Shown here: positions 1 to 44,509 of the stretch, piece after piece | Layout of the letters: every line of letters starts with the position of its first letter | How positions within the stretch are numbered: the first letter of the stretch is position 1 | Assembly: GCA_026707585.1 (NCBI GenBank) | Contig: JAPOWQ010000071.1 | Location: 1-44,509 of the forward strand | Reading direction: 5' to 3' | Length of the DNA stretch: 44,509 bases | Source of the DNA: Chloroflexota bacterium | GTDB taxonomy: Bacteria; Chloroflexota; UBA11872 | The notes under the pieces: generated by a model | Database searches by the model: none | Told to the model about the DNA's origin: nothing | What the model saw: only the letters and a program-made list of their open reading frames with translations | Made by a program: the position numbers and the translations under genes

Positions 1-3
1 CCA

Positions 4-50
4 ATGTGTTCACCATGTCTCCGAACATGTGTTCATGATGTCCCCGGTCC
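4..50. repeat. Two tandem 23-bp direct repeats at the left edge
   Basis: ATGTGTTCACCATGTCTCC (from 4) recurs in degenerate form as ATGTGTTCATGATGTCCCC (from 28), a period of 24 bp. Similar strings, from memory, occur at or near ends of integrase-core (IS481-like) insertion sequences. No transposase frame is present in the window, so this may be the tip of an element that lies to the left, or only an intergenic repeat. Confidence 0.4.
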
Positions 51-90
51 GCACAGAGGGAGAGGGCAGGGTGAGGGTGGCTGCCACCCC
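51..90. repeat. Intergenic GAGGGAGAGGG...GGTGAGGGTGG repeat, partial copy
   Basis: The string GAGGGAGAGGG followed by GGTGAGGGTGG matches the arrangement at 7574-7601. It belongs to the family of dispersed gap repeats described around 6.1, 6.25 and 7.5 kb. It lies just upstream of the nitrilase-family gene and has no coding potential of its own. Confidence 0.5.
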
Positions 91-220
91 CAGCACCCCA
101 CGTCGAGCCAGCCGCAACCAACGCCAATTCAACTGCCTCTTTCTCTTCGCCATGTAGGCGCACGCCGCTCCCGCCATCCATTAACCTGCCGCCTGCCCGA
201 AACCCTTCAACTAACACCCA

Positions 221-1045
221 ATGCGCATCGGCCTCGTCACCCTCTGCTCCCTGCGCGGCCAGATCGACGCCAACCTCCAAAAGATCGAAGCCTTCACCCA
301 GCAAGCCGCCGCGGAAAGCTGCGACCTCGTCCTCTTCCCCGAGTTCTCCGTCCACGGCCCCTGGGTCGCCTACGACGCCGACGCCGACCCCGCCGAGCTC
401 GAACGCCAGGCCGAACCCATTCCCGGCCCCTCCACCGAGCGACTCACCCGGATCGCCGCCACCCACGGCGTCGCCATCGGCGCAGGCATCGCCGAACGCG
501 GCCTCGCCCCTAAGCCCTTCAACGCCTACGTCATCGTCGATGCCGACGGCGTGCAACACGTCCAGCGCAAGCTCCAGCCCACCACCAGCGAGATGGACTT
601 CTACCGCGGCGGCGGCGACCACATGGCCCCGTTTCGCCTTGGCGAGACCTCTATCGGCGTCACCATCTGCGCCGACAATGAATCCCCCGTCATCCACGAC
701 ACCCTGGTCGGCCTCGGCGCCCAAGTCATCCTTCAGCCCCACTTCGACTGCATCAAGGACTTCCAGAACGCCGGCCAGTCATGGGACCAGATCCTCGACT
801 TCAACCGCCGCGACACCCTCAAGCGCCGCGCCGAAAACCTGGCCCAGCGCCTCGGCGTCTTCGCCCTCTACTTCGACGCCAAGGACCCCCGCGCCGGCTT
901 CCACGAACGCCCCCACTGGCCCCACCGCGTCACCGGCCGCTCCGCCGCCTTCGCCCCCGGCGGCCACCTCCTATCCCAAAACCCCGGCAACCACGAATCC
1001 CTCCTCACCATCAACATCGACCCAACGGCCTTGCGGAAAGTCTGA
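221..1045 (+). CDS. Carbon-nitrogen hydrolase (nitrilase superfamily)
   Basis: The 274-residue protein has the three nitrilase-superfamily catalytic residues in their usual contexts: Glu41 in LFPEFSVHG, Lys117 in QRKLQP and Cys150 in VTICADNE. It should therefore hydrolyse a C-N bond of an amide, carbamoyl compound or nitrile through a cysteine acyl-enzyme in the cytoplasm. The length is normal for a single-domain member, and the frame is intact to TGA. The substrate cannot be read from sequence. The ATG at 221 is the first Met before the conserved MRIGLVTL strand, but there is no clear Shine-Dalgarno sequence. It stands alone: the next supported gene starts 400 bp downstream and no partner enzyme is adjacent. 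Confidence 0.88.
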   Translation: MRIGLVTLCSLRGQIDANLQKIEAFTQQAAAESCDLVLFPEFSVHGPWVAYDADADPAELERQAEPIPGPSTERLTRIAATHGVAIGAGIAERGLAPKPFNAYVIVDADGVQHVQRKLQPTTSEMDFYRGGGDHMAPFRLGETSIGVTICADNESPVIHDTLVGLGAQVILQPHFDCIKDFQNAGQSWDQILDFNRRDTLKRRAENLAQRLGVFALYFDAKDPRAGFHERPHWPHRVTGRSAAFAPGGHLLSQNPGNHESLLTINIDPTALRKV

Positions 1046-1444
1046 ACACTCCTTCGTGATGCTGGCCTAAGCGGCCATCCAAGCGGACCTGGCCGAATGA
1101 CACCACGTAGCCCGTCCGCCGCTGCCCCCCTTACTCACCGTCCTGGGGAACCAGTTCAGCTATACGGACCAAGTTGAGATCCTGAGGTCGACGACGCGCC
1201 AGTTCTAGCCTGAAGGAGCCTGTGTGTCAGGGATGAACGCGAGGGCAAGCCTGTCTCCATCCGGCGACTCTGCACCGGAATTGATCCTCTCGCTGGGGAT
1301 CTAGCGGCTTAACTTGCTACCCCATGTCAAGCCCAGAACTGGAGACTGCCTTGACATGGAGTGGCTCCATGCTGTTTAAGGCATTTACCATCTGACAAGG
1401 GCGTCAGCGGTTACGTCGACCGCACGCCAAGGAGGATCGAGCGT
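1046..1444. other. Intergenic gap with one inverted repeat
   Basis: I see no convincing reading frame here. The only structure is a 10-bp inverted repeat, listed separately. Base composition falls towards lower GC across this gap, which marks the start of the accessory island. Confidence 0.5.
1322..1359 (+). promoter_or_regulatory. 10-bp inverted repeat with TTGACA, possible operator/promoter
   Basis: CCATGTCAAG (1322-1331) and CTTGACATGG (1350-1359) are perfect inverted arms 18 nt apart. The right arm contains the consensus -35 hexamer TTGACA (1351-1356), but no good -10 box follows at 17 nt. It lies about 85 bp upstream of the two-TM protein gene. A regulator-binding site is possible but unproven. 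Confidence 0.35.
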
Positions 1445-1822
1445 ATGGATACAAGTGGACCGCTCTATTGGTTGACCTTCACTCAATTTTTGATGACCGC
1501 GCTGATCATCCACGTCTCAATCGGTGTGTATGGATCATACTATCTCGTTAGGAGTCTAGCTTTTCATCATCCCGACACAGGCAATTCTAATGTGCATTTT
1601 TTCCGTAAGACCGACGACGGATCACTTGCGAAAGATCAGATGACCGTACCGCGGTCTGCGAGGGAGATTCCATTTCCCGGACTGCTCACCTGTGCGCTGT
1701 TAGGAGTTGTCGGCATTTTCCTGTGGCTCATCCTCATTTCTCTATCGCGTTGGCTACCTCGACTTCGGACAGCTATGTTCTACTTCCTATTCTTCGATGG
1801 ATCTTCCAGGTGGTACAGATAG
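1445..1822 (+). CDS. Small two-TM membrane protein of unknown function
   Basis: This 125-residue protein is not one I recognise. The start is set by AAGGAGG at 1429-1435, nine bases before the ATG at 1445; an in-frame start further upstream would lack this signal. Two hydrophobic segments are visible, at about residues 9-36 (TQFLMTALIIHVSIGVYGSY) and 82-103 (LLTCALLGVVGIFLWLILIS). A polar loop of about 45 residues lies between them, so both ends are probably on the same side of the membrane. Codon use is less GC-rich than in the flanking core genes, in line with horizontal acquisition. The C-terminus ends in a Trp/Arg-containing tail without a motif. Confidence 0.6.
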   Translation: MDTSGPLYWLTFTQFLMTALIIHVSIGVYGSYYLVRSLAFHHPDTGNSNVHFFRKTDDGSLAKDQMTVPRSAREIPFPGLLTCALLGVVGIFLWLILISLSRWLPRLRTAMFYFLFFDGSSRWYR

Positions 1823-1975
1823 TAGATGTCGACAGGTCAAATTTCTTTTGGCGGGTGCGAGAGTCCGAGTCTGTAGTCATCGGCTCATCTGTGTCGAGGA
1901 TCTCCGGATCGCGCCGGATCGCGTGGGCGGATCTATGTGAGCCTTGTCTCTGCCAGGCAGAAGCCTGTAGTCCAG

Positions 1976-2371
1976 TTATCGGGCGAACCCTAGTTCCCAT
2001 CTGACCTCTTCCGTCGTTACCGTTACGGCAACGCTGTCGCTGGAGACTTGCTGACCTGTACTGAACGCGTACTCGATGAGGCTGCCGATCTCCTCAACAC
2101 GTCTTGCTCCAATACTCTCGTCGCATCGGAATCCGATGAGCCCCAATTGGTGAGCGCTTCGCCGGGTTATGCCAAGTTGTGTCCTTATGATTGACCTGAA
2201 ATGTCTGACGTTCCAAGTAACTACGATGGCCTCGCGAAGTTCTGCAATGCGTGCGACTGCTTGGTCTGGCGCGCGCGAATTCTCGTCGCGTACATAGATG
2301 GTTTCATGGCCCAGGGCTTCAAACGCCTTGGCGGTGGAATCTGGCACATTTTCGTCGATCAGCAACCGCAT
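1976..2371 (-). CDS. DUF5615-type PIN-like toxin
   Basis: The protein has 131 residues. The start MRLLIDENVP and the downstream segment AIVVTWNVRHF match the pattern of DUF5615/Mut7-C-like PIN-fold proteins, which are predicted RNases and usually the toxins of DUF433-type antitoxins. The first acidic residue (Asp6) is kept. In the second motif, where the family normally has an acidic residue (as in VTHDxDF), this protein has TWNVRHF, so activity may be altered. The gene starts 33 bp after the DUF433 antitoxin gene on the same strand, the standard antitoxin-first order. Lower GC than core genes fits a mobile accessory module. Confidence 0.75.
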   Translation of the reverse strand: MRLLIDENVPDSTAKAFEALGHETIYVRDENSRAPDQAVARIAELREAIVVTWNVRHFRSIIRTQLGITRRSAHQLGLIGFRCDESIGARRVEEIGSLIEYAFSTGQQVSSDSVAVTVTTEEVRWELGFAR

Positions 2372-2404
2372 GGAGCTCGAATCACCGCGTGGACATCATG
2401 AAAG

Positions 2405-3067
2405 CTACGTTGCCAATGCTGCGGCTTCGGTCTCATGCAGACGAATAGCCTCGCGCACGTCTGCCGGTTCTAAGCGCGGATACTCCTCGATGATCTGTTC
2501 TGTTCGATATCCGGCCTTATAAAAGTTCCAAATGGCTGACGTGGGGATGCGTGTTCCAGCAATGACCCGTTGGTTATGCGCAACGTACCGGTGCCGCGAA
2601 GTCTGACCGATCTCCTCCGCTTTTCGCTCGCGCATTCGCCGTACTAGGTTCAGCATCTTGTCGCTGACCTCTTGCAGGTCAATGGTGAATGTCGTCTGCG
2701 ACTTGGTGTTGGCCACCATGAACGACTCGTCGTTGACCTCAAAAAAAATGGTGCGCTCGCCCTCGCGCTTGTAGAACCGAAGATTGGCCCACGGAAAGTC
2801 GTTGTGCTCGTGAAGCATGCCGGCTGCACCCCGAAGCGCCTGGAGCGACGTGTGCTGGCGTAGCAGGGCCAGCGTCCGCAATCCAACGACATCTCGGAAC
2901 GAGTAAACGCGCGAGTAGGGCCCCATACGCAGTGATCCGGCCTCTGGCTTGAAGAACCCCGTCTTGTCCCAGTAGCGCAGTTGGCTGCGTGACAGTTCAG
3001 TCAACTCACACACCTGGTCAGCGGTGAACGCACCAATCGGACCGTCGGGCGAAATGTCAGTCGACAT
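2405..3067 (-). CDS. MerR-HTH plus DUF433 antitoxin/regulator
   Basis: The 220-residue protein has an N-terminal MerR-like winged helix (about residues 15-60: FTADQVCELTELSRSQLRYWD, then VYSFRDVVGLRTL). A middle region follows, then a C-terminal DUF433 domain (about 165-212: RVIAGTRIPTSAIWNF, then EQIIEEYPRLEPADV). It should bind DNA at its own promoter and neutralise the DUF5615-type protein encoded downstream. I chose the ATG at 3067, not the longer frame to 3274, because AGGAG lies about 11 bases before it and the extension has no domain. The order and spacing to the toxin gene support a two-gene operon. Confidence 0.78.
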   Translation of the reverse strand: MSTDISPDGPIGAFTADQVCELTELSRSQLRYWDKTGFFKPEAGSLRMGPYSRVYSFRDVVGLRTLALLRQHTSLQALRGAAGMLHEHNDFPWANLRFYKREGERTIFFEVNDESFMVANTKSQTTFTIDLQEVSDKMLNLVRRMRERKAEEIGQTSRHRYVAHNQRVIAGTRIPTSAIWNFYKAGYRTEQIIEEYPRLEPADVREAIRLHETEAAALAT

Positions 3068-3152
3068 GTTGCTCGACGCTCCTGTCCAGGCCTTGGCTTG
3101 CAGACCGATCCAGTATGCGAGCGCTTCAGGAACTCGCGTAAGGGGACCCCAG

Positions 3153-3165
3153 TGTGACCGTATCA
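3153..3165 (-). promoter_or_regulatory. Short inverted repeat upstream of antitoxin gene
   Basis: GTGACCGTATCAC is an imperfect dyad (GTGA/TCAC) about 86 bp upstream of the MerR-like antitoxin start. It is a plausible operator for autoregulation but too short to be sure of. Confidence 0.25.
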
Positions 3166-3341
3166 CGCTTGCGCGGCATTTCACACGCGTCAAGCACCGT
3201 GGGCGGTAGCCACGTGACGCGCTTTCCCCAGTCCTCCTGAGGTAAATCTGTTCGGCGACGACTCGGAGTCTCAAACATCACGCAGCCTCACGACGCGCAG
3301 TCGTCGGCTCTAGGACACGGGCGCCGCACTGGTGGCTCGTT

Positions 3342-3566
3342 TTAGGGACCCTCTGGAGCAACGGCCTGGTCGGCCTTTGACGGCAATCGCCGCAGGATGG
3401 CCTTGACGTCCTCCCGCAGACCGTCGATGTCTGCCTGAAGTCGCTCGACCGAACGCTCGACGCCAGACAATCGCCCTTCAACCCGCCCCACGCTCCACGC
3501 AAGTCCCACAACCGACAGAACTACGAAAGCGTTCAGCCCCAGAATGGCGCCCAATTCAGCCGTCAT
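3342..3566 (-). CDS. Small single-TM coiled-coil protein, copy A
   Basis: The 74-residue protein has an N-terminal membrane helix (about residues 7-27, GAILGLNAFVVLSVVGLAW) followed by a heptad-like helix (RVEGRLSGVERSVERLQADI and on). GGAGGA eight to nine bases before the ATG sets the start. Copy B at 4619-4819 has 54 of its first 64 residues identical, and the ribosome-binding region is shared, so the pair arose by recent duplication. The design (membrane anchor plus oligomerising helix) recalls short phage- or TA-associated proteins of the XhlA/DUF1640 type, but I cannot assign a function. Confidence 0.6.
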   Translation of the reverse strand: MTAELGAILGLNAFVVLSVVGLAWSVGRVEGRLSGVERSVERLQADIDGLREDVKAILRRLPSKADQAVAPEGP

Positions 3567-3718
3567 GGCGGTTCCTCCTTCGCGAAAGCCCCTCCACCCA
3601 CTGTTCAGCAGGCGACGGCCAGTAGTTATCCGGTGTCCTATTGCCTATTGAGAATCGACAGTGTCGCCGCAATCTGTAGGCTAATCTCCATTGGGCAGTC
3701 TTGGCTGCAGATGATAAG

Positions 3719-3937
3719 ATGCTGCGTGGTTTTGGTCAGCCACATGCCAAACGGAGCGCTGAGGTGAAGGAGTCGCGCGAGACACGGAAGAAGCGGATCC
3801 AACAGGTCAAAGACAATGACGATGGCATTCCGAGGCTGACGAAAGAAGATATTCGGAGACTCGACGAGCGCTGGGAAGGCGTTCCTATGGATCAGCCTCT
3901 GAAGGTTGAGGACGCACAACGAGTCTATGCTAATTAG
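3719..3937 (+). CDS. Hypothetical small charged protein
   Basis: The 72-residue frame starts at ATG 3719 (a TTG at 3701 would add six residues). It encodes a very hydrophilic, Lys/Arg/Asp/Glu-rich protein without membrane segments or a motif I recognise. The ending DIRRLDERWEGVPMDQPLKV looks like a genuine amphipathic helix with a tail. There is no strong Shine-Dalgarno sequence. The frame converges on the protease gene and overlaps its stop by 8 bp. Composition matches the surrounding island. A competing opposite-strand frame (3638-3919) is possible but looks less protein-like. Confidence 0.4.
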   Translation: MLRGFGQPHAKRSAEVKESRETRKKRIQQVKDNDDGIPRLTKEDIRRLDERWEGVPMDQPLKVEDAQRVYAN

Positions 3938-4568
3938 CTGACTGGTTTCTCCTGGAATTGCTGTCGATCAGATCAATGACATGTCGGATATTGACAGCAA
4001 TCCCGATTCCTGAATTGACGCTATCTGGATCAATTTTGAAGCTCGTCATTACCCCGGCGATTTGAATGTTGGTTGTTTGGTCTTGATAGCAGATGAGGGG
4101 TCCGCCACTGAACCCCCGATTGGCATGACCATCCACATATAGCAGGTTGGCGCCATGCCAGGAGTCAACACCGCTAAGTACACCTGACTTCGCCAGCGGG
4201 TACGGAAAGTCGCATGGCGACCCTCCCCGCATCTCCAGCGGGAATCCTAGAAAGTAGATCTGCTGCCCTATTGTTATGCCGGCTGAAGATGCTGGGACAA
4301 CCGCGTCTTGCGGGCCAATGGCGAGTGGCGATGAGAGAACGGCAACGTCGATCTCCCCGGAGCCTCTGCCTACGACATCAACCTCCAGGCTTTTCCACGC
4401 GCCATCGTGGAATACCTCGATTGTGTTGCCGCCGATAGCCTCTATGACGTGTCGGGCGGTAACTAGGTATTGCCAATTGTTGTAGTTCAATGTGAAGGCC
4501 GTACCGCTTCCACTAGATTCTCCGCATCGAATATGAAACACGCTTCGCAAGACGTAAAGCGGAATCAT
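3930..4568 (-). CDS. Trypsin-like serine protease (S1/HtrA fold)
   Basis: The 212-residue protein shows the full catalytic triad in family contexts: His40 in LVTARHVIEA, Asp74 in GEIDVAVL and Ser154 in ANRGFSGGPL. It has no signal peptide, membrane helix or PDZ domain, so unlike DegP/HtrA it is a bare cytoplasmic protease domain. Bare trypsin-like domains of this kind occur in accessory and defence-related islands. The gene lies between the two duplicated membrane coiled-coil genes, with copy B 50 bp upstream and copy A downstream on the same strand. Its GC content is lower than that of core genes. No ribosome-binding site stands out before the ATG. The substrate is unknown. Confidence 0.82.
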   Translation of the reverse strand: MIPLYVLRSVFHIRCGESSGSGTAFTLNYNNWQYLVTARHVIEAIGGNTIEVFHDGAWKSLEVDVVGRGSGEIDVAVLSSPLAIGPQDAVVPASSAGITIGQQIYFLGFPLEMRGGSPCDFPYPLAKSGVLSGVDSWHGANLLYVDGHANRGFSGGPLICYQDQTTNIQIAGVMTSFKIDPDSVNSGIGIAVNIRHVIDLIDSNSRRNQSAN

Positions 4569-4618
4569 GTGGCGCTCTATCAGTGCGCTTGGACAAGCAA
4601 TCCCACAGGTCCGGCGCC

Positions 4619-4819
4619 CTACTCCACCTTCGTCGGCAACCTCAGCAAGATGGCCTTCACGTCGTCCCGCAGACCGGCCATTTCAGCTTGGAGTCGCTCA
4701 ACCGAGCGCTCAACCCCGATCAGCCGCCCTTCAACCCGCCCCACGCACCACGCGAGGCCGACAGCCGAGAGAATTACGAAAGCGTTCAGCCCCAGAATCG
4801 CGCCCAATTCAGCCGTCAT
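4619..4819 (-). CDS. Small single-TM coiled-coil protein, copy B
   Basis: The 66-residue protein is a paralogue of the one at 3342-3566: 10 differences in the first 64 residues, with a shorter C-terminus. The membrane helix is at about residues 7-27 and the coiled-coil helix at about 30-60. The same GGAGGAACCGCC leader precedes the ATG. It is the first gene of a possible leftward unit with the protease, the stop lying 50 bp before the protease start. The function is unknown. Confidence 0.6.
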   Translation of the reverse strand: MTAELGAILGLNAFVILSAVGLAWCVGRVEGRLIGVERSVERLQAEMAGLRDDVKAILLRLPTKVE

Positions 4820-5002
4820 GGCGGTTCCTCCGCAGCGAAAGCCCCGGGACCTCGCCGTTCACCCGACGCAGCCCAAGGGTCAGCAAACAACCGCCCTTTC
4901 GAGATTCTATCCCAATGAAATCGACCCTCTCCTGCAGACCATGTCGCACGTTGACAGTTCTGTGACATACGCTCGGGTTAGCGATGCGATAGAGGCACGA
5001 CC

Positions 5003-5257
5003 ATGACACCGGAATTGATCTTCTGGCTGGTCGGCTTACTGATCGTCATTCTGAGTGGCGGGGCGGCCTTGGCGTGGTTGATCGTGGCCGGACAGGCAAG
5101 TCTGCGCAGGGACCTTGGCGAGCGGATGGGCATGCTGGAAGCGCGCATGTCCGCGATGGAAAACCGCATGTCGTCGGTGGAACGTGAACTTGGGCGCACG
5201 CAAGGGCTGGTGGATGGCTTGCGTGAAGCGCTGACAAGCTCAAAGCAGACGGACTGA
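5003..5257 (+). CDS. Small single-TM coiled-coil protein
   Basis: The 84-residue protein has an N-terminal membrane helix (about residues 5-28, IFWLVGLLIVILSGGAALAW). A long Met/Arg/Glu-rich helix follows with repeated MLEARMSAMENRMSSVE-type heptads, predicted to form a coiled coil. The overall design matches the copies at 3.4 and 4.7 kb but the sequence is diverged. GAGG at 4992-4995 precedes the ATG at 5003. It is followed 43 bp later by the antitoxin-like gene on the same strand, so the two may be co-transcribed. Confidence 0.6.
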   Translation: MTPELIFWLVGLLIVILSGGAALAWLIVAGQASLRRDLGERMGMLEARMSAMENRMSSVERELGRTQGLVDGLREALTSSKQTD

Positions 5258-5300
5258 TCCAGCCGGACACAATCGCCGGGCGGAGAAGGAGCCGAGCGTC

Positions 5301-5600
5301 ATGCCGCCCGCACGAGATTCCGATGCAACCGTCCAGGCCCGCGCCAGACGCGACCCGGAGTTCCGGGATGGCCTGCTGCGCGAGGCCGCCCAGGCGCTGC
5401 TGCGCAGCGACACCGAGGTTGGCAACACCCTCGCGGACCTCGTCTCCGCCACCAACGACGAGCTTCTGGAACACCTCGAAGACGCGGAAGACTTAGCCAT
5501 CGTCTCCCAGCGACTGGCCGACGCGACGACTTCTGACTACATCCCGCATGCGGAGATTGAGGCCGAGATCTACGGTGACGCCGGTCCCCGACCCCGCTGA
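5301..5600 (+). CDS. Antitoxin-like small acidic protein
   Basis: The 99-residue protein contains ARRDPEFRDGLLREAAQALL and a later segment DLAIVSQRLADAT ending in IPHAEIEAEIYG. Both resemble, from memory, small addiction-module antidote proteins: DPxFxxxLLxEA in the N-terminal half and RLADPxxxxIPHxxVxAEL near the end. AGAAGGAG at 5284-5291 precedes the ATG. No toxin gene is adjacent; the neighbour upstream is a membrane coiled-coil protein. It could be an orphan antitoxin, or the membrane protein could be its partner. The assignment rests on short motifs only. Confidence 0.5.
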   Translation: MPPARDSDATVQARARRDPEFRDGLLREAAQALLRSDTEVGNTLADLVSATNDELLEHLEDAEDLAIVSQRLADATTSDYIPHAEIEAEIYGDAGPRPR

Positions 5601-5627
5601 CGCCAGTCCCGTCGGCCGTGGTACCGG

Positions 5628-5807
5628 TTATCCGAGCAGCGCGATCAGGATCCCGGTCACCTTGCCCAGCACGTTGATGACAACGAGCAGAAGCAGTCCG
5701 GCGAACCACTTCGTCAAGCGAGTTTCGAGGTTGGCGAGGTCGGCCTTCGTCGCGAGGTGGTTGTAGGCCCCTTCCAACCGGGCGAGGCGTTCCGCTTCTG
5801 TAGCCAT
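5628..5807 (-). CDS. Small coiled-coil protein with C-terminal TM
   Basis: The 59-residue protein begins MATEAERLARLEGAYNHLAT, a short amphipathic helix, then TKADLANLETRLTKW, then one membrane helix (about residues 35-57, FAGLLLLVVINVLGKVTGIL). GGAGGAG five bases before the ATG at 5807 sets the start; the longer open frame to 6230 is unlikely. The pattern resembles XhlA-like or DUF1640-like short proteins. It is the fourth small membrane coiled-coil protein in 2.5 kb, with the helix order reversed relative to the others. Confidence 0.6.
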   Translation of the reverse strand: MATEAERLARLEGAYNHLATKADLANLETRLTKWFAGLLLLVVINVLGKVTGILIALLG

Positions 5808-6080
5808 CGGCTCCTCCGTTGCGAGGATCCCTGGACCCGGTCGAGCGTGCGGCGCGGGCCAGTACTCGGAATACGTCCGCCCTTGCGAGATTGTACCCGC
5901 GAGCGACCAAACATCGGCCGGCGACTCTCGGCATGGATCGTGGATCGCTCGGTGCTGGGAACTCCCGCCGAGAAGCCGAGTCCCGTAGGGGCGCCCCTTG
6001 TGGGTGCCCTCTTCCGTTCGAGGTCCTATTCCGCGCACCGCTGCAACTGCGTGCGCACTACGACGTCCACGGCCGCGGCG

Positions 6081-6140
6081 CTCTTCACCCTCTCCAAGGG
6101 GAGAGGCAGAAGCCGTCCACGGCATTCGGTGAGGGGTCCC
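6081..6140. repeat. Dispersed intergenic repeat, copy 1
   Basis: The copy starts CTCTTCACCCTCTCCAAGGG and contains GAGAGGCAGA. After a variable centre it ends ATTCGGTGAGGGGTC. Copies at 6248-6315 and 7472-7540 share both ends. The CCCTCTCC/GGAGAGG parts pair, so the RNA could fold. Confidence 0.65.
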
Positions 6141-6247
6141 CCGCTCTACCAAGCCACCAGCCCCACCCCGTTCGTGGTGAGCCGGGCCAGAGTCCGTCGG
6201 CGGCCCGTGTCGAACCACCCTCGCCGGCACCCAAGCCGGACTCGCCC

Positions 6248-6315
6248 CTCTTCACCCTCTCCAAGGGAAGAGGCAGACTCCGGCGTCTTCGCCGGAATTC
6301 GGTGAGGGGTCTTCC
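6248..6315. repeat. Dispersed intergenic repeat, copy 2
   Basis: Same ends as copy 1, with GAAGAGGCAGACTCC and an inner inverted segment TCCGGCGTCTTCGCCGGA, then ATTCGGTGAGGGGTCTTCC. It lies in the gap downstream of the TauE/SafE gene. Confidence 0.65.
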
Positions 6316-6395
6316 GCGCAACCAACCCCACCCCAACCCAAATGTCTTGCCCCGCGAACCACTCCCTCGAAGACTGAGATCTTCCGCTCGAAGCG

Positions 6396-7205
6396 CTAAT
6401 CCCGCCGCAACCGCGTCGTCACCCAGGTCTGCACCCCCAGCATCCGCTGCGCCGAGTACAGCAGGAACACTGCAAACAGCGCCCGCAGCACCACCCGCGG
6501 CAGCCACTGCGCCACCTGCGCGCCTCCGAACCCGCCGATCAGTCCGCCGATCCCGATCGTCAGCGCCCGCCGCACGTCCACGTGACCCAGCCGGTAATGC
6601 TGCGTGGCGCCTGACAGCGCCGTCGGAATAATCACCGCCAGGCTGATGCCTTGCGCGATCACCTGGTCGATCCCCATGAAAATCACCATCGCCGGCACCA
6701 TCACGATCCCGCCGCCCACGCCCATCGTCCCGCTAACCAGCCCCGCCACCACGCCGGTGATCACCGCGGCGATGATGCGTTCCGTGCCCTCCAGGTGCAG
6801 CAGGGCCACGTCCTGCAGCGAAACGAACATGCGCAGCGCCCCCGCCAGCAGCACCAGCGCGAACAGCCGCCGCAGCAGCTTCTCGTTGATGTAGGCCGTC
6901 AGCCGCGCACCAATCGCCGCAAACACCACCGACGTAGCCGCCAGCGCCAGCGCCACCGACCAGTCGATCGGGTTCGAGGTGGCGTAGCGAAGGGTGGCTG
7001 CAAACGCCGTCGGTACGATGATGGCCAACGACGTCCCGTGCGCACGGTGCTGTGACATCCCCAGCAGGCCAACCATCAGCGGAATCAGAATGATCCCGCC
7101 GCCCACCCCGATCAGCCCGCTGACCACGCCCCCGGCCAGCCCGATCCCGATCAACACCAGGACCGGCGCCTGTCGTTCGGTCGTCGTCGCCGCCGCGCCT
7201 TCCAT
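6396..7205 (-). CDS. TauE/SafE family membrane transporter
   Basis: The 269-residue protein has about eight membrane helices in two halves. Each half carries the family signature: GLIGVGGGIILIPLMV near the N-terminus and GTMGVGGGIVMVPAMVIF in the second half, each followed by a GTSLA- or GISLA-type segment. TauE/SafE proteins export sulfite, sulfoacetate or related organosulfur anions across the cytoplasmic membrane; the substrate here is unknown. I chose the ATG at 7205 because the frame extension to TTG 7244 is Pro/Trp-rich and has no family match. The Shine-Dalgarno sequence is weak. It is flanked by repeat-rich gaps and has no obvious operon partner. Confidence 0.85.
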   Translation of the reverse strand: MEGAAATTTERQAPVLVLIGIGLAGGVVSGLIGVGGGIILIPLMVGLLGMSQHRAHGTSLAIIVPTAFAATLRYATSNPIDWSVALALAATSVVFAAIGARLTAYINEKLLRRLFALVLLAGALRMFVSLQDVALLHLEGTERIIAAVITGVVAGLVSGTMGVGGGIVMVPAMVIFMGIDQVIAQGISLAVIIPTALSGATQHYRLGHVDVRRALTIGIGGLIGGFGGAQVAQWLPRVVLRALFAVFLLYSAQRMLGVQTWVTTRLRRD

Positions 7206-7471
7206 CGGCGGAGTATATGGACCCCACCCCGTCCACCGCCCCAACCCTCACGTCACCCACCGCTCACCCTCACCCTTGCCCTCTGTCTCCCAACAGTGTA
7301 CACTAGCCCCGATGCCCCCGCAACCCCCCTTCCCAATGCCCCCACCCCACCCGCCACTACCCACCACCGCGCCCACCAACGCCCCCCCGCGCCCCGAGGC
7401 CACCTCCTCTTCCGCCCTCGCCCTCGAGAGGGGCCTATGCGAAACGCCCTTCGCCCTCGAAGGTGTGGCGG

Positions 7472-7540
7472 CTCTTCACCCTCTCCAAGGGGAGAGGCAG
7501 ATTCGGGCGTCTTCGGCCAAAATCGGTGAAGGGTCTTCCG
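7472..7540. repeat. Dispersed intergenic repeat, copy 3
   Basis: The copy opens CTCTTCACCCTCTCCAAGGG and GAGAGGCAGA as in copy 1 and closes ATCGGTGAAGGGTCTTCCG. The centre (TCGGGCGTCTTCGGCC) resembles copy 2. Confidence 0.65.
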
Positions 7541-7572
7541 GGCACCCACCGCCGGGTTACACAAGAGTCTCC

Positions 7573-7610
7573 TTTGAGGGAGAGGGTTGGGGTGAGGGTG
7601 GGCGCCGCCC
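7573..7610. repeat. GAGGGAGAGGG...GGTGAGGGTGG repeat
   Basis: Same string pair as at 51-90, in the same orientation. It is the purine-rich complement-like half of the family seen at 6.1-7.5 kb. Confidence 0.5.
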
Positions 7611-7702
7611 TCCGCAACCAATCCCGAGTCGGAAGCACTCAACGCAGGCCCCTCGTCCAGTCCCCCAATCCCCGCCACAACGCACCCCGCCGCGCCCCCT
7701 CC

Positions 7703-7733
7703 GTCATTCCGGCGTCCGCAGCCGGAATCCAGT
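7703..7733. repeat. GTCATTCC...GGAATCCAG inverted repeat
   Basis: ATTCCGGC (7706-7713) and GCCGGAAT (7721-7728) are perfect 8-bp arms around a 7-nt loop, flanked by GTC and CCAG. This format (GTCATTCCxGC, loop, GCxGGAATCCAG) is a common repetitive extragenic palindrome in many bacteria. Confidence 0.6.
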
Positions 7734-7782
7734 CCTCGCCGCGTGCGCCCAAACCGACCGGAAAAGCACCCCGCCGCGCCTC

Positions 7783-7806
7783 AAGAGTTTTTTGGAAAAA
7801 ACTCTT
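7783..7806. repeat. Perfect AT-rich palindrome before the debranching-enzyme gene
   Basis: AAGAGTTTTTT (7783-7793) and AAAAAACTCTT (7796-7806) are perfect 11-bp arms separated by GG. It ends 44 bp before the start codon at 7851. It could act as a hairpin, an operator, or part of a dispersed repeat; the GC-rich surroundings make it stand out. Confidence 0.55.
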
Positions 7807-7850
7807 ACGCGCGCAAAGCCGCCCCACTCCGCCCCCCAGGCACCCCCCGC

Positions 7851-9839
7851 ATGAGCGACCTCCAACTTCCCACCGAGCTCTTCACCGGCACCCCCGACTC
7901 GCTCCTGGAGCGCGAGTGGCTCGTCACCAACGGCGTCGGCGGCTTCGCCTCCGCCACCCTTGCCGGCACCGCCACCCGCCGCTACCACGGCCTCCTCGTA
8001 GCCGCCGACCCACCCCCCAACGCCCGCTGGGTCCTGGTCTCCGGCGCCGACGAATTCGTCCAGCACGGCGACGCCCCCGAGATCCCCCTCAGCACCCAGG
8101 AGTACGACGGCGGCGTCCTGCACCCCACCGGCTACCCCGCCATCGCCGCCTTCACCCTCCGCGGCCAGCGCCCCATCTGGCGCTTCGACACCGACACCGG
8201 TTCGGTCGAGAAGACCGTCTGGATGGAACGCGGCCGCAGCCGCACCTTCGTCCGCTACACCAACCTCTCCAGTGACCTCCTGCGCCTCCGCGTCCGCCCA
8301 TTCGTCACCCTCCGCTGGTTCCACGCCCTCCGCCGCGGCGCCGACCCGACATTCGAAGCTCTGCTGACCGGACCCGGCTCGCTTTCCGTACGCGCTGATG
8401 GCGACGCCCCCTGCGGGCACCTCGGCGGCAGTGGCTGGCGGCTCGAGTTGTGCCTGGACTGGTACTGGAATTTCAATCGCCGCGTCGAACAGGCCCGCGG
8501 CTTCGACCACACCGAGGACGCCTTCGCTCCAGCCGACTTCGTGGCCGAGGTGCGCCCCGGACACGGCGTGACCCTGCAACTCGTCGCCGACGAGCTTCAA
8601 TCCGCCTCCGACGTCGATGCCTCGCTGGCCAGATTCGACGCGCGTTCCGTCTCGCTGGTGGCCTCCGCCGCCGACCCGCTGGAGCAGCGCCTGCGCCTGG
8701 CCGCGGACCAGACCCTCGTGCACCGCGGCCCGGCCCTTCCCGGCTTCACCCCCGAGCCCAACACCGTCATCGCCGGCTACCCCTGGTTCGGCGACTGGGG
8801 CCGCGACACCCTCATCGCACTGCCCGGCCTCTGCCTGGAAACCGGTCGTGCTTCGACTGCCAAGACCATCCTGCTTAACTACGCCCAGGCCATCGACCAG
8901 GGCATGGTCCCCAACCGCTGGCCCGACGCCGGCGACGAGCCCGAGTACCACGCCTTCGACTCCGCCCTCTGGTTCACCCACGCCCTGGCCGCCTACGTGC
9001 GCGCCACCGACGACACCGAAGTCCTCGACGTGCTCGGCACCGCCCTGCTCGAAATCATCGACTGGCACATCCGCGGCACCCGCCACGGCATCCACATGGA
9101 TCCGGACGATGGCCTGCTGACCGGCGGCGAGGACGGCCTCCAGTTGACCTGGATGGACGCCAAGTTCGAGGACTGGGTCGTCACCCCGCGTCGCGGAAAG
9201 CCCGTGGAAATCAACGCCCTCTGGTACGCCGGCCTCAAGTTCGCGGACGAGGCCTTCGCTCGAATCGGCTGGCGCGACGCCTTCGACACCGACATTTTGT
9301 CCCTTATAGAGGACTCGTTCGCGACCCGCTTCTGGAATCCCGAGACCGGCGGACTCTTCGATGTCGTCGATGGGCCCGACGGCTCCGACCCCGCCATTCG
9401 TCCCAACCAGGTCATCGCCCTCGCGGTAGCAGGAGACCTGCTCTCGCCGCAGCAGCGGGCATCGGTCCTGGCGCAGGCGCGCAACGCCCTGCTGACGCCC
9501 GTCGGGCTTCGCTCGCTGGCGTCCGGCGATCCCGCCTACTGCCCGCACTACGGCGGCGGACCGCGCGAGCGCGACGGCGCCTACCACCAGGGCCCCGTCT
9601 GGAGTTGGCTGCTGGGCATGTTCATCCAGGCCAGTCTCAAGGTCGGTGCTCCAGCGGACGAACTCCGCGGCGTGCGCGAGGCCATGCTGGCGCACCTGAG
9701 CGAGGGCGTGGTGGGCGCAGTCAGCGAACTCTTCCAGCCCGAACCCCCCTTCGGCCCCGAGGGCGCGCCGGCCCAGGCATGGGGCGCCGCCGAATGGCTG
9801 CGGGGCCTGCGTCTGCTGCGAGCCGCCAATGGCCGCTGA
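7851..9839 (+). CDS. Amylo-alpha-1,6-glucosidase (glycogen debranching enzyme, GH133-like)
   Basis: The 662-residue protein has two parts: an N-terminal beta-rich GDE_N domain (about 10-230: EREWLVTNGVGGFASATLAG and TRRYHGLLVAA) and a C-terminal (alpha/alpha)6 GDE_C domain (about 270-655). Conserved strings include WFGDWGRDTLIALPGL, NRWPD, DSALWF, and HYGGGPRERDGAYHQGPVWS near the end. It should remove alpha-1,6 branch glucose from glycogen or glycogen-like glucans in the cytoplasm. I set the start at ATG 7851 (MSDLQLPTELF); the upstream frame extension is repeat sequence. The stop overlaps the start of the alpha/beta hydrolase gene by 11 bp, so the two are translationally coupled. The length is normal for the prokaryotic single-activity family. 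Confidence 0.9.
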   Translation: MSDLQLPTELFTGTPDSLLEREWLVTNGVGGFASATLAGTATRRYHGLLVAADPPPNARWVLVSGADEFVQHGDAPEIPLSTQEYDGGVLHPTGYPAIAAFTLRGQRPIWRFDTDTGSVEKTVWMERGRSRTFVRYTNLSSDLLRLRVRPFVTLRWFHALRRGADPTFEALLTGPGSLSVRADGDAPCGHLGGSGWRLELCLDWYWNFNRRVEQARGFDHTEDAFAPADFVAEVRPGHGVTLQLVADELQSASDVDASLARFDARSVSLVASAADPLEQRLRLAADQTLVHRGPALPGFTPEPNTVIAGYPWFGDWGRDTLIALPGLCLETGRASTAKTILLNYAQAIDQGMVPNRWPDAGDEPEYHAFDSALWFTHALAAYVRATDDTEVLDVLGTALLEIIDWHIRGTRHGIHMDPDDGLLTGGEDGLQLTWMDAKFEDWVVTPRRGKPVEINALWYAGLKFADEAFARIGWRDAFDTDILSLIEDSFATRFWNPETGGLFDVVDGPDGSDPAIRPNQVIALAVAGDLLSPQQRASVLAQARNALLTPVGLRSLASGDPAYCPHYGGGPRERDGAYHQGPVWSWLLGMFIQASLKVGAPADELRGVREAMLAHLSEGVVGAVSELFQPEPPFGPEGAPAQAWGAAEWLRGLRLLRAANGR

Positions 9840-10725
9840 TCCCGTCGCCGACTGGGCGCCCCCTCCCGGCCGGCACGTCCAGGTTCCCGCCGGCGATTGC
9901 TTTGTCCGCGAATCGGGTGAGGGCCAGCCAACCATCGTCCTGCTGCACGGCCTCCCCGACGACTCCCGCATCTACGGCTGCCTGCAACCCAAGCTCGCCG
10001 CCGCCCATCGCACCGTCGCACCCGACTTCCTCGGCTGGGGATCCTCGCAGCCGAACGACGGGCTCTCGCTCGGTTTCGACATGTTGGACCGAACGCTCGC
10101 TCAGATCCTTGACGCGCTCGAACTGGATCGCGTCGTCCTGGTAGCCCACGACATGTCCGGCCCCGCGGCCATTCGCTGGACCGCCGCACACCCAGATCGC
10201 GCCCACGCCCTGGTGCTGCTGAACACCTACTACGGCTGGAACTCAGCCCGCATGCCGTTCGCCCTCAAGCTGCTCCACCTGCCCTACGCCGGGCGCCTGG
10301 TCCGGCGCTTTCTCGATGTCGGGCGCACCGGACTGTCGTGGCACGTCTACCGCTGGCAGGTCGGCCAGGTCTGGCCCGGCTGGACCGCCGATTTCGACCG
10401 CCTGCTACGGATCTTTCACGGTGTCTTCCGGCACTCACCCACCGCCCGTCAGGCCTTCCACACCGTCAACAACGAACTCGTCGACCAGATCGAATCCAAC
10501 CAGCGTAGCCTCGAAACCCTCACCGCCCTGGAGACGCCCACCCTCATCCTGTGGGGCGCCCGTGATCCCTATCTCAAGCCGGCTGTCGCCCGCCAGTTCC
10601 ACCGCCTGCTCCCTAGTTCAGAGCTTCATATGGTGGCCGACGCCGGCCACTTTGTTCAGCTTCAGGCACCCGACGAGATGGCTGACCGCATCCTGCGGGT
10701 CATCCGAGAGGCCGACCCCGGCTAG
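9829..10725 (+). CDS. Alpha/beta hydrolase (haloalkane dehalogenase/epoxide hydrolase type)
   Basis: The 298-residue protein has an alpha/beta-hydrolase core with the oxyanion motif LLHGLPDD (His40-Gly41), Asp108 in VAHDMSGPAA as nucleophile, Asp246 in GARDPYLKP as charge relay and His274 in AGHFVQLQAPD. An Asp nucleophile followed by Met-Ser-Gly places it with haloalkane dehalogenases and epoxide hydrolases rather than Ser esterases. The variable cap at about 140-215 is helical and Trp-rich. The dehalogenase halide-binding Trp next to the nucleophile is replaced by Met109, so epoxide hydrolysis or another activity is as likely. The gene overlaps the debranching-enzyme stop by 11 bp. It shares the CTAG stop palindrome with the convergent gene. 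Confidence 0.85.
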   Translation: MAADPVADWAPPPGRHVQVPAGDCFVRESGEGQPTIVLLHGLPDDSRIYGCLQPKLAAAHRTVAPDFLGWGSSQPNDGLSLGFDMLDRTLAQILDALELDRVVLVAHDMSGPAAIRWTAAHPDRAHALVLLNTYYGWNSARMPFALKLLHLPYAGRLVRRFLDVGRTGLSWHVYRWQVGQVWPGWTADFDRLLRIFHGVFRHSPTARQAFHTVNNELVDQIESNQRSLETLTALETPTLILWGARDPYLKPAVARQFHRLLPSSELHMVADAGHFVQLQAPDEMADRILRVIREADPG

Positions 10726-11513
10726 CTCGGCCGGCGCTGCCCAGGGGGGTGACGCTCGGAACGCACCGCATTCGTCCCGCCCCGCCGCAACTTCCGCGTC
10801 TCCGCCCGCGCATCGTCCCCCGGCCGCGCCCGGATCCCGGTGACCGCCCGCACCCCACCCACGATCGCCGCCCGCTCCTCGTCCGTCAGCGTCTCCCAGC
10901 GATAGTTGTGATCCGATTTCCGAATGAATTCCAAGAGCCGATCTCTAAGCGCCGACCACCCGCGCTGTTGCCGCGCTCGCAGCGTCGCGAGCCCGGGTCG
11001 CCGTCGCAGCGCCTCCCGCACATGCGGCAAACAGAGCGGATCGCCTTCCATGAGCGCCTCGTCCAGGTCGCGCTCGTCGCCGTGCTGCGTTAGCACGTCC
11101 AGCGCCCGTCCGGCTGCCGCAGTCTCCGCCTCGCACACCGGACACTTCGCGGGTCTCCTCGGCCGTCGCGAGTCCGTCCGCGCCAATCCCCGCAGCCTTG
11201 ACCTGACGCTCGCGAAGCCGCCGTCAACGCTGGTTTCCGGCGCGCCCTCCAGCTCCCGCACCAACGTGTTCAGGATGTCGCGATACGTGATGGCAACGGC
11301 CAGCGCGTCCAGCTTCTCAAGGAACTGCCCGGCATGAACCTCGCAGAACCCGCGCGCCTCCCGGATGTTGGCGCGCAGGTCTACGTCGTTAACGTGCTCA
11401 TAGATGTAGGAGCCCAGGAAGCGGTCAGCCCGGCGCGTGGCAAGGCGGCAGATCGCACACCCGGGCCGCCCCAACGCGTCCACCAGATCCTCAAACGTCG
11501 CTTCCGTGCTCAC
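10722..11513 (-). CDS. DUF6062-like protein with paired Cys motifs
   Basis: The 263-residue protein (GTG at 11513) contains CAIC near residue 19, GFCEVHAGQFLEKLDALAVA around 56, CPVC near 132 and LCLPHV near 165. This reads as two repeats of CxxC followed by CxxH, a likely metal-binding arrangement. The first half resembles my recollection of DUF6062 proteins. The function is unknown. A TTG at 11546 would add 11 residues; neither start has a strong ribosome-binding site. The basic, disordered C-terminus (RAETRKLRRGG and on) is not conserved-looking. The gene is divergent from the dehydrogenase at 11621 and its TAG shares the palindrome CTAG with the hydrolase stop. Confidence 0.6.
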   Translation of the reverse strand: MSTEATFEDLVDALGRPGCAICRLATRRADRFLGSYIYEHVNDVDLRANIREARGFCEVHAGQFLEKLDALAVAITYRDILNTLVRELEGAPETSVDGGFASVRSRLRGLARTDSRRPRRPAKCPVCEAETAAAGRALDVLTQHGDERDLDEALMEGDPLCLPHVREALRRRPGLATLRARQQRGWSALRDRLLEFIRKSDHNYRWETLTDEERAAIVGGVRAVTGIRARPGDDARAETRKLRRGGTNAVRSERHPPGQRRPS

Positions 11514-11620
11514 CGGGTCTCGATACTCAGTGGCATTTCTATGCAAGGTGCCACAACGGCGCTGCGGTTCGTGCTGCCGTCGCCCGTATACTCTGCCGCT
11601 CGCCTCCGGAAGCTGCTGCC

Positions 11621-12694
11621 ATGTCCACGCACGCCATTGCCGTTGTACCCGGCGACGGAATCGGTCTGGAGGTCATTCGCGAAGGCCGCCTCACCCTCGA
11701 AACGCTCAGCGAGGTCACCGGCGACCTGATCCTGGAGTTCGAGGACTTTCCCTGGGGCTGCCAGTACTACCTCGATCACGGCGAAATGATGCCCTCCGGC
11801 GCCCTCAAGACGCTGGAGCAGTTCGACGCCATCTATTTCGGCGCCTGCGGCTTTCCCAGCGTTCCGGACCCCATCTCACAGCGCGAGATGATCCTGCTCA
11901 TCCGCCAGAGCTTCCAGCAATACGCCAACATCCGCCCGGTCCGCATCTGGCCGGGCGTCCCCAGCCCTCTCGCGGCCGACCGGCTGGAGGGGATCGACTT
12001 CATCTGCGTCCGCGAGAACTCCGAGGGCGAGTACGCCGGCGCCGGTGGTCGCGTGCACAAGGACACGCCCTACGAGGTCGCGCTCCAAACCACTGTCTTC
12101 ACCCGCGTGGGCGTGGAGCGCGTGATCCGGCATGCCTTCGAACTGGCCGACCGCCTCGGCCGCCGCCACGTCACCAACGTCACCAAGTCCAACGCCCTCC
12201 AATTCGCGCCGGTCTTCTGGGACGAGGTCTTCGACGAGGTGGCGCGCGAATACCCCGCCATCACCACCGACCGCAACCTGGTCGACGCCTGCGCCGCCCG
12301 GATGGTGGGCAATCCGCAGACCCTGGACGTGCTGGTTGCCTCCAACCTCTTTGGCGACATCCTGTCCGACATCGGCGGCGCGCTGATGGGCAGCCTGGGT
12401 GTGCCGCCCAGCGCCAACCTCAGCCCGGGCACCGGCTACCCGCCGATGTTCGAACCGGTCCACGGCTCCGCGCCCGACATCGCCGGCCAGGAGATTGCCA
12501 ACCCCCTCGCATCCATCTGGTCGGCGGCCATGATGGTGGAGGAGTTCGGACATCTCGAAGCCGCCAACCTGCTGCTGGATGCCGTGGCCGACGTGACGAG
12601 TTCGGGCGTGCTCACCGTCGATCTGGGCGGCACGGCCTCCACCGGGGAATTCGGCGAGGCCGTGCGCACGGCCCTCAGATCCCGCGCATCCTGA
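11621..12694 (+). CDS. Isocitrate/isopropylmalate-type dehydrogenase (tartrate/D-malate DH-like)
   Basis: The 357-residue protein is a complete beta-decarboxylating dehydrogenase. The N-terminal strand is AIAVVPGDGIGLEVIREG, the substrate loop carries RENSEGEYAGAGGR, the metal site lies in NLFGDILSDIGGALMGSLG, and EPVHGSAPDIAGQEIANP is the cofactor signature. PWGCQYYLDHGEMMP near residue 45 is the form seen in tartrate dehydrogenase/D-malate dehydrogenase (TtuC/DmlA) rather than LeuB, so a C4 hydroxyacid is a likely substrate with NAD. This assignment rests on motif memory. The ATG at 11621 precedes the first strand. No leuCD genes are nearby, which also argues against leucine synthesis. Confidence 0.85.
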   Translation: MSTHAIAVVPGDGIGLEVIREGRLTLETLSEVTGDLILEFEDFPWGCQYYLDHGEMMPSGALKTLEQFDAIYFGACGFPSVPDPISQREMILLIRQSFQQYANIRPVRIWPGVPSPLAADRLEGIDFICVRENSEGEYAGAGGRVHKDTPYEVALQTTVFTRVGVERVIRHAFELADRLGRRHVTNVTKSNALQFAPVFWDEVFDEVAREYPAITTDRNLVDACAARMVGNPQTLDVLVASNLFGDILSDIGGALMGSLGVPPSANLSPGTGYPPMFEPVHGSAPDIAGQEIANPLASIWSAAMMVEEFGHLEAANLLLDAVADVTSSGVLTVDLGGTASTGEFGEAVRTALRSRAS

Positions 12695-12753
12695 GCCAAG
12701 CCCTTGTCGCCGCGTCCCGGCCTGCCTACGATTGAGCACCTAAGCCCCTGACC

Positions 12754-12773
12754 AACGGCCGATATCGGCCGTT
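12754..12773. promoter_or_regulatory. 20-bp perfect palindrome directly before the TatB-like gene
   Basis: AACGGCCGATATCGGCCGTT reads the same on both strands and ends 10 bp before the ATG at 12784, so it covers the expected ribosome-binding region. It could be a repressor operator, a translation-blocking hairpin, or the terminator hairpin of the dehydrogenase gene that ends 59 bp upstream. No T-run follows, which weakens the terminator reading. Confidence 0.5.
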
Positions 12774-12783
12774 CTGATCCTTC

Positions 12784-14130
12784 ATGTTCGGCATTGGCGT
12801 CGCCGAGTTTTTCGCCGTTCTGGTCCTCGCGCTCATCGTGCTAGGCCCTGAGCGACTGCCACTCGCCATGCGCACCCTCGGCCGCTGGGTGCGCCAGTTG
12901 CGCCAGATGACTCGCGAGTTCCGCAAAGAATTCGCCGAAGAGTTCTCGATTCTCTACGAGGAGATGGACGTCCTGCGCCAGGAGGCCGAGAACACGCGCC
13001 AGGAGCTGGCCGACATCCGCGCCGAACTTTCGGACACGCTCCAGGGTGCGGCGGACGACGTAAACGTGGCCGGCCAGGGCATCGCGGACGACCTGCGCGG
13101 CGCGGTCAGCGCCGGTCAGACCGGAGCGGAGGCATCGCCGGGAGCCCCCAGCGCGTCGTCTGGGACCACATCGGCGCCGGCCTTGCCAGCGCCCGAGGCC
13201 AATGCCTCGGCGAAGTCAGCGTCTCCTACGCTCCCGAATCCCGCTTCGGATTCCGCGTCGACCTCTCCCGCGGCGCCGACGGAGCCGCTGGCAGCAGCCG
13301 ACGCCATGGCGCTGGCCATCAAGGACACCTTTACTCCAGAAACCAACGGCCAGGTCGACGTCACTCCGCCCGTAGCAGCCGTTGAGGAAACCGCGCCGCC
13401 TGTGTCCGATGGGGAACTGACGGCTCCGCAGTCGACCGGACGGGGACTCTCGGCGTACGCCCCGGACGTTAACGGATCGACCGAACCAGGACCGCCAACC
13501 CCTCCGGCGGAACCACCTTCAGTGGCCGCACCCGCGCCCGAGCCTGCACAGGTCGCCGCAACGGCGGCCACCACTGCCGACGATCCCGCGGCTCCGTCGG
13601 CGGCCCTCGGACCGCCGACGCCTGGTCTACAGAACCAGATGGGTGGCTTCATGCGGCTCATGGTGATGCAAGCGATTGACGCTGACCCTGACTTTGCCGA
13701 GCAAGCCGAAGCCGCCCTTCGCAGCCAAGCTCGAGTCGACGCCGAGAGCTTGGGCGACATTGAGGACCCAGAACCGCTGGACATTGCAGAGGCTTGGGCA
13801 GCTCGCCGCCGGCATCTGGTTCCGCACGACTCCGTTGAAGTCGATCAGCGTGCTGAATCGTCGGCCGTTATCGAATTCGGCGTCTGCCCGTACGGGCTGA
13901 CGCCTGGCAAGGACCATCCGGTCTGCAATGTGAGCAACGTCTACGACGACGAGTTTTTCAAGCAGTTCGACATGAAGGCTACCTACACCACACGCATGAG
14001 TGATGGCGCGGACCGCTGCCAGCTCATCATCCTCACTCACGCCCGCATGCGGCAGTTCGGACTCAAGATCGAAGACGACGACAGGCGCAAACGGGACGAA
14101 GCGGACGCCGAGCACGAGGCCGTGTTCTAG
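12784..14130 (+). CDS. TatB-like protein with fused C-terminal ATC-hydrolase-like domain
   Basis: The 448-residue protein starts with a TatA/TatB module: a membrane helix with Glu8 (GIGVAEFFAVLVLALIVLG), the hinge LGPERLP and an amphipathic helix. LGPERLP is closer to TatB than TatA. Residues 45-105 continue as a Glu/Arg-rich coiled coil. Residues 110-285 are a Pro/Ala/Thr-rich, disordered linker. Residues 287-420 form a globular domain with Cys368, Cys381 and Cys412 (FGVCPYG, HPVCNV, ADRCQLI). This pattern resembles the L-2-amino-thiazoline-4-carboxylate hydrolase family (PF14196), from memory. Tat topology puts it in the cytoplasm. TatB is normally 80-180 residues. No tatC is in the window. 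The frame is unbroken. Confidence 0.7.
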   Translation: MFGIGVAEFFAVLVLALIVLGPERLPLAMRTLGRWVRQLRQMTREFRKEFAEEFSILYEEMDVLRQEAENTRQELADIRAELSDTLQGAADDVNVAGQGIADDLRGAVSAGQTGAEASPGAPSASSGTTSAPALPAPEANASAKSASPTLPNPASDSASTSPAAPTEPLAAADAMALAIKDTFTPETNGQVDVTPPVAAVEETAPPVSDGELTAPQSTGRGLSAYAPDVNGSTEPGPPTPPAEPPSVAAPAPEPAQVAATAATTADDPAAPSAALGPPTPGLQNQMGGFMRLMVMQAIDADPDFAEQAEAALRSQARVDAESLGDIEDPEPLDIAEAWAARRRHLVPHDSVEVDQRAESSAVIEFGVCPYGLTPGKDHPVCNVSNVYDDEFFKQFDMKATYTTRMSDGADRCQLIILTHARMRQFGLKIEDDDRRKRDEADAEHEAVF

Positions 14131-14224
14131 TGGTCCACGATGAACGCAGGCCTGCATTCGGAAGCCATGAATTCATCGGTTGGCCGCGCCAGGCTGGTTG
14201 CTGAGCCGGACTGAGGACCCCCGG

Positions 14225-14716
14225 TTGATCGGTCGCCGCACGTTTGGAGTCGTCGCGACCGTCGTGCTCTTGGCCGCCTGCGGTGAGGTGGAGCAGGGGT
14301 CAGTGGAGGTCCCGGTAGACTCGGCTGACGCGGAACGCCGGGCATACAAGGACACCGTTGCCGCCATCCTGGCTGACGAGCGTGCCGCGTTTGAAGCCTT
14401 CTTTGGCCCCGAAGCCGACGTTTGGGCCACGCTCGAAGGCATAGCCGCATCCGAGCAGCGTACGATTGACTTTCACCGCGTCTTGAGCGATGCACAGGCG
14501 CGTGCCGCCGAGCTTGAAGCCCCGGCGCTGGGCACGCTATTTCACGGCACGTTTCTCGAACACTTCGACCGGTTCGTTGGCGACGCTGCGGTCATTCGCG
14601 ACGCGATCCGCGCCGGCCAGGCCGAAAAGGCGCTTGGAACTTACGAACGACTTCGACGCGGCGCGTTCGAGCGCCTGGACTTCCTGTCGGATCGGCTGGC
14701 GCTTATCGACGGTTGA
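14225..14716 (+). CDS. Putative lipoprotein of unknown function
   Basis: The 163-residue protein starts at TTG 14225, seven bases after GAGGA (14213-14217). It begins IGRRTFGVVATVVLLAACGE, a signal peptide with a double arginine and a lipobox LAAC, with Cys19 as the lipidated residue. The mature part is helical and acidic; ERRAYKDTVAAILADERAAF and DRFVGDAAVIRDAIRAG suggest a helical bundle. I recognise no family. A TTG at 14180 would hide the signal peptide behind 15 residues. It lies 94 bp downstream of the TatB-like gene on the same strand, so co-transcription is possible. The product should be exported and anchored to the membrane surface. Confidence 0.6.
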   Translation: MIGRRTFGVVATVVLLAACGEVEQGSVEVPVDSADAERRAYKDTVAAILADERAAFEAFFGPEADVWATLEGIAASEQRTIDFHRVLSDAQARAAELEAPALGTLFHGTFLEHFDRFVGDAAVIRDAIRAGQAEKALGTYERLRRGAFERLDFLSDRLALIDG

Positions 14717-14729
14717 CGAGCTGTCGCCA

Positions 14730-14763
14730 AGACGCGCGCCCGGCGAAGGCCGGACGCGCGTCT
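14730..14763. terminator. Hairpin between convergent genes
   Basis: AGACGCGCG (14730-14738) pairs with CGCGCGTCT (14755-14763), and an inner CCGG/CCGG extends the stem. It lies between the lipoprotein stop and the FtsH-like stop, so it could end transcription from both sides. There is no strong T-run. Confidence 0.55.
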
Positions 14764-14777
14764 GGTATATCAGCTAG

Positions 14778-16658
14778 CTAGGAGTCCCCTGCTTCGCGAG
14801 ACTTGTATCGGTCGCGGAGCCTCGTGCGTCGCCGGGCACGGTCGGGCGATCCTTCGGCGTTCCCGTTGCGACCGTTTGTGCCATTGCCGCTCCCGTTGCC
14901 GCCGTAGGCGTAGGGTTGCGGCTCGGCGTCTGCGCCAACCAGCACACCGCCTTCGGGCAGCGCCTTGAGGGTCTTGCCCTCGGTGATCTTGTCGTCCCAG
15001 CGCTTCACCATATCCTCGACGTCCTGGCCATCGACCTCATCGTGCTCAATCAATTCCTGCGCCAATTCGTGCACCGCACCCGAGTACTCGGAGAGCAGCC
15101 CCTTGACCTTTCGGTATTCCTGCTCCAGCACCTGGTCGATCTTGCGCTTCATGCGGGGATCGGTGGCGTCAACCGCCGGGCCGAACGGCAACGACGAGTA
15201 GAAGCTGCCGTCCATGCCCCAGAAGCTGAGCATCTGGAAGGCCAGATGCGTAGCGCCGGCAAAGTCCGACGTGACGCCGAGCGTTTGCGATCCAAGGAAG
15301 AGCTCCTCGGCCGCACGACTGGCCAGGCTTACCTGGATGCTGGCCAGCAACTCCTCGCGAATCAGGACACGCTTTTCCTCCACGGGCTTCCACGCAGCCA
15401 GGCCCAGCGCGTCGCCGTGCCGGATGATGGTGACCTTGGTCAGCCGTTCCCAGCTCTTGAGCTTGACCTGGGCGATGGCGTGGCCGGCTTCGTGATAGGC
15501 AATCCGCCGCCGGTCCTCTTCGGTGAGCCCGCGAATCGGTTCGCGCAGGCCCCATTCGTGGTTCTCGCGTGCGCGGGTGAAGTCGTCATAGCTGATGGCG
15601 TCGCGGCCATCGAAGTGCGCGTGGATCACGGCCTCGTTGATCACGAACTTAATGGCCACCGGGGTGTAGGTGATTGTGTCGTTGGCCATCCTGTCCACCG
15701 GCATGTCTTCGTGCCGAACCTTGGCCAGGTAGTACTCAATGATGTCCTTGCGCCCGTCCAGGTCGGGAAGATCCACATGGATCTTTCGGTCGAACCGGCC
15801 AGGTCGCAGGAGCGCGTGATCCAGCGCCGACGCAAGGTTGGTCGCGCCCATCGTCAGCACGATCGGCGGCAAGGCCCTGGTTCGACGCAGGCCAAGCGTT
15901 CGCATCAGTCGCGCGAACCAGCCGTTGTCGAAGTTCGGCGGGTCCATCTGCAGCAGCAACTCGTTGATCAACCCAAAGCCGGCCCCGCCGCCAAACAGCC
16001 CACCCGCAAACATGCCGCCGCCGGTCTGCCCGGAGCGGGCCATGCCGATAGCGTCGATCTCGTCGATGAAGATGATGGCGGCGCCGTGCTTGCGCGCCAG
16101 CTTGCGTGCCTTGCCGTACAGCATCCGCACCCGCAGGTTGCCGATGCCCATGAACATGTTCTGGAACCCTGGCGCCGAGGCGTAGGCAAACGGAATATTG
16201 GCCTCGTTGGCGATCACCTGGGCCAGATAGCTCTTGCCGGTTCCCGGCGGCCCTTCAAGCAGCACGCCACGCGTAATCTCGCCGCCCATGCGCTTGAAGG
16301 ACTTGGCGCCTTGCAGCAGGCGAACGACGCGCCGGGCAACTTCCAGCACCTGGTCGTTGCCACGGTAGTCGGTGAAATAGACCCCGGTCTCGCCCGGCTG
16401 GACCCAATAGACCCGGCCCCTGCCCAAAATGTAGAACAGAAAGCCGAACTGGACGACCATGAACATCATGGCGTAGACCAGCGTGAAGGCGAAGCTCAGA
16501 ATCCCAAGAGTGACCTCGGAAGCATTCGTCAGGCCGTAGACCAACAGCCCGGTGAGTCCGAGATAGAGAAGGATCGCGCGCCAGTGCTCGCGCAGGAAGG
16601 TCAGAGGGCTGCGGCGCATGTGCGCCTGGCGCCGCAGGTCAGAGTCCGTGGAGGCCAT
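14778..16658 (-). CDS. FtsH-like membrane AAA+ zinc metalloprotease
   Basis: The 626-residue protein has two membrane helices (about residues 27-44 and 50-79) with only about five residues between them, so it lacks the periplasmic domain of classical FtsH. The AAA+ module has Walker A GPPGTGKS (136-143), Walker B IIFIDEIDAIG (about 195-205) and the arginine finger RPGRFDR. The protease domain has the zinc motif HEAGH (389-393) and the third ligand context TSDFAGAT. A Gly/Asn-rich basic tail follows (GGNGSGNGTNGRNG). The product should unfold and degrade membrane and cytosolic proteins. The start at ATG 16658, not GTG 16664, is supported by GAGG seven bases upstream. It is divergent from the glycosyltransferase gene. 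Confidence 0.88.
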   Translation of the reverse strand: MASTDSDLRRQAHMRRSPLTFLREHWRAILLYLGLTGLLVYGLTNASEVTLGILSFAFTLVYAMMFMVVQFGFLFYILGRGRVYWVQPGETGVYFTDYRGNDQVLEVARRVVRLLQGAKSFKRMGGEITRGVLLEGPPGTGKSYLAQVIANEANIPFAYASAPGFQNMFMGIGNLRVRMLYGKARKLARKHGAAIIFIDEIDAIGMARSGQTGGGMFAGGLFGGGAGFGLINELLLQMDPPNFDNGWFARLMRTLGLRRTRALPPIVLTMGATNLASALDHALLRPGRFDRKIHVDLPDLDGRKDIIEYYLAKVRHEDMPVDRMANDTITYTPVAIKFVINEAVIHAHFDGRDAISYDDFTRARENHEWGLREPIRGLTEEDRRRIAYHEAGHAIAQVKLKSWERLTKVTIIRHGDALGLAAWKPVEEKRVLIREELLASIQVSLASRAAEELFLGSQTLGVTSDFAGATHLAFQMLSFWGMDGSFYSSLPFGPAVDATDPRMKRKIDQVLEQEYRKVKGLLSEYSGAVHELAQELIEHDEVDGQDVEDMVKRWDDKITEGKTLKALPEGGVLVGADAEPQPYAYGGNGSGNGTNGRNGNAEGSPDRARRRTRLRDRYKSREAGDS

Positions 16659-16799
16659 CGCCACACCTCAATTCCGGGCCGCCCCGTCCCGGCGGACACC
16701 GGAAACCCGGCAGCCGCCCGCGGGGAGTATTGGAGTATAGCCCCGGGCTTTGGTGCGTAAGGTGTCGAACATTACTCCCCGACGAGAAACACGACCGAC

Positions 16800-18044
16800 A
16801 TGACGCGTGGTGACGGGATTGTCACCCGCCTTGATCGCCTGCCGGTGCTCGTCGCACTTGCGACGGCGGCGCTGGCCGCAGCGCTGACGCTGCGTTCGCT
16901 TGAGGGCAAGACATTCCTGTACGGCGATCTCCAGCACTTCTTCGCCTTCGCGGAGGTCGCCTTCACGCCGGAACACTTCAACTATTACGCCAGCGTGTCC
17001 GACCAGAGCTACACATACGCCCATCTGCCGTTGTTCCCCATGCTGCTGGCCCCGTTACAGCGGGTCTTCGACACGCAGGGCTGGGACCGGATTCTGGCCG
17101 TCAAGGTCATCGTCCACGCCTTCGAGGTCGCGACTGCTGGGGTTCTCCTACTTCTGGCCCGCCGACAAGGGTTGTCGCGGCCGTTGGCGCTGGGCATTGG
17201 GATCCTCTGGCTGTTCACGCCGTGGGTATTCGAGGCAGGCGCCCTCAACGGCCATGCGTCCTCCGTCGCGGCATTTTTCCTGGTGGCTGCGGCGCTTCGG
17301 CTACGGATTCCCTGGCAGGCGGGCGGGCTGGTCGGCCTCAGTGTTGTCACTCGATCGGAATTCGTGCTGCCGGCGCTCGTGCTCTCTGGCTACTACGCCC
17401 GCCGAGGGCCAAAGCCGTTTGCCGGCTACGCGGCCGGCGGGAGCGCGATTGGCGCCCTGATCGTCGGCCCCTTCCTGATTCGAGACGCCGCTGCCGTGCA
17501 TTGGGCCGTCGTCGGCCACTTGCAGAACCGAGGTGACGGCCTTCCGGTCTTCTGGGGATTCGCGCGCGCGTTCGGCGTCGAGATGCCTGACGGGCTTCGA
17601 GGGCCGCGTGATTGGCCGATGCTGGTGGTCCTGGCGTCGGCGCCGCTGGTGGGCTGGCTGAGCCATGATCCACGCTGGGGCATGTTTCGCATGTCGGTGG
17701 CCTACTTCTTTGTGCTCATGCTTGGCCACGGCCGCTACTACATTCTCCCGCTGACAGCCGGCCTGATGCTTGCTGCCCGGCCGAGGGTCGTCGCCTGGTT
17801 GATCCCGGTCTACGTGGTGGAGTTCGTGCTGCCCCTCACGCGCCCCGTCTTATGGGTGGTCCGTGCGGCTGGGGCGTTGGTACTCGGACTCTGGCCCCTG
17901 ATCAGACGATGGTGGCGAAGCCCGGCGTATTTAGCGACCGAGGTCAAAGACAGCCGCGAGAAACAGGATGGTGCGTCAGGAGACACTGAGCGCCAGACCG
18001 GCCTCAATGGCGCGAAGCGCCTTTGCGGTCGGCCACCAGAATAG
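16800..18044 (+). CDS. Polytopic membrane glycosyltransferase-like protein
   Basis: The 414-residue protein has about nine to ten membrane helices. Near the N-terminus an extracytoplasmic segment YGDLQHFFAFAE is followed by YTYAHLPLFPMLLAPLQR, the layout of GT-C fold, polyprenyl-phosphate-sugar-dependent transferases (GT87/DUF2029 or GT39 type). It probably adds a mannose or similar sugar to a lipid or glycan on the outer face of the membrane; the acceptor is unknown. The hydrophilic C-terminal tail after about residue 375 (ATEVKDSREKQ and on) overlaps the opposite-strand frame listed next, so the true C-terminus could be shorter. The second GT-like frame on the other strand has a similar fold. 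The ATG at 16800 has no strong Shine-Dalgarno sequence. Confidence 0.7.
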   Translation: MTRGDGIVTRLDRLPVLVALATAALAAALTLRSLEGKTFLYGDLQHFFAFAEVAFTPEHFNYYASVSDQSYTYAHLPLFPMLLAPLQRVFDTQGWDRILAVKVIVHAFEVATAGVLLLLARRQGLSRPLALGIGILWLFTPWVFEAGALNGHASSVAAFFLVAAALRLRIPWQAGGLVGLSVVTRSEFVLPALVLSGYYARRGPKPFAGYAAGGSAIGALIVGPFLIRDAAAVHWAVVGHLQNRGDGLPVFWGFARAFGVEMPDGLRGPRDWPMLVVLASAPLVGWLSHDPRWGMFRMSVAYFFVLMLGHGRYYILPLTAGLMLAARPRVVAWLIPVYVVEFVLPLTRPVLWVVRAAGALVLGLWPLIRRWWRSPAYLATEVKDSREKQDGASGDTERQTGLNGAKRLCGRPPE

Positions 18045-19508
18045 TTCCAGCAGGCCCAGCGCGGCAGCCAGCAGGACACCGCGGCCGTTGGGATACGCCA
18101 TGAGCAAGAACGGCAGCACCCAGGTCACAGATGCCGGGCTCCAGCCTTTGAGGTAGAGCAGGAACGCAAGCAGGGAAAGGACGGCGACCCGAATCTGCGT
18201 TCGGGCCGATTCGATGGGTCGCGGCCGCCAGACCAGCCAGAGATAGAACGCCCCCAGTACCAGCAGCGGGACGTTTCAAAACCACTCGGGCAATCGGCCA
18301 ACAATGTCGTAGCTGGTTGCATACGCCGGATTCAGCCGGTAGGGATTGGCCCAGCCAGCCTTGAAGTGACCTTCCAGCAGCGCCCACGTGGTTCCCCAGG
18401 GCGGGCGGCTGAGCATGTTGCCAACGGAGGCCTCCACCCAGGCGCGGCCGGCAACCCAAAAGGGGACCAGCCCCGCTGCCAGATAGACGGCCCCTAGCGC
18501 CGCCAGACCGGCGCGACCGCGCCAGGCTGGCGTGGGGCGCAGAACGAGCACGGCCACTACAACGGGTACGATCTCAACCAGCATCCCGGACGCGACTGCG
18601 AGCATGGCGGCGGCGCGCCTGCGCTCCACGACCAGTCACACGGCAGGCAGCAGGAAGAAAACTGCCAGGGAGTCAAACGACATCATCCATTTGTGGATCG
18701 GGACGGCCAGCGCTGTGAACCCCCAGGCTGCGTGGACGGCGCGTTGCTGATCCCAGGACCGCTCCGTCAGCTTATCGATCAGCACCAGTGATCCGATGCC
18801 AACGATCAGAAGCGCCAGGGTGATGGCGGCGTAGTAGCGCTCGTACGTCACGCCCAAGAACGAGACGGCCCGGTAGACCCCCGCCGACAGCCAGGGAAAG
18901 CTTGGTGGGTATTCCGACCAGCGGTGCAAGTAGGGATACACGCCCTGGTCGGTGAGGGTGGCCAGGCTGTAAAACAGCTCAGACGCCCGTTTTGGATCGA
19001 CGAAGCGGGCGGTTTCGAACGCGAATCGCACGGTCAGCCGCAGCAGCGTGAACACCACCACGACCACAAGCAGCGGGTGGGGATCGTCCTGGAGGAGCCG
19101 CAACGCGCCGTACCAGCAACGCGCTAGGGCCGGCCGCCAGGATGTGGCGCCGTCAATGTGTACCGGCAGCAAGGCGATCTGTGTAACGGCGAACACGAAG
19201 GCCGCGCCACCTCACCTCAGGCCGAGGCACGGGTGGAATACGAACCAATGATTAGCCGCGTCCCAGACAGTAACGCTCAGCAGCAGCGGCCAGAGCAGGA
19301 GCAGGGGAGTGAAAGACCAGGCAGTGGCGCGCACCGCGCGGTCCAGTGGCCGTCGGGCGACCAGCGCCAGCAGGGCGGTGTGCGGGCCGAAGAGTCCAAT
19401 CAGCGCGGCACCTGGGGGACGGCCCAGCGGCACAAGGGCAGCCGTGCCGCCGCCGGCCGCAGCTCCCAGGGCGGCAAGCGCCAAGGGCTTCAGCAGTTCC
19501 CGCCGCAT
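17931..19508 (-). pseudogene. GT-C type glycosyltransferase frame with four in-frame TGA codons
   Basis: One reading frame runs from ATG 19508 (TTG 19529 is an alternative) to TAA 17931-17933, about 525 codons. It is interrupted by TGA at 19212-19214, 18636-18638, 18276-18278 and 17976-17978. All four are in the same frame, with no TAA, TAG or frameshift in between. The segments read as a continuous polytopic protein with a GT87-like region: FETARFVDPKRASELFYSLA, then GVYPYLHRWSEYPPSFPWLS. Trp fits each position (PAV-x-LVVERRR, PEWF-x-NVPLLV, SVS-x-RTILFLAA). Other genes here use TGA as a normal stop (for example at 1043, 9837, 12692, 14714 and 29452), so the code is not reassigned genome-wide. 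The last TGA could be the natural stop. The gene follows the Lon-like gene on the same strand. Confidence 0.7.
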
Positions 19509-19565
19509 GTCTGTGGCACTGACCGTCAACCGCCTGCGTGATGCTCCAGTAAGGGCTCTTCCGTC

Positions 19566-21989
19566 CTAGTGAGCCGGCCCGTCGTGCCAGCGGCGCGCGA
19601 ACTGGTTCAGGCGCGCCTGGGCCGCGCCAAAGACAGAGTCCGGCGAGAAGCGGCCCATGGCGTCCTGAGCGCCGGCGGATCGACCGGTGAGCAGTTCAAC
19701 GGCCTCTGCAACGCTGCCGGCGGCGTGGATGTGAAATGTTCCGTCGGCCACGGCGCCGGCGACGTCCCAACGCAGAGTCAGATTCCGCACGTTGCTAGCG
19801 GGGATTAGCACGCCCTGCCGACCACTGAGACGCTGACTAGCACAAAGGTCGTAAAACCCCTCGATCTTCTGCGTCACGCCGCCGACGGCCTGCACGCGCC
19901 CGTGTTGATTGACGGATCCGGTTACGGCCATGCCCTGGTCCAGCGGGTAGTCGGACAGCGCTGAGAGCAGGGCCAGCAGTTCCGCCAGCGAGGCGCTGTC
20001 GCCTTCTACGCCCCAGTAGGACTGTTCGAAGGCAATGCTGGCGCTCATGGTCAGCGGGCCGTCCAGGCCAAACGTGCCATTCAGAAACCCGGCCAGGATC
20101 ATGGCGCCTTTGTCGTGAATGGGCCCCGACAGCTTTGCCTCCCGGTCGATGCTGACAACCCCGTCGCGTCCTGCGAAGACCCGGGCCGTGATCCGGTTGG
20201 GCTGCCCGAATTCGTGACTGCCTACGCCGATGACCGTGAGCCCGTTGACCTGCCCAACGGCCGACCCTACGGCGTCGATCATGACCGTGCCGTCGGCCAT
20301 GCGGTCGCGAATCTGAGTTTCCAGGCGGTTCGAACGGCGAATGCGCTCGTCGATAGAGGACCAAACGTCTTCCTCGGTTACAAGAGCTCCCCCGCGGCGC
20401 CGCGCCCAGTACTCGGCTTCGCGCACGATGTCGCTGATGTCGCCGAAGCGGGTGGAGAGCTTGGTGCGGTCGCCGGCCAGCCGAACGCCCTCTTCCACGA
20501 TCCGCGCCACCGCGGATCGGTCGAAGTGCCGCAGGTTTTTCTCGGCGCAGCGGGCGGCGATGAACTGCGCGTAGCGCGTCGTGTTCTCGGCGTTGAGCTC
20601 GATCTCCGTCTCGAACTCCGCCAAAACCTTGAACAGCTGCCCAAAGTCAGGGTCGAGTTCGTAGAGCAGGGCGTAGACGTCTGGCGGGCCGACCAGCGCC
20701 ACCTTCAGATCCAGCGGGATCGGTTGCGGCTCGAGACGGGCCGCCAGCGGCAGGCCAAACTCTTCGGCCGCGCTTTCAATGCGAACGCGCTCATTGCGCA
20801 GGGCACGCTTCAGGGCCGCATAGGACGTGCCGGACTGCAGCAGGTCGTTCGCGTCCAGCACCAGGTAGCCACCGTTTGCCCGATGCAGCGCGCCGGGCTG
20901 GATCAGGGTGAAGTCGGTCGTGCTCACGCCCAATTCGGTCCTCGTCTCCACTCGTCCGAAGAGGTGCGGGTGGGTGGGGTGGGTATCGCGAACCAGGGGC
21001 GCCCCGGTTCCTGGCTGGTGCGTGACCAGCACGTTCACGCGGTAGGGCAGGTACGGGTCGGGTGCCGGGCCCGTTCGCTGCGCGGGCAGCGCGGTCGAGT
21101 CGGACTCGAGGAAATTCTCGTGGTGCCGGGTGATGTGTGACTCCATGGCGTCCAGATGCGCCGTGACGTGCGGCAGCTCCTCGTACTCCTCACGTACGTC
21201 GTCCAGCAGGGGGCGAGCCACACCACGCGCCACGTCGGAGCTCAGATTGCTCAGCGTGGAACGCGCCGCGCGTTGTCGTCGCCGCAGCCGCCGCATCAGT
21301 CGCCCGAGCCGTTCATCGAGTTCCCGTCCGATCGCGTGCAGACGTTGGCGCTCGGACTCGGGCAGTGCCCGCAACGCCTCCGGGGACATTGGCTGGCCAT
21401 CCTGGATGGGCGAGACGTTCAGTCCCGCCGGCAGCTGCGTGACGGCAAAACCGCTTGTGGAGGCGCGCTGTTCGAACTCGCTGAAAGCATCGCGCCGCTC
21501 GGTCTGAACCGCCTGCGTCACGGCGTCCCGCTGGTTCTGGTATTCCTCGGTGTCGAAGGCGCGCTGCAACTCGTGGCGCAGCGTCTCCACTACGTCGCGG
21601 AGTCGGGCGCGAAAGGTTGGCGCCTGGCCCGCGGGTACGCGCAACGCGCGAGGACGATGGCTGTCGTCGAAGTTGTGGACGTAACACCAGTCGTCCGGGG
21701 TGGGTTGGCGCGCGGCTTCGGCCTGCAGCCGCGCCATGATCATCGACGTTCGGCCGGTACCGGGGATCCCAGCGGCGTAGATGTTGAACCCGCGGCTGCG
21801 AATGTCGACGCCAAACTCAATTGAGCGTTCAGCCCGCTCCTGGCCGATCAGGGCGTCCGGCGGCGTGAGTTCGGCGGTGGACTGAAACGGCAGGTCGGCT
21901 GGACCACAGGTCCAGCGCACCTCGGCGGCGGTGAGTCGCCGCGCGCCGCCGTCGAGCTCTATCGGATTCGGCACGCCCGAGCTGGCCAT
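19566..21989 (-). CDS. Lon-like ATP-dependent protease (AAA_32/Lon_C type)
   Basis: The 807-residue protein has an N-terminal P-loop region (GIPGTGRTS at 74-82, with Arg instead of the usual Walker Lys, as I recall for this subfamily). A long helical middle and a B-type strand GGYLVLDANDLL follow, then a C-terminal Lon protease domain. Ser665 in GDSASLAELL and Lys708 in TQKIEGF form the catalytic dyad, 43 residues apart as in Lon (S679/K722 of E. coli). It belongs to the Lon-related family rather than to classical Lon; no N-terminal LAN domain is present. The ATG at 21989 is preceded by GGAGGG eight bases upstream; the longer frame to 22169 is not needed. It is divergent from the D-2-hydroxyacid dehydrogenase. 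Confidence 0.87.
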   Translation of the reverse strand: MASSGVPNPIELDGGARRLTAAEVRWTCGPADLPFQSTAELTPPDALIGQERAERSIEFGVDIRSRGFNIYAAGIPGTGRTSMIMARLQAEAARQPTPDDWCYVHNFDDSHRPRALRVPAGQAPTFRARLRDVVETLRHELQRAFDTEEYQNQRDAVTQAVQTERRDAFSEFEQRASTSGFAVTQLPAGLNVSPIQDGQPMSPEALRALPESERQRLHAIGRELDERLGRLMRRLRRRQRAARSTLSNLSSDVARGVARPLLDDVREEYEELPHVTAHLDAMESHITRHHENFLESDSTALPAQRTGPAPDPYLPYRVNVLVTHQPGTGAPLVRDTHPTHPHLFGRVETRTELGVSTTDFTLIQPGALHRANGGYLVLDANDLLQSGTSYAALKRALRNERVRIESAAEEFGLPLAARLEPQPIPLDLKVALVGPPDVYALLYELDPDFGQLFKVLAEFETEIELNAENTTRYAQFIAARCAEKNLRHFDRSAVARIVEEGVRLAGDRTKLSTRFGDISDIVREAEYWARRRGGALVTEEDVWSSIDERIRRSNRLETQIRDRMADGTVMIDAVGSAVGQVNGLTVIGVGSHEFGQPNRITARVFAGRDGVVSIDREAKLSGPIHDKGAMILAGFLNGTFGLDGPLTMSASIAFEQSYWGVEGDSASLAELLALLSALSDYPLDQGMAVTGSVNQHGRVQAVGGVTQKIEGFYDLCASQRLSGRQGVLIPASNVRNLTLRWDVAGAVADGTFHIHAAGSVAEAVELLTGRSAGAQDAMGRFSPDSVFGAAQARLNQFARRWHDGPAH

Positions 21990-22094
21990 ACTCCAGCCCT
22001 CCGGGCGGCAAGCGCGCGAAGTGTAGCAGCGAAGCCCGGCCGTGAATCCAGCGGAGTCTCTACACTGCGGGCGCCCGAACCAGGGTCTCACCCA

Positions 22095-23051
22095 ATGAAA
22101 GTCCTGATTTACATGCCCCGCCTCTGGGCTGACGAGTGGGCCGAGCTGCCGGTGCTGTTCCCGGATCACGACTTCGCCTTCGCCTACGAGGTGACCACCG
22201 CGATCGCCGAGATTCGGGACGCCGAGGTGCTAATCGTGCTGGGCGCGGCGGTCGAGCCCGATGTGCTGGACGCCGGCACGTCCCTGAAGTGGCTGCAGGT
22301 GGCCAGCGCCGGAATCGATTCGCTCGCCGCCCTGGGTGCCGACCGCTACGGCCATCTCCTCGTCACTAACGCGCGCGCCCTGCTGGCGTCGCACGTGGCC
22401 GAATCGGCCGTAGCGTTACTGACGGCCCTGACTCGCGGCATTCATTACTCGGCCCTGCGGCAGGCCGAGCATCGCTGGGACAACAGCTATGACTATGACG
22501 AGGTGGCCGGCAAGCGGGCGCTGATCATCGGCGTGGGCGGCATCGGCCGCGCCGTCGCCAGTCGCTATCACGCCCTGGAGATGGAGGTCCGTGGCGCAGA
22601 TGTGGTCATCGGCGAGCCGGACGACGCTCTTCAGTCGGTACACCCCGTTTCGGACTTGCTGGATCTGCTCCCCGAAACCGACGTCCTGACCCTCTGCTGT
22701 CCCTACACCCCGCAGACGCATCACATCGTCAACCAGGCGGTATTCGACGCGCTGCCTGACGACGCTTATCTCATCAATGTGGCCCGCGGACCATGTGTCG
22801 ACACGGCCGCCTTGATCCGAACCGTGCGCGCGGGCCGGTTGCGTGGCGTGGGTCTGGATGTCGTGGAACAGGAGCCGCATCCGCCCGAGAGCGAAGTCTG
22901 GGACCTGCCAAACGTCCTGATGACGCCCCACATGGCCGGGGCCTCGCCGCGCCGCGGGGAGCGCGTGGTTCCTTTTGTGACGGACAATCTGCGCCGCTAT
23001 TTGCGCGGCGAGGCGCTCAACAACGTGGTGGACCTGGTCCGGGGCTACTAG
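22095..23051 (+). CDS. D-2-hydroxyacid dehydrogenase, NAD-binding
   Basis: The 318-residue protein has the two-domain D-2-hydroxyacid dehydrogenase fold. The Rossmann motif GVGGIG is at 146-151. The catalytic set is Arg231 in NVARGPCVD, Glu in DVVEQEP (258-260) and His279 in MTPHMAG. It reduces or oxidises a 2-keto/2-hydroxy acid such as glyoxylate, pyruvate or phosphoglycerate-type substrates; which one cannot be told. The length is normal for the short family without an ACT domain. The ATG at 22095 begins MKVLIYMPRLW; the upstream ribosome-binding site is weak. The convergent SDR gene lies downstream with a hairpin between them. Confidence 0.87.
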   Translation: MKVLIYMPRLWADEWAELPVLFPDHDFAFAYEVTTAIAEIRDAEVLIVLGAAVEPDVLDAGTSLKWLQVASAGIDSLAALGADRYGHLLVTNARALLASHVAESAVALLTALTRGIHYSALRQAEHRWDNSYDYDEVAGKRALIIGVGGIGRAVASRYHALEMEVRGADVVIGEPDDALQSVHPVSDLLDLLPETDVLTLCCPYTPQTHHIVNQAVFDALPDDAYLINVARGPCVDTAALIRTVRAGRLRGVGLDVVEQEPHPPESEVWDLPNVLMTPHMAGASPRRGERVVPFVTDNLRRYLRGEALNNVVDLVRGY

Positions 23052-23075
23052 CCGCCCGACAGACATACGGGCGGC
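23051..23075. terminator. Hairpin between convergent dehydrogenase and SDR genes
   Basis: GCCGCCCG (23051-23058) and CGGGCGGC (23068-23075) form a perfect 8-bp stem with a 9-nt loop, directly after the dehydrogenase stop and 24 bp before the SDR stop. It is a likely bidirectional terminator, but without a T-run. Confidence 0.5.
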
Positions 23076-23098
23076 GAATGCACCGCTTGGCTGCGGGG

Positions 23099-23878
23099 CT
23101 AGATCGTGTTGCTCAGGCCGCCGTCGATTGCGATGGCCGCGCCGGTGATATAGGCGGCCCTCGGCGAGACCAGGAACGCCACCAGGTCGGCTACTTCCTG
23201 CGGGCTCCCAATGCGTCCCAGGGGTATCCCCACGCCGGCCCTTTCGTAGAAGTCTTCCAGCGTTCCGTGCCGGCCGGTCGCTTCCCAGCGACGTTCCCAC
23301 TGCGCGCTGCGGATTGACCCGAGCATGACCGTGTTTACGCGTACCCCCGCATCCGCGTATTCCTTGGACATGGCCTTGGTCAAGGCAATGCCCGCCGCGC
23401 GGGTCACCGAGGTTGGAACAGAGGCTCTGGACGGCTCGCGCCCGCCGGTGGACGTAATGTTGACGATAGACCCGCCGGCCCGCCGCAGATAGGGCAGCGC
23501 CGACCTTGAGCAGCGGATCGCGCCAAACAGCTTGACGTCCAGATCGGCCTGCCAGATCTCATCGCTGGCCCCGTCGAAACGATGCGCCCCCGGGCCTCCG
23601 GCGTTGTTCACCAGGATGTCCAGGCGACCCAGGCTACGCGCGGCGGTGGCCACAAAGACGCGGGCGTCGTCGGCCTGGCTCAAGTCCGCCTGAATCGGCA
23701 GGACCCGCCGGCCGCTTGCCTGCGCGAGGTCGTGCGCGGCGTCTTCCAGCACTCGGCGGCGCCGCGCGGCAATGGCCACGTCACAGCCCTCGCGGGCGAG
23801 AGCCGCCGCTATGGCCCGCCCGACGCCCTCGCTGCCGCCGGTGACCGCGGCCGCCAGGCCTTCAAGCTGCAGGTTCAC
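23099..23878 (-). CDS. SDR-family protein lacking catalytic Tyr/Lys
   Basis: The 259-residue protein has the classical short-chain dehydrogenase layout: TGGSEGVGR (13-21) for NAD(P), NNAG (91-94), Ser143 in NITSTGG, and a C-terminal GAAIAIDGG. At the usual YxxxK site it reads VPTSVTRAAGIALTKAMSKE, so Tyr is Thr156 and Lys is Arg160 (13 and 17 residues after Ser143, the expected spacing). It may therefore be catalytically inactive, use another residue, or have a ligand-binding or regulatory role. The start codon is GTG at 23878, 12 bp after the upstream small gene, so translation may be coupled. An active SDR with unusual chemistry is also possible. Confidence 0.8.
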   Translation of the reverse strand: MNLQLEGLAAAVTGGSEGVGRAIAAALAREGCDVAIAARRRRVLEDAAHDLAQASGRRVLPIQADLSQADDARVFVATAARSLGRLDILVNNAGGPGAHRFDGASDEIWQADLDVKLFGAIRCSRSALPYLRRAGGSIVNITSTGGREPSRASVPTSVTRAAGIALTKAMSKEYADAGVRVNTVMLGSIRSAQWERRWEATGRHGTLEDFYERAGVGIPLGRIGSPQEVADLVAFLVSPRAAYITGAAIAIDGGLSNTI

Positions 23879-23890
23879 GGCGGATTGGGA

Positions 23891-24124
23891 TCAGGTCGCG
23901 GCATCTCCGGCGGCCGCACGTTCACGCATCAGGAGCTCACGACCCTTGCGGATGATTTCCTCGCGCTGCCGCTGCTGCCAACTCATCCCGGTCTTGGAGA
24001 TGAACCACAGGCGCCGCGGATAGCCGGGAATCCCGATCCAGACCACTTCCTGCCACGGCGGCATTCGGGCGGGTGGCGCCACGCCGTCCCAGTGCACGGG
24101 GGTTTCGTTGATGGTGAAGGCCAC
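23891..24124 (-). CDS. Hypothetical 77-residue protein
   Basis: The protein starts at GTG 24124, preceded by AGGGAG about seven bases upstream. Sequence features are a Trp/Pro-rich first half (VHWDGVAPPARMPPWQEVVW) and a basic/acidic helix at the end (QQRQREEIIRKGRELLMRER). I do not recognise a family. It sits between a two-to-three-TM protein and the SDR on the same strand with 12-21 bp gaps, so the three probably form one transcript. Confidence 0.5.
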   Translation of the reverse strand: MAFTINETPVHWDGVAPPARMPPWQEVVWIGIPGYPRRLWFISKTGMSWQQRQREEIIRKGRELLMRERAAAGDAAT

Positions 24125-24145
24125 AAGCTGCTCCCTGGACGTCGG

Positions 24146-24484
24146 CTATTCGCGAAGTGTGCGCCGAAGATTATCGATCAGGCTTCGATGCGCGTCTGGC
24201 GACTGCTCCCGCTCCGCCAGCTTTCGCCGCACGGTGCGCTCTCCATAGTGCCGCATGGCCATGTATACGGCCGAGGCCACCAGCACGATGATCCCAATCG
24301 CCCCAATCGTGTTCTGCAGTTCTTCGCGAAACCACCAGAATCCGGTGAGTACCCGCAGTCCGATCACGATCAGATAAATCGTGGCCGTAACGGACAGGGC
24401 GTAGGCCAGCCGGCGTCGCATCCCGCTGTAGATCAGGAACGGGATGGTCGCAACCAGCATCCCCAATAGGAGAACGCGGAACAT
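24146..24484 (-). CDS. Small membrane protein of unknown function
   Basis: The 112-residue protein has three hydrophobic stretches: about 3-20 (RVLLLGMLVATIPFLIY), 26-48 (LAYALSVTATIYLIVIGLRV) and 58-76 (TIGAIGIIVLVASAVYMAM). A charged C-terminal tail follows, RRKLAEREQSPDAHRSLIDN and on, presumably cytoplasmic. The family is unknown. It is the first gene of the leftward trio with the 77-residue protein and the SDR. The ATG at 24484 has no clear Shine-Dalgarno sequence. Confidence 0.55.
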   Translation of the reverse strand: MFRVLLLGMLVATIPFLIYSGMRRRLAYALSVTATIYLIVIGLRVLTGFWWFREELQNTIGAIGIIVLVASAVYMAMRHYGERTVRRKLAEREQSPDAHRSLIDNLRRTLRE

Positions 24485-24552
24485 GGCACCAACTCAGGCG
24501 CGCATCAACTGATCGTAGCACCGGCCCTCATCGCCCCGATTGGGCCGGGCGA

Positions 24553-24568
24553 AGTTTCGCGTGAAACA
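24553..24568. promoter_or_regulatory. parS-like sequence
   Basis: AGTTTCGCGTGAAACA matches the parS consensus TGTTTCACGTGAAACA at 14 of 16 positions, with mismatches at positions 1 and 7. It lies in a non-coding gap. parS is the binding site of ParB in chromosome segregation and tolerates a few mismatches. One site alone is weak evidence, and no parAB genes are in the window. Confidence 0.4.
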
Positions 24569-24631
24569 CTGGGCTGTCCGCGCCCCGCAGACCTACGGTG
24601 GCCCCAACGGGTTCAAGGCGCGTTGTGCGCC

Positions 24632-24660
24632 CATGCGCTAGGCTATGCGTAGCCCGCATG
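24632..24660 (+). other. Hairpin in the gltB upstream region
   Basis: CATGCG (24632-24637) pairs with CGCATG (24655-24660), and GGCTA (24641-24645) pairs with TAGCC (24650-24654) around a TGCG loop, with a three-base bulge on the left. It lies about 210 bp before gltB. It could be part of an RNA leader; no T-run follows. Confidence 0.4.
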
Positions 24661-24870
24661 ATGCTGGCCTTGGCGGCGCATACCGTTCGCGCGGTGGGCT
24701 CCGTCCGGTCGGCCTTGTATTGAGAGCTGCAACGCCCACCACGCCGATGAACGACCCTCGACGAATGACCGGCACCGGCGGGGTCGGGCGCACCGCGCGT
24801 TTACCTCTTCCACTGCCTCCGGCGTCGCGCTAGTCGTTTCACCAGTCGCCTGATCGAGAGGATCCCTACC

Positions 24871-27800
24871 GTGGCCGCCATGTACGACCCGCGCTATGAG
24901 CACGATTCGTGCGGCGTGGGGTTCGTGGCGGACATCCGGGGCCGGCGCTCGCATCGGATCGTGGAGCGAGCGCTGGAGGCGGTTGCATCGTTGACCCACC
25001 GCGGAGCGATTGCCGCCGACGCCCGTACCGGCGATGGCGCGGGCATCCTGACGCAACTGCCCCGCGAACTGCTGGTCGGCGCCTACGCCGACCTGGGCTG
25101 GTCGAGCGTCGACCCGGCGCGCATGGCTGTCGGCGTCTTTTTCCTGGACGCCCATGACCCCCGCGGCACGCATCGCGCCCAGGTGCTGGCGGAAGCGATT
25201 TGCGCTCGGCGCGGCTTTAGCGTGGCGGGCTGGCGGGACGTGCCGCTCGATCGCGACGTGTTGGGCACGGCTGGCGGACGCACGATGCCGGACATCAAGC
25301 ATCTGCTGCTCGTCGACAACCAGGACTCGAGCGATCTTCTGCCCGCCGAGCAGCGGCTTTTCCTTGGCCGCAAGGAGCTGGAGGGCCGGCTACGCGCCGA
25401 GTCCCTGGATGCCAACTACGTGGTCTCACTCTCCTCGCGCACGATTGTCTACAAGGGCCTGATCGTCGGCACCGAAGTCGGCCACTTCTTCAGGGATCTG
25501 AGCGACCCCCGCTACCGCACGGCGGTCGCGGTGTTCCACCAGCGCTACAGCACCAACACCAGTCCGACCTGGGAGTTGGCCCAGCCGTTCCGGATGCTGG
25601 CGCACAACGGCGAAATCAACACGCTTGACGGTAACCGCAACTGGATGTTTGCTCGTGAAGGCGGGCTTGAGCATCCCCTGTTCGGCGCGGACACGGCCGT
25701 TCTTCGGCCTATGACGGACCGCGTCGGTTCGGCCATGTCGGATTCCTGCAGTCTCGACCAGGTGCTTGAGTTGCTCACCCTTTCCGGACGCAACCTGGTG
25801 CACAGCGCCATGATGCTGGTGCCGGAGGCCTGGCGCGATGCGCGGGAGATGCCCGCTGAGTTGCAGGACTTCTACGCCTACCACGCCTGCCTGATGGAGC
25901 CGTGGGACGGACCGGCTGCCCTTGCCTTGACTGACGGGCGCTGGGTGTGCGGCGCCCTGGACCGCAACGGCCTGCGACCGGCCCGCTACTTCGTCACTGA
26001 CGACGACATGGTGCTCATGGCCTCCGAAGTTGGCGTGATTGACATTGATGACTCGCACATCGTGTCCAAGGGCCGCCTTGGTCCCGGGCGCATGATTGCG
26101 GTCGATCTGGAAACCGGCCGCCTGCTCACCGATTACGCCGCCAAGCGTGAATTTGTTGAGAACAAGCCCTACGGCGACTGGTTCCACGGTCAGCGGGTCG
26201 CGTTAGACCGGTCGCTGCCAGTTGACCTCAATGGCAATGCGAAGGGGCTGGCAGAGCCCGACGTGCAACGCTGGCAGCGCGCTCTCGGTTTCACCCGCGA
26301 GGACCTCACGCACATCCTCGAGCCCATGGCACTCCAGGCCATGGACCCGGTTTTTTCCATGGGCAACGATGCGCCCCTCGCGGTCATGTCGCGCTTCCAG
26401 CCGTCAGTCTTCAGCTACCTGCGGCAGCGGTTCGCGCAAGTCACCAATCCGCCGATTGATCCGCTGCGCGAGAAGCTGGTCATGTCGCTCATGACGCGCC
26501 TGGGCGCTCGCGGCACCTTCCTGGTGCCCACCCCCGAGGCTGCCCACCTGCTGCATCTGGACTCTCCAATTCTGAGTGACGAAGATCTGCGGCGCATTGA
26601 CAGGCTTGACGATCCCGATTTCGCCACAGCCTGGCTGGATGCCCTGTTCCCAATCGCCGGTGGCCCGGCTGGGCTGGAACTGGCACTGGACGAACTGGTC
26701 AGGCAGGCGCTTAGCGCGATCGACGACGGTGCGCGCATCCTGATCGTCAGCGATCGCGGGATGGATCGGACCCGTGCGGCCATTCCGATGGCGCTCGCAG
26801 TCGGCGCGCTGCACTTCGCCCTGATTGAGTCCGGGCGTCGTCTGCGCGCCGGCATCGTGGTGCATACAGCGCAGGCCTGGGACGTGCATCACCTGTGCGC
26901 GCTCATCGGCTACGGCGCTGGCGCCGTGAATCCGTACCTCGCCTTCGCCACCGTCAGCAGCCTTGAGCCAGTTTCGACTAACGGATCCGAGAGCCTCGCC
27001 CAGACGTATCTGCGCATTGCTGAGGATGGGGTGCGCAAGGTGCTCTCCAAGATGGGCATCTCGACGCTTAGCAGTTACCAGGGCGCGCAGGTATTCGAAG
27101 CCGTCGGCCTGGCCGATGCGGTGATTGACCGGTGTTTCCCCGGAACGCCATCGCGAGTGGGCGGTATTGGGTTCGAGGAACTCGCGGCCGATGTCCTGGC
27201 ACGACATGCCGAGGCGTTTGAGCCTGAGGCCCCGCCGCAGCCGGCCGATATTGGCTGGGCGCGCTACCGGCGCAACGGCGAGTTCCACGCCGCCAACCCG
27301 GGATTCGTCAAGGCCATGCACCGGGCAATCCGAACGGGTGACCGCGAGGACTTCGACGCCTACGACAGCGTGGTCAACGACCGCGACCCCTACGCCATCC
27401 GCGACCTGCTCCGGTTCGTCCCGCAGAGCGATCCGATCCCGATCGACGAAGTCGAGCCGATTGAAACTATCGTGCGCCGCTTCACGACCACGGCCATGTC
27501 CGTTGGCGCCCTCAGCCCGGAGGCCCACAGCACGCTCAGCAAGGCCATGAACAGCCTGGGGGCGCGCAGCAATACCGGCGAAGGCGGCGAGGACCGGACC
27601 TGGTACACGCCCGACGAGAACGGCCAGGAACCCGACAGCCGCATCAAGCAGGTTGCCTCGGGCCGGTTTGGCGTCACCCCGCTGTACCTCTCAAAGGCCG
27701 ATCAGCTCGAAATCAAGATGGCGCAGGGCTCCAAGCCCGGCGAGGGCGGGCAGCTCCCGGCCCTGAAGGTGTCGCCCTACATTGCCAGCCTGCGCCACAC

Positions 27801-29454
27801 CATTCCGGGCATTCCGCTCATCTCGCCGCCGCCCCACCACGACATCTACAGCATCGAAGACCTGGCGCAGCTGATCTACGACCTCAAGCACGCCAACCCC
27901 AACGCCGCGGTGGGCGTGAAGCTGGTTGCCGAGTCCGGCGTCGGCACCATCGCTGCCGGCGTGGCCAAGGCCTATGCCGATTACGTGCTCATCAGCGGCC
28001 ACGATGGCGGCACCGGCGCGTCGCCGATCAGCTCGATCAAGAATGCCGGCGTTCCGTGGGAAATTGGCCTGGTCGAAACCCAGCATGTGCTGGTCCGCAA
28101 CGGCCTGCGCGATCGAATCCTGGTCAAGACCGACGGCGGCCTCAAGACCGCCCGTGACGTCGTGATTGCCGGCATCCTGGGCGCCGAGGAATTCGGCTTC
28201 GGCACCGTGGCCGCTGTGGCCGTGGGTTGCATCATGGCTCGCCAGTGCCACCTCAACACTTGCCCGGTGGGCGTGGCTACGCAGCGCGCCGACCTGCGAG
28301 AACGCTTCGCCGGCGAGCCGGAACACGTCGTCCGCTTCTTCACCCACCTGGCGCAGGGAGTCCGCGAGATCATGGCCGGCCTGGGCGTCGCGCGCTTCGA
28401 AGACCTGGTTGGTCAGGTCCAATACCTGGAACCGGATCCCGACGTGGATGCCGGCCGGGCGGCCGCCCTTGACCTGCACGACCTATTGGTCCCGCCCGAC
28501 GAAACCCGCGTGTCGCCGCTGCGCCGTCATCGCGAACGCAACGACCGGCCGCACGACAGCCATCTGGATACCGGCATCATCGAACGCCTGGACTTTTCCG
28601 CGCTACCCAACGTCTCCCTGTCACTGGAACTGCCGATCTCCAACACTGACCGCGCTGTCGGGGCGCAACTCAGCGGCGCGATCGTGCGTGCCGGCTTTGA
28701 GGACGGCATTGCGGATGAGAGCATCCGCTTGAGCTTTCACGGCACCGCTGGCCAGAGCTTCGGGGCCTTCGTCACCCGCGGTCTGCGGCTGGACTTAATC
28801 GGCGAAGCCAACGACTACGTCGGCAAGGGGCTTGGCGGCGGTGTCATCACCGTTCGTCCCCCTGACAGTGCCGCCTTCGCGGCCGAAGACAACGTGATCA
28901 TGGGCAATACCGTCCTTTACGGCGCAACTTCGGGCCGCCTCTTCGTGGCTGGCCGGGCCGGCGAACGCTTTGGCGTCCGCAACAGCGGGGCGCAAACGGT
29001 TGTTGAGGGCGTCGGCGACCACTGCTGCGAATACATGACCGGTGGCACGGTGGTAGTCCTTGGCCCGACCGGTAAGAACTTTGCCGCCGGCATGTCGGCA
29101 GGGACGGCCTACATTTACGAGCGTGGCGAGATGTTCCTCAAGCGCTTCAATCCGGAACTGGTCAGCGTTGCGCGTGTCGCCGCTCCGGAGGCCGCCGAGG
29201 AGTTGCGCAACCTGATCGCCGACCATGTGGCGGCCACCGGCAGCGCCATCGGCCGCCGAATACTCGACGCGTGGGAGACCGAAGTCGCCAACTTCTGGCA
29301 GGTCACCCCCAACCCGCCGGTCGTTGACACCGAAGCGCCACCCAAGGCTGACGCCGCTCGCGCCCGACGCGCCGTTGCGGCCCGCCGCCGCGCGGCCCTG
29401 CGGCACGGCGGCCGCCGCCGCACCCCCGCGAGGTCCCGAGACCCGTCCAGGTGA
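24871..29454 (+). CDS. gltB: Glutamate synthase large subunit
   Basis: The 1527-residue protein has the full GltB architecture: an N-terminal class II glutamine amidotransferase domain with Cys14 (HDSCGVGF) as nucleophile after propeptide cleavage, a central domain, an FMN-binding synthase domain and a C-terminal beta-helix domain. The synthase domain has SGHDGGTGASP and KTDGGLKTARDV, and the 3Fe-4S ligands lie in CIMARQCHLNTC. The beta-helix domain has repeats such as GGGVI, MTGGTVVVLG and AAGMSAGTAYIY. It makes glutamate from glutamine and 2-oxoglutarate with reductant from a small subunit (gltD), which is not in the window. GAGAGGA eight bases before GTG 24871 supports that start over ATG 24880. 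The last codon overlaps the start of the next gene (GTGA). Confidence 0.96.
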   Translation: MAAMYDPRYEHDSCGVGFVADIRGRRSHRIVERALEAVASLTHRGAIAADARTGDGAGILTQLPRELLVGAYADLGWSSVDPARMAVGVFFLDAHDPRGTHRAQVLAEAICARRGFSVAGWRDVPLDRDVLGTAGGRTMPDIKHLLLVDNQDSSDLLPAEQRLFLGRKELEGRLRAESLDANYVVSLSSRTIVYKGLIVGTEVGHFFRDLSDPRYRTAVAVFHQRYSTNTSPTWELAQPFRMLAHNGEINTLDGNRNWMFAREGGLEHPLFGADTAVLRPMTDRVGSAMSDSCSLDQVLELLTLSGRNLVHSAMMLVPEAWRDAREMPAELQDFYAYHACLMEPWDGPAALALTDGRWVCGALDRNGLRPARYFVTDDDMVLMASEVGVIDIDDSHIVSKGRLGPGRMIAVDLETGRLLTDYAAKREFVENKPYGDWFHGQRVALDRSLPVDLNGNAKGLAEPDVQRWQRALGFTREDLTHILEPMALQAMDPVFSMGNDAPLAVMSRFQPSVFSYLRQRFAQVTNPPIDPLREKLVMSLMTRLGARGTFLVPTPEAAHLLHLDSPILSDEDLRRIDRLDDPDFATAWLDALFPIAGGPAGLELALDELVRQALSAIDDGARILIVSDRGMDRTRAAIPMALAVGALHFALIESGRRLRAGIVVHTAQAWDVHHLCALIGYGAGAVNPYLAFATVSSLEPVSTNGSESLAQTYLRIAEDGVRKVLSKMGISTLSSYQGAQVFEAVGLADAVIDRCFPGTPSRVGGIGFEELAADVLARHAEAFEPEAPPQPADIGWARYRRNGEFHAANPGFVKAMHRAIRTGDREDFDAYDSVVNDRDPYAIRDLLRFVPQSDPIPIDEVEPIETIVRRFTTTAMSVGALSPEAHSTLSKAMNSLGARSNTGEGGEDRTWYTPDENGQEPDSRIKQVASGRFGVTPLYLSKADQLEIKMAQGSKPGEGGQLPALKVSPYIASLRHTIPGIPLISPPPHHDIYSIEDLAQLIYDLKHANPNAAVGVKLVAESGVGTIAAGVAKAYADYVLISGHDGGTGASPISSIKNAGVPWEIGLVETQHVLVRNGLRDRILVKTDGGLKTARDVVIAGILGAEEFGFGTVAAVAVGCIMARQCHLNTCPVGVATQRADLRERFAGEPEHVVRFFTHLAQGVREIMAGLGVARFEDLVGQVQYLEPDPDVDAGRAAALDLHDLLVPPDETRVSPLRRHRERNDRPHDSHLDTGIIERLDFSALPNVSLSLELPISNTDRAVGAQLSGAIVRAGFEDGIADESIRLSFHGTAGQSFGAFVTRGLRLDLIGEANDYVGKGLGGGVITVRPPDSAAFAAEDNVIMGNTVLYGATSGRLFVAGRAGERFGVRNSGAQTVVEGVGDHCCEYMTGGTVVVLGPTGKNFAAGMSAGTAYIYERGEMFLKRFNPELVSVARVAAPEAAEELRNLIADHVAATGSAIGRRILDAWETEVANFWQVTPNPPVVDTEAPPKADAARARRAVAARRRAALRHGGRRRTPARSRDPSR

Positions 29455-29720
29455 CGGGCAGCCTGCGCCTGGCCGCCCTGGGAGGTTCGATCTGCCTCAT
29501 CGCCCTCGTCTCAATAGTGGGCGGCGTTGTGGGGGGACTGATCGGCCTGCAGAGCGGAGACTCGCTCGGACCCTTTGACCCGACGCTCAACGGCGGCATG
29601 CGCGGCGCCTACGCCGGGTTGGCGGCCGGCGCGGTGGTCGCGACGCCGCTCGCGCTGCTGTTCGTGAGAACCGTCCGGGGCTGGACGCGCGTCCCGGTGG
29701 GAAGCCGCCGCCGTGGCTGA
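29451..29720 (+). CDS. Small two-TM membrane protein coupled to gltB
   Basis: The 89-residue protein starts at GTG 29451, which overlaps the gltB stop TGA (GTGA). It has two hydrophobic segments (about residues 8-33, LAALGGSICLIALVSIVGG, and 51-71, RGAYAGLAAGAVVATPLALL) and a basic tail ending GSRRRG. The second region is Gly/Ala-rich. The function is unknown; coupling suggests co-expression with gltB. It in turn overlaps the next gene by 8 bp. Confidence 0.55.
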   Translation: MTGSLRLAALGGSICLIALVSIVGGVVGGLIGLQSGDSLGPFDPTLNGGMRGAYAGLAAGAVVATPLALLFVRTVRGWTRVPVGSRRRG

Positions 29721-30324
29721 ACGTCCAATCAACAACCCCGGCCGCGTCCTCATCGCTGGCGAGAACCACGTCCTGCGCCTGCGTTCAGACCCGGAGGGTC
29801 CGGACGCTGCCCTCGTCAATCACTTTCGGCTCAGGCTCAGCCCACATGGCCCGGGCCATGCCGTGTTCGTGCTGGCCGACGCCAACGCCGCCGACCCCCG
29901 CAACGCCTGCTACAGCGACAACCCCGCCCTGGCCACCTGGCTGCTTGACTGGTACCTGCGCGGCAGTCCGCTCTACCAAGACCTGGAGGGCTTAGTCGAC
30001 TTGCCCATCGTCACGGCGGGAGGCTTTTCCTTCGTGGATGAACTTCCGCGCCGCTGGACCGAGACCGTCAGGGCCGGCGACGTGACGATTCGCGCAGCCT
30101 GGAAGGACTTGGCGACGCCATTTCACGTCGAGCGGCTGGCCCAACCCGGCGAACCAGGCGCCATGGACGTCTTCTCAGTCCTCATGTCGGCGTCAGACGC
30201 GGCTCTGTCCGTCGACGGCCAGCAGATCCCCGGCGTCGTATTTCGTCGTCAGGTCGGCTCCCAGCCCATCACCAGCGCCTTCCTCGCCTTCGCCGAGTCC
30301 TGGGTCGAGGTGCCAGGCTTCTAG
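29713..30324 (+). CDS. Hypothetical 203-residue protein
   Basis: The protein starts at GTG 29713 and overlaps the preceding gene by 8 bp. It has no membrane segment or signal peptide. It reads as a compact alpha/beta protein with strands such as HAVFVLADANA, DLPIVTAGGFSF and GVVFRRQVGSQPI, plus a WLLDWYLRGSPLYQ helix. I recognise no family. The tight head-to-tail overlap with the small membrane protein and gltB points to one transcript. Confidence 0.6.
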   Translation: MAERPINNPGRVLIAGENHVLRLRSDPEGPDAALVNHFRLRLSPHGPGHAVFVLADANAADPRNACYSDNPALATWLLDWYLRGSPLYQDLEGLVDLPIVTAGGFSFVDELPRRWTETVRAGDVTIRAAWKDLATPFHVERLAQPGEPGAMDVFSVLMSASDAALSVDGQQIPGVVFRRQVGSQPITSAFLAFAESWVEVPGF

Positions 30325-30351
30325 CGCGCGGCCCCACGCCTACCCGTCGGC

Positions 30352-31602
30352 TTAGTTGGCCAGCACCGCCAGGCGCCGCTTCCGCACCACTTCCTGCCCG
30401 CCCAGGTATACGGACACCGTGCGCGCGATGTTGCAGATGTTCTCGGCCGCGTCGCCGTCCACCACCAGCAGGTCCGCTTGCTGTCCCGGAACCAGTTCTC
30501 CAGTCAGGCCGCCCAAACCAATAGCCTTTGCCGCCGCGCCCGTAACCAAGTGCACTGCATCAACCGGCGTGGTGTCCAGCGCCACGACTGCGCTGATGAC
30601 AGATAGCGGAAACTCGTGGAAGGGAGTATCGATCACGCCCGCATCCGTCGACACCACATGCGGCACGCCACGCTCACGCATGTAGCGGAAGTTCGCGCCC
30701 GCCGCGCGGATGCGCTCTCGTTCGTCCGCGGGCAATGCGTCCAGGTGCGCCAGGTCGCGGAACGGCGTGCGATTCATGGCAGCCAGCGTCATGTGGACCG
30801 ACTGGTGCGATGCGTCGATGCGTTCGACGGCTGCTTCGTCCACAAACGACTGGCCACGAATCCCTTCGGGCGTGAGCCAGGAGCAGTGCTCCAACGTGTC
30901 AACGCCGGCGTCGATCGCGTCCCGGCAGCCGTCGGCTCCCAACACGTGGGCGGCCACGTGGCGTTGCAGGCGGTGGGAGTCGGTCACCAGCGCGCGCAGC
31001 GTTTCCAGGTCGTACTGTGAGTGTCCGGCCTGGGAGCCGGGGGTCATCATCCCGCCAGTGGCCATCACCTTGATGAAGTCCGCCCCGGCTTCCACCATCC
31101 GGCGCAAGGCCCGAATCACCTCGTCGCGCGAGTCGGCCCGGAGCCCGCACCAGTTCAGGTGCCCGCCGGTCGTGGTAATCGGCGCCCCGCAGACCAGCAG
31201 GCGTGGTCCTAGCGCCAGCCCACCGCGCAGCGCGTCCCGAACCACCATGTTGAGCGTCAGATAGCCGCCCGTGTCTCGCATTGTGGTTACGCCAGTCGCC
31301 AGCGCGCGTTGGCCGTTGGCGATGGCAGTCATCACACGTTCCTCATTGGATGCGGACTTGTGCACCGCCAGCGTGCGCTCGTGGCTGTCGTAGGCGCCGA
31401 ACTGCAGGTGGCAGTGGCAGTCGATCAGGCCGGGCATGATCGTGGCGTCGCCATAGTCGACCACGTCCGCGTCGTCGGCGTATGCGCCTGCGGACCCCAC
31501 GTGAGCAATCACGCCGTCGCGCACGACGACCTCCGGGTCGTACAAGGGGTCAGCGCCGGTGCCGTCGATGAGCGTGGCCGCGCGGAGGATCAGGTCAGGC
31601 AT
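30352..31602 (-). CDS. Amidohydrolase-superfamily metal-dependent hydrolase
   Basis: The 416-residue protein has the amidohydrolase fold with metal ligands His63 and His65 (DCHCHLQ), Lys178 (FIKVMATGG, a likely carboxylated lysine), His219 (AAHVLG), His239 (LEHCSW) and Asp320 (VSTDAG). The layout matches imidazolonepropionase-like and Xaa-Pro dipeptidase-like hydrolases of the family with a urease-like N-terminal strand domain. The substrate is unknown; it may be a cyclic amide or a peptide-like bond. It lies 63 bp downstream of mtnP on the same strand, so it could act on a nucleoside or thio-compound, but this is weak inference. Confidence 0.85.
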   Translation of the reverse strand: MPDLILRAATLIDGTGADPLYDPEVVVRDGVIAHVGSAGAYADDADVVDYGDATIMPGLIDCHCHLQFGAYDSHERTLAVHKSASNEERVMTAIANGQRALATGVTTMRDTGGYLTLNMVVRDALRGGLALGPRLLVCGAPITTTGGHLNWCGLRADSRDEVIRALRRMVEAGADFIKVMATGGMMTPGSQAGHSQYDLETLRALVTDSHRLQRHVAAHVLGADGCRDAIDAGVDTLEHCSWLTPEGIRGQSFVDEAAVERIDASHQSVHMTLAAMNRTPFRDLAHLDALPADERERIRAAGANFRYMRERGVPHVVSTDAGVIDTPFHEFPLSVISAVVALDTTPVDAVHLVTGAAAKAIGLGGLTGELVPGQQADLLVVDGDAAENICNIARTVSVYLGGQEVVRKRRLAVLAN

Positions 31603-31665
31603 TGCCCCGACGTTTCAGGTTGCACACGAGGGAGTTCAGGGGCATCGAATGTTGTTCTCCGTTCC

Positions 31666-32538
31666 CTACTCCGAGCCTGCAAGGTACCTGCCGACAAGCA
31701 GGTCATGGCGCTCGACGAGTTCGGACGGAATCATCTCCGGCGCTGTGATGATCGCTGTGGCCAACGCGTCGGCGCACTCGCAGGCGGAGTCCTCCGTGGG
31801 AATCTGCCCAACGGCGCGGCGGACGACGCGCTGGGAAAGCGATGTGTTGGCCATGAGGTTGGCGATGACCATTTCGGCGGAGACGTCCTCCTCGCTCTCG
31901 TGCCAGACGTCGTAGTCGGTAACCATGGCCAGGAGGGCGTAGCAGATCTCGGCTTCGCGGGCGAGGCGCGCTTCAGGGAGCGCGGTCATGCCGATGACGT
32001 CGACGCCCCAGGAGCGAAAGGTCTCGGACTCGGCGCGGGTGGAGAACTGCGGGCCCTCGATGCAGACGTAGGTGCCGCCGCGATGCACGTGGGCGCCCTC
32101 GGTTTCGGCCGCCTCGGCCAGAACGGCGGACAGGCGGGCGGAGAAGGGCTCGCCCATGCCGACATGCACCACGAGACCGGGGGTGTCGAAGAAGGTCATG
32201 GGGCGCTGGCGGGTTCGGTCGATCAGCTGGTCGGGCACGACCACGTGGAGGGGCTCGATGTGTTCGCGCATGCTGCCGACGGCGCTGACCGAGATGACCC
32301 AGCGCACGCCGAGCGACTTGAGCGCCCAGAAGTTGGCGCGGGCGTTGACGGCGGTGGGCATGATGCGGTGGCCGCGGCCATGGCGCGGCAGGAAGGCCAC
32401 CTCCACGCCGTCCAGCCTGCCGATGCGAATAAAGTCGCTGGGGTCGCCGAACGGCGTTGTGACGGTCTCGTCCCGAATGTCCTCCAGGCCGGGCATCTCG
32501 TAGAAGCCGCTGCCGCCGATGACTCCAATTGCTGGCAT
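31666..32538 (-). CDS. mtnP: 5'-methylthioadenosine phosphorylase (MTAP/PNP family)
   Basis: The 290-residue protein has the MTAP signature: IGVIGGSGFYEMPGL at the start, PRHGRGH (51-57) for phosphate, NARANFWALKSLGV, EGPQFSTRAES, GMTALPEARLAREAEICYA and TDYDVWH (nucleobase Asp). It phosphorolyses methylthioadenosine to adenine and methylthioribose-1-phosphate. The neighbouring mtnA takes that product onwards, so the two genes encode successive steps of methionine salvage. The gene starts at ATG 32538, 18 bp after the mtnA stop on the same strand. The length is normal. Confidence 0.93.
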   Translation of the reverse strand: MPAIGVIGGSGFYEMPGLEDIRDETVTTPFGDPSDFIRIGRLDGVEVAFLPRHGRGHRIMPTAVNARANFWALKSLGVRWVISVSAVGSMREHIEPLHVVVPDQLIDRTRQRPMTFFDTPGLVVHVGMGEPFSARLSAVLAEAAETEGAHVHRGGTYVCIEGPQFSTRAESETFRSWGVDVIGMTALPEARLAREAEICYALLAMVTDYDVWHESEEDVSAEMVIANLMANTSLSQRVVRRAVGQIPTEDSACECADALATAIITAPEMIPSELVERHDLLVGRYLAGSE

Positions 32539-32556
32539 TAGTCCTGGCTCCGCATG

Positions 32557-33648
<1,092 letters not shown>

Positions 33649-33747
33649 CGCCACGGGACTGCGTGTGGGCGGGTGAGTATATCGGCGACGGTCCCGAGAC
33701 TCGTGGAACCGTCGCGGCGTCACAAACGAGGCCGCTACGGAGGGCGA

Positions 33748-34848
33748 TCAGTCCGGCGCGTAGCGGATGAGACTGGCGCGGTCGAGCGTCCAGCCGAAGC
33801 CCGGGCGATCGGGGATCGTGACCGCGCCCCGGATGGCTTCGGGTTCGCCCGTGAGGGCATCCCAGATGAGGGAGTTCCCGGGCAACGGATCGCGACGAGG
33901 GAAGTACTCGCCAATCGGGCAGTTGGCGCGCGCGGCAATGAGGTGCCAGGAATGCAGCCAGCCCTGGTGCGGCGTGACCGGGCGCTGGTGGCTGGCAGCC
34001 AGAGCGCAGATTCGCAGCGCTTCGGTCAGGCCGCCGACGCGGTTGAGATCCGGCTGCAGGTAATGGACGCCCGCGTTGATGAGCGAGATAAAGGGGAAGC
34101 GGGTGCGTTCGGACTCGCCGGCCGCCAGCGGCACCGCGCCGGCGCGGGCCAGCGATTCGTAGCCCGCCAGGTCCTCGATAGGAAGCGGGTTTTCCAGCCA
34201 GCGGGCCCCAACGTCGGCCAGCGGCTGAAGCATGCGCCGGGCATAGGGAAGGTCCCAGCCAAAGTGGGCATCCACCATCAGGTCCGCATTGGGGCCGATG
34301 ACCGAGCGGATTTCGCGCAGCACGTCCATCTCGGTCTGCCGGCCCTTCTCGCCGTGCGCCGGACCGTGGATGGTGAAGTACTTGAAGGCGTTGAACCCGT
34401 GTCGGCGGCCTTCGAGGACTTCGTCCAGCAGCGACTGCGGGTCCTCGCGTCCACGCAGCGATAGCGAACTGAGATAAACGGGCACGGTCCTCGTCGATCC
34501 TCCGCCGATCAGGCTGACCACCGGCCGGCCCACCGACTTCCCGAGCAGGTCCCAGAGCGCCAGATCCACGCCGCTGAGAGCCATGACGCCGGTTCCGCGC
34601 TGGCCCTGACGGTTCAGAGAAGCGTAGAGACGTTCCCAGAGCGTCTCGATGTCCGTCGGGTCGGCGCCTTCCAGCAGCGGAGCGAATTGGCGGGTGATGA
34701 TCGTCTCCGCACCGACGGGAAAGCCTCCGACGGAGCCAAGGCCCGTGATTCCCTCGTCGGTTTCGATTTCCACGATAACGAGGGCAATGGCTTCACGGCC
34801 CGGATCGGGGTTGCGGAGGGGGTGAGCGCGGAGGCGAGTGATGCGCAT
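33748..34848 (-). CDS. Enolase-superfamily enzyme (mandelate racemase/muconate lactonising type)
   Basis: The 366-residue protein has an N-terminal capping domain and a modified TIM barrel with metal ligands Asp193 (VDAH), Glu219 (LENPL) and Glu245 (AAGES), as well as His294 (TPHQGW) and Lys156 (FKYFT). Members act as dehydratases or racemases on sugar or amino acids; with His at 294 a mandelate-racemase or sugar-acid dehydratase subgroup is likely. The substrate cannot be set from sequence. It lies upstream of mtnA-mtnP on the same strand but need not share their pathway. The ATG at 34848 begins MRITRLRAHP. Confidence 0.87.
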   Translation of the reverse strand: MRITRLRAHPLRNPDPGREAIALVIVEIETDEGITGLGSVGGFPVGAETIITRQFAPLLEGADPTDIETLWERLYASLNRQGQRGTGVMALSGVDLALWDLLGKSVGRPVVSLIGGGSTRTVPVYLSSLSLRGREDPQSLLDEVLEGRRHGFNAFKYFTIHGPAHGEKGRQTEMDVLREIRSVIGPNADLMVDAHFGWDLPYARRMLQPLADVGARWLENPLPIEDLAGYESLARAGAVPLAAGESERTRFPFISLINAGVHYLQPDLNRVGGLTEALRICALAASHQRPVTPHQGWLHSWHLIAARANCPIGEYFPRRDPLPGNSLIWDALTGEPEAIRGAVTIPDRPGFGWTLDRASLIRYAPD

Positions 34849-34890
34849 GGCGGGGAGATTGTGGTGAGATGATGTGAGTCGCGAGGCCTC

Positions 34891-35500
34891 CTAGCTCGAT
34901 GTGCGCGCGATATTTCGCAAGAAAGCTTCGTCCATCTCGTGGCGCTCGTCGGCGGCTAGCCAAAGGTCGTAAGCGTAGGTTGAGCGGCCATCTGAACCAT
35001 AGCGTGGACCGTGGAACAACCAGACAGAAACGCCTTCCCCCTTAACAGCCTCTGCCGCTGGCACGAAGTCGCCATCTCCGGCGACGAGCGCAATATGTGT
35101 GACGAGTCGGCGACCTGCCAAAAGCGCGGCATCAAGCCCCAGCAGAAGATCAACGCGTTTCTGAGTGAAGATCGGATGGCCGTCTGCTCTAAAGCCGTCG
35201 TGCCGCAGACGGCCCTCACGCACCTGAAACCTCGGAAGATGTGACAAGGCTGTTGCGAAGCCGCGATAGCCGGCCGGTGCGTTCGCGGTCTTCTTCTGTC
35301 GGTGGCTCGTGTTGATAGGGAGGGCACGTGTAGTAGTACGAGCGGAATAGGTCCACTGGCTCAGGAGTCGCATCGGCAACGGATTGGCGAATTCTCTCGG
35401 AGAGCTTCTGCATATCGGCTCTGAGCGTGAACTCGCGAAACTCGTTTCTGCAGAGCGCTTCAACGTATCCGCCGTCAATGAAGACCGCTAGGCGAGCCAT
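34891..35500 (-). pseudogene. NYN-domain (PIN-like) nuclease, broken by a 1-nt frameshift
   Basis: The N-terminal part (35216-35500) reads MARLAVFIDGGYVEALCRNE and on to FRSYYYTCPPYQHEPPTEED. The C-terminal part in another frame (34891 to about 35280) continues GYRGFATALSHLPRFQVREG, then IFTQKRVDLLLGLDAALLA, VAGDGDFVPAAEAVKGEG and a C-terminal helix. Joined after removing one base near 35278 they make a typical NYN/LabA-like (DUF88) protein with catalytic aspartates in FIDGGY and AGDGDF. The start at ATG 35500 has AGGAAGG about seven bases upstream. It is a single frameshift in a homopolymer-poor stretch, so it could be a real lesion, a recoding site or a sequencing error. NYN proteins are PIN-like ribonucleases. 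Confidence 0.75.
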
Positions 35501-35513
35501 CCCATGCCTTCCT

Positions 35514-35552
35514 AAAGCAAAAAAGGCTGAGGCAGACCTGCCTCAGCCTTTG
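35514..35552 (-). terminator. Terminator-type hairpin just upstream of the NYN gene
   Basis: On the minus strand the perfect 14-bp arms AAAGGCTGAGGCAG (plus strand 35522-35535) and CTGCCTCAGCCTTT (35538-35551) form a hairpin followed by a run of six T bases and then TTTAGGAAGG and the NYN start at 35500. This is a textbook intrinsic terminator placed in the leader of the NYN gene. It could attenuate it, or end a short RNA transcribed from the right. Confidence 0.75.
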
Positions 35553-35569
35553 TTCGCCTAAATTGTTCT

Positions 35570-35608
35570 CCTGGCGTGCGCCCCGCCAAAGCGAGTGCGA
35601 ACGCCAGG
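35570..35608 (-). other. Second inverted repeat in the NYN leader
   Basis: CCTGGCGT (35570-35577) and ACGCCAGG (35601-35608) are perfect 8-bp arms 23 nt apart, just upstream (on the minus strand) of the terminator hairpin. With it they could form a folded leader RNA. No other evidence for a transcript. Confidence 0.45.
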
Positions 35609-35712
35609 GAAAATACTTACAGGAAGTTTGCGAGGTAAAGGCGTCGCTGTCAATACTCGTCGACTGCGGGCCGCAGGCTAAGATCCGCCGTTGGATCCAA
35701 TTGGCTCACCTC

Positions 35713-36687
35713 ATGCGTGACAACACTTGCTGCGCGCCGCAATCCGCGCGAGCCGCAAGCAGCGGTCCGGTGCGATTGGGTGTGGCCAAAGGAAGTCCGA
35801 GTTCCCAGCCTCTCCGCCGTCGCCCCGGCATGGCCCGGATCCGGGGTGGCGAGTATCGGATGGGGACGGAGGATCGGAGCGGGTTTCCGGCGGATGGTGA
35901 AGGGCCGGTGCGGGCGGTGCGGGTGGATACGTTCCGGATCGACGTTGCCGCCGTTACGAATGCGCAGTTCGCCGAGTTCATTGCGGCCAGCGGGTACCGG
36001 ACCGAGGCGGAGACGTTCGGGTGGAGCTACGTGTTTCACATGCTGGCATCGGACGAGATAAAACGGCGGACGCCGCAGCGGCCGGATAGCACGCCGTGGT
36101 GGGTGCCGGTGAGCGGGGCCTACTGGGCGGCGCCTGAGGGTCCGGGCACGGACCTGGACGACCGGATGGATCACCCGGTGATTCACGTCTCGTGGAACGA
36201 CACGCTGGCCTACTGCGACTGGGCGGGCACGCGACTGCCCACCGAGGCCGAGTGGGAATATGCGGCGCGGGGCGGACTGGACCAGCGCCGCTATCCGTGG
36301 GGCGACAAGCTGACGCCGAAGGGCGAGCACCGCTGCAACATCTGGCAAGGCACGTTTCCCGAATCCAACACGTCGGCCGACGGCTGGATTGGCACGGCGC
36401 CGGTGGACGCCTATAAGCCGAACGGGTTCGGTCTGTACAACACGTCGGGCAACGTGTGGGAGTGGTGCGCCGACTGGTTCAGCCCCAGCCACCACCTGCG
36501 GGCCGAGCAGCGCAATCCGCAAGGACCGGCGCACGGTCAGCGGCGGGTGCTGCGGGGCGGGTCGTATCTCTGCCACCGGTCGTACTGCAATCGCTACCGG
36601 GTGGCGGCCCGCAGTTCCAACACGCCGGACAGCAGCGCGGGCAACTTGGGGTTTCGCTGCGTGCGGTCGGTTGCTCTTCAGGGCTAA
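35713..36687 (+). CDS. Formylglycine-generating enzyme (sulfatase maturase, SUMF1 family)
   Basis: The 324-residue protein has the FGE-sulfatase domain throughout. It retains both redox cysteines of true FGE: Cys287 and Cys292 in GGSYLCHRSYCNRYR, with SNTPDSSAGNLGFRCV after them, closely resembling human SUMF1. It should convert a cysteine of sulfatases to formylglycine, activating them. Other signatures are GGEYRMGTEDRSGFPADGEG, VTNAQFAEFIAASGYRTEAE, RLPTEAEWEYAARGG and NTSGNVWEWCADWF. The ATG at 35713 gives an N-terminus with CCAPQSARAAS, the CCxP-type start I recall in FGE relatives; ATG 35830 is an alternative. No sulfatase gene lies in the window. GH127 follows 21 bp downstream. Confidence 0.88.
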   Translation: MRDNTCCAPQSARAASSGPVRLGVAKGSPSSQPLRRRPGMARIRGGEYRMGTEDRSGFPADGEGPVRAVRVDTFRIDVAAVTNAQFAEFIAASGYRTEAETFGWSYVFHMLASDEIKRRTPQRPDSTPWWVPVSGAYWAAPEGPGTDLDDRMDHPVIHVSWNDTLAYCDWAGTRLPTEAEWEYAARGGLDQRRYPWGDKLTPKGEHRCNIWQGTFPESNTSADGWIGTAPVDAYKPNGFGLYNTSGNVWEWCADWFSPSHHLRAEQRNPQGPAHGQRRVLRGGSYLCHRSYCNRYRVAARSSNTPDSSAGNLGFRCVRSVALQG

Positions 36688-36708
36688 GGGCAGGCACCCG
36701 CCACGTCG

Positions 36709-38646
36709 ATGAACTCCGCCGCTGTTTTGAACCTGGCGAACTCGCCACACGCGGTAGTGCGGTCGGTGCCGCCGGGGCGGGTTGATGTAGCCGAAGGCTT
36801 CTGGGACGACCGGATGCGGGCGATGCGGACGCATGGGCTGGAGCGGCAGTTCGCGCAGTGCGAGGTGACCGGGCGGCTGCGCAATTTCGAGCGGGCGGCG
36901 GGACGCCTGGAGGGCGAGTTCGAGGGCCGGTATTACAACGACTCGGACGTGTACAAGTGGCTGGAGGCGGCGAGCTATGCGCTGGCGCGGGCGCCTTCGG
37001 CGGAACTGAAGGCTTGTGTCGATGGCGTGATCGAGGCGATCGCCGCCGCGCAACGGCCGGACGGGTACATCAATACGTACTTCAGCGGACCCCGGGAGTC
37101 CTGGCGCTACCGGAACCTGACGGACGAGCACGAGTTGTACTGCATGGGGCACCTGGTCCAGGCGGGGGTGGCGCACCGGAGATCGACGGGGTCGGATCGA
37201 CTGTTCGAGGTCGTGGTGCGGGCGGCGGACCACATCTGCGAGACATTCGGGCCCGAGGGGCGGCCGGAGCCGGACGGGCATCCGGGGATCGAACTAGCCC
37301 TGGTGGAATTGGCGCGGGAGACCGGGAACCCCGCGTACCTGCGGCAGGCGGTGTTTTTTCTAGACAGGCGAGGGGCGGATCCGCCGAATCTGAGCGGTCT
37401 GCATTACCACCAGGACCACGCCCCGGTTCGCGAGCAACGCGACGCCGACGGGCATTCGGTGCGGCTGACCTACCTGGCGGCGGCGATGGCGGACGCGGCC
37501 CTGGATACGGGCGAGGCTGAGTTGCTGGAGGCCTCCGTCCGTTTGTGGGAAAGCGCGTACGAACGTCGCGCCTATGTGACAGGAGGACTGGGGTCGAGGT
37601 ACCAGGGCGAGGCGTTTGGGGCGGACTATGAATTGCCCAACGACCGCGCCTATGCCGAGACCTGCGCGGCGGTGGGCGGGATCTTCTGGAATGCCAGGCT
37701 GCTGGCGGCCACTGGCGACGCTCGTTATGCGGACTGGCTAGAGGCAGCGCTCTACAACGGCGCGCTGGTTGGAGTTTCGCCAGACGGCGGGGCGTATTTC
37801 TACGCCAACCCGCTAGCGGCCGATCCGCAACCGTCGCCGGACGACCAGGGCGGTGTCCACAGCAGCGGGGCGCAGCAGACGGTGGGCGGTCACCAGCGCC
37901 AGCCGTGGTACGACACGGCCTGCTGTCCGCCCAACATCGCGCGGCTGCTGTTGAGCCTGCCGGGCTACGCCTACGGGGTGTCGCCGGGCGCGCTGTGGGT
38001 GCATCAGTACTTGCCGGGACGGGTGGAGGCGGCGCTGCCGGACGGCGGGTTCATGACGTTGCGGGTTGCGACGCGGTATCCGTGGCACGGGGACGTGGAG
38101 CTGATGGTGGAGGACGCCCCGGACAGTCCAGTGGACCTGCGGCTGCGGACTCCCTCGTGGGCCGATGGCGCGAGCCTGGAGGTGGAAGGGTCGCGCGAGG
38201 CTGTCATGCCCGGCTCGTACGCCGCCATTCGGCGGGTCTGGGCGGCGGGAACGACCGTGCGTCTACGGCTGCCGATGGACGTTCGGCTGGTGGCGAGCCA
38301 CCCGCGGGTCCAGGCCAACACCGGGCGAGCCGCCATTGCGCGGGGACCGCTGATCTATTGCATCGAGGCCGCGGATCACCCCGAGTCGAAGGTGGACGCA
38401 CTGGTCCTGGGCCCTGACTCGAACCTGCGAGCCTGGGACGACCCGGACCTGCTGGGCGGACTGACGACCATCAGAGGTTCGGCCGGCGTTGCGGTTCAGA
38501 ACCAGTCGGACGAGCTGTATGCGCGGTTCGACGGCGGCAAGCCAAGGTTGACGGGTTCGACGCCGCTTACCGCGATTCCGTACTTTGCCTGGGCCAACCG
38601 GTCGCCAGGGGCGATGCGCGTGTGGATTCCGTACGTTGACGGCTGA
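36709..38646 (+). CDS. GH127-family glycoside hydrolase (beta-L-arabinofuranosidase-like)
   Basis: The 645-residue protein has the GH127 (alpha/alpha)6-barrel plus beta-sandwich architecture. Zinc/catalytic residues match the family: Glu317 and Cys319 in AYAETCAAVG and Cys405-Cys406 in DTACCPPNIARLLLS, where the first Cys of the pair is the nucleophile in Bifidobacterium HypBA1. Further family strings are GRYYNDSDVYKWLEAASYAL and YVTGGLGSRYQGEAFG. It should release L-arabinofuranose or a related sugar from glycans. No signal peptide is visible, so it probably works in the cytoplasm after uptake. It starts 21 bp after the FGE gene and ends 11 bp inside the sialidase-fold gene: an operon. Confidence 0.9.
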   Translation: MNSAAVLNLANSPHAVVRSVPPGRVDVAEGFWDDRMRAMRTHGLERQFAQCEVTGRLRNFERAAGRLEGEFEGRYYNDSDVYKWLEAASYALARAPSAELKACVDGVIEAIAAAQRPDGYINTYFSGPRESWRYRNLTDEHELYCMGHLVQAGVAHRRSTGSDRLFEVVVRAADHICETFGPEGRPEPDGHPGIELALVELARETGNPAYLRQAVFFLDRRGADPPNLSGLHYHQDHAPVREQRDADGHSVRLTYLAAAMADAALDTGEAELLEASVRLWESAYERRAYVTGGLGSRYQGEAFGADYELPNDRAYAETCAAVGGIFWNARLLAATGDARYADWLEAALYNGALVGVSPDGGAYFYANPLAADPQPSPDDQGGVHSSGAQQTVGGHQRQPWYDTACCPPNIARLLLSLPGYAYGVSPGALWVHQYLPGRVEAALPDGGFMTLRVATRYPWHGDVELMVEDAPDSPVDLRLRTPSWADGASLEVEGSREAVMPGSYAAIRRVWAAGTTVRLRLPMDVRLVASHPRVQANTGRAAIARGPLIYCIEAADHPESKVDALVLGPDSNLRAWDDPDLLGGLTTIRGSAGVAVQNQSDELYARFDGGKPRLTGSTPLTAIPYFAWANRSPGAMRVWIPYVDG

Positions 38647-39682
38647 GCCGGGCCCTATTCAGACGGACCTGTTCACGAGCGGGACGCTCGGCTACCACAC
38701 GTTTCGGATCCCCGCGCTGGTAGTGACGACGCGGCGGACGCTGCTGGCGATCGCCGAGGGGCGGCGGAACTCGCAGCACGACACCGGGGACATCGACCTG
38801 GTCCTTCGCCGCAGCCGCGACGACGGGCAGACATTTGACGAAATGCGGGTGGCTGTGCCCGGCGGCGGCAACGTGGCGGGGAATCCCGCGCCGGTGGTGG
38901 ACGAGACGACCGGCACGATCTGGCTCTGGTTCTGTCGCAACAACTCCGACGGTCCGGAGACCCTGATCTGCGCGGGCAAGGCGCCGCGCACGGTGTGGCT
39001 GACGAGCAGCGACGACGACGGCGAGACCTGGGCCGAACCCCGCGAAATGACGGCCGAGGTCAAGCTGCCGGCGTGGACCTGGTACGGCACCGGGCCGGGC
39101 CATGGGTTGCAGCTGGCCTCGGGGCGGTTGCTGATTCCCTCGTACCACGTCATCGGACAGAACTTCGACCGGGCCACCGACCCCTACATCTCGCACGTGA
39201 TCCTGAGCGACGACCACGGGGAAACCTGGCGCCTGGGCGGCGTGGCCCAGCCGGGCACGAACGAGTGCATGGCCGCGCAGCTGGCCGACGGCCGCGTGTA
39301 TCTGAACGAGCGCAACTACCTGGGCGAGTACCGGCGGGCCTTCGCGGTCAGCCACGACGAAGGCGAGAGCTTCGACGCCTTTGGCTGGCACGAACTCATC
39401 GACCCCATTTGCCAGGCGGCCGTGCTGGGCGTGGGTGGCGACCGGCTGGTGTTCAGCAACGCGGCCAGCCGCTTGCGTGAGCGGCTGACGGTCCGAACGA
39501 GCGCGGACGGTGGACAGTCATGGTCTCGCGGTCGGGTCCTGCACGACGGACGGGCCGCCTATTCGGACCTCTGCGAGCTACCGGACGGAATGCTGGGCTG
39601 TCTCTACGAAGCCGGCAGCGTGGGCGAGTACGAGCACCTGCGCTGGGCGCGATTCAGTCGCGCCTGGATCGGCCTGCCTTAG
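38636..39682 (+). CDS. Sialidase-fold hydrolase (BNR/Asp-box repeat)
   Basis: The 348-residue protein (TTG at 38636, overlapping the GH127 stop by 11 bp) has the FRIP motif (YHTFRIPAL, Arg24) and five Asp boxes: SRDDGQTF, SSDDDGETW, SDDHGETW, SHDEGESF and SADGGQSW, which mark a six-bladed propeller. The family includes exo-sialidases and other sugar hydrolases. No signal peptide is visible, so it may act inside the cell on oligosaccharides. Another TTG at 38585 would add 17 residues without motif content. Tight coupling with GH127 points to the same pathway. The exact linkage cleaved is unknown. Confidence 0.85.
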   Translation: MTAEPGPIQTDLFTSGTLGYHTFRIPALVVTTRRTLLAIAEGRRNSQHDTGDIDLVLRRSRDDGQTFDEMRVAVPGGGNVAGNPAPVVDETTGTIWLWFCRNNSDGPETLICAGKAPRTVWLTSSDDDGETWAEPREMTAEVKLPAWTWYGTGPGHGLQLASGRLLIPSYHVIGQNFDRATDPYISHVILSDDHGETWRLGGVAQPGTNECMAAQLADGRVYLNERNYLGEYRRAFAVSHDEGESFDAFGWHELIDPICQAAVLGVGGDRLVFSNAASRLRERLTVRTSADGGQSWSRGRVLHDGRAAYSDLCELPDGMLGCLYEAGSVGEYEHLRWARFSRAWIGLP

Positions 39683-39697
39683 CGACTGTTTCCCCGG

Positions 39698-40369
39698 TTA
39701 AGCTGGCAGCGGGACCGTGCAGACGCGGCGGGTGAGGGCGCAGCAGAACCAGATTTGGTCCTGGTGCAGCGTCATGCCGTGGACTTCGGGGTCGGGCACG
39801 TCGATCGCGGCCCGGATGTCGCCGGTGGCCGGGTCGATCTTATGGATCTGGCGCAGTCCCACGTCGGAGCACCACACGTGGCCGTCGGCGACGAACACGC
39901 CGTGCGGGCGGTGGCTGGGCGTGGGGATCGAGCGATGCACCGACATGTCGCGTGGGTCGATCAGGAACAGCTTCTGGGCCGGCGGCACGGCCATCCACAT
40001 GTGGCGCTCGTCCACCCACTGCAGGCCGTGCGCGCCGGTGATCTGGGCGTTGGCCGGGTCGACGAAAGCCACGACGCCCTTGCCGGGGGTGTCGTAGTGG
40101 TCAACCGTCGTCCCATCGCCGTTCAGCTTGAAGATGCGGGATCCGAAGGTTGACGAGACCCAGAGGTGCCCGCCGCCAATGGTGACACCGCTGGAATGGT
40201 CGGACTCGGTGGGCATGCGAGCCAGGATCGAGCCGTCCGAGTAGTCGAGCTTGTACAGGTGGTTATTGTCCTGGTCGATCACCCAGAGGCCGTCGTCAGC
40301 CGCCTGCAGGCCATTGGGCTGCGGGCCGGGGGTAATCCAACGGTGGGAAACTGCGGTCACACTTACCAT
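39698..40369 (-). CDS. Beta-propeller protein (virginiamycin B lyase/SMP-30-like)
   Basis: The 223-residue protein has NHL/Vgb-like repeats: NGLQAADDGLWVIDQDNNHL, SGVTIGGGHLWVSSTFGSRI, HGLQWVDERHMWMAVPPAQ, HGVFVADGHVWCSDVGLRQI and HGMTLHQDQIWFCCALTRRV. Each places a small residue, a histidine or serine and a Trp-rich strand in the same order, so the fold is a beta-propeller of about five to six blades. It is like the virginiamycin B lyase or SMP-30/gluconolactonase families, but without evident catalytic residues. It is convergent with the sialidase-fold gene, so it may be unrelated. No signal peptide. Confidence 0.7.
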   Translation of the reverse strand: MVSVTAVSHRWITPGPQPNGLQAADDGLWVIDQDNNHLYKLDYSDGSILARMPTESDHSSGVTIGGGHLWVSSTFGSRIFKLNGDGTTVDHYDTPGKGVVAFVDPANAQITGAHGLQWVDERHMWMAVPPAQKLFLIDPRDMSVHRSIPTPSHRPHGVFVADGHVWCSDVGLRQIHKIDPATGDIRAAIDVPDPEVHGMTLHQDQIWFCCALTRRVCTVPLPA

Positions 40370-40480
40370 CGTTCATGGTGGACCTGGCGCTTCCAGAGTC
40401 GAGATCCATACCACTGAACGCCTGGCCGGACATCGACAGGATCTGACCGAATGATGCCACGACATTCGAATGTTGCGACA

Positions 40481-40536
40481 GCCTCACCAGCTATCCAGGT
40501 GGTGAGGCGGGTCCCAGGGGGTGGCACACCTGCCAC
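40481..40536 (-). terminator. Two hairpins downstream of the secreted-protein gene
   Basis: GCCTCACCA (40481-40489) pairs with TGGTGAGGC (40500-40508), and GTGGCA (40521-40526) pairs with TGCCAC (40531-40536). On the minus strand they follow the stop of the secreted-protein gene (40550) by 14-70 bp. No T-run. Confidence 0.4.
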
Positions 40537-40549
40537 GGCTCGGGGAGGA

Positions 40550-42457
40550 CTATGAACTGCCGGCGAAGTACACCTCCACCGACGTGCTGCCGATCAGGGC
40601 GCCGTCGATGACGCTTTCATCTCGGACTTCGATGCGGAGGAGGCCGGGGGCGGTGGTGGCCGGGATTTCGATCGACCTGGTGTAGGTGCCCGGACCGCCG
40701 TAGTCGCCGGCCACCGAGATCCAACTCTGGTCGATGACGGTTCCGGCCTGGGTGTAGATGCGGTAGGTCAGGTTCTTTTCGAAGGGCATGGCGCTGATGC
40801 GGCCGCGCAGTTCGAGCGAGGCGCCGACCGTGGCGCCGCTGAGGGGGGCTTCCAGGACTATCTCGGGGGTGGGTTCGCGGCTGGTGCGACCGTGGGTGAT
40901 TGGAGCGGCCCGCAGGACGATGGGCACGGCGGTGCGGGCCAGCGCGAAGCCGTCGTCCTGATCCAGGTCGACGATCTCGATACGCCCCGGTCCATCCGCG
41001 GCCGCAATGAACTCGACCGGCGCGGCGAAGGTTCCGGGTTGATCTGCGTATCCCGAAACGGGGAGGCTGCCCATGCCGATTACTCCGCCGCGGGCGTCGT
41101 AGACGAGGTAGGCGAGGTTCTCAGCGGACGGATACACGCTGGTCGTTCCCCGCACCTCGATCCCGCTCGCAACCGCCTCGCCAGGCAGCGGGGACTCGAT
41201 GACCAATGCCCGGCGGGGAACCAGTTGGTCCCCTTCGAGCCCGAATGTGCGGGCGATTTCCAGGGTCGGGCAGCAAAGGCCGTCGCTGGGGCGGTGGGTG
41301 ACCGTCTGCGCAACGATCCGGCCGCCGGTGACGGCCAGGTTCCGCACCGGTACCCGGTCGCCCAGGAACGCCCACGCCGCCTGTTCCGGCGCGCCGTCGC
41401 GATCGAGCACGGCGACGAGGTGAATGAACGTGCCGCTGCCGCCGCCGGAGATGAAGACGACGACCGCGGCGTCGGCGATGCCGTCACCGTCAAGATCGCC
41501 GAAGGCGACGGTGTCGTTGACGATGCCCGCGTGGACCCGTTCCGTCGCACCTTCGCCAAAGGCGATCTGTCCCTCGCCGTCGGTGAACTGAATGGGTGTG
41601 TCCTCGTCCCCGAGAAGCGGCAGGCGGTATTGGGCGTTGCGTAGCTGGTGCAGGGTCAGGCCCTGCTGAATGAGTCCGCCCTCACGGAGTGCGAACGTGC
41701 TGGTGGTGCGCACGGACGGGCAGCAGAGCCCATCCCCGGGACCGTGCGCGAGGATCTGCGCGCGGACCTGGCCGTCTGAAATGCTCAGGCTCTCCACCCG
41801 CACCCGGTCGCCCAGGTACGCGCGCGCCGCCTGTGAGGGCGCGCCGTCGCTATCCAGCACAGCCACCAGGTAGATGAAGGCGCCGCTGCCACCGCCGGAG
41901 GTGTAGACGGCAACGGCGGCATCGGCATTGCCATCGCCGTCCAGGTCGCCGAACGCAATGGCGTCGTCAATGAGGCCCACGGTTTCGCGTTCGGTCGCAC
42001 CCTCGCCGTAGATAAGCGTGCCCGTGCCATCAACGAGTCGAATTGGGGTGTCCTGGTCGCCGAGGAGCGGCAGGTGGTATTCGGCGTTGCGCAGCTGTTC
42101 CAGCGTCAGGCGCTGCGTGGCCGTGGGCGCCGGCAGCGCGGCTTCCCAGGGAAAGCGCTCGCTGTTCAGGCGCTGCTGCAAGCCTTCCGGACCGTTGATC
42201 CAGGTGCGCTGACCGTCGGTGAATCCGGTCCAGTTGTCGGCTTTGCGCCAAGTGAGTCGGCCGTTGGTGGTGTTTTGCTGCGTGATTCCTGTTGCCGGGC
42301 TGTGCTGCTCGTCATCGAGGCAAGTGCCCACGACGTCCGGGATCAGATCGTGCAGGACTTTGAAGCCCAGCTGGAATGCACAGACCTGGGCAAGCAGGGG
42401 CTGGAATGAGAAGACGAGACCGACCATTGCGGCCAGGAGCGCGAGCCTAGTCTTCAT
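40550..42457 (-). CDS. Secreted protein with 150-residue duplication and Ig-like domains
   Basis: The 635-residue protein starts at ATG 42457 (AGGAGGG eight bases upstream) with a signal peptide (residues 1-24, MKTRLALLAAMVGLVFSFQP). Residues 25-105 hold GFKVLHDLIPDVVGTCLDD and DGQRTWINGPEGLQQRLN, a conserved-looking domain I associate with Chloroflexota secreted proteins. Residues 117-256 and 267-406 are two copies of one domain offset by exactly 150 residues, each with LRNAxYxLPLLGDxDTPI, FGDLDGDGxADA (a calcium-binding-like loop), SGGGSG and GDGLCCP or SDGLCCP. Two Ig-like domains follow (about 415-525 and 535-635, Gmad2-like). It is probably extracellular; the function is unknown. Confidence 0.75.
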   Translation of the reverse strand: MKTRLALLAAMVGLVFSFQPLLAQVCAFQLGFKVLHDLIPDVVGTCLDDEQHSPATGITQQNTTNGRLTWRKADNWTGFTDGQRTWINGPEGLQQRLNSERFPWEAALPAPTATQRLTLEQLRNAEYHLPLLGDQDTPIRLVDGTGTLIYGEGATERETVGLIDDAIAFGDLDGDGNADAAVAVYTSGGGSGAFIYLVAVLDSDGAPSQAARAYLGDRVRVESLSISDGQVRAQILAHGPGDGLCCPSVRTTSTFALREGGLIQQGLTLHQLRNAQYRLPLLGDEDTPIQFTDGEGQIAFGEGATERVHAGIVNDTVAFGDLDGDGIADAAVVVFISGGGSGTFIHLVAVLDRDGAPEQAAWAFLGDRVPVRNLAVTGGRIVAQTVTHRPSDGLCCPTLEIARTFGLEGDQLVPRRALVIESPLPGEAVASGIEVRGTTSVYPSAENLAYLVYDARGGVIGMGSLPVSGYADQPGTFAAPVEFIAAADGPGRIEIVDLDQDDGFALARTAVPIVLRAAPITHGRTSREPTPEIVLEAPLSGATVGASLELRGRISAMPFEKNLTYRIYTQAGTVIDQSWISVAGDYGGPGTYTRSIEIPATTAPGLLRIEVRDESVIDGALIGSTSVEVYFAGSS

Positions 42458-42636
42458 CGAGCAGCCCTCCTGTGCGGACCCGAACCACTTAAGCATAGAG
42501 GCGCCGTGGATTGATGAATGCGGGTGAAGTCCGGAACGCGCGATCAGGCCGACGCCCCGCCTGGCCGGATACCAGGGAAGCGAGGGGGCGGTGTTACGGT
42601 GTGTGACATCAGCATACGAGCAGGGCGATCAGCGTG

Positions 42637-43059
42637 ATGAGCCGGCATCTCTCGGTGCGCGTGGGCGACGAGTTGTTCGAGCAGTTGGAGGCGCAGAGCC
42701 GGAGGAGCGGGCAGTCGCGATCGGCGCTGGCCAAGCAGTTGCTGGAGGAAGGGCTGCGAATGGAGCAGCATCCCGGGATCGTCTTCCGTGCGGATCCAGG
42801 CGGGCGACGCGCCGGGTTGATGGGCGGCCCGGACGTGTGGGAAGTGGTGAGCGCGCTTAGCAGTGCGGATGGCGGCGAGGCTGAGAGCCTGGCAGAAATC
42901 GGTGAGCGAACGGGACTGAGCACGGATGAAATAGGTGCCGCCCTGCGGTACTACGCCGACCATACGGACGAAGTTGCTGACTGGATCCGGCGGGTCGAGG
43001 AAGAGGCTGAGCGGGCGGAGGCGAACTGGCGGCGGGGGCTATCGCTGCTCCGCAAGTGA
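42637..43059 (+). CDS. RHH-type antitoxin with DUF433-like C-terminal half
   Basis: The 140-residue protein has an N-terminal ribbon-helix-helix (MSRHLSVRVGDELFEQLEAQ then SRSALAKQLLEEGLRME) and a second half (GIVFRADPGGRRAGLMGGPD, then LAEIGERTGLSTDEIGAALR) resembling the DUF433-like part of VapB-type antitoxins. It should repress its own operon and block the PIN-like toxin encoded downstream. GTG at 42634 is an alternative start. The stop TGA overlaps the toxin GTG (GTGA), so translation is coupled. Confidence 0.8.
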   Translation: MSRHLSVRVGDELFEQLEAQSRRSGQSRSALAKQLLEEGLRMEQHPGIVFRADPGGRRAGLMGGPDVWEVVSALSSADGGEAESLAEIGERTGLSTDEIGAALRYYADHTDEVADWIRRVEEEAERAEANWRRGLSLLRK

Positions 43060-43409
43060 GGCTGCTGCTGGACGAGATGTGGGCGCCCGCGATCGCCGCG
43101 TCGCTGCGGGATCGGGGCCATGACGTCGTAGCCGTGGCCGAACGGCACGACCTTCGCGGAACGCCGGACGCGGCGATCTTCGAGGCAGCCCTGGCGGAGG
43201 GTCGGGCGATCGTGACCGAGAACGTGGTCGATAACCGACCGCTCGCCGCCGACGCCATGCGGGCCGGGTGCCCGCATCCGGCGCTGATCTTTACGAGCAA
43301 CCGGGCCTATCCGCGAGCCAGCCGGCGGACGGCCGGGCGGCTCGTGAGAGCACTCGATGCACTGCTCACCACGCAAGACGCGATCTCAAGCGAACACTGG
43401 CTGGACTAG
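43056..43409 (+). CDS. DUF5615-type PIN-like toxin
   Basis: The 117-residue protein starts at GTG 43056 inside the antitoxin stop and reads MRLLLDEMWAPAIAASLRDR with Asp6, and AIVTENVVDNRPLAADAMR, in line with the DUF5615/Mut7-C-like PIN domain. It probably cleaves RNA when free of its antitoxin. It is the same toxin family as the gene at 1976-2371 but with the canonical TEN motif. It is followed by a 44-bp gap and the leuS stop on the other strand. Confidence 0.78.
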   Translation: MRLLLDEMWAPAIAASLRDRGHDVVAVAERHDLRGTPDAAIFEAALAEGRAIVTENVVDNRPLAADAMRAGCPHPALIFTSNRAYPRASRRTAGRLVRALDALLTTQDAISSEHWLD

Positions 43410-43453
43410 CCGGATAACCAACCTCGGCCAGACGGACCCAGGACCAGAGACGC

Positions 43454-44509
43454 CTACCCGACGACGAGGTTGATGAGGCGGCCTTCGCGGTAGATGACCT
43501 TGCGGACCTGTTTACCGTCGGTGTGGGCCTGGACGCGGGGGCTGGCGAGGGCCAGGGATTGGGCGGCGGCTTCGTCGGTGGTGGCGGGGGCCTCGATGCG
43601 GTCGCGGACGCGGCCATTGACCTGGACGACGAGGGTAAACGTCTCGTCGGCGGCCAGGGCTTCGTCCCAGGCGGGCCAGGACTGCAGGTGGATGCTCTCG
43701 GAGTGACCGATGCGCTCCCACAGTTCCTCGGCCATGAAGACGGCGCAGGGGGCCAGCAAGACCAGGAAGGTGTCGATGGATTCCTTCCAGGCCGGGGTGG
43801 CGCGCAGGTCGTCGTCGCCGACTTCGATCAGAAAGTTCGTGAACTCCATCAGGGCGGCGATCATGGTGTTGAACTTGAGCGCGTCAATGTCGTTGCTGAC
43901 GCGGCGAATGGTCTGGTGCAGCTGGCGCTGCAACTCGACCTGGACATCGGCGTAGTCGGCGCGACGGCGGCGGGTGCCGCCCGTCTCGAGGTCCAGGACC
44001 AGGTTCCACACACGGTTCAGCCAGCGGGAGACGCCGGCCAGGCCCTGATCGCTCCAGGGCAAGGTGCGGTCAAACGGTCCCATGAAGAGGATGTAGCAGC
44101 GCAGGGCATCGCCGCCGGCGGTGGCGGCCACTTCGTCGGGCGTCACCACGTTGCGCCAGGACTTTGACATCCCGGTGGCCCGAAACTCGACCAGCGCGTC
44201 GCCGTTGCGCTGGGCGCGCTGGCCGGTGAGCTCGAAGCGGGCTTCCAGGGGATAGCGGCGGAAGGGCTGGGCGGCCTCGGGGCTGTCGTAGGCATCGGCG
44301 CCGTCGGGCGCATCCACCCGGGCGCGGCCCTGGCTGTCGACCCGCAGGATGGACTCATCCACCCAGCCGGGCTGCGCCAGCATCAGGCCCTGGTGGCGCA
44401 GGGCATGGAACGGCTCGGTCAGGTCCAGTATCCCGGCATCGCGCATGGCCTTGGTCCAGAAGCGGGCGTAGAGCAGGTGCATCACGCTGTGCTCGGCGCC
44501 GCCGACGTA
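43454..44509 (-). CDS. leuS: Leucyl-tRNA synthetase, C-terminal part
   Basis: The 351 residues in view run off the right edge. They start YVGGAEHSVMHLLYARFW, the conserved end of the catalytic domain in LeuRS. The KMSKS-type loop is GMSKSWRNVVTPDEVAATAG, so the first Lys is Gly (some LeuRS vary here). The anticodon-binding domain (RVSNDIDALKFNTMIAALME, LLAPCAVFMAEELWERIG) and the C-terminal domain (VVQVNGRVRDRIEAPATTDE) follow. The stop TAG is at 43454. It charges tRNA-Leu in the cytoplasm. The editing domain and most of the Rossmann fold lie beyond the window. Confidence 0.94.
   Translation of the reverse strand, partial: YVGGAEHSVMHLLYARFWTKAMRDAGILDLTEPFHALRHQGLMLAQPGWVDESILRVDSQGRARVDAPDGADAYDSPEAAQPFRRYPLEARFELTGQRAQRNGDALVEFRATGMSKSWRNVVTPDEVAATAGGDALRCYILFMGPFDRTLPWSDQGLAGVSRWLNRVWNLVLDLETGGTRRRRADYADVQVELQRQLHQTIRRVSNDIDALKFNTMIAALMEFTNFLIEVGDDDLRATPAWKESIDTFLVLLAPCAVFMAEELWERIGHSESIHLQSWPAWDEALAADETFTLVVQVNGRVRDRIEAPATTDEAAAQSLALASPRVQAHTDGKQVRKVIYREGRLINLVVG

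Follow-up and report, generated by a model that had tools for sequence, protein, structure and literature searches.

The substrates of the Tat translocase are folded proteins, often carrying Fe-S or Mo cofactors, and how the translocase assesses the readiness of such cargo is an open question. Tat is known to distinguish cargo that contains cofactors, and a part in proofreading has been ascribed to TatBC (review PMC6708511). An open reading frame from a Chloroflexota bacterium, encoding a TatB-like protein of 448 amino acids that ends in a cysteine-containing globular domain, raises the question of what such a domain does on a subunit of this translocase. The gene lies in a stretch of 44,509 nucleotides (contig JAPOWQ010000071.1; hereafter the window), which belongs to a genome of 3.9 Mb in 75 contigs, about 96% complete. 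In the initial annotation, made from the window alone, the C-terminal part had been called ATC-hydrolase-like, and acting on substrates before export, sensing a cofactor or ligand, and holding substrates had been listed as its possible roles.

The 448-residue protein is the only TatB candidate of the genome

Residues 2-74 matched the TatB family TIGR01410 with 65.3 bits (E 5e-18), above the equivalog cut-off of 56.5 bits, and residues 4-49 matched PF02416 with 24.1 bits (cut-off 21). Both the sequence and the structural model showed the layout of a TatB at the N-terminus, with a single transmembrane helix, a hinge (GPERLP) and an amphipathic helix, as in E. coli TatB and TIGR01410. The full-length model consisted of a transmembrane helix (residues 6-20), a single long helix (22-112) that overlaps the start of the linker, a low-confidence region (pLDDT below 50 at residues 111-280) and a globular part at about residues 282-425, with a tether of about 170 residues between the TatB part and the globular domain. 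The open reading frame, the TIGR01410 match and the model thus bore out the architecture proposed in the initial annotation (TatB module, coiled coil, disordered linker and globular domain with cysteines), and the structure prediction for which it had called returned a globular C-terminal domain. Cys368, Cys381 and Cys412 lie exactly where it had placed them and are the only cysteines of the protein. Whereas the C-terminal region of described TatB proteins is unstructured (PMC6708511), a folded domain of about 145 residues follows the long linker here. The coordinates of the features are given in Table 1.

Table 1. Features of the tatB-like gene in the window, and of the SufR-like and cysteine desulfurase genes of the same genome.
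Feature	Coordinates	Strand	Remarks
tatB-like gene with C-terminal sensor-like domain	12784..14130	+	ATG start, 448 aa; TIGR01410 match; one open frame in all 30 f1, f2 and f4 genomes
TatB module, residues 1-95	12784..13068	+	TM helix, GPERLP hinge, amphipathic helix, start of long helix/coiled coil
Pro/Ala-rich disordered linker, residues 96-281	13069..13626	+	pLDDT <50 at residues 111-280; length-variable
Short linker motif DAMALAIKDTF, residues 173-183	13300..13332	+	Predicted helix; conserved
C-terminal V4R/SufR-type domain, residues 282-425	13627..14058	+	AF2 model, Foldseek, profile-profile
Cys368 codon (CP motif)	13885..13887	+	Invariant in f1
Cys381 codon (X12 after Cys368)	13924..13926	+	Invariant in f1
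Cys412 codon (X30 after Cys381)	14017..14019	+	Invariant in f1
SufR-like regulator	L118:6010-6663	-	
NifS/IscS-like cysteine desulfurase	L118:4807-5976	-	

No tatC had been noticed near the gene, and none is present within the window; the single tatC of the genome sits on contig C26. The copy check proposed earlier returned, besides this tatC, two proteins of the TatA family, the 448-residue protein itself and a TatA-type protein on contig C65 (87 amino acids from its ATG), which matches tatAE at 57.4 bits, so that TatC and a separate TatA are both present in the genome. Because there is one tatC and one separate TatA, the 448-residue protein is the only TatB candidate of this genome. The tatA, tatB and tatC genes are found on three separate contigs (loci L092:5086-5910:+ and L093:6327-6590:-), and tatC is preceded by genes that, judged by eye, look like fatty-acid-synthesis genes (FabD-, FabG- and AccC-like). 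At these two loci, tatC and tatA were the genes identified by family search.

The fusion and its cysteines are conserved in three families

The class was sampled with 41 genomes, 30 from families f1, f2 and f4 (19, 5 and 6, respectively) and 11 from families f3 and f5. TatB and the C-terminal domain were encoded in one open frame in all 30 genomes of f1, f2 and f4, the copy in L061 being interrupted by a contig end, which rules out an assembly chimera or a frameshift; the fusion is therefore not absent from relatives, the outcome that the initial annotation had named as refuting. Profile searches did not find the C-terminal domain in the 11 genomes of f3 and f5 and, among 400 genomes of the phylum, found it fused to TatB in f1, f2 and f4 only. 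The TatB-like protein of the sister families f5 and f3 is also long, but it ends in a different small C-terminal domain. In f5, this domain matched UPF0175 (PF03683) with 31.5 and 32.2 bits (L081:2497-3987:+ and L082:979-2499:-; cut-off 27.9); matches were weaker in L083:1508-2446:-, L086:1494-2351:+ and L088:1754-2584:+, and some f3 members stayed below the cut-off.

The three cysteines are invariant across the 19 genomes of f1, where they follow the pattern C-X12-C-X30-C (C368-X12-C381-X30-C412 in the window protein), and the same pattern was found in two genera of f2. In f4, the pattern is C-X12-C-X2-C-X27-C, in which the X30 spacing is preserved and there is a fourth cysteine. In the proteins of two f2 genera (L025:883-1938:+ and L026:829-1920:+), all three cysteines are replaced, the first one by Asp in both, yet the domain is retained. 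These two proteins group together (support 97/93), both on long branches, which is consistent with one event of cysteine loss. Because the cysteines were lost and the domain was kept, the domain has a cofactor-independent use at least in this branch, such as interaction or dimerisation.

We estimated dN/dS between the window sequence and its close relatives by the simple Nei-Gojobori method, every pair including the window sequence. Values were about 0.02-0.03 for the C-terminal domain and about 0.00-0.03 for the TatB module, in comparison with 0.24-0.44 for the linker. This difference between domain and linker shows strong purifying selection on the C-terminal domain, which is thus conserved for function. 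The cysteine-free proteins L025 and L026 would fit a functionless fusion in which the piece of a regulator joined to TatB is decayed or neutral, but this explanation is strongly disfavoured, and we consider it hardly credible, in view of the dN/dS of the domain in close relatives and of its presence in every genome of the three families. Within the otherwise fast-evolving linker, the motif DAMxxAIxxTF is invariant in f1 (D173, A174, M175, A176, A178, I179, T182 and F183). A related version occurs in f2, and f4 gave no match; a role of this motif in docking is possible.

SufR-type regulators are the nearest relatives detected by profile searches

The search of the C-terminal region against PF14196 and the V4R families, suggested in the initial annotation, gave MetOD1 (PF18546) as the best Pfam match, at 19.1 bits and below its cut-off of 23.8. 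For PF14196 (ATC hydrolase), a search at E 10 gave no match to the window protein, and the relative L024 reached only 15.5 bits (cut-off 28.1), so that membership of the ATC hydrolase family was rejected. The isolated domain had no match in NCBIfam, and a sequence search of the PDB with the domain profile gave no match at E 10.

When the profile of the TatB domain was run against the 41 class and 400 phylum genomes, only two proteins were found outside TatB, L090 (E 2.5e-4) and L091 (E 4.6e-5). Each combines an HTH with a C-terminal CP-X11-C...C domain, which aligns with the TatB domain at the CP motif and at all three cysteines; the cysteine triad is the best match point between the TatB domain and its relatives. 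The best NCBIfam family of L090 and L091 was TIGR02702 SufR, over the full length, with 69 and 81 bits, respectively, under the equivalog cut-off, and L091 scored above the MetOD1 cut-off (30.5 bits; cut-off 23.8). In a profile-profile comparison, the TatB domains matched the SufR-like proteins of the phylum with E 1.3e-6 and a probability of 91%, while 30 column-shuffled controls reached at most 2%. The f2 domains alone gave E 1.3e-5 across 118 columns, and the matches of f1 alone (E 0.0016) and f4 alone (E 0.0036) were weak. In these comparisons it is the combined profile and f2 that carry the link to SufR, and SufR-type regulators are, by sequence comparison, the nearest detectable relatives of the domain outside TatB.

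The resemblance to SufR/ArsR-type Fe-S regulators (TIGR02702; Rv1460) extends to the C-terminal position of the domain, the CP motif, the C-X12-C spacing, the third cysteine and the profile homology. In SufR-like proteins of Chloroflexota the third cysteine follows after 25-28 residues (C-X12-C-X25-28-C in 30 of the 30 checked), whereas X30 precedes it in the TatB domain, which also has an insertion (SNVYD) after the second cysteine. SufR as a regulator class was set aside, since its defining N-terminal winged HTH is absent from the TatB fusion: Pfam and NCBIfam searches found TatB there and no match to an HTH, and the domain is tethered to a membrane translocase subunit rather than to a DNA-binding HTH. 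A likeness also exists to MetOD1, V4R (PF02830) and ATC hydrolase (PF14196), which share the fold group and a three-cysteine cluster; the MetOD1 authors described their domain as similar to HNOB, V4R and ATC hydrolase, with three conserved cysteines common to V4R and ATC hydrolase (PMC5847659). The window protein, unlike these families, lies below the curated cut-offs and has no REC domain.

Taken in the broad sense, the earlier label thus stood, since placement of the domain in the V4R/HNOB/TRAPPC3/ATC-hydrolase/MetOD1 fold group is well supported, and it found no support in the specific sense of an ATC-hydrolase or enzyme-like identity. It is very improbable that the domain works at the membrane as an enzyme of the ATC-hydrolase kind, be it on cargo or on some small substrate: the sub-threshold PF14196 scores of L024 and of the SufR-like L091 (19 bits) and the likeness remarked on by the MetOD1 authors (PMC5847659) speak for it, but the window protein is unmatched, the domain is nearer to regulators than to enzymes, and the cysteines are lost in one sub-branch. 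Among the roles listed at the outset, sensing of a cofactor or ligand is favoured over enzymatic activity because the nearest profile relatives are SufR-type transcription regulators.

Predicted fold and chemistry of the cysteines

The AF2 model of the C-terminal domain had a pLDDT of 84.4. Foldseek matched it to Bet3/TRAPPC3 (E 4.5e-4, probability 1.00, TM about 0.5, rmsd about 5.8) and, further down, to the MopR sensor domain and H-NOX; archaeal TRAPPC3 was also a fold neighbour. Since the TM-scores are modest and the rmsd is near 6, the match of the model to the V4R/TRAPPC3 fold holds at superfamily level only. Members of this fold group bind Zn, phenols, haem or acyl chains, or use disulfides.

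For SufR of M. tuberculosis (Rv1460), C203, C216 and C244 (X12, X27) are each required for function (PMC6034842). In ArnR of Corynebacterium, whose [4Fe-4S] sensor domain has been reported to belong to the same TRAPPC3-like fold superfamily, three cysteines are required for function and for the [4Fe-4S] cluster (PMC12343034). The TatB domain resembles ArnR in having three conserved cysteines (179, 193 and 223 in ArnR) in a C-terminal domain of that superfamily, a likeness of fold and pattern drawn without an alignment; ArnR, unlike the TatB fusion, is a transcription factor.

The strongest alternative to an Fe-S cluster is Zn or thiol chemistry. The cysteines could hold a Zn ion in a structural site or act as a thiol/disulfide switch, and the domain would then be a thiol redox sensor or a metal-stabilised interaction module. 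MopR and archaeal TRAPPC3 as fold neighbours, the Zn-bound TRAPPC3 noted in PMC12343034, the V4R-domain cysteines of MsvR, which act by thiol redox change without a shown cluster (PMC3729527), and the number of cysteines (only three in f1 and f2, four in f4) are in line with such a site. We nevertheless regard it as rather unlikely, the closest sequence relatives being SufR-type proteins, for whose cysteine triads the binding of Fe-S clusters has been reported.

The persistence of the domain without cysteines in L025 and L026 and the long flexible tether, together with the binding of hydrophobic ligands and partners by V4R/Bet3-fold proteins, would also suit a module for binding cargo or a chaperone, or a V4R/Bet3-like small-ligand pocket, serving in tethered docking or proofreading with the cysteines being secondary. 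This is unlikely, as the cysteines are invariant in all f1 proteins and kept in f4 with one extra, and as it is at the triad that the domain best matches its relatives.

Genomic context

The genome also encodes a SufR-like protein (C-X12-C), and the gene immediately downstream of it codes for a NifS/IscS-like cysteine desulfurase. This adjacency connects the domain family with the organism's Fe-S biology; a search with the TatB-domain profile gave no direct match to this SufR-like protein. Upstream of tatB there is an isocitrate/isopropylmalate dehydrogenase-like gene, which is shared in f1 (L096, L097, L104, L111-L113 and L116). Since the f2 and f4 stretches that were checked gave no match to it, it does not point to a function that would apply in general. 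A DUF6062 protein (10725-11546, minus strand; 45.9 bits, cut-off 27) is encoded near tatB as well, and homologues of it lie near tatB in f1 and f2.

A candidate sensor on the Tat translocase

The reading that we favour, tentatively and with somewhat less than even confidence, is that the protein is a TatB to which a SufR-like sensor of the [4Fe-4S] (or thiol/metal) kind is tethered, and that this sensor would modulate Tat export. A SufR-type sensing domain would be attached by the coiled coil and the linker to the tail of the organism's TatB, on the cytoplasmic side if TatB topology applies, and the tether would let it reach the TatBC receptor, the cargo or neighbouring TatB copies. Cys368, Cys381 and Cys412, with one non-cysteine ligand, may coordinate a cofactor that responds to oxygen, NO or iron, a [4Fe-4S] cluster being the most likely candidate. 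Loading, oxidation, loss or damage of the cluster could change the conformation or self-association of the domain beside the TatBC receptor, and this change might raise or lower the acceptance of folded cargo, above all of cofactor-containing redox enzymes. A stricter form of this proposal, in which a SufR-type [4Fe-4S] domain on TatB gates Tat export directly and post-translationally in three families of a single Chloroflexota class, we consider doubtful.

No TatB fusion or Fe-S TatB was found among the open-licence papers searched; the TatB half and the sensor half are each known, and it is their combination that was not found there. If the proposal is true, a translocase subunit that carries a domain of an Fe-S/redox-sensor family would be a direct physical link from cofactor or redox state to export, and the tail of TatB, which is generally regarded as unstructured, could carry regulatory domains. 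The UPF0175-like end of the TatB-like protein in the sister group indicates that such recruitment to the tail may be a wider habit in the class. The findings suggest that protein export in this group of Chloroflexota may be coupled to the cell's redox or iron-sulfur state.
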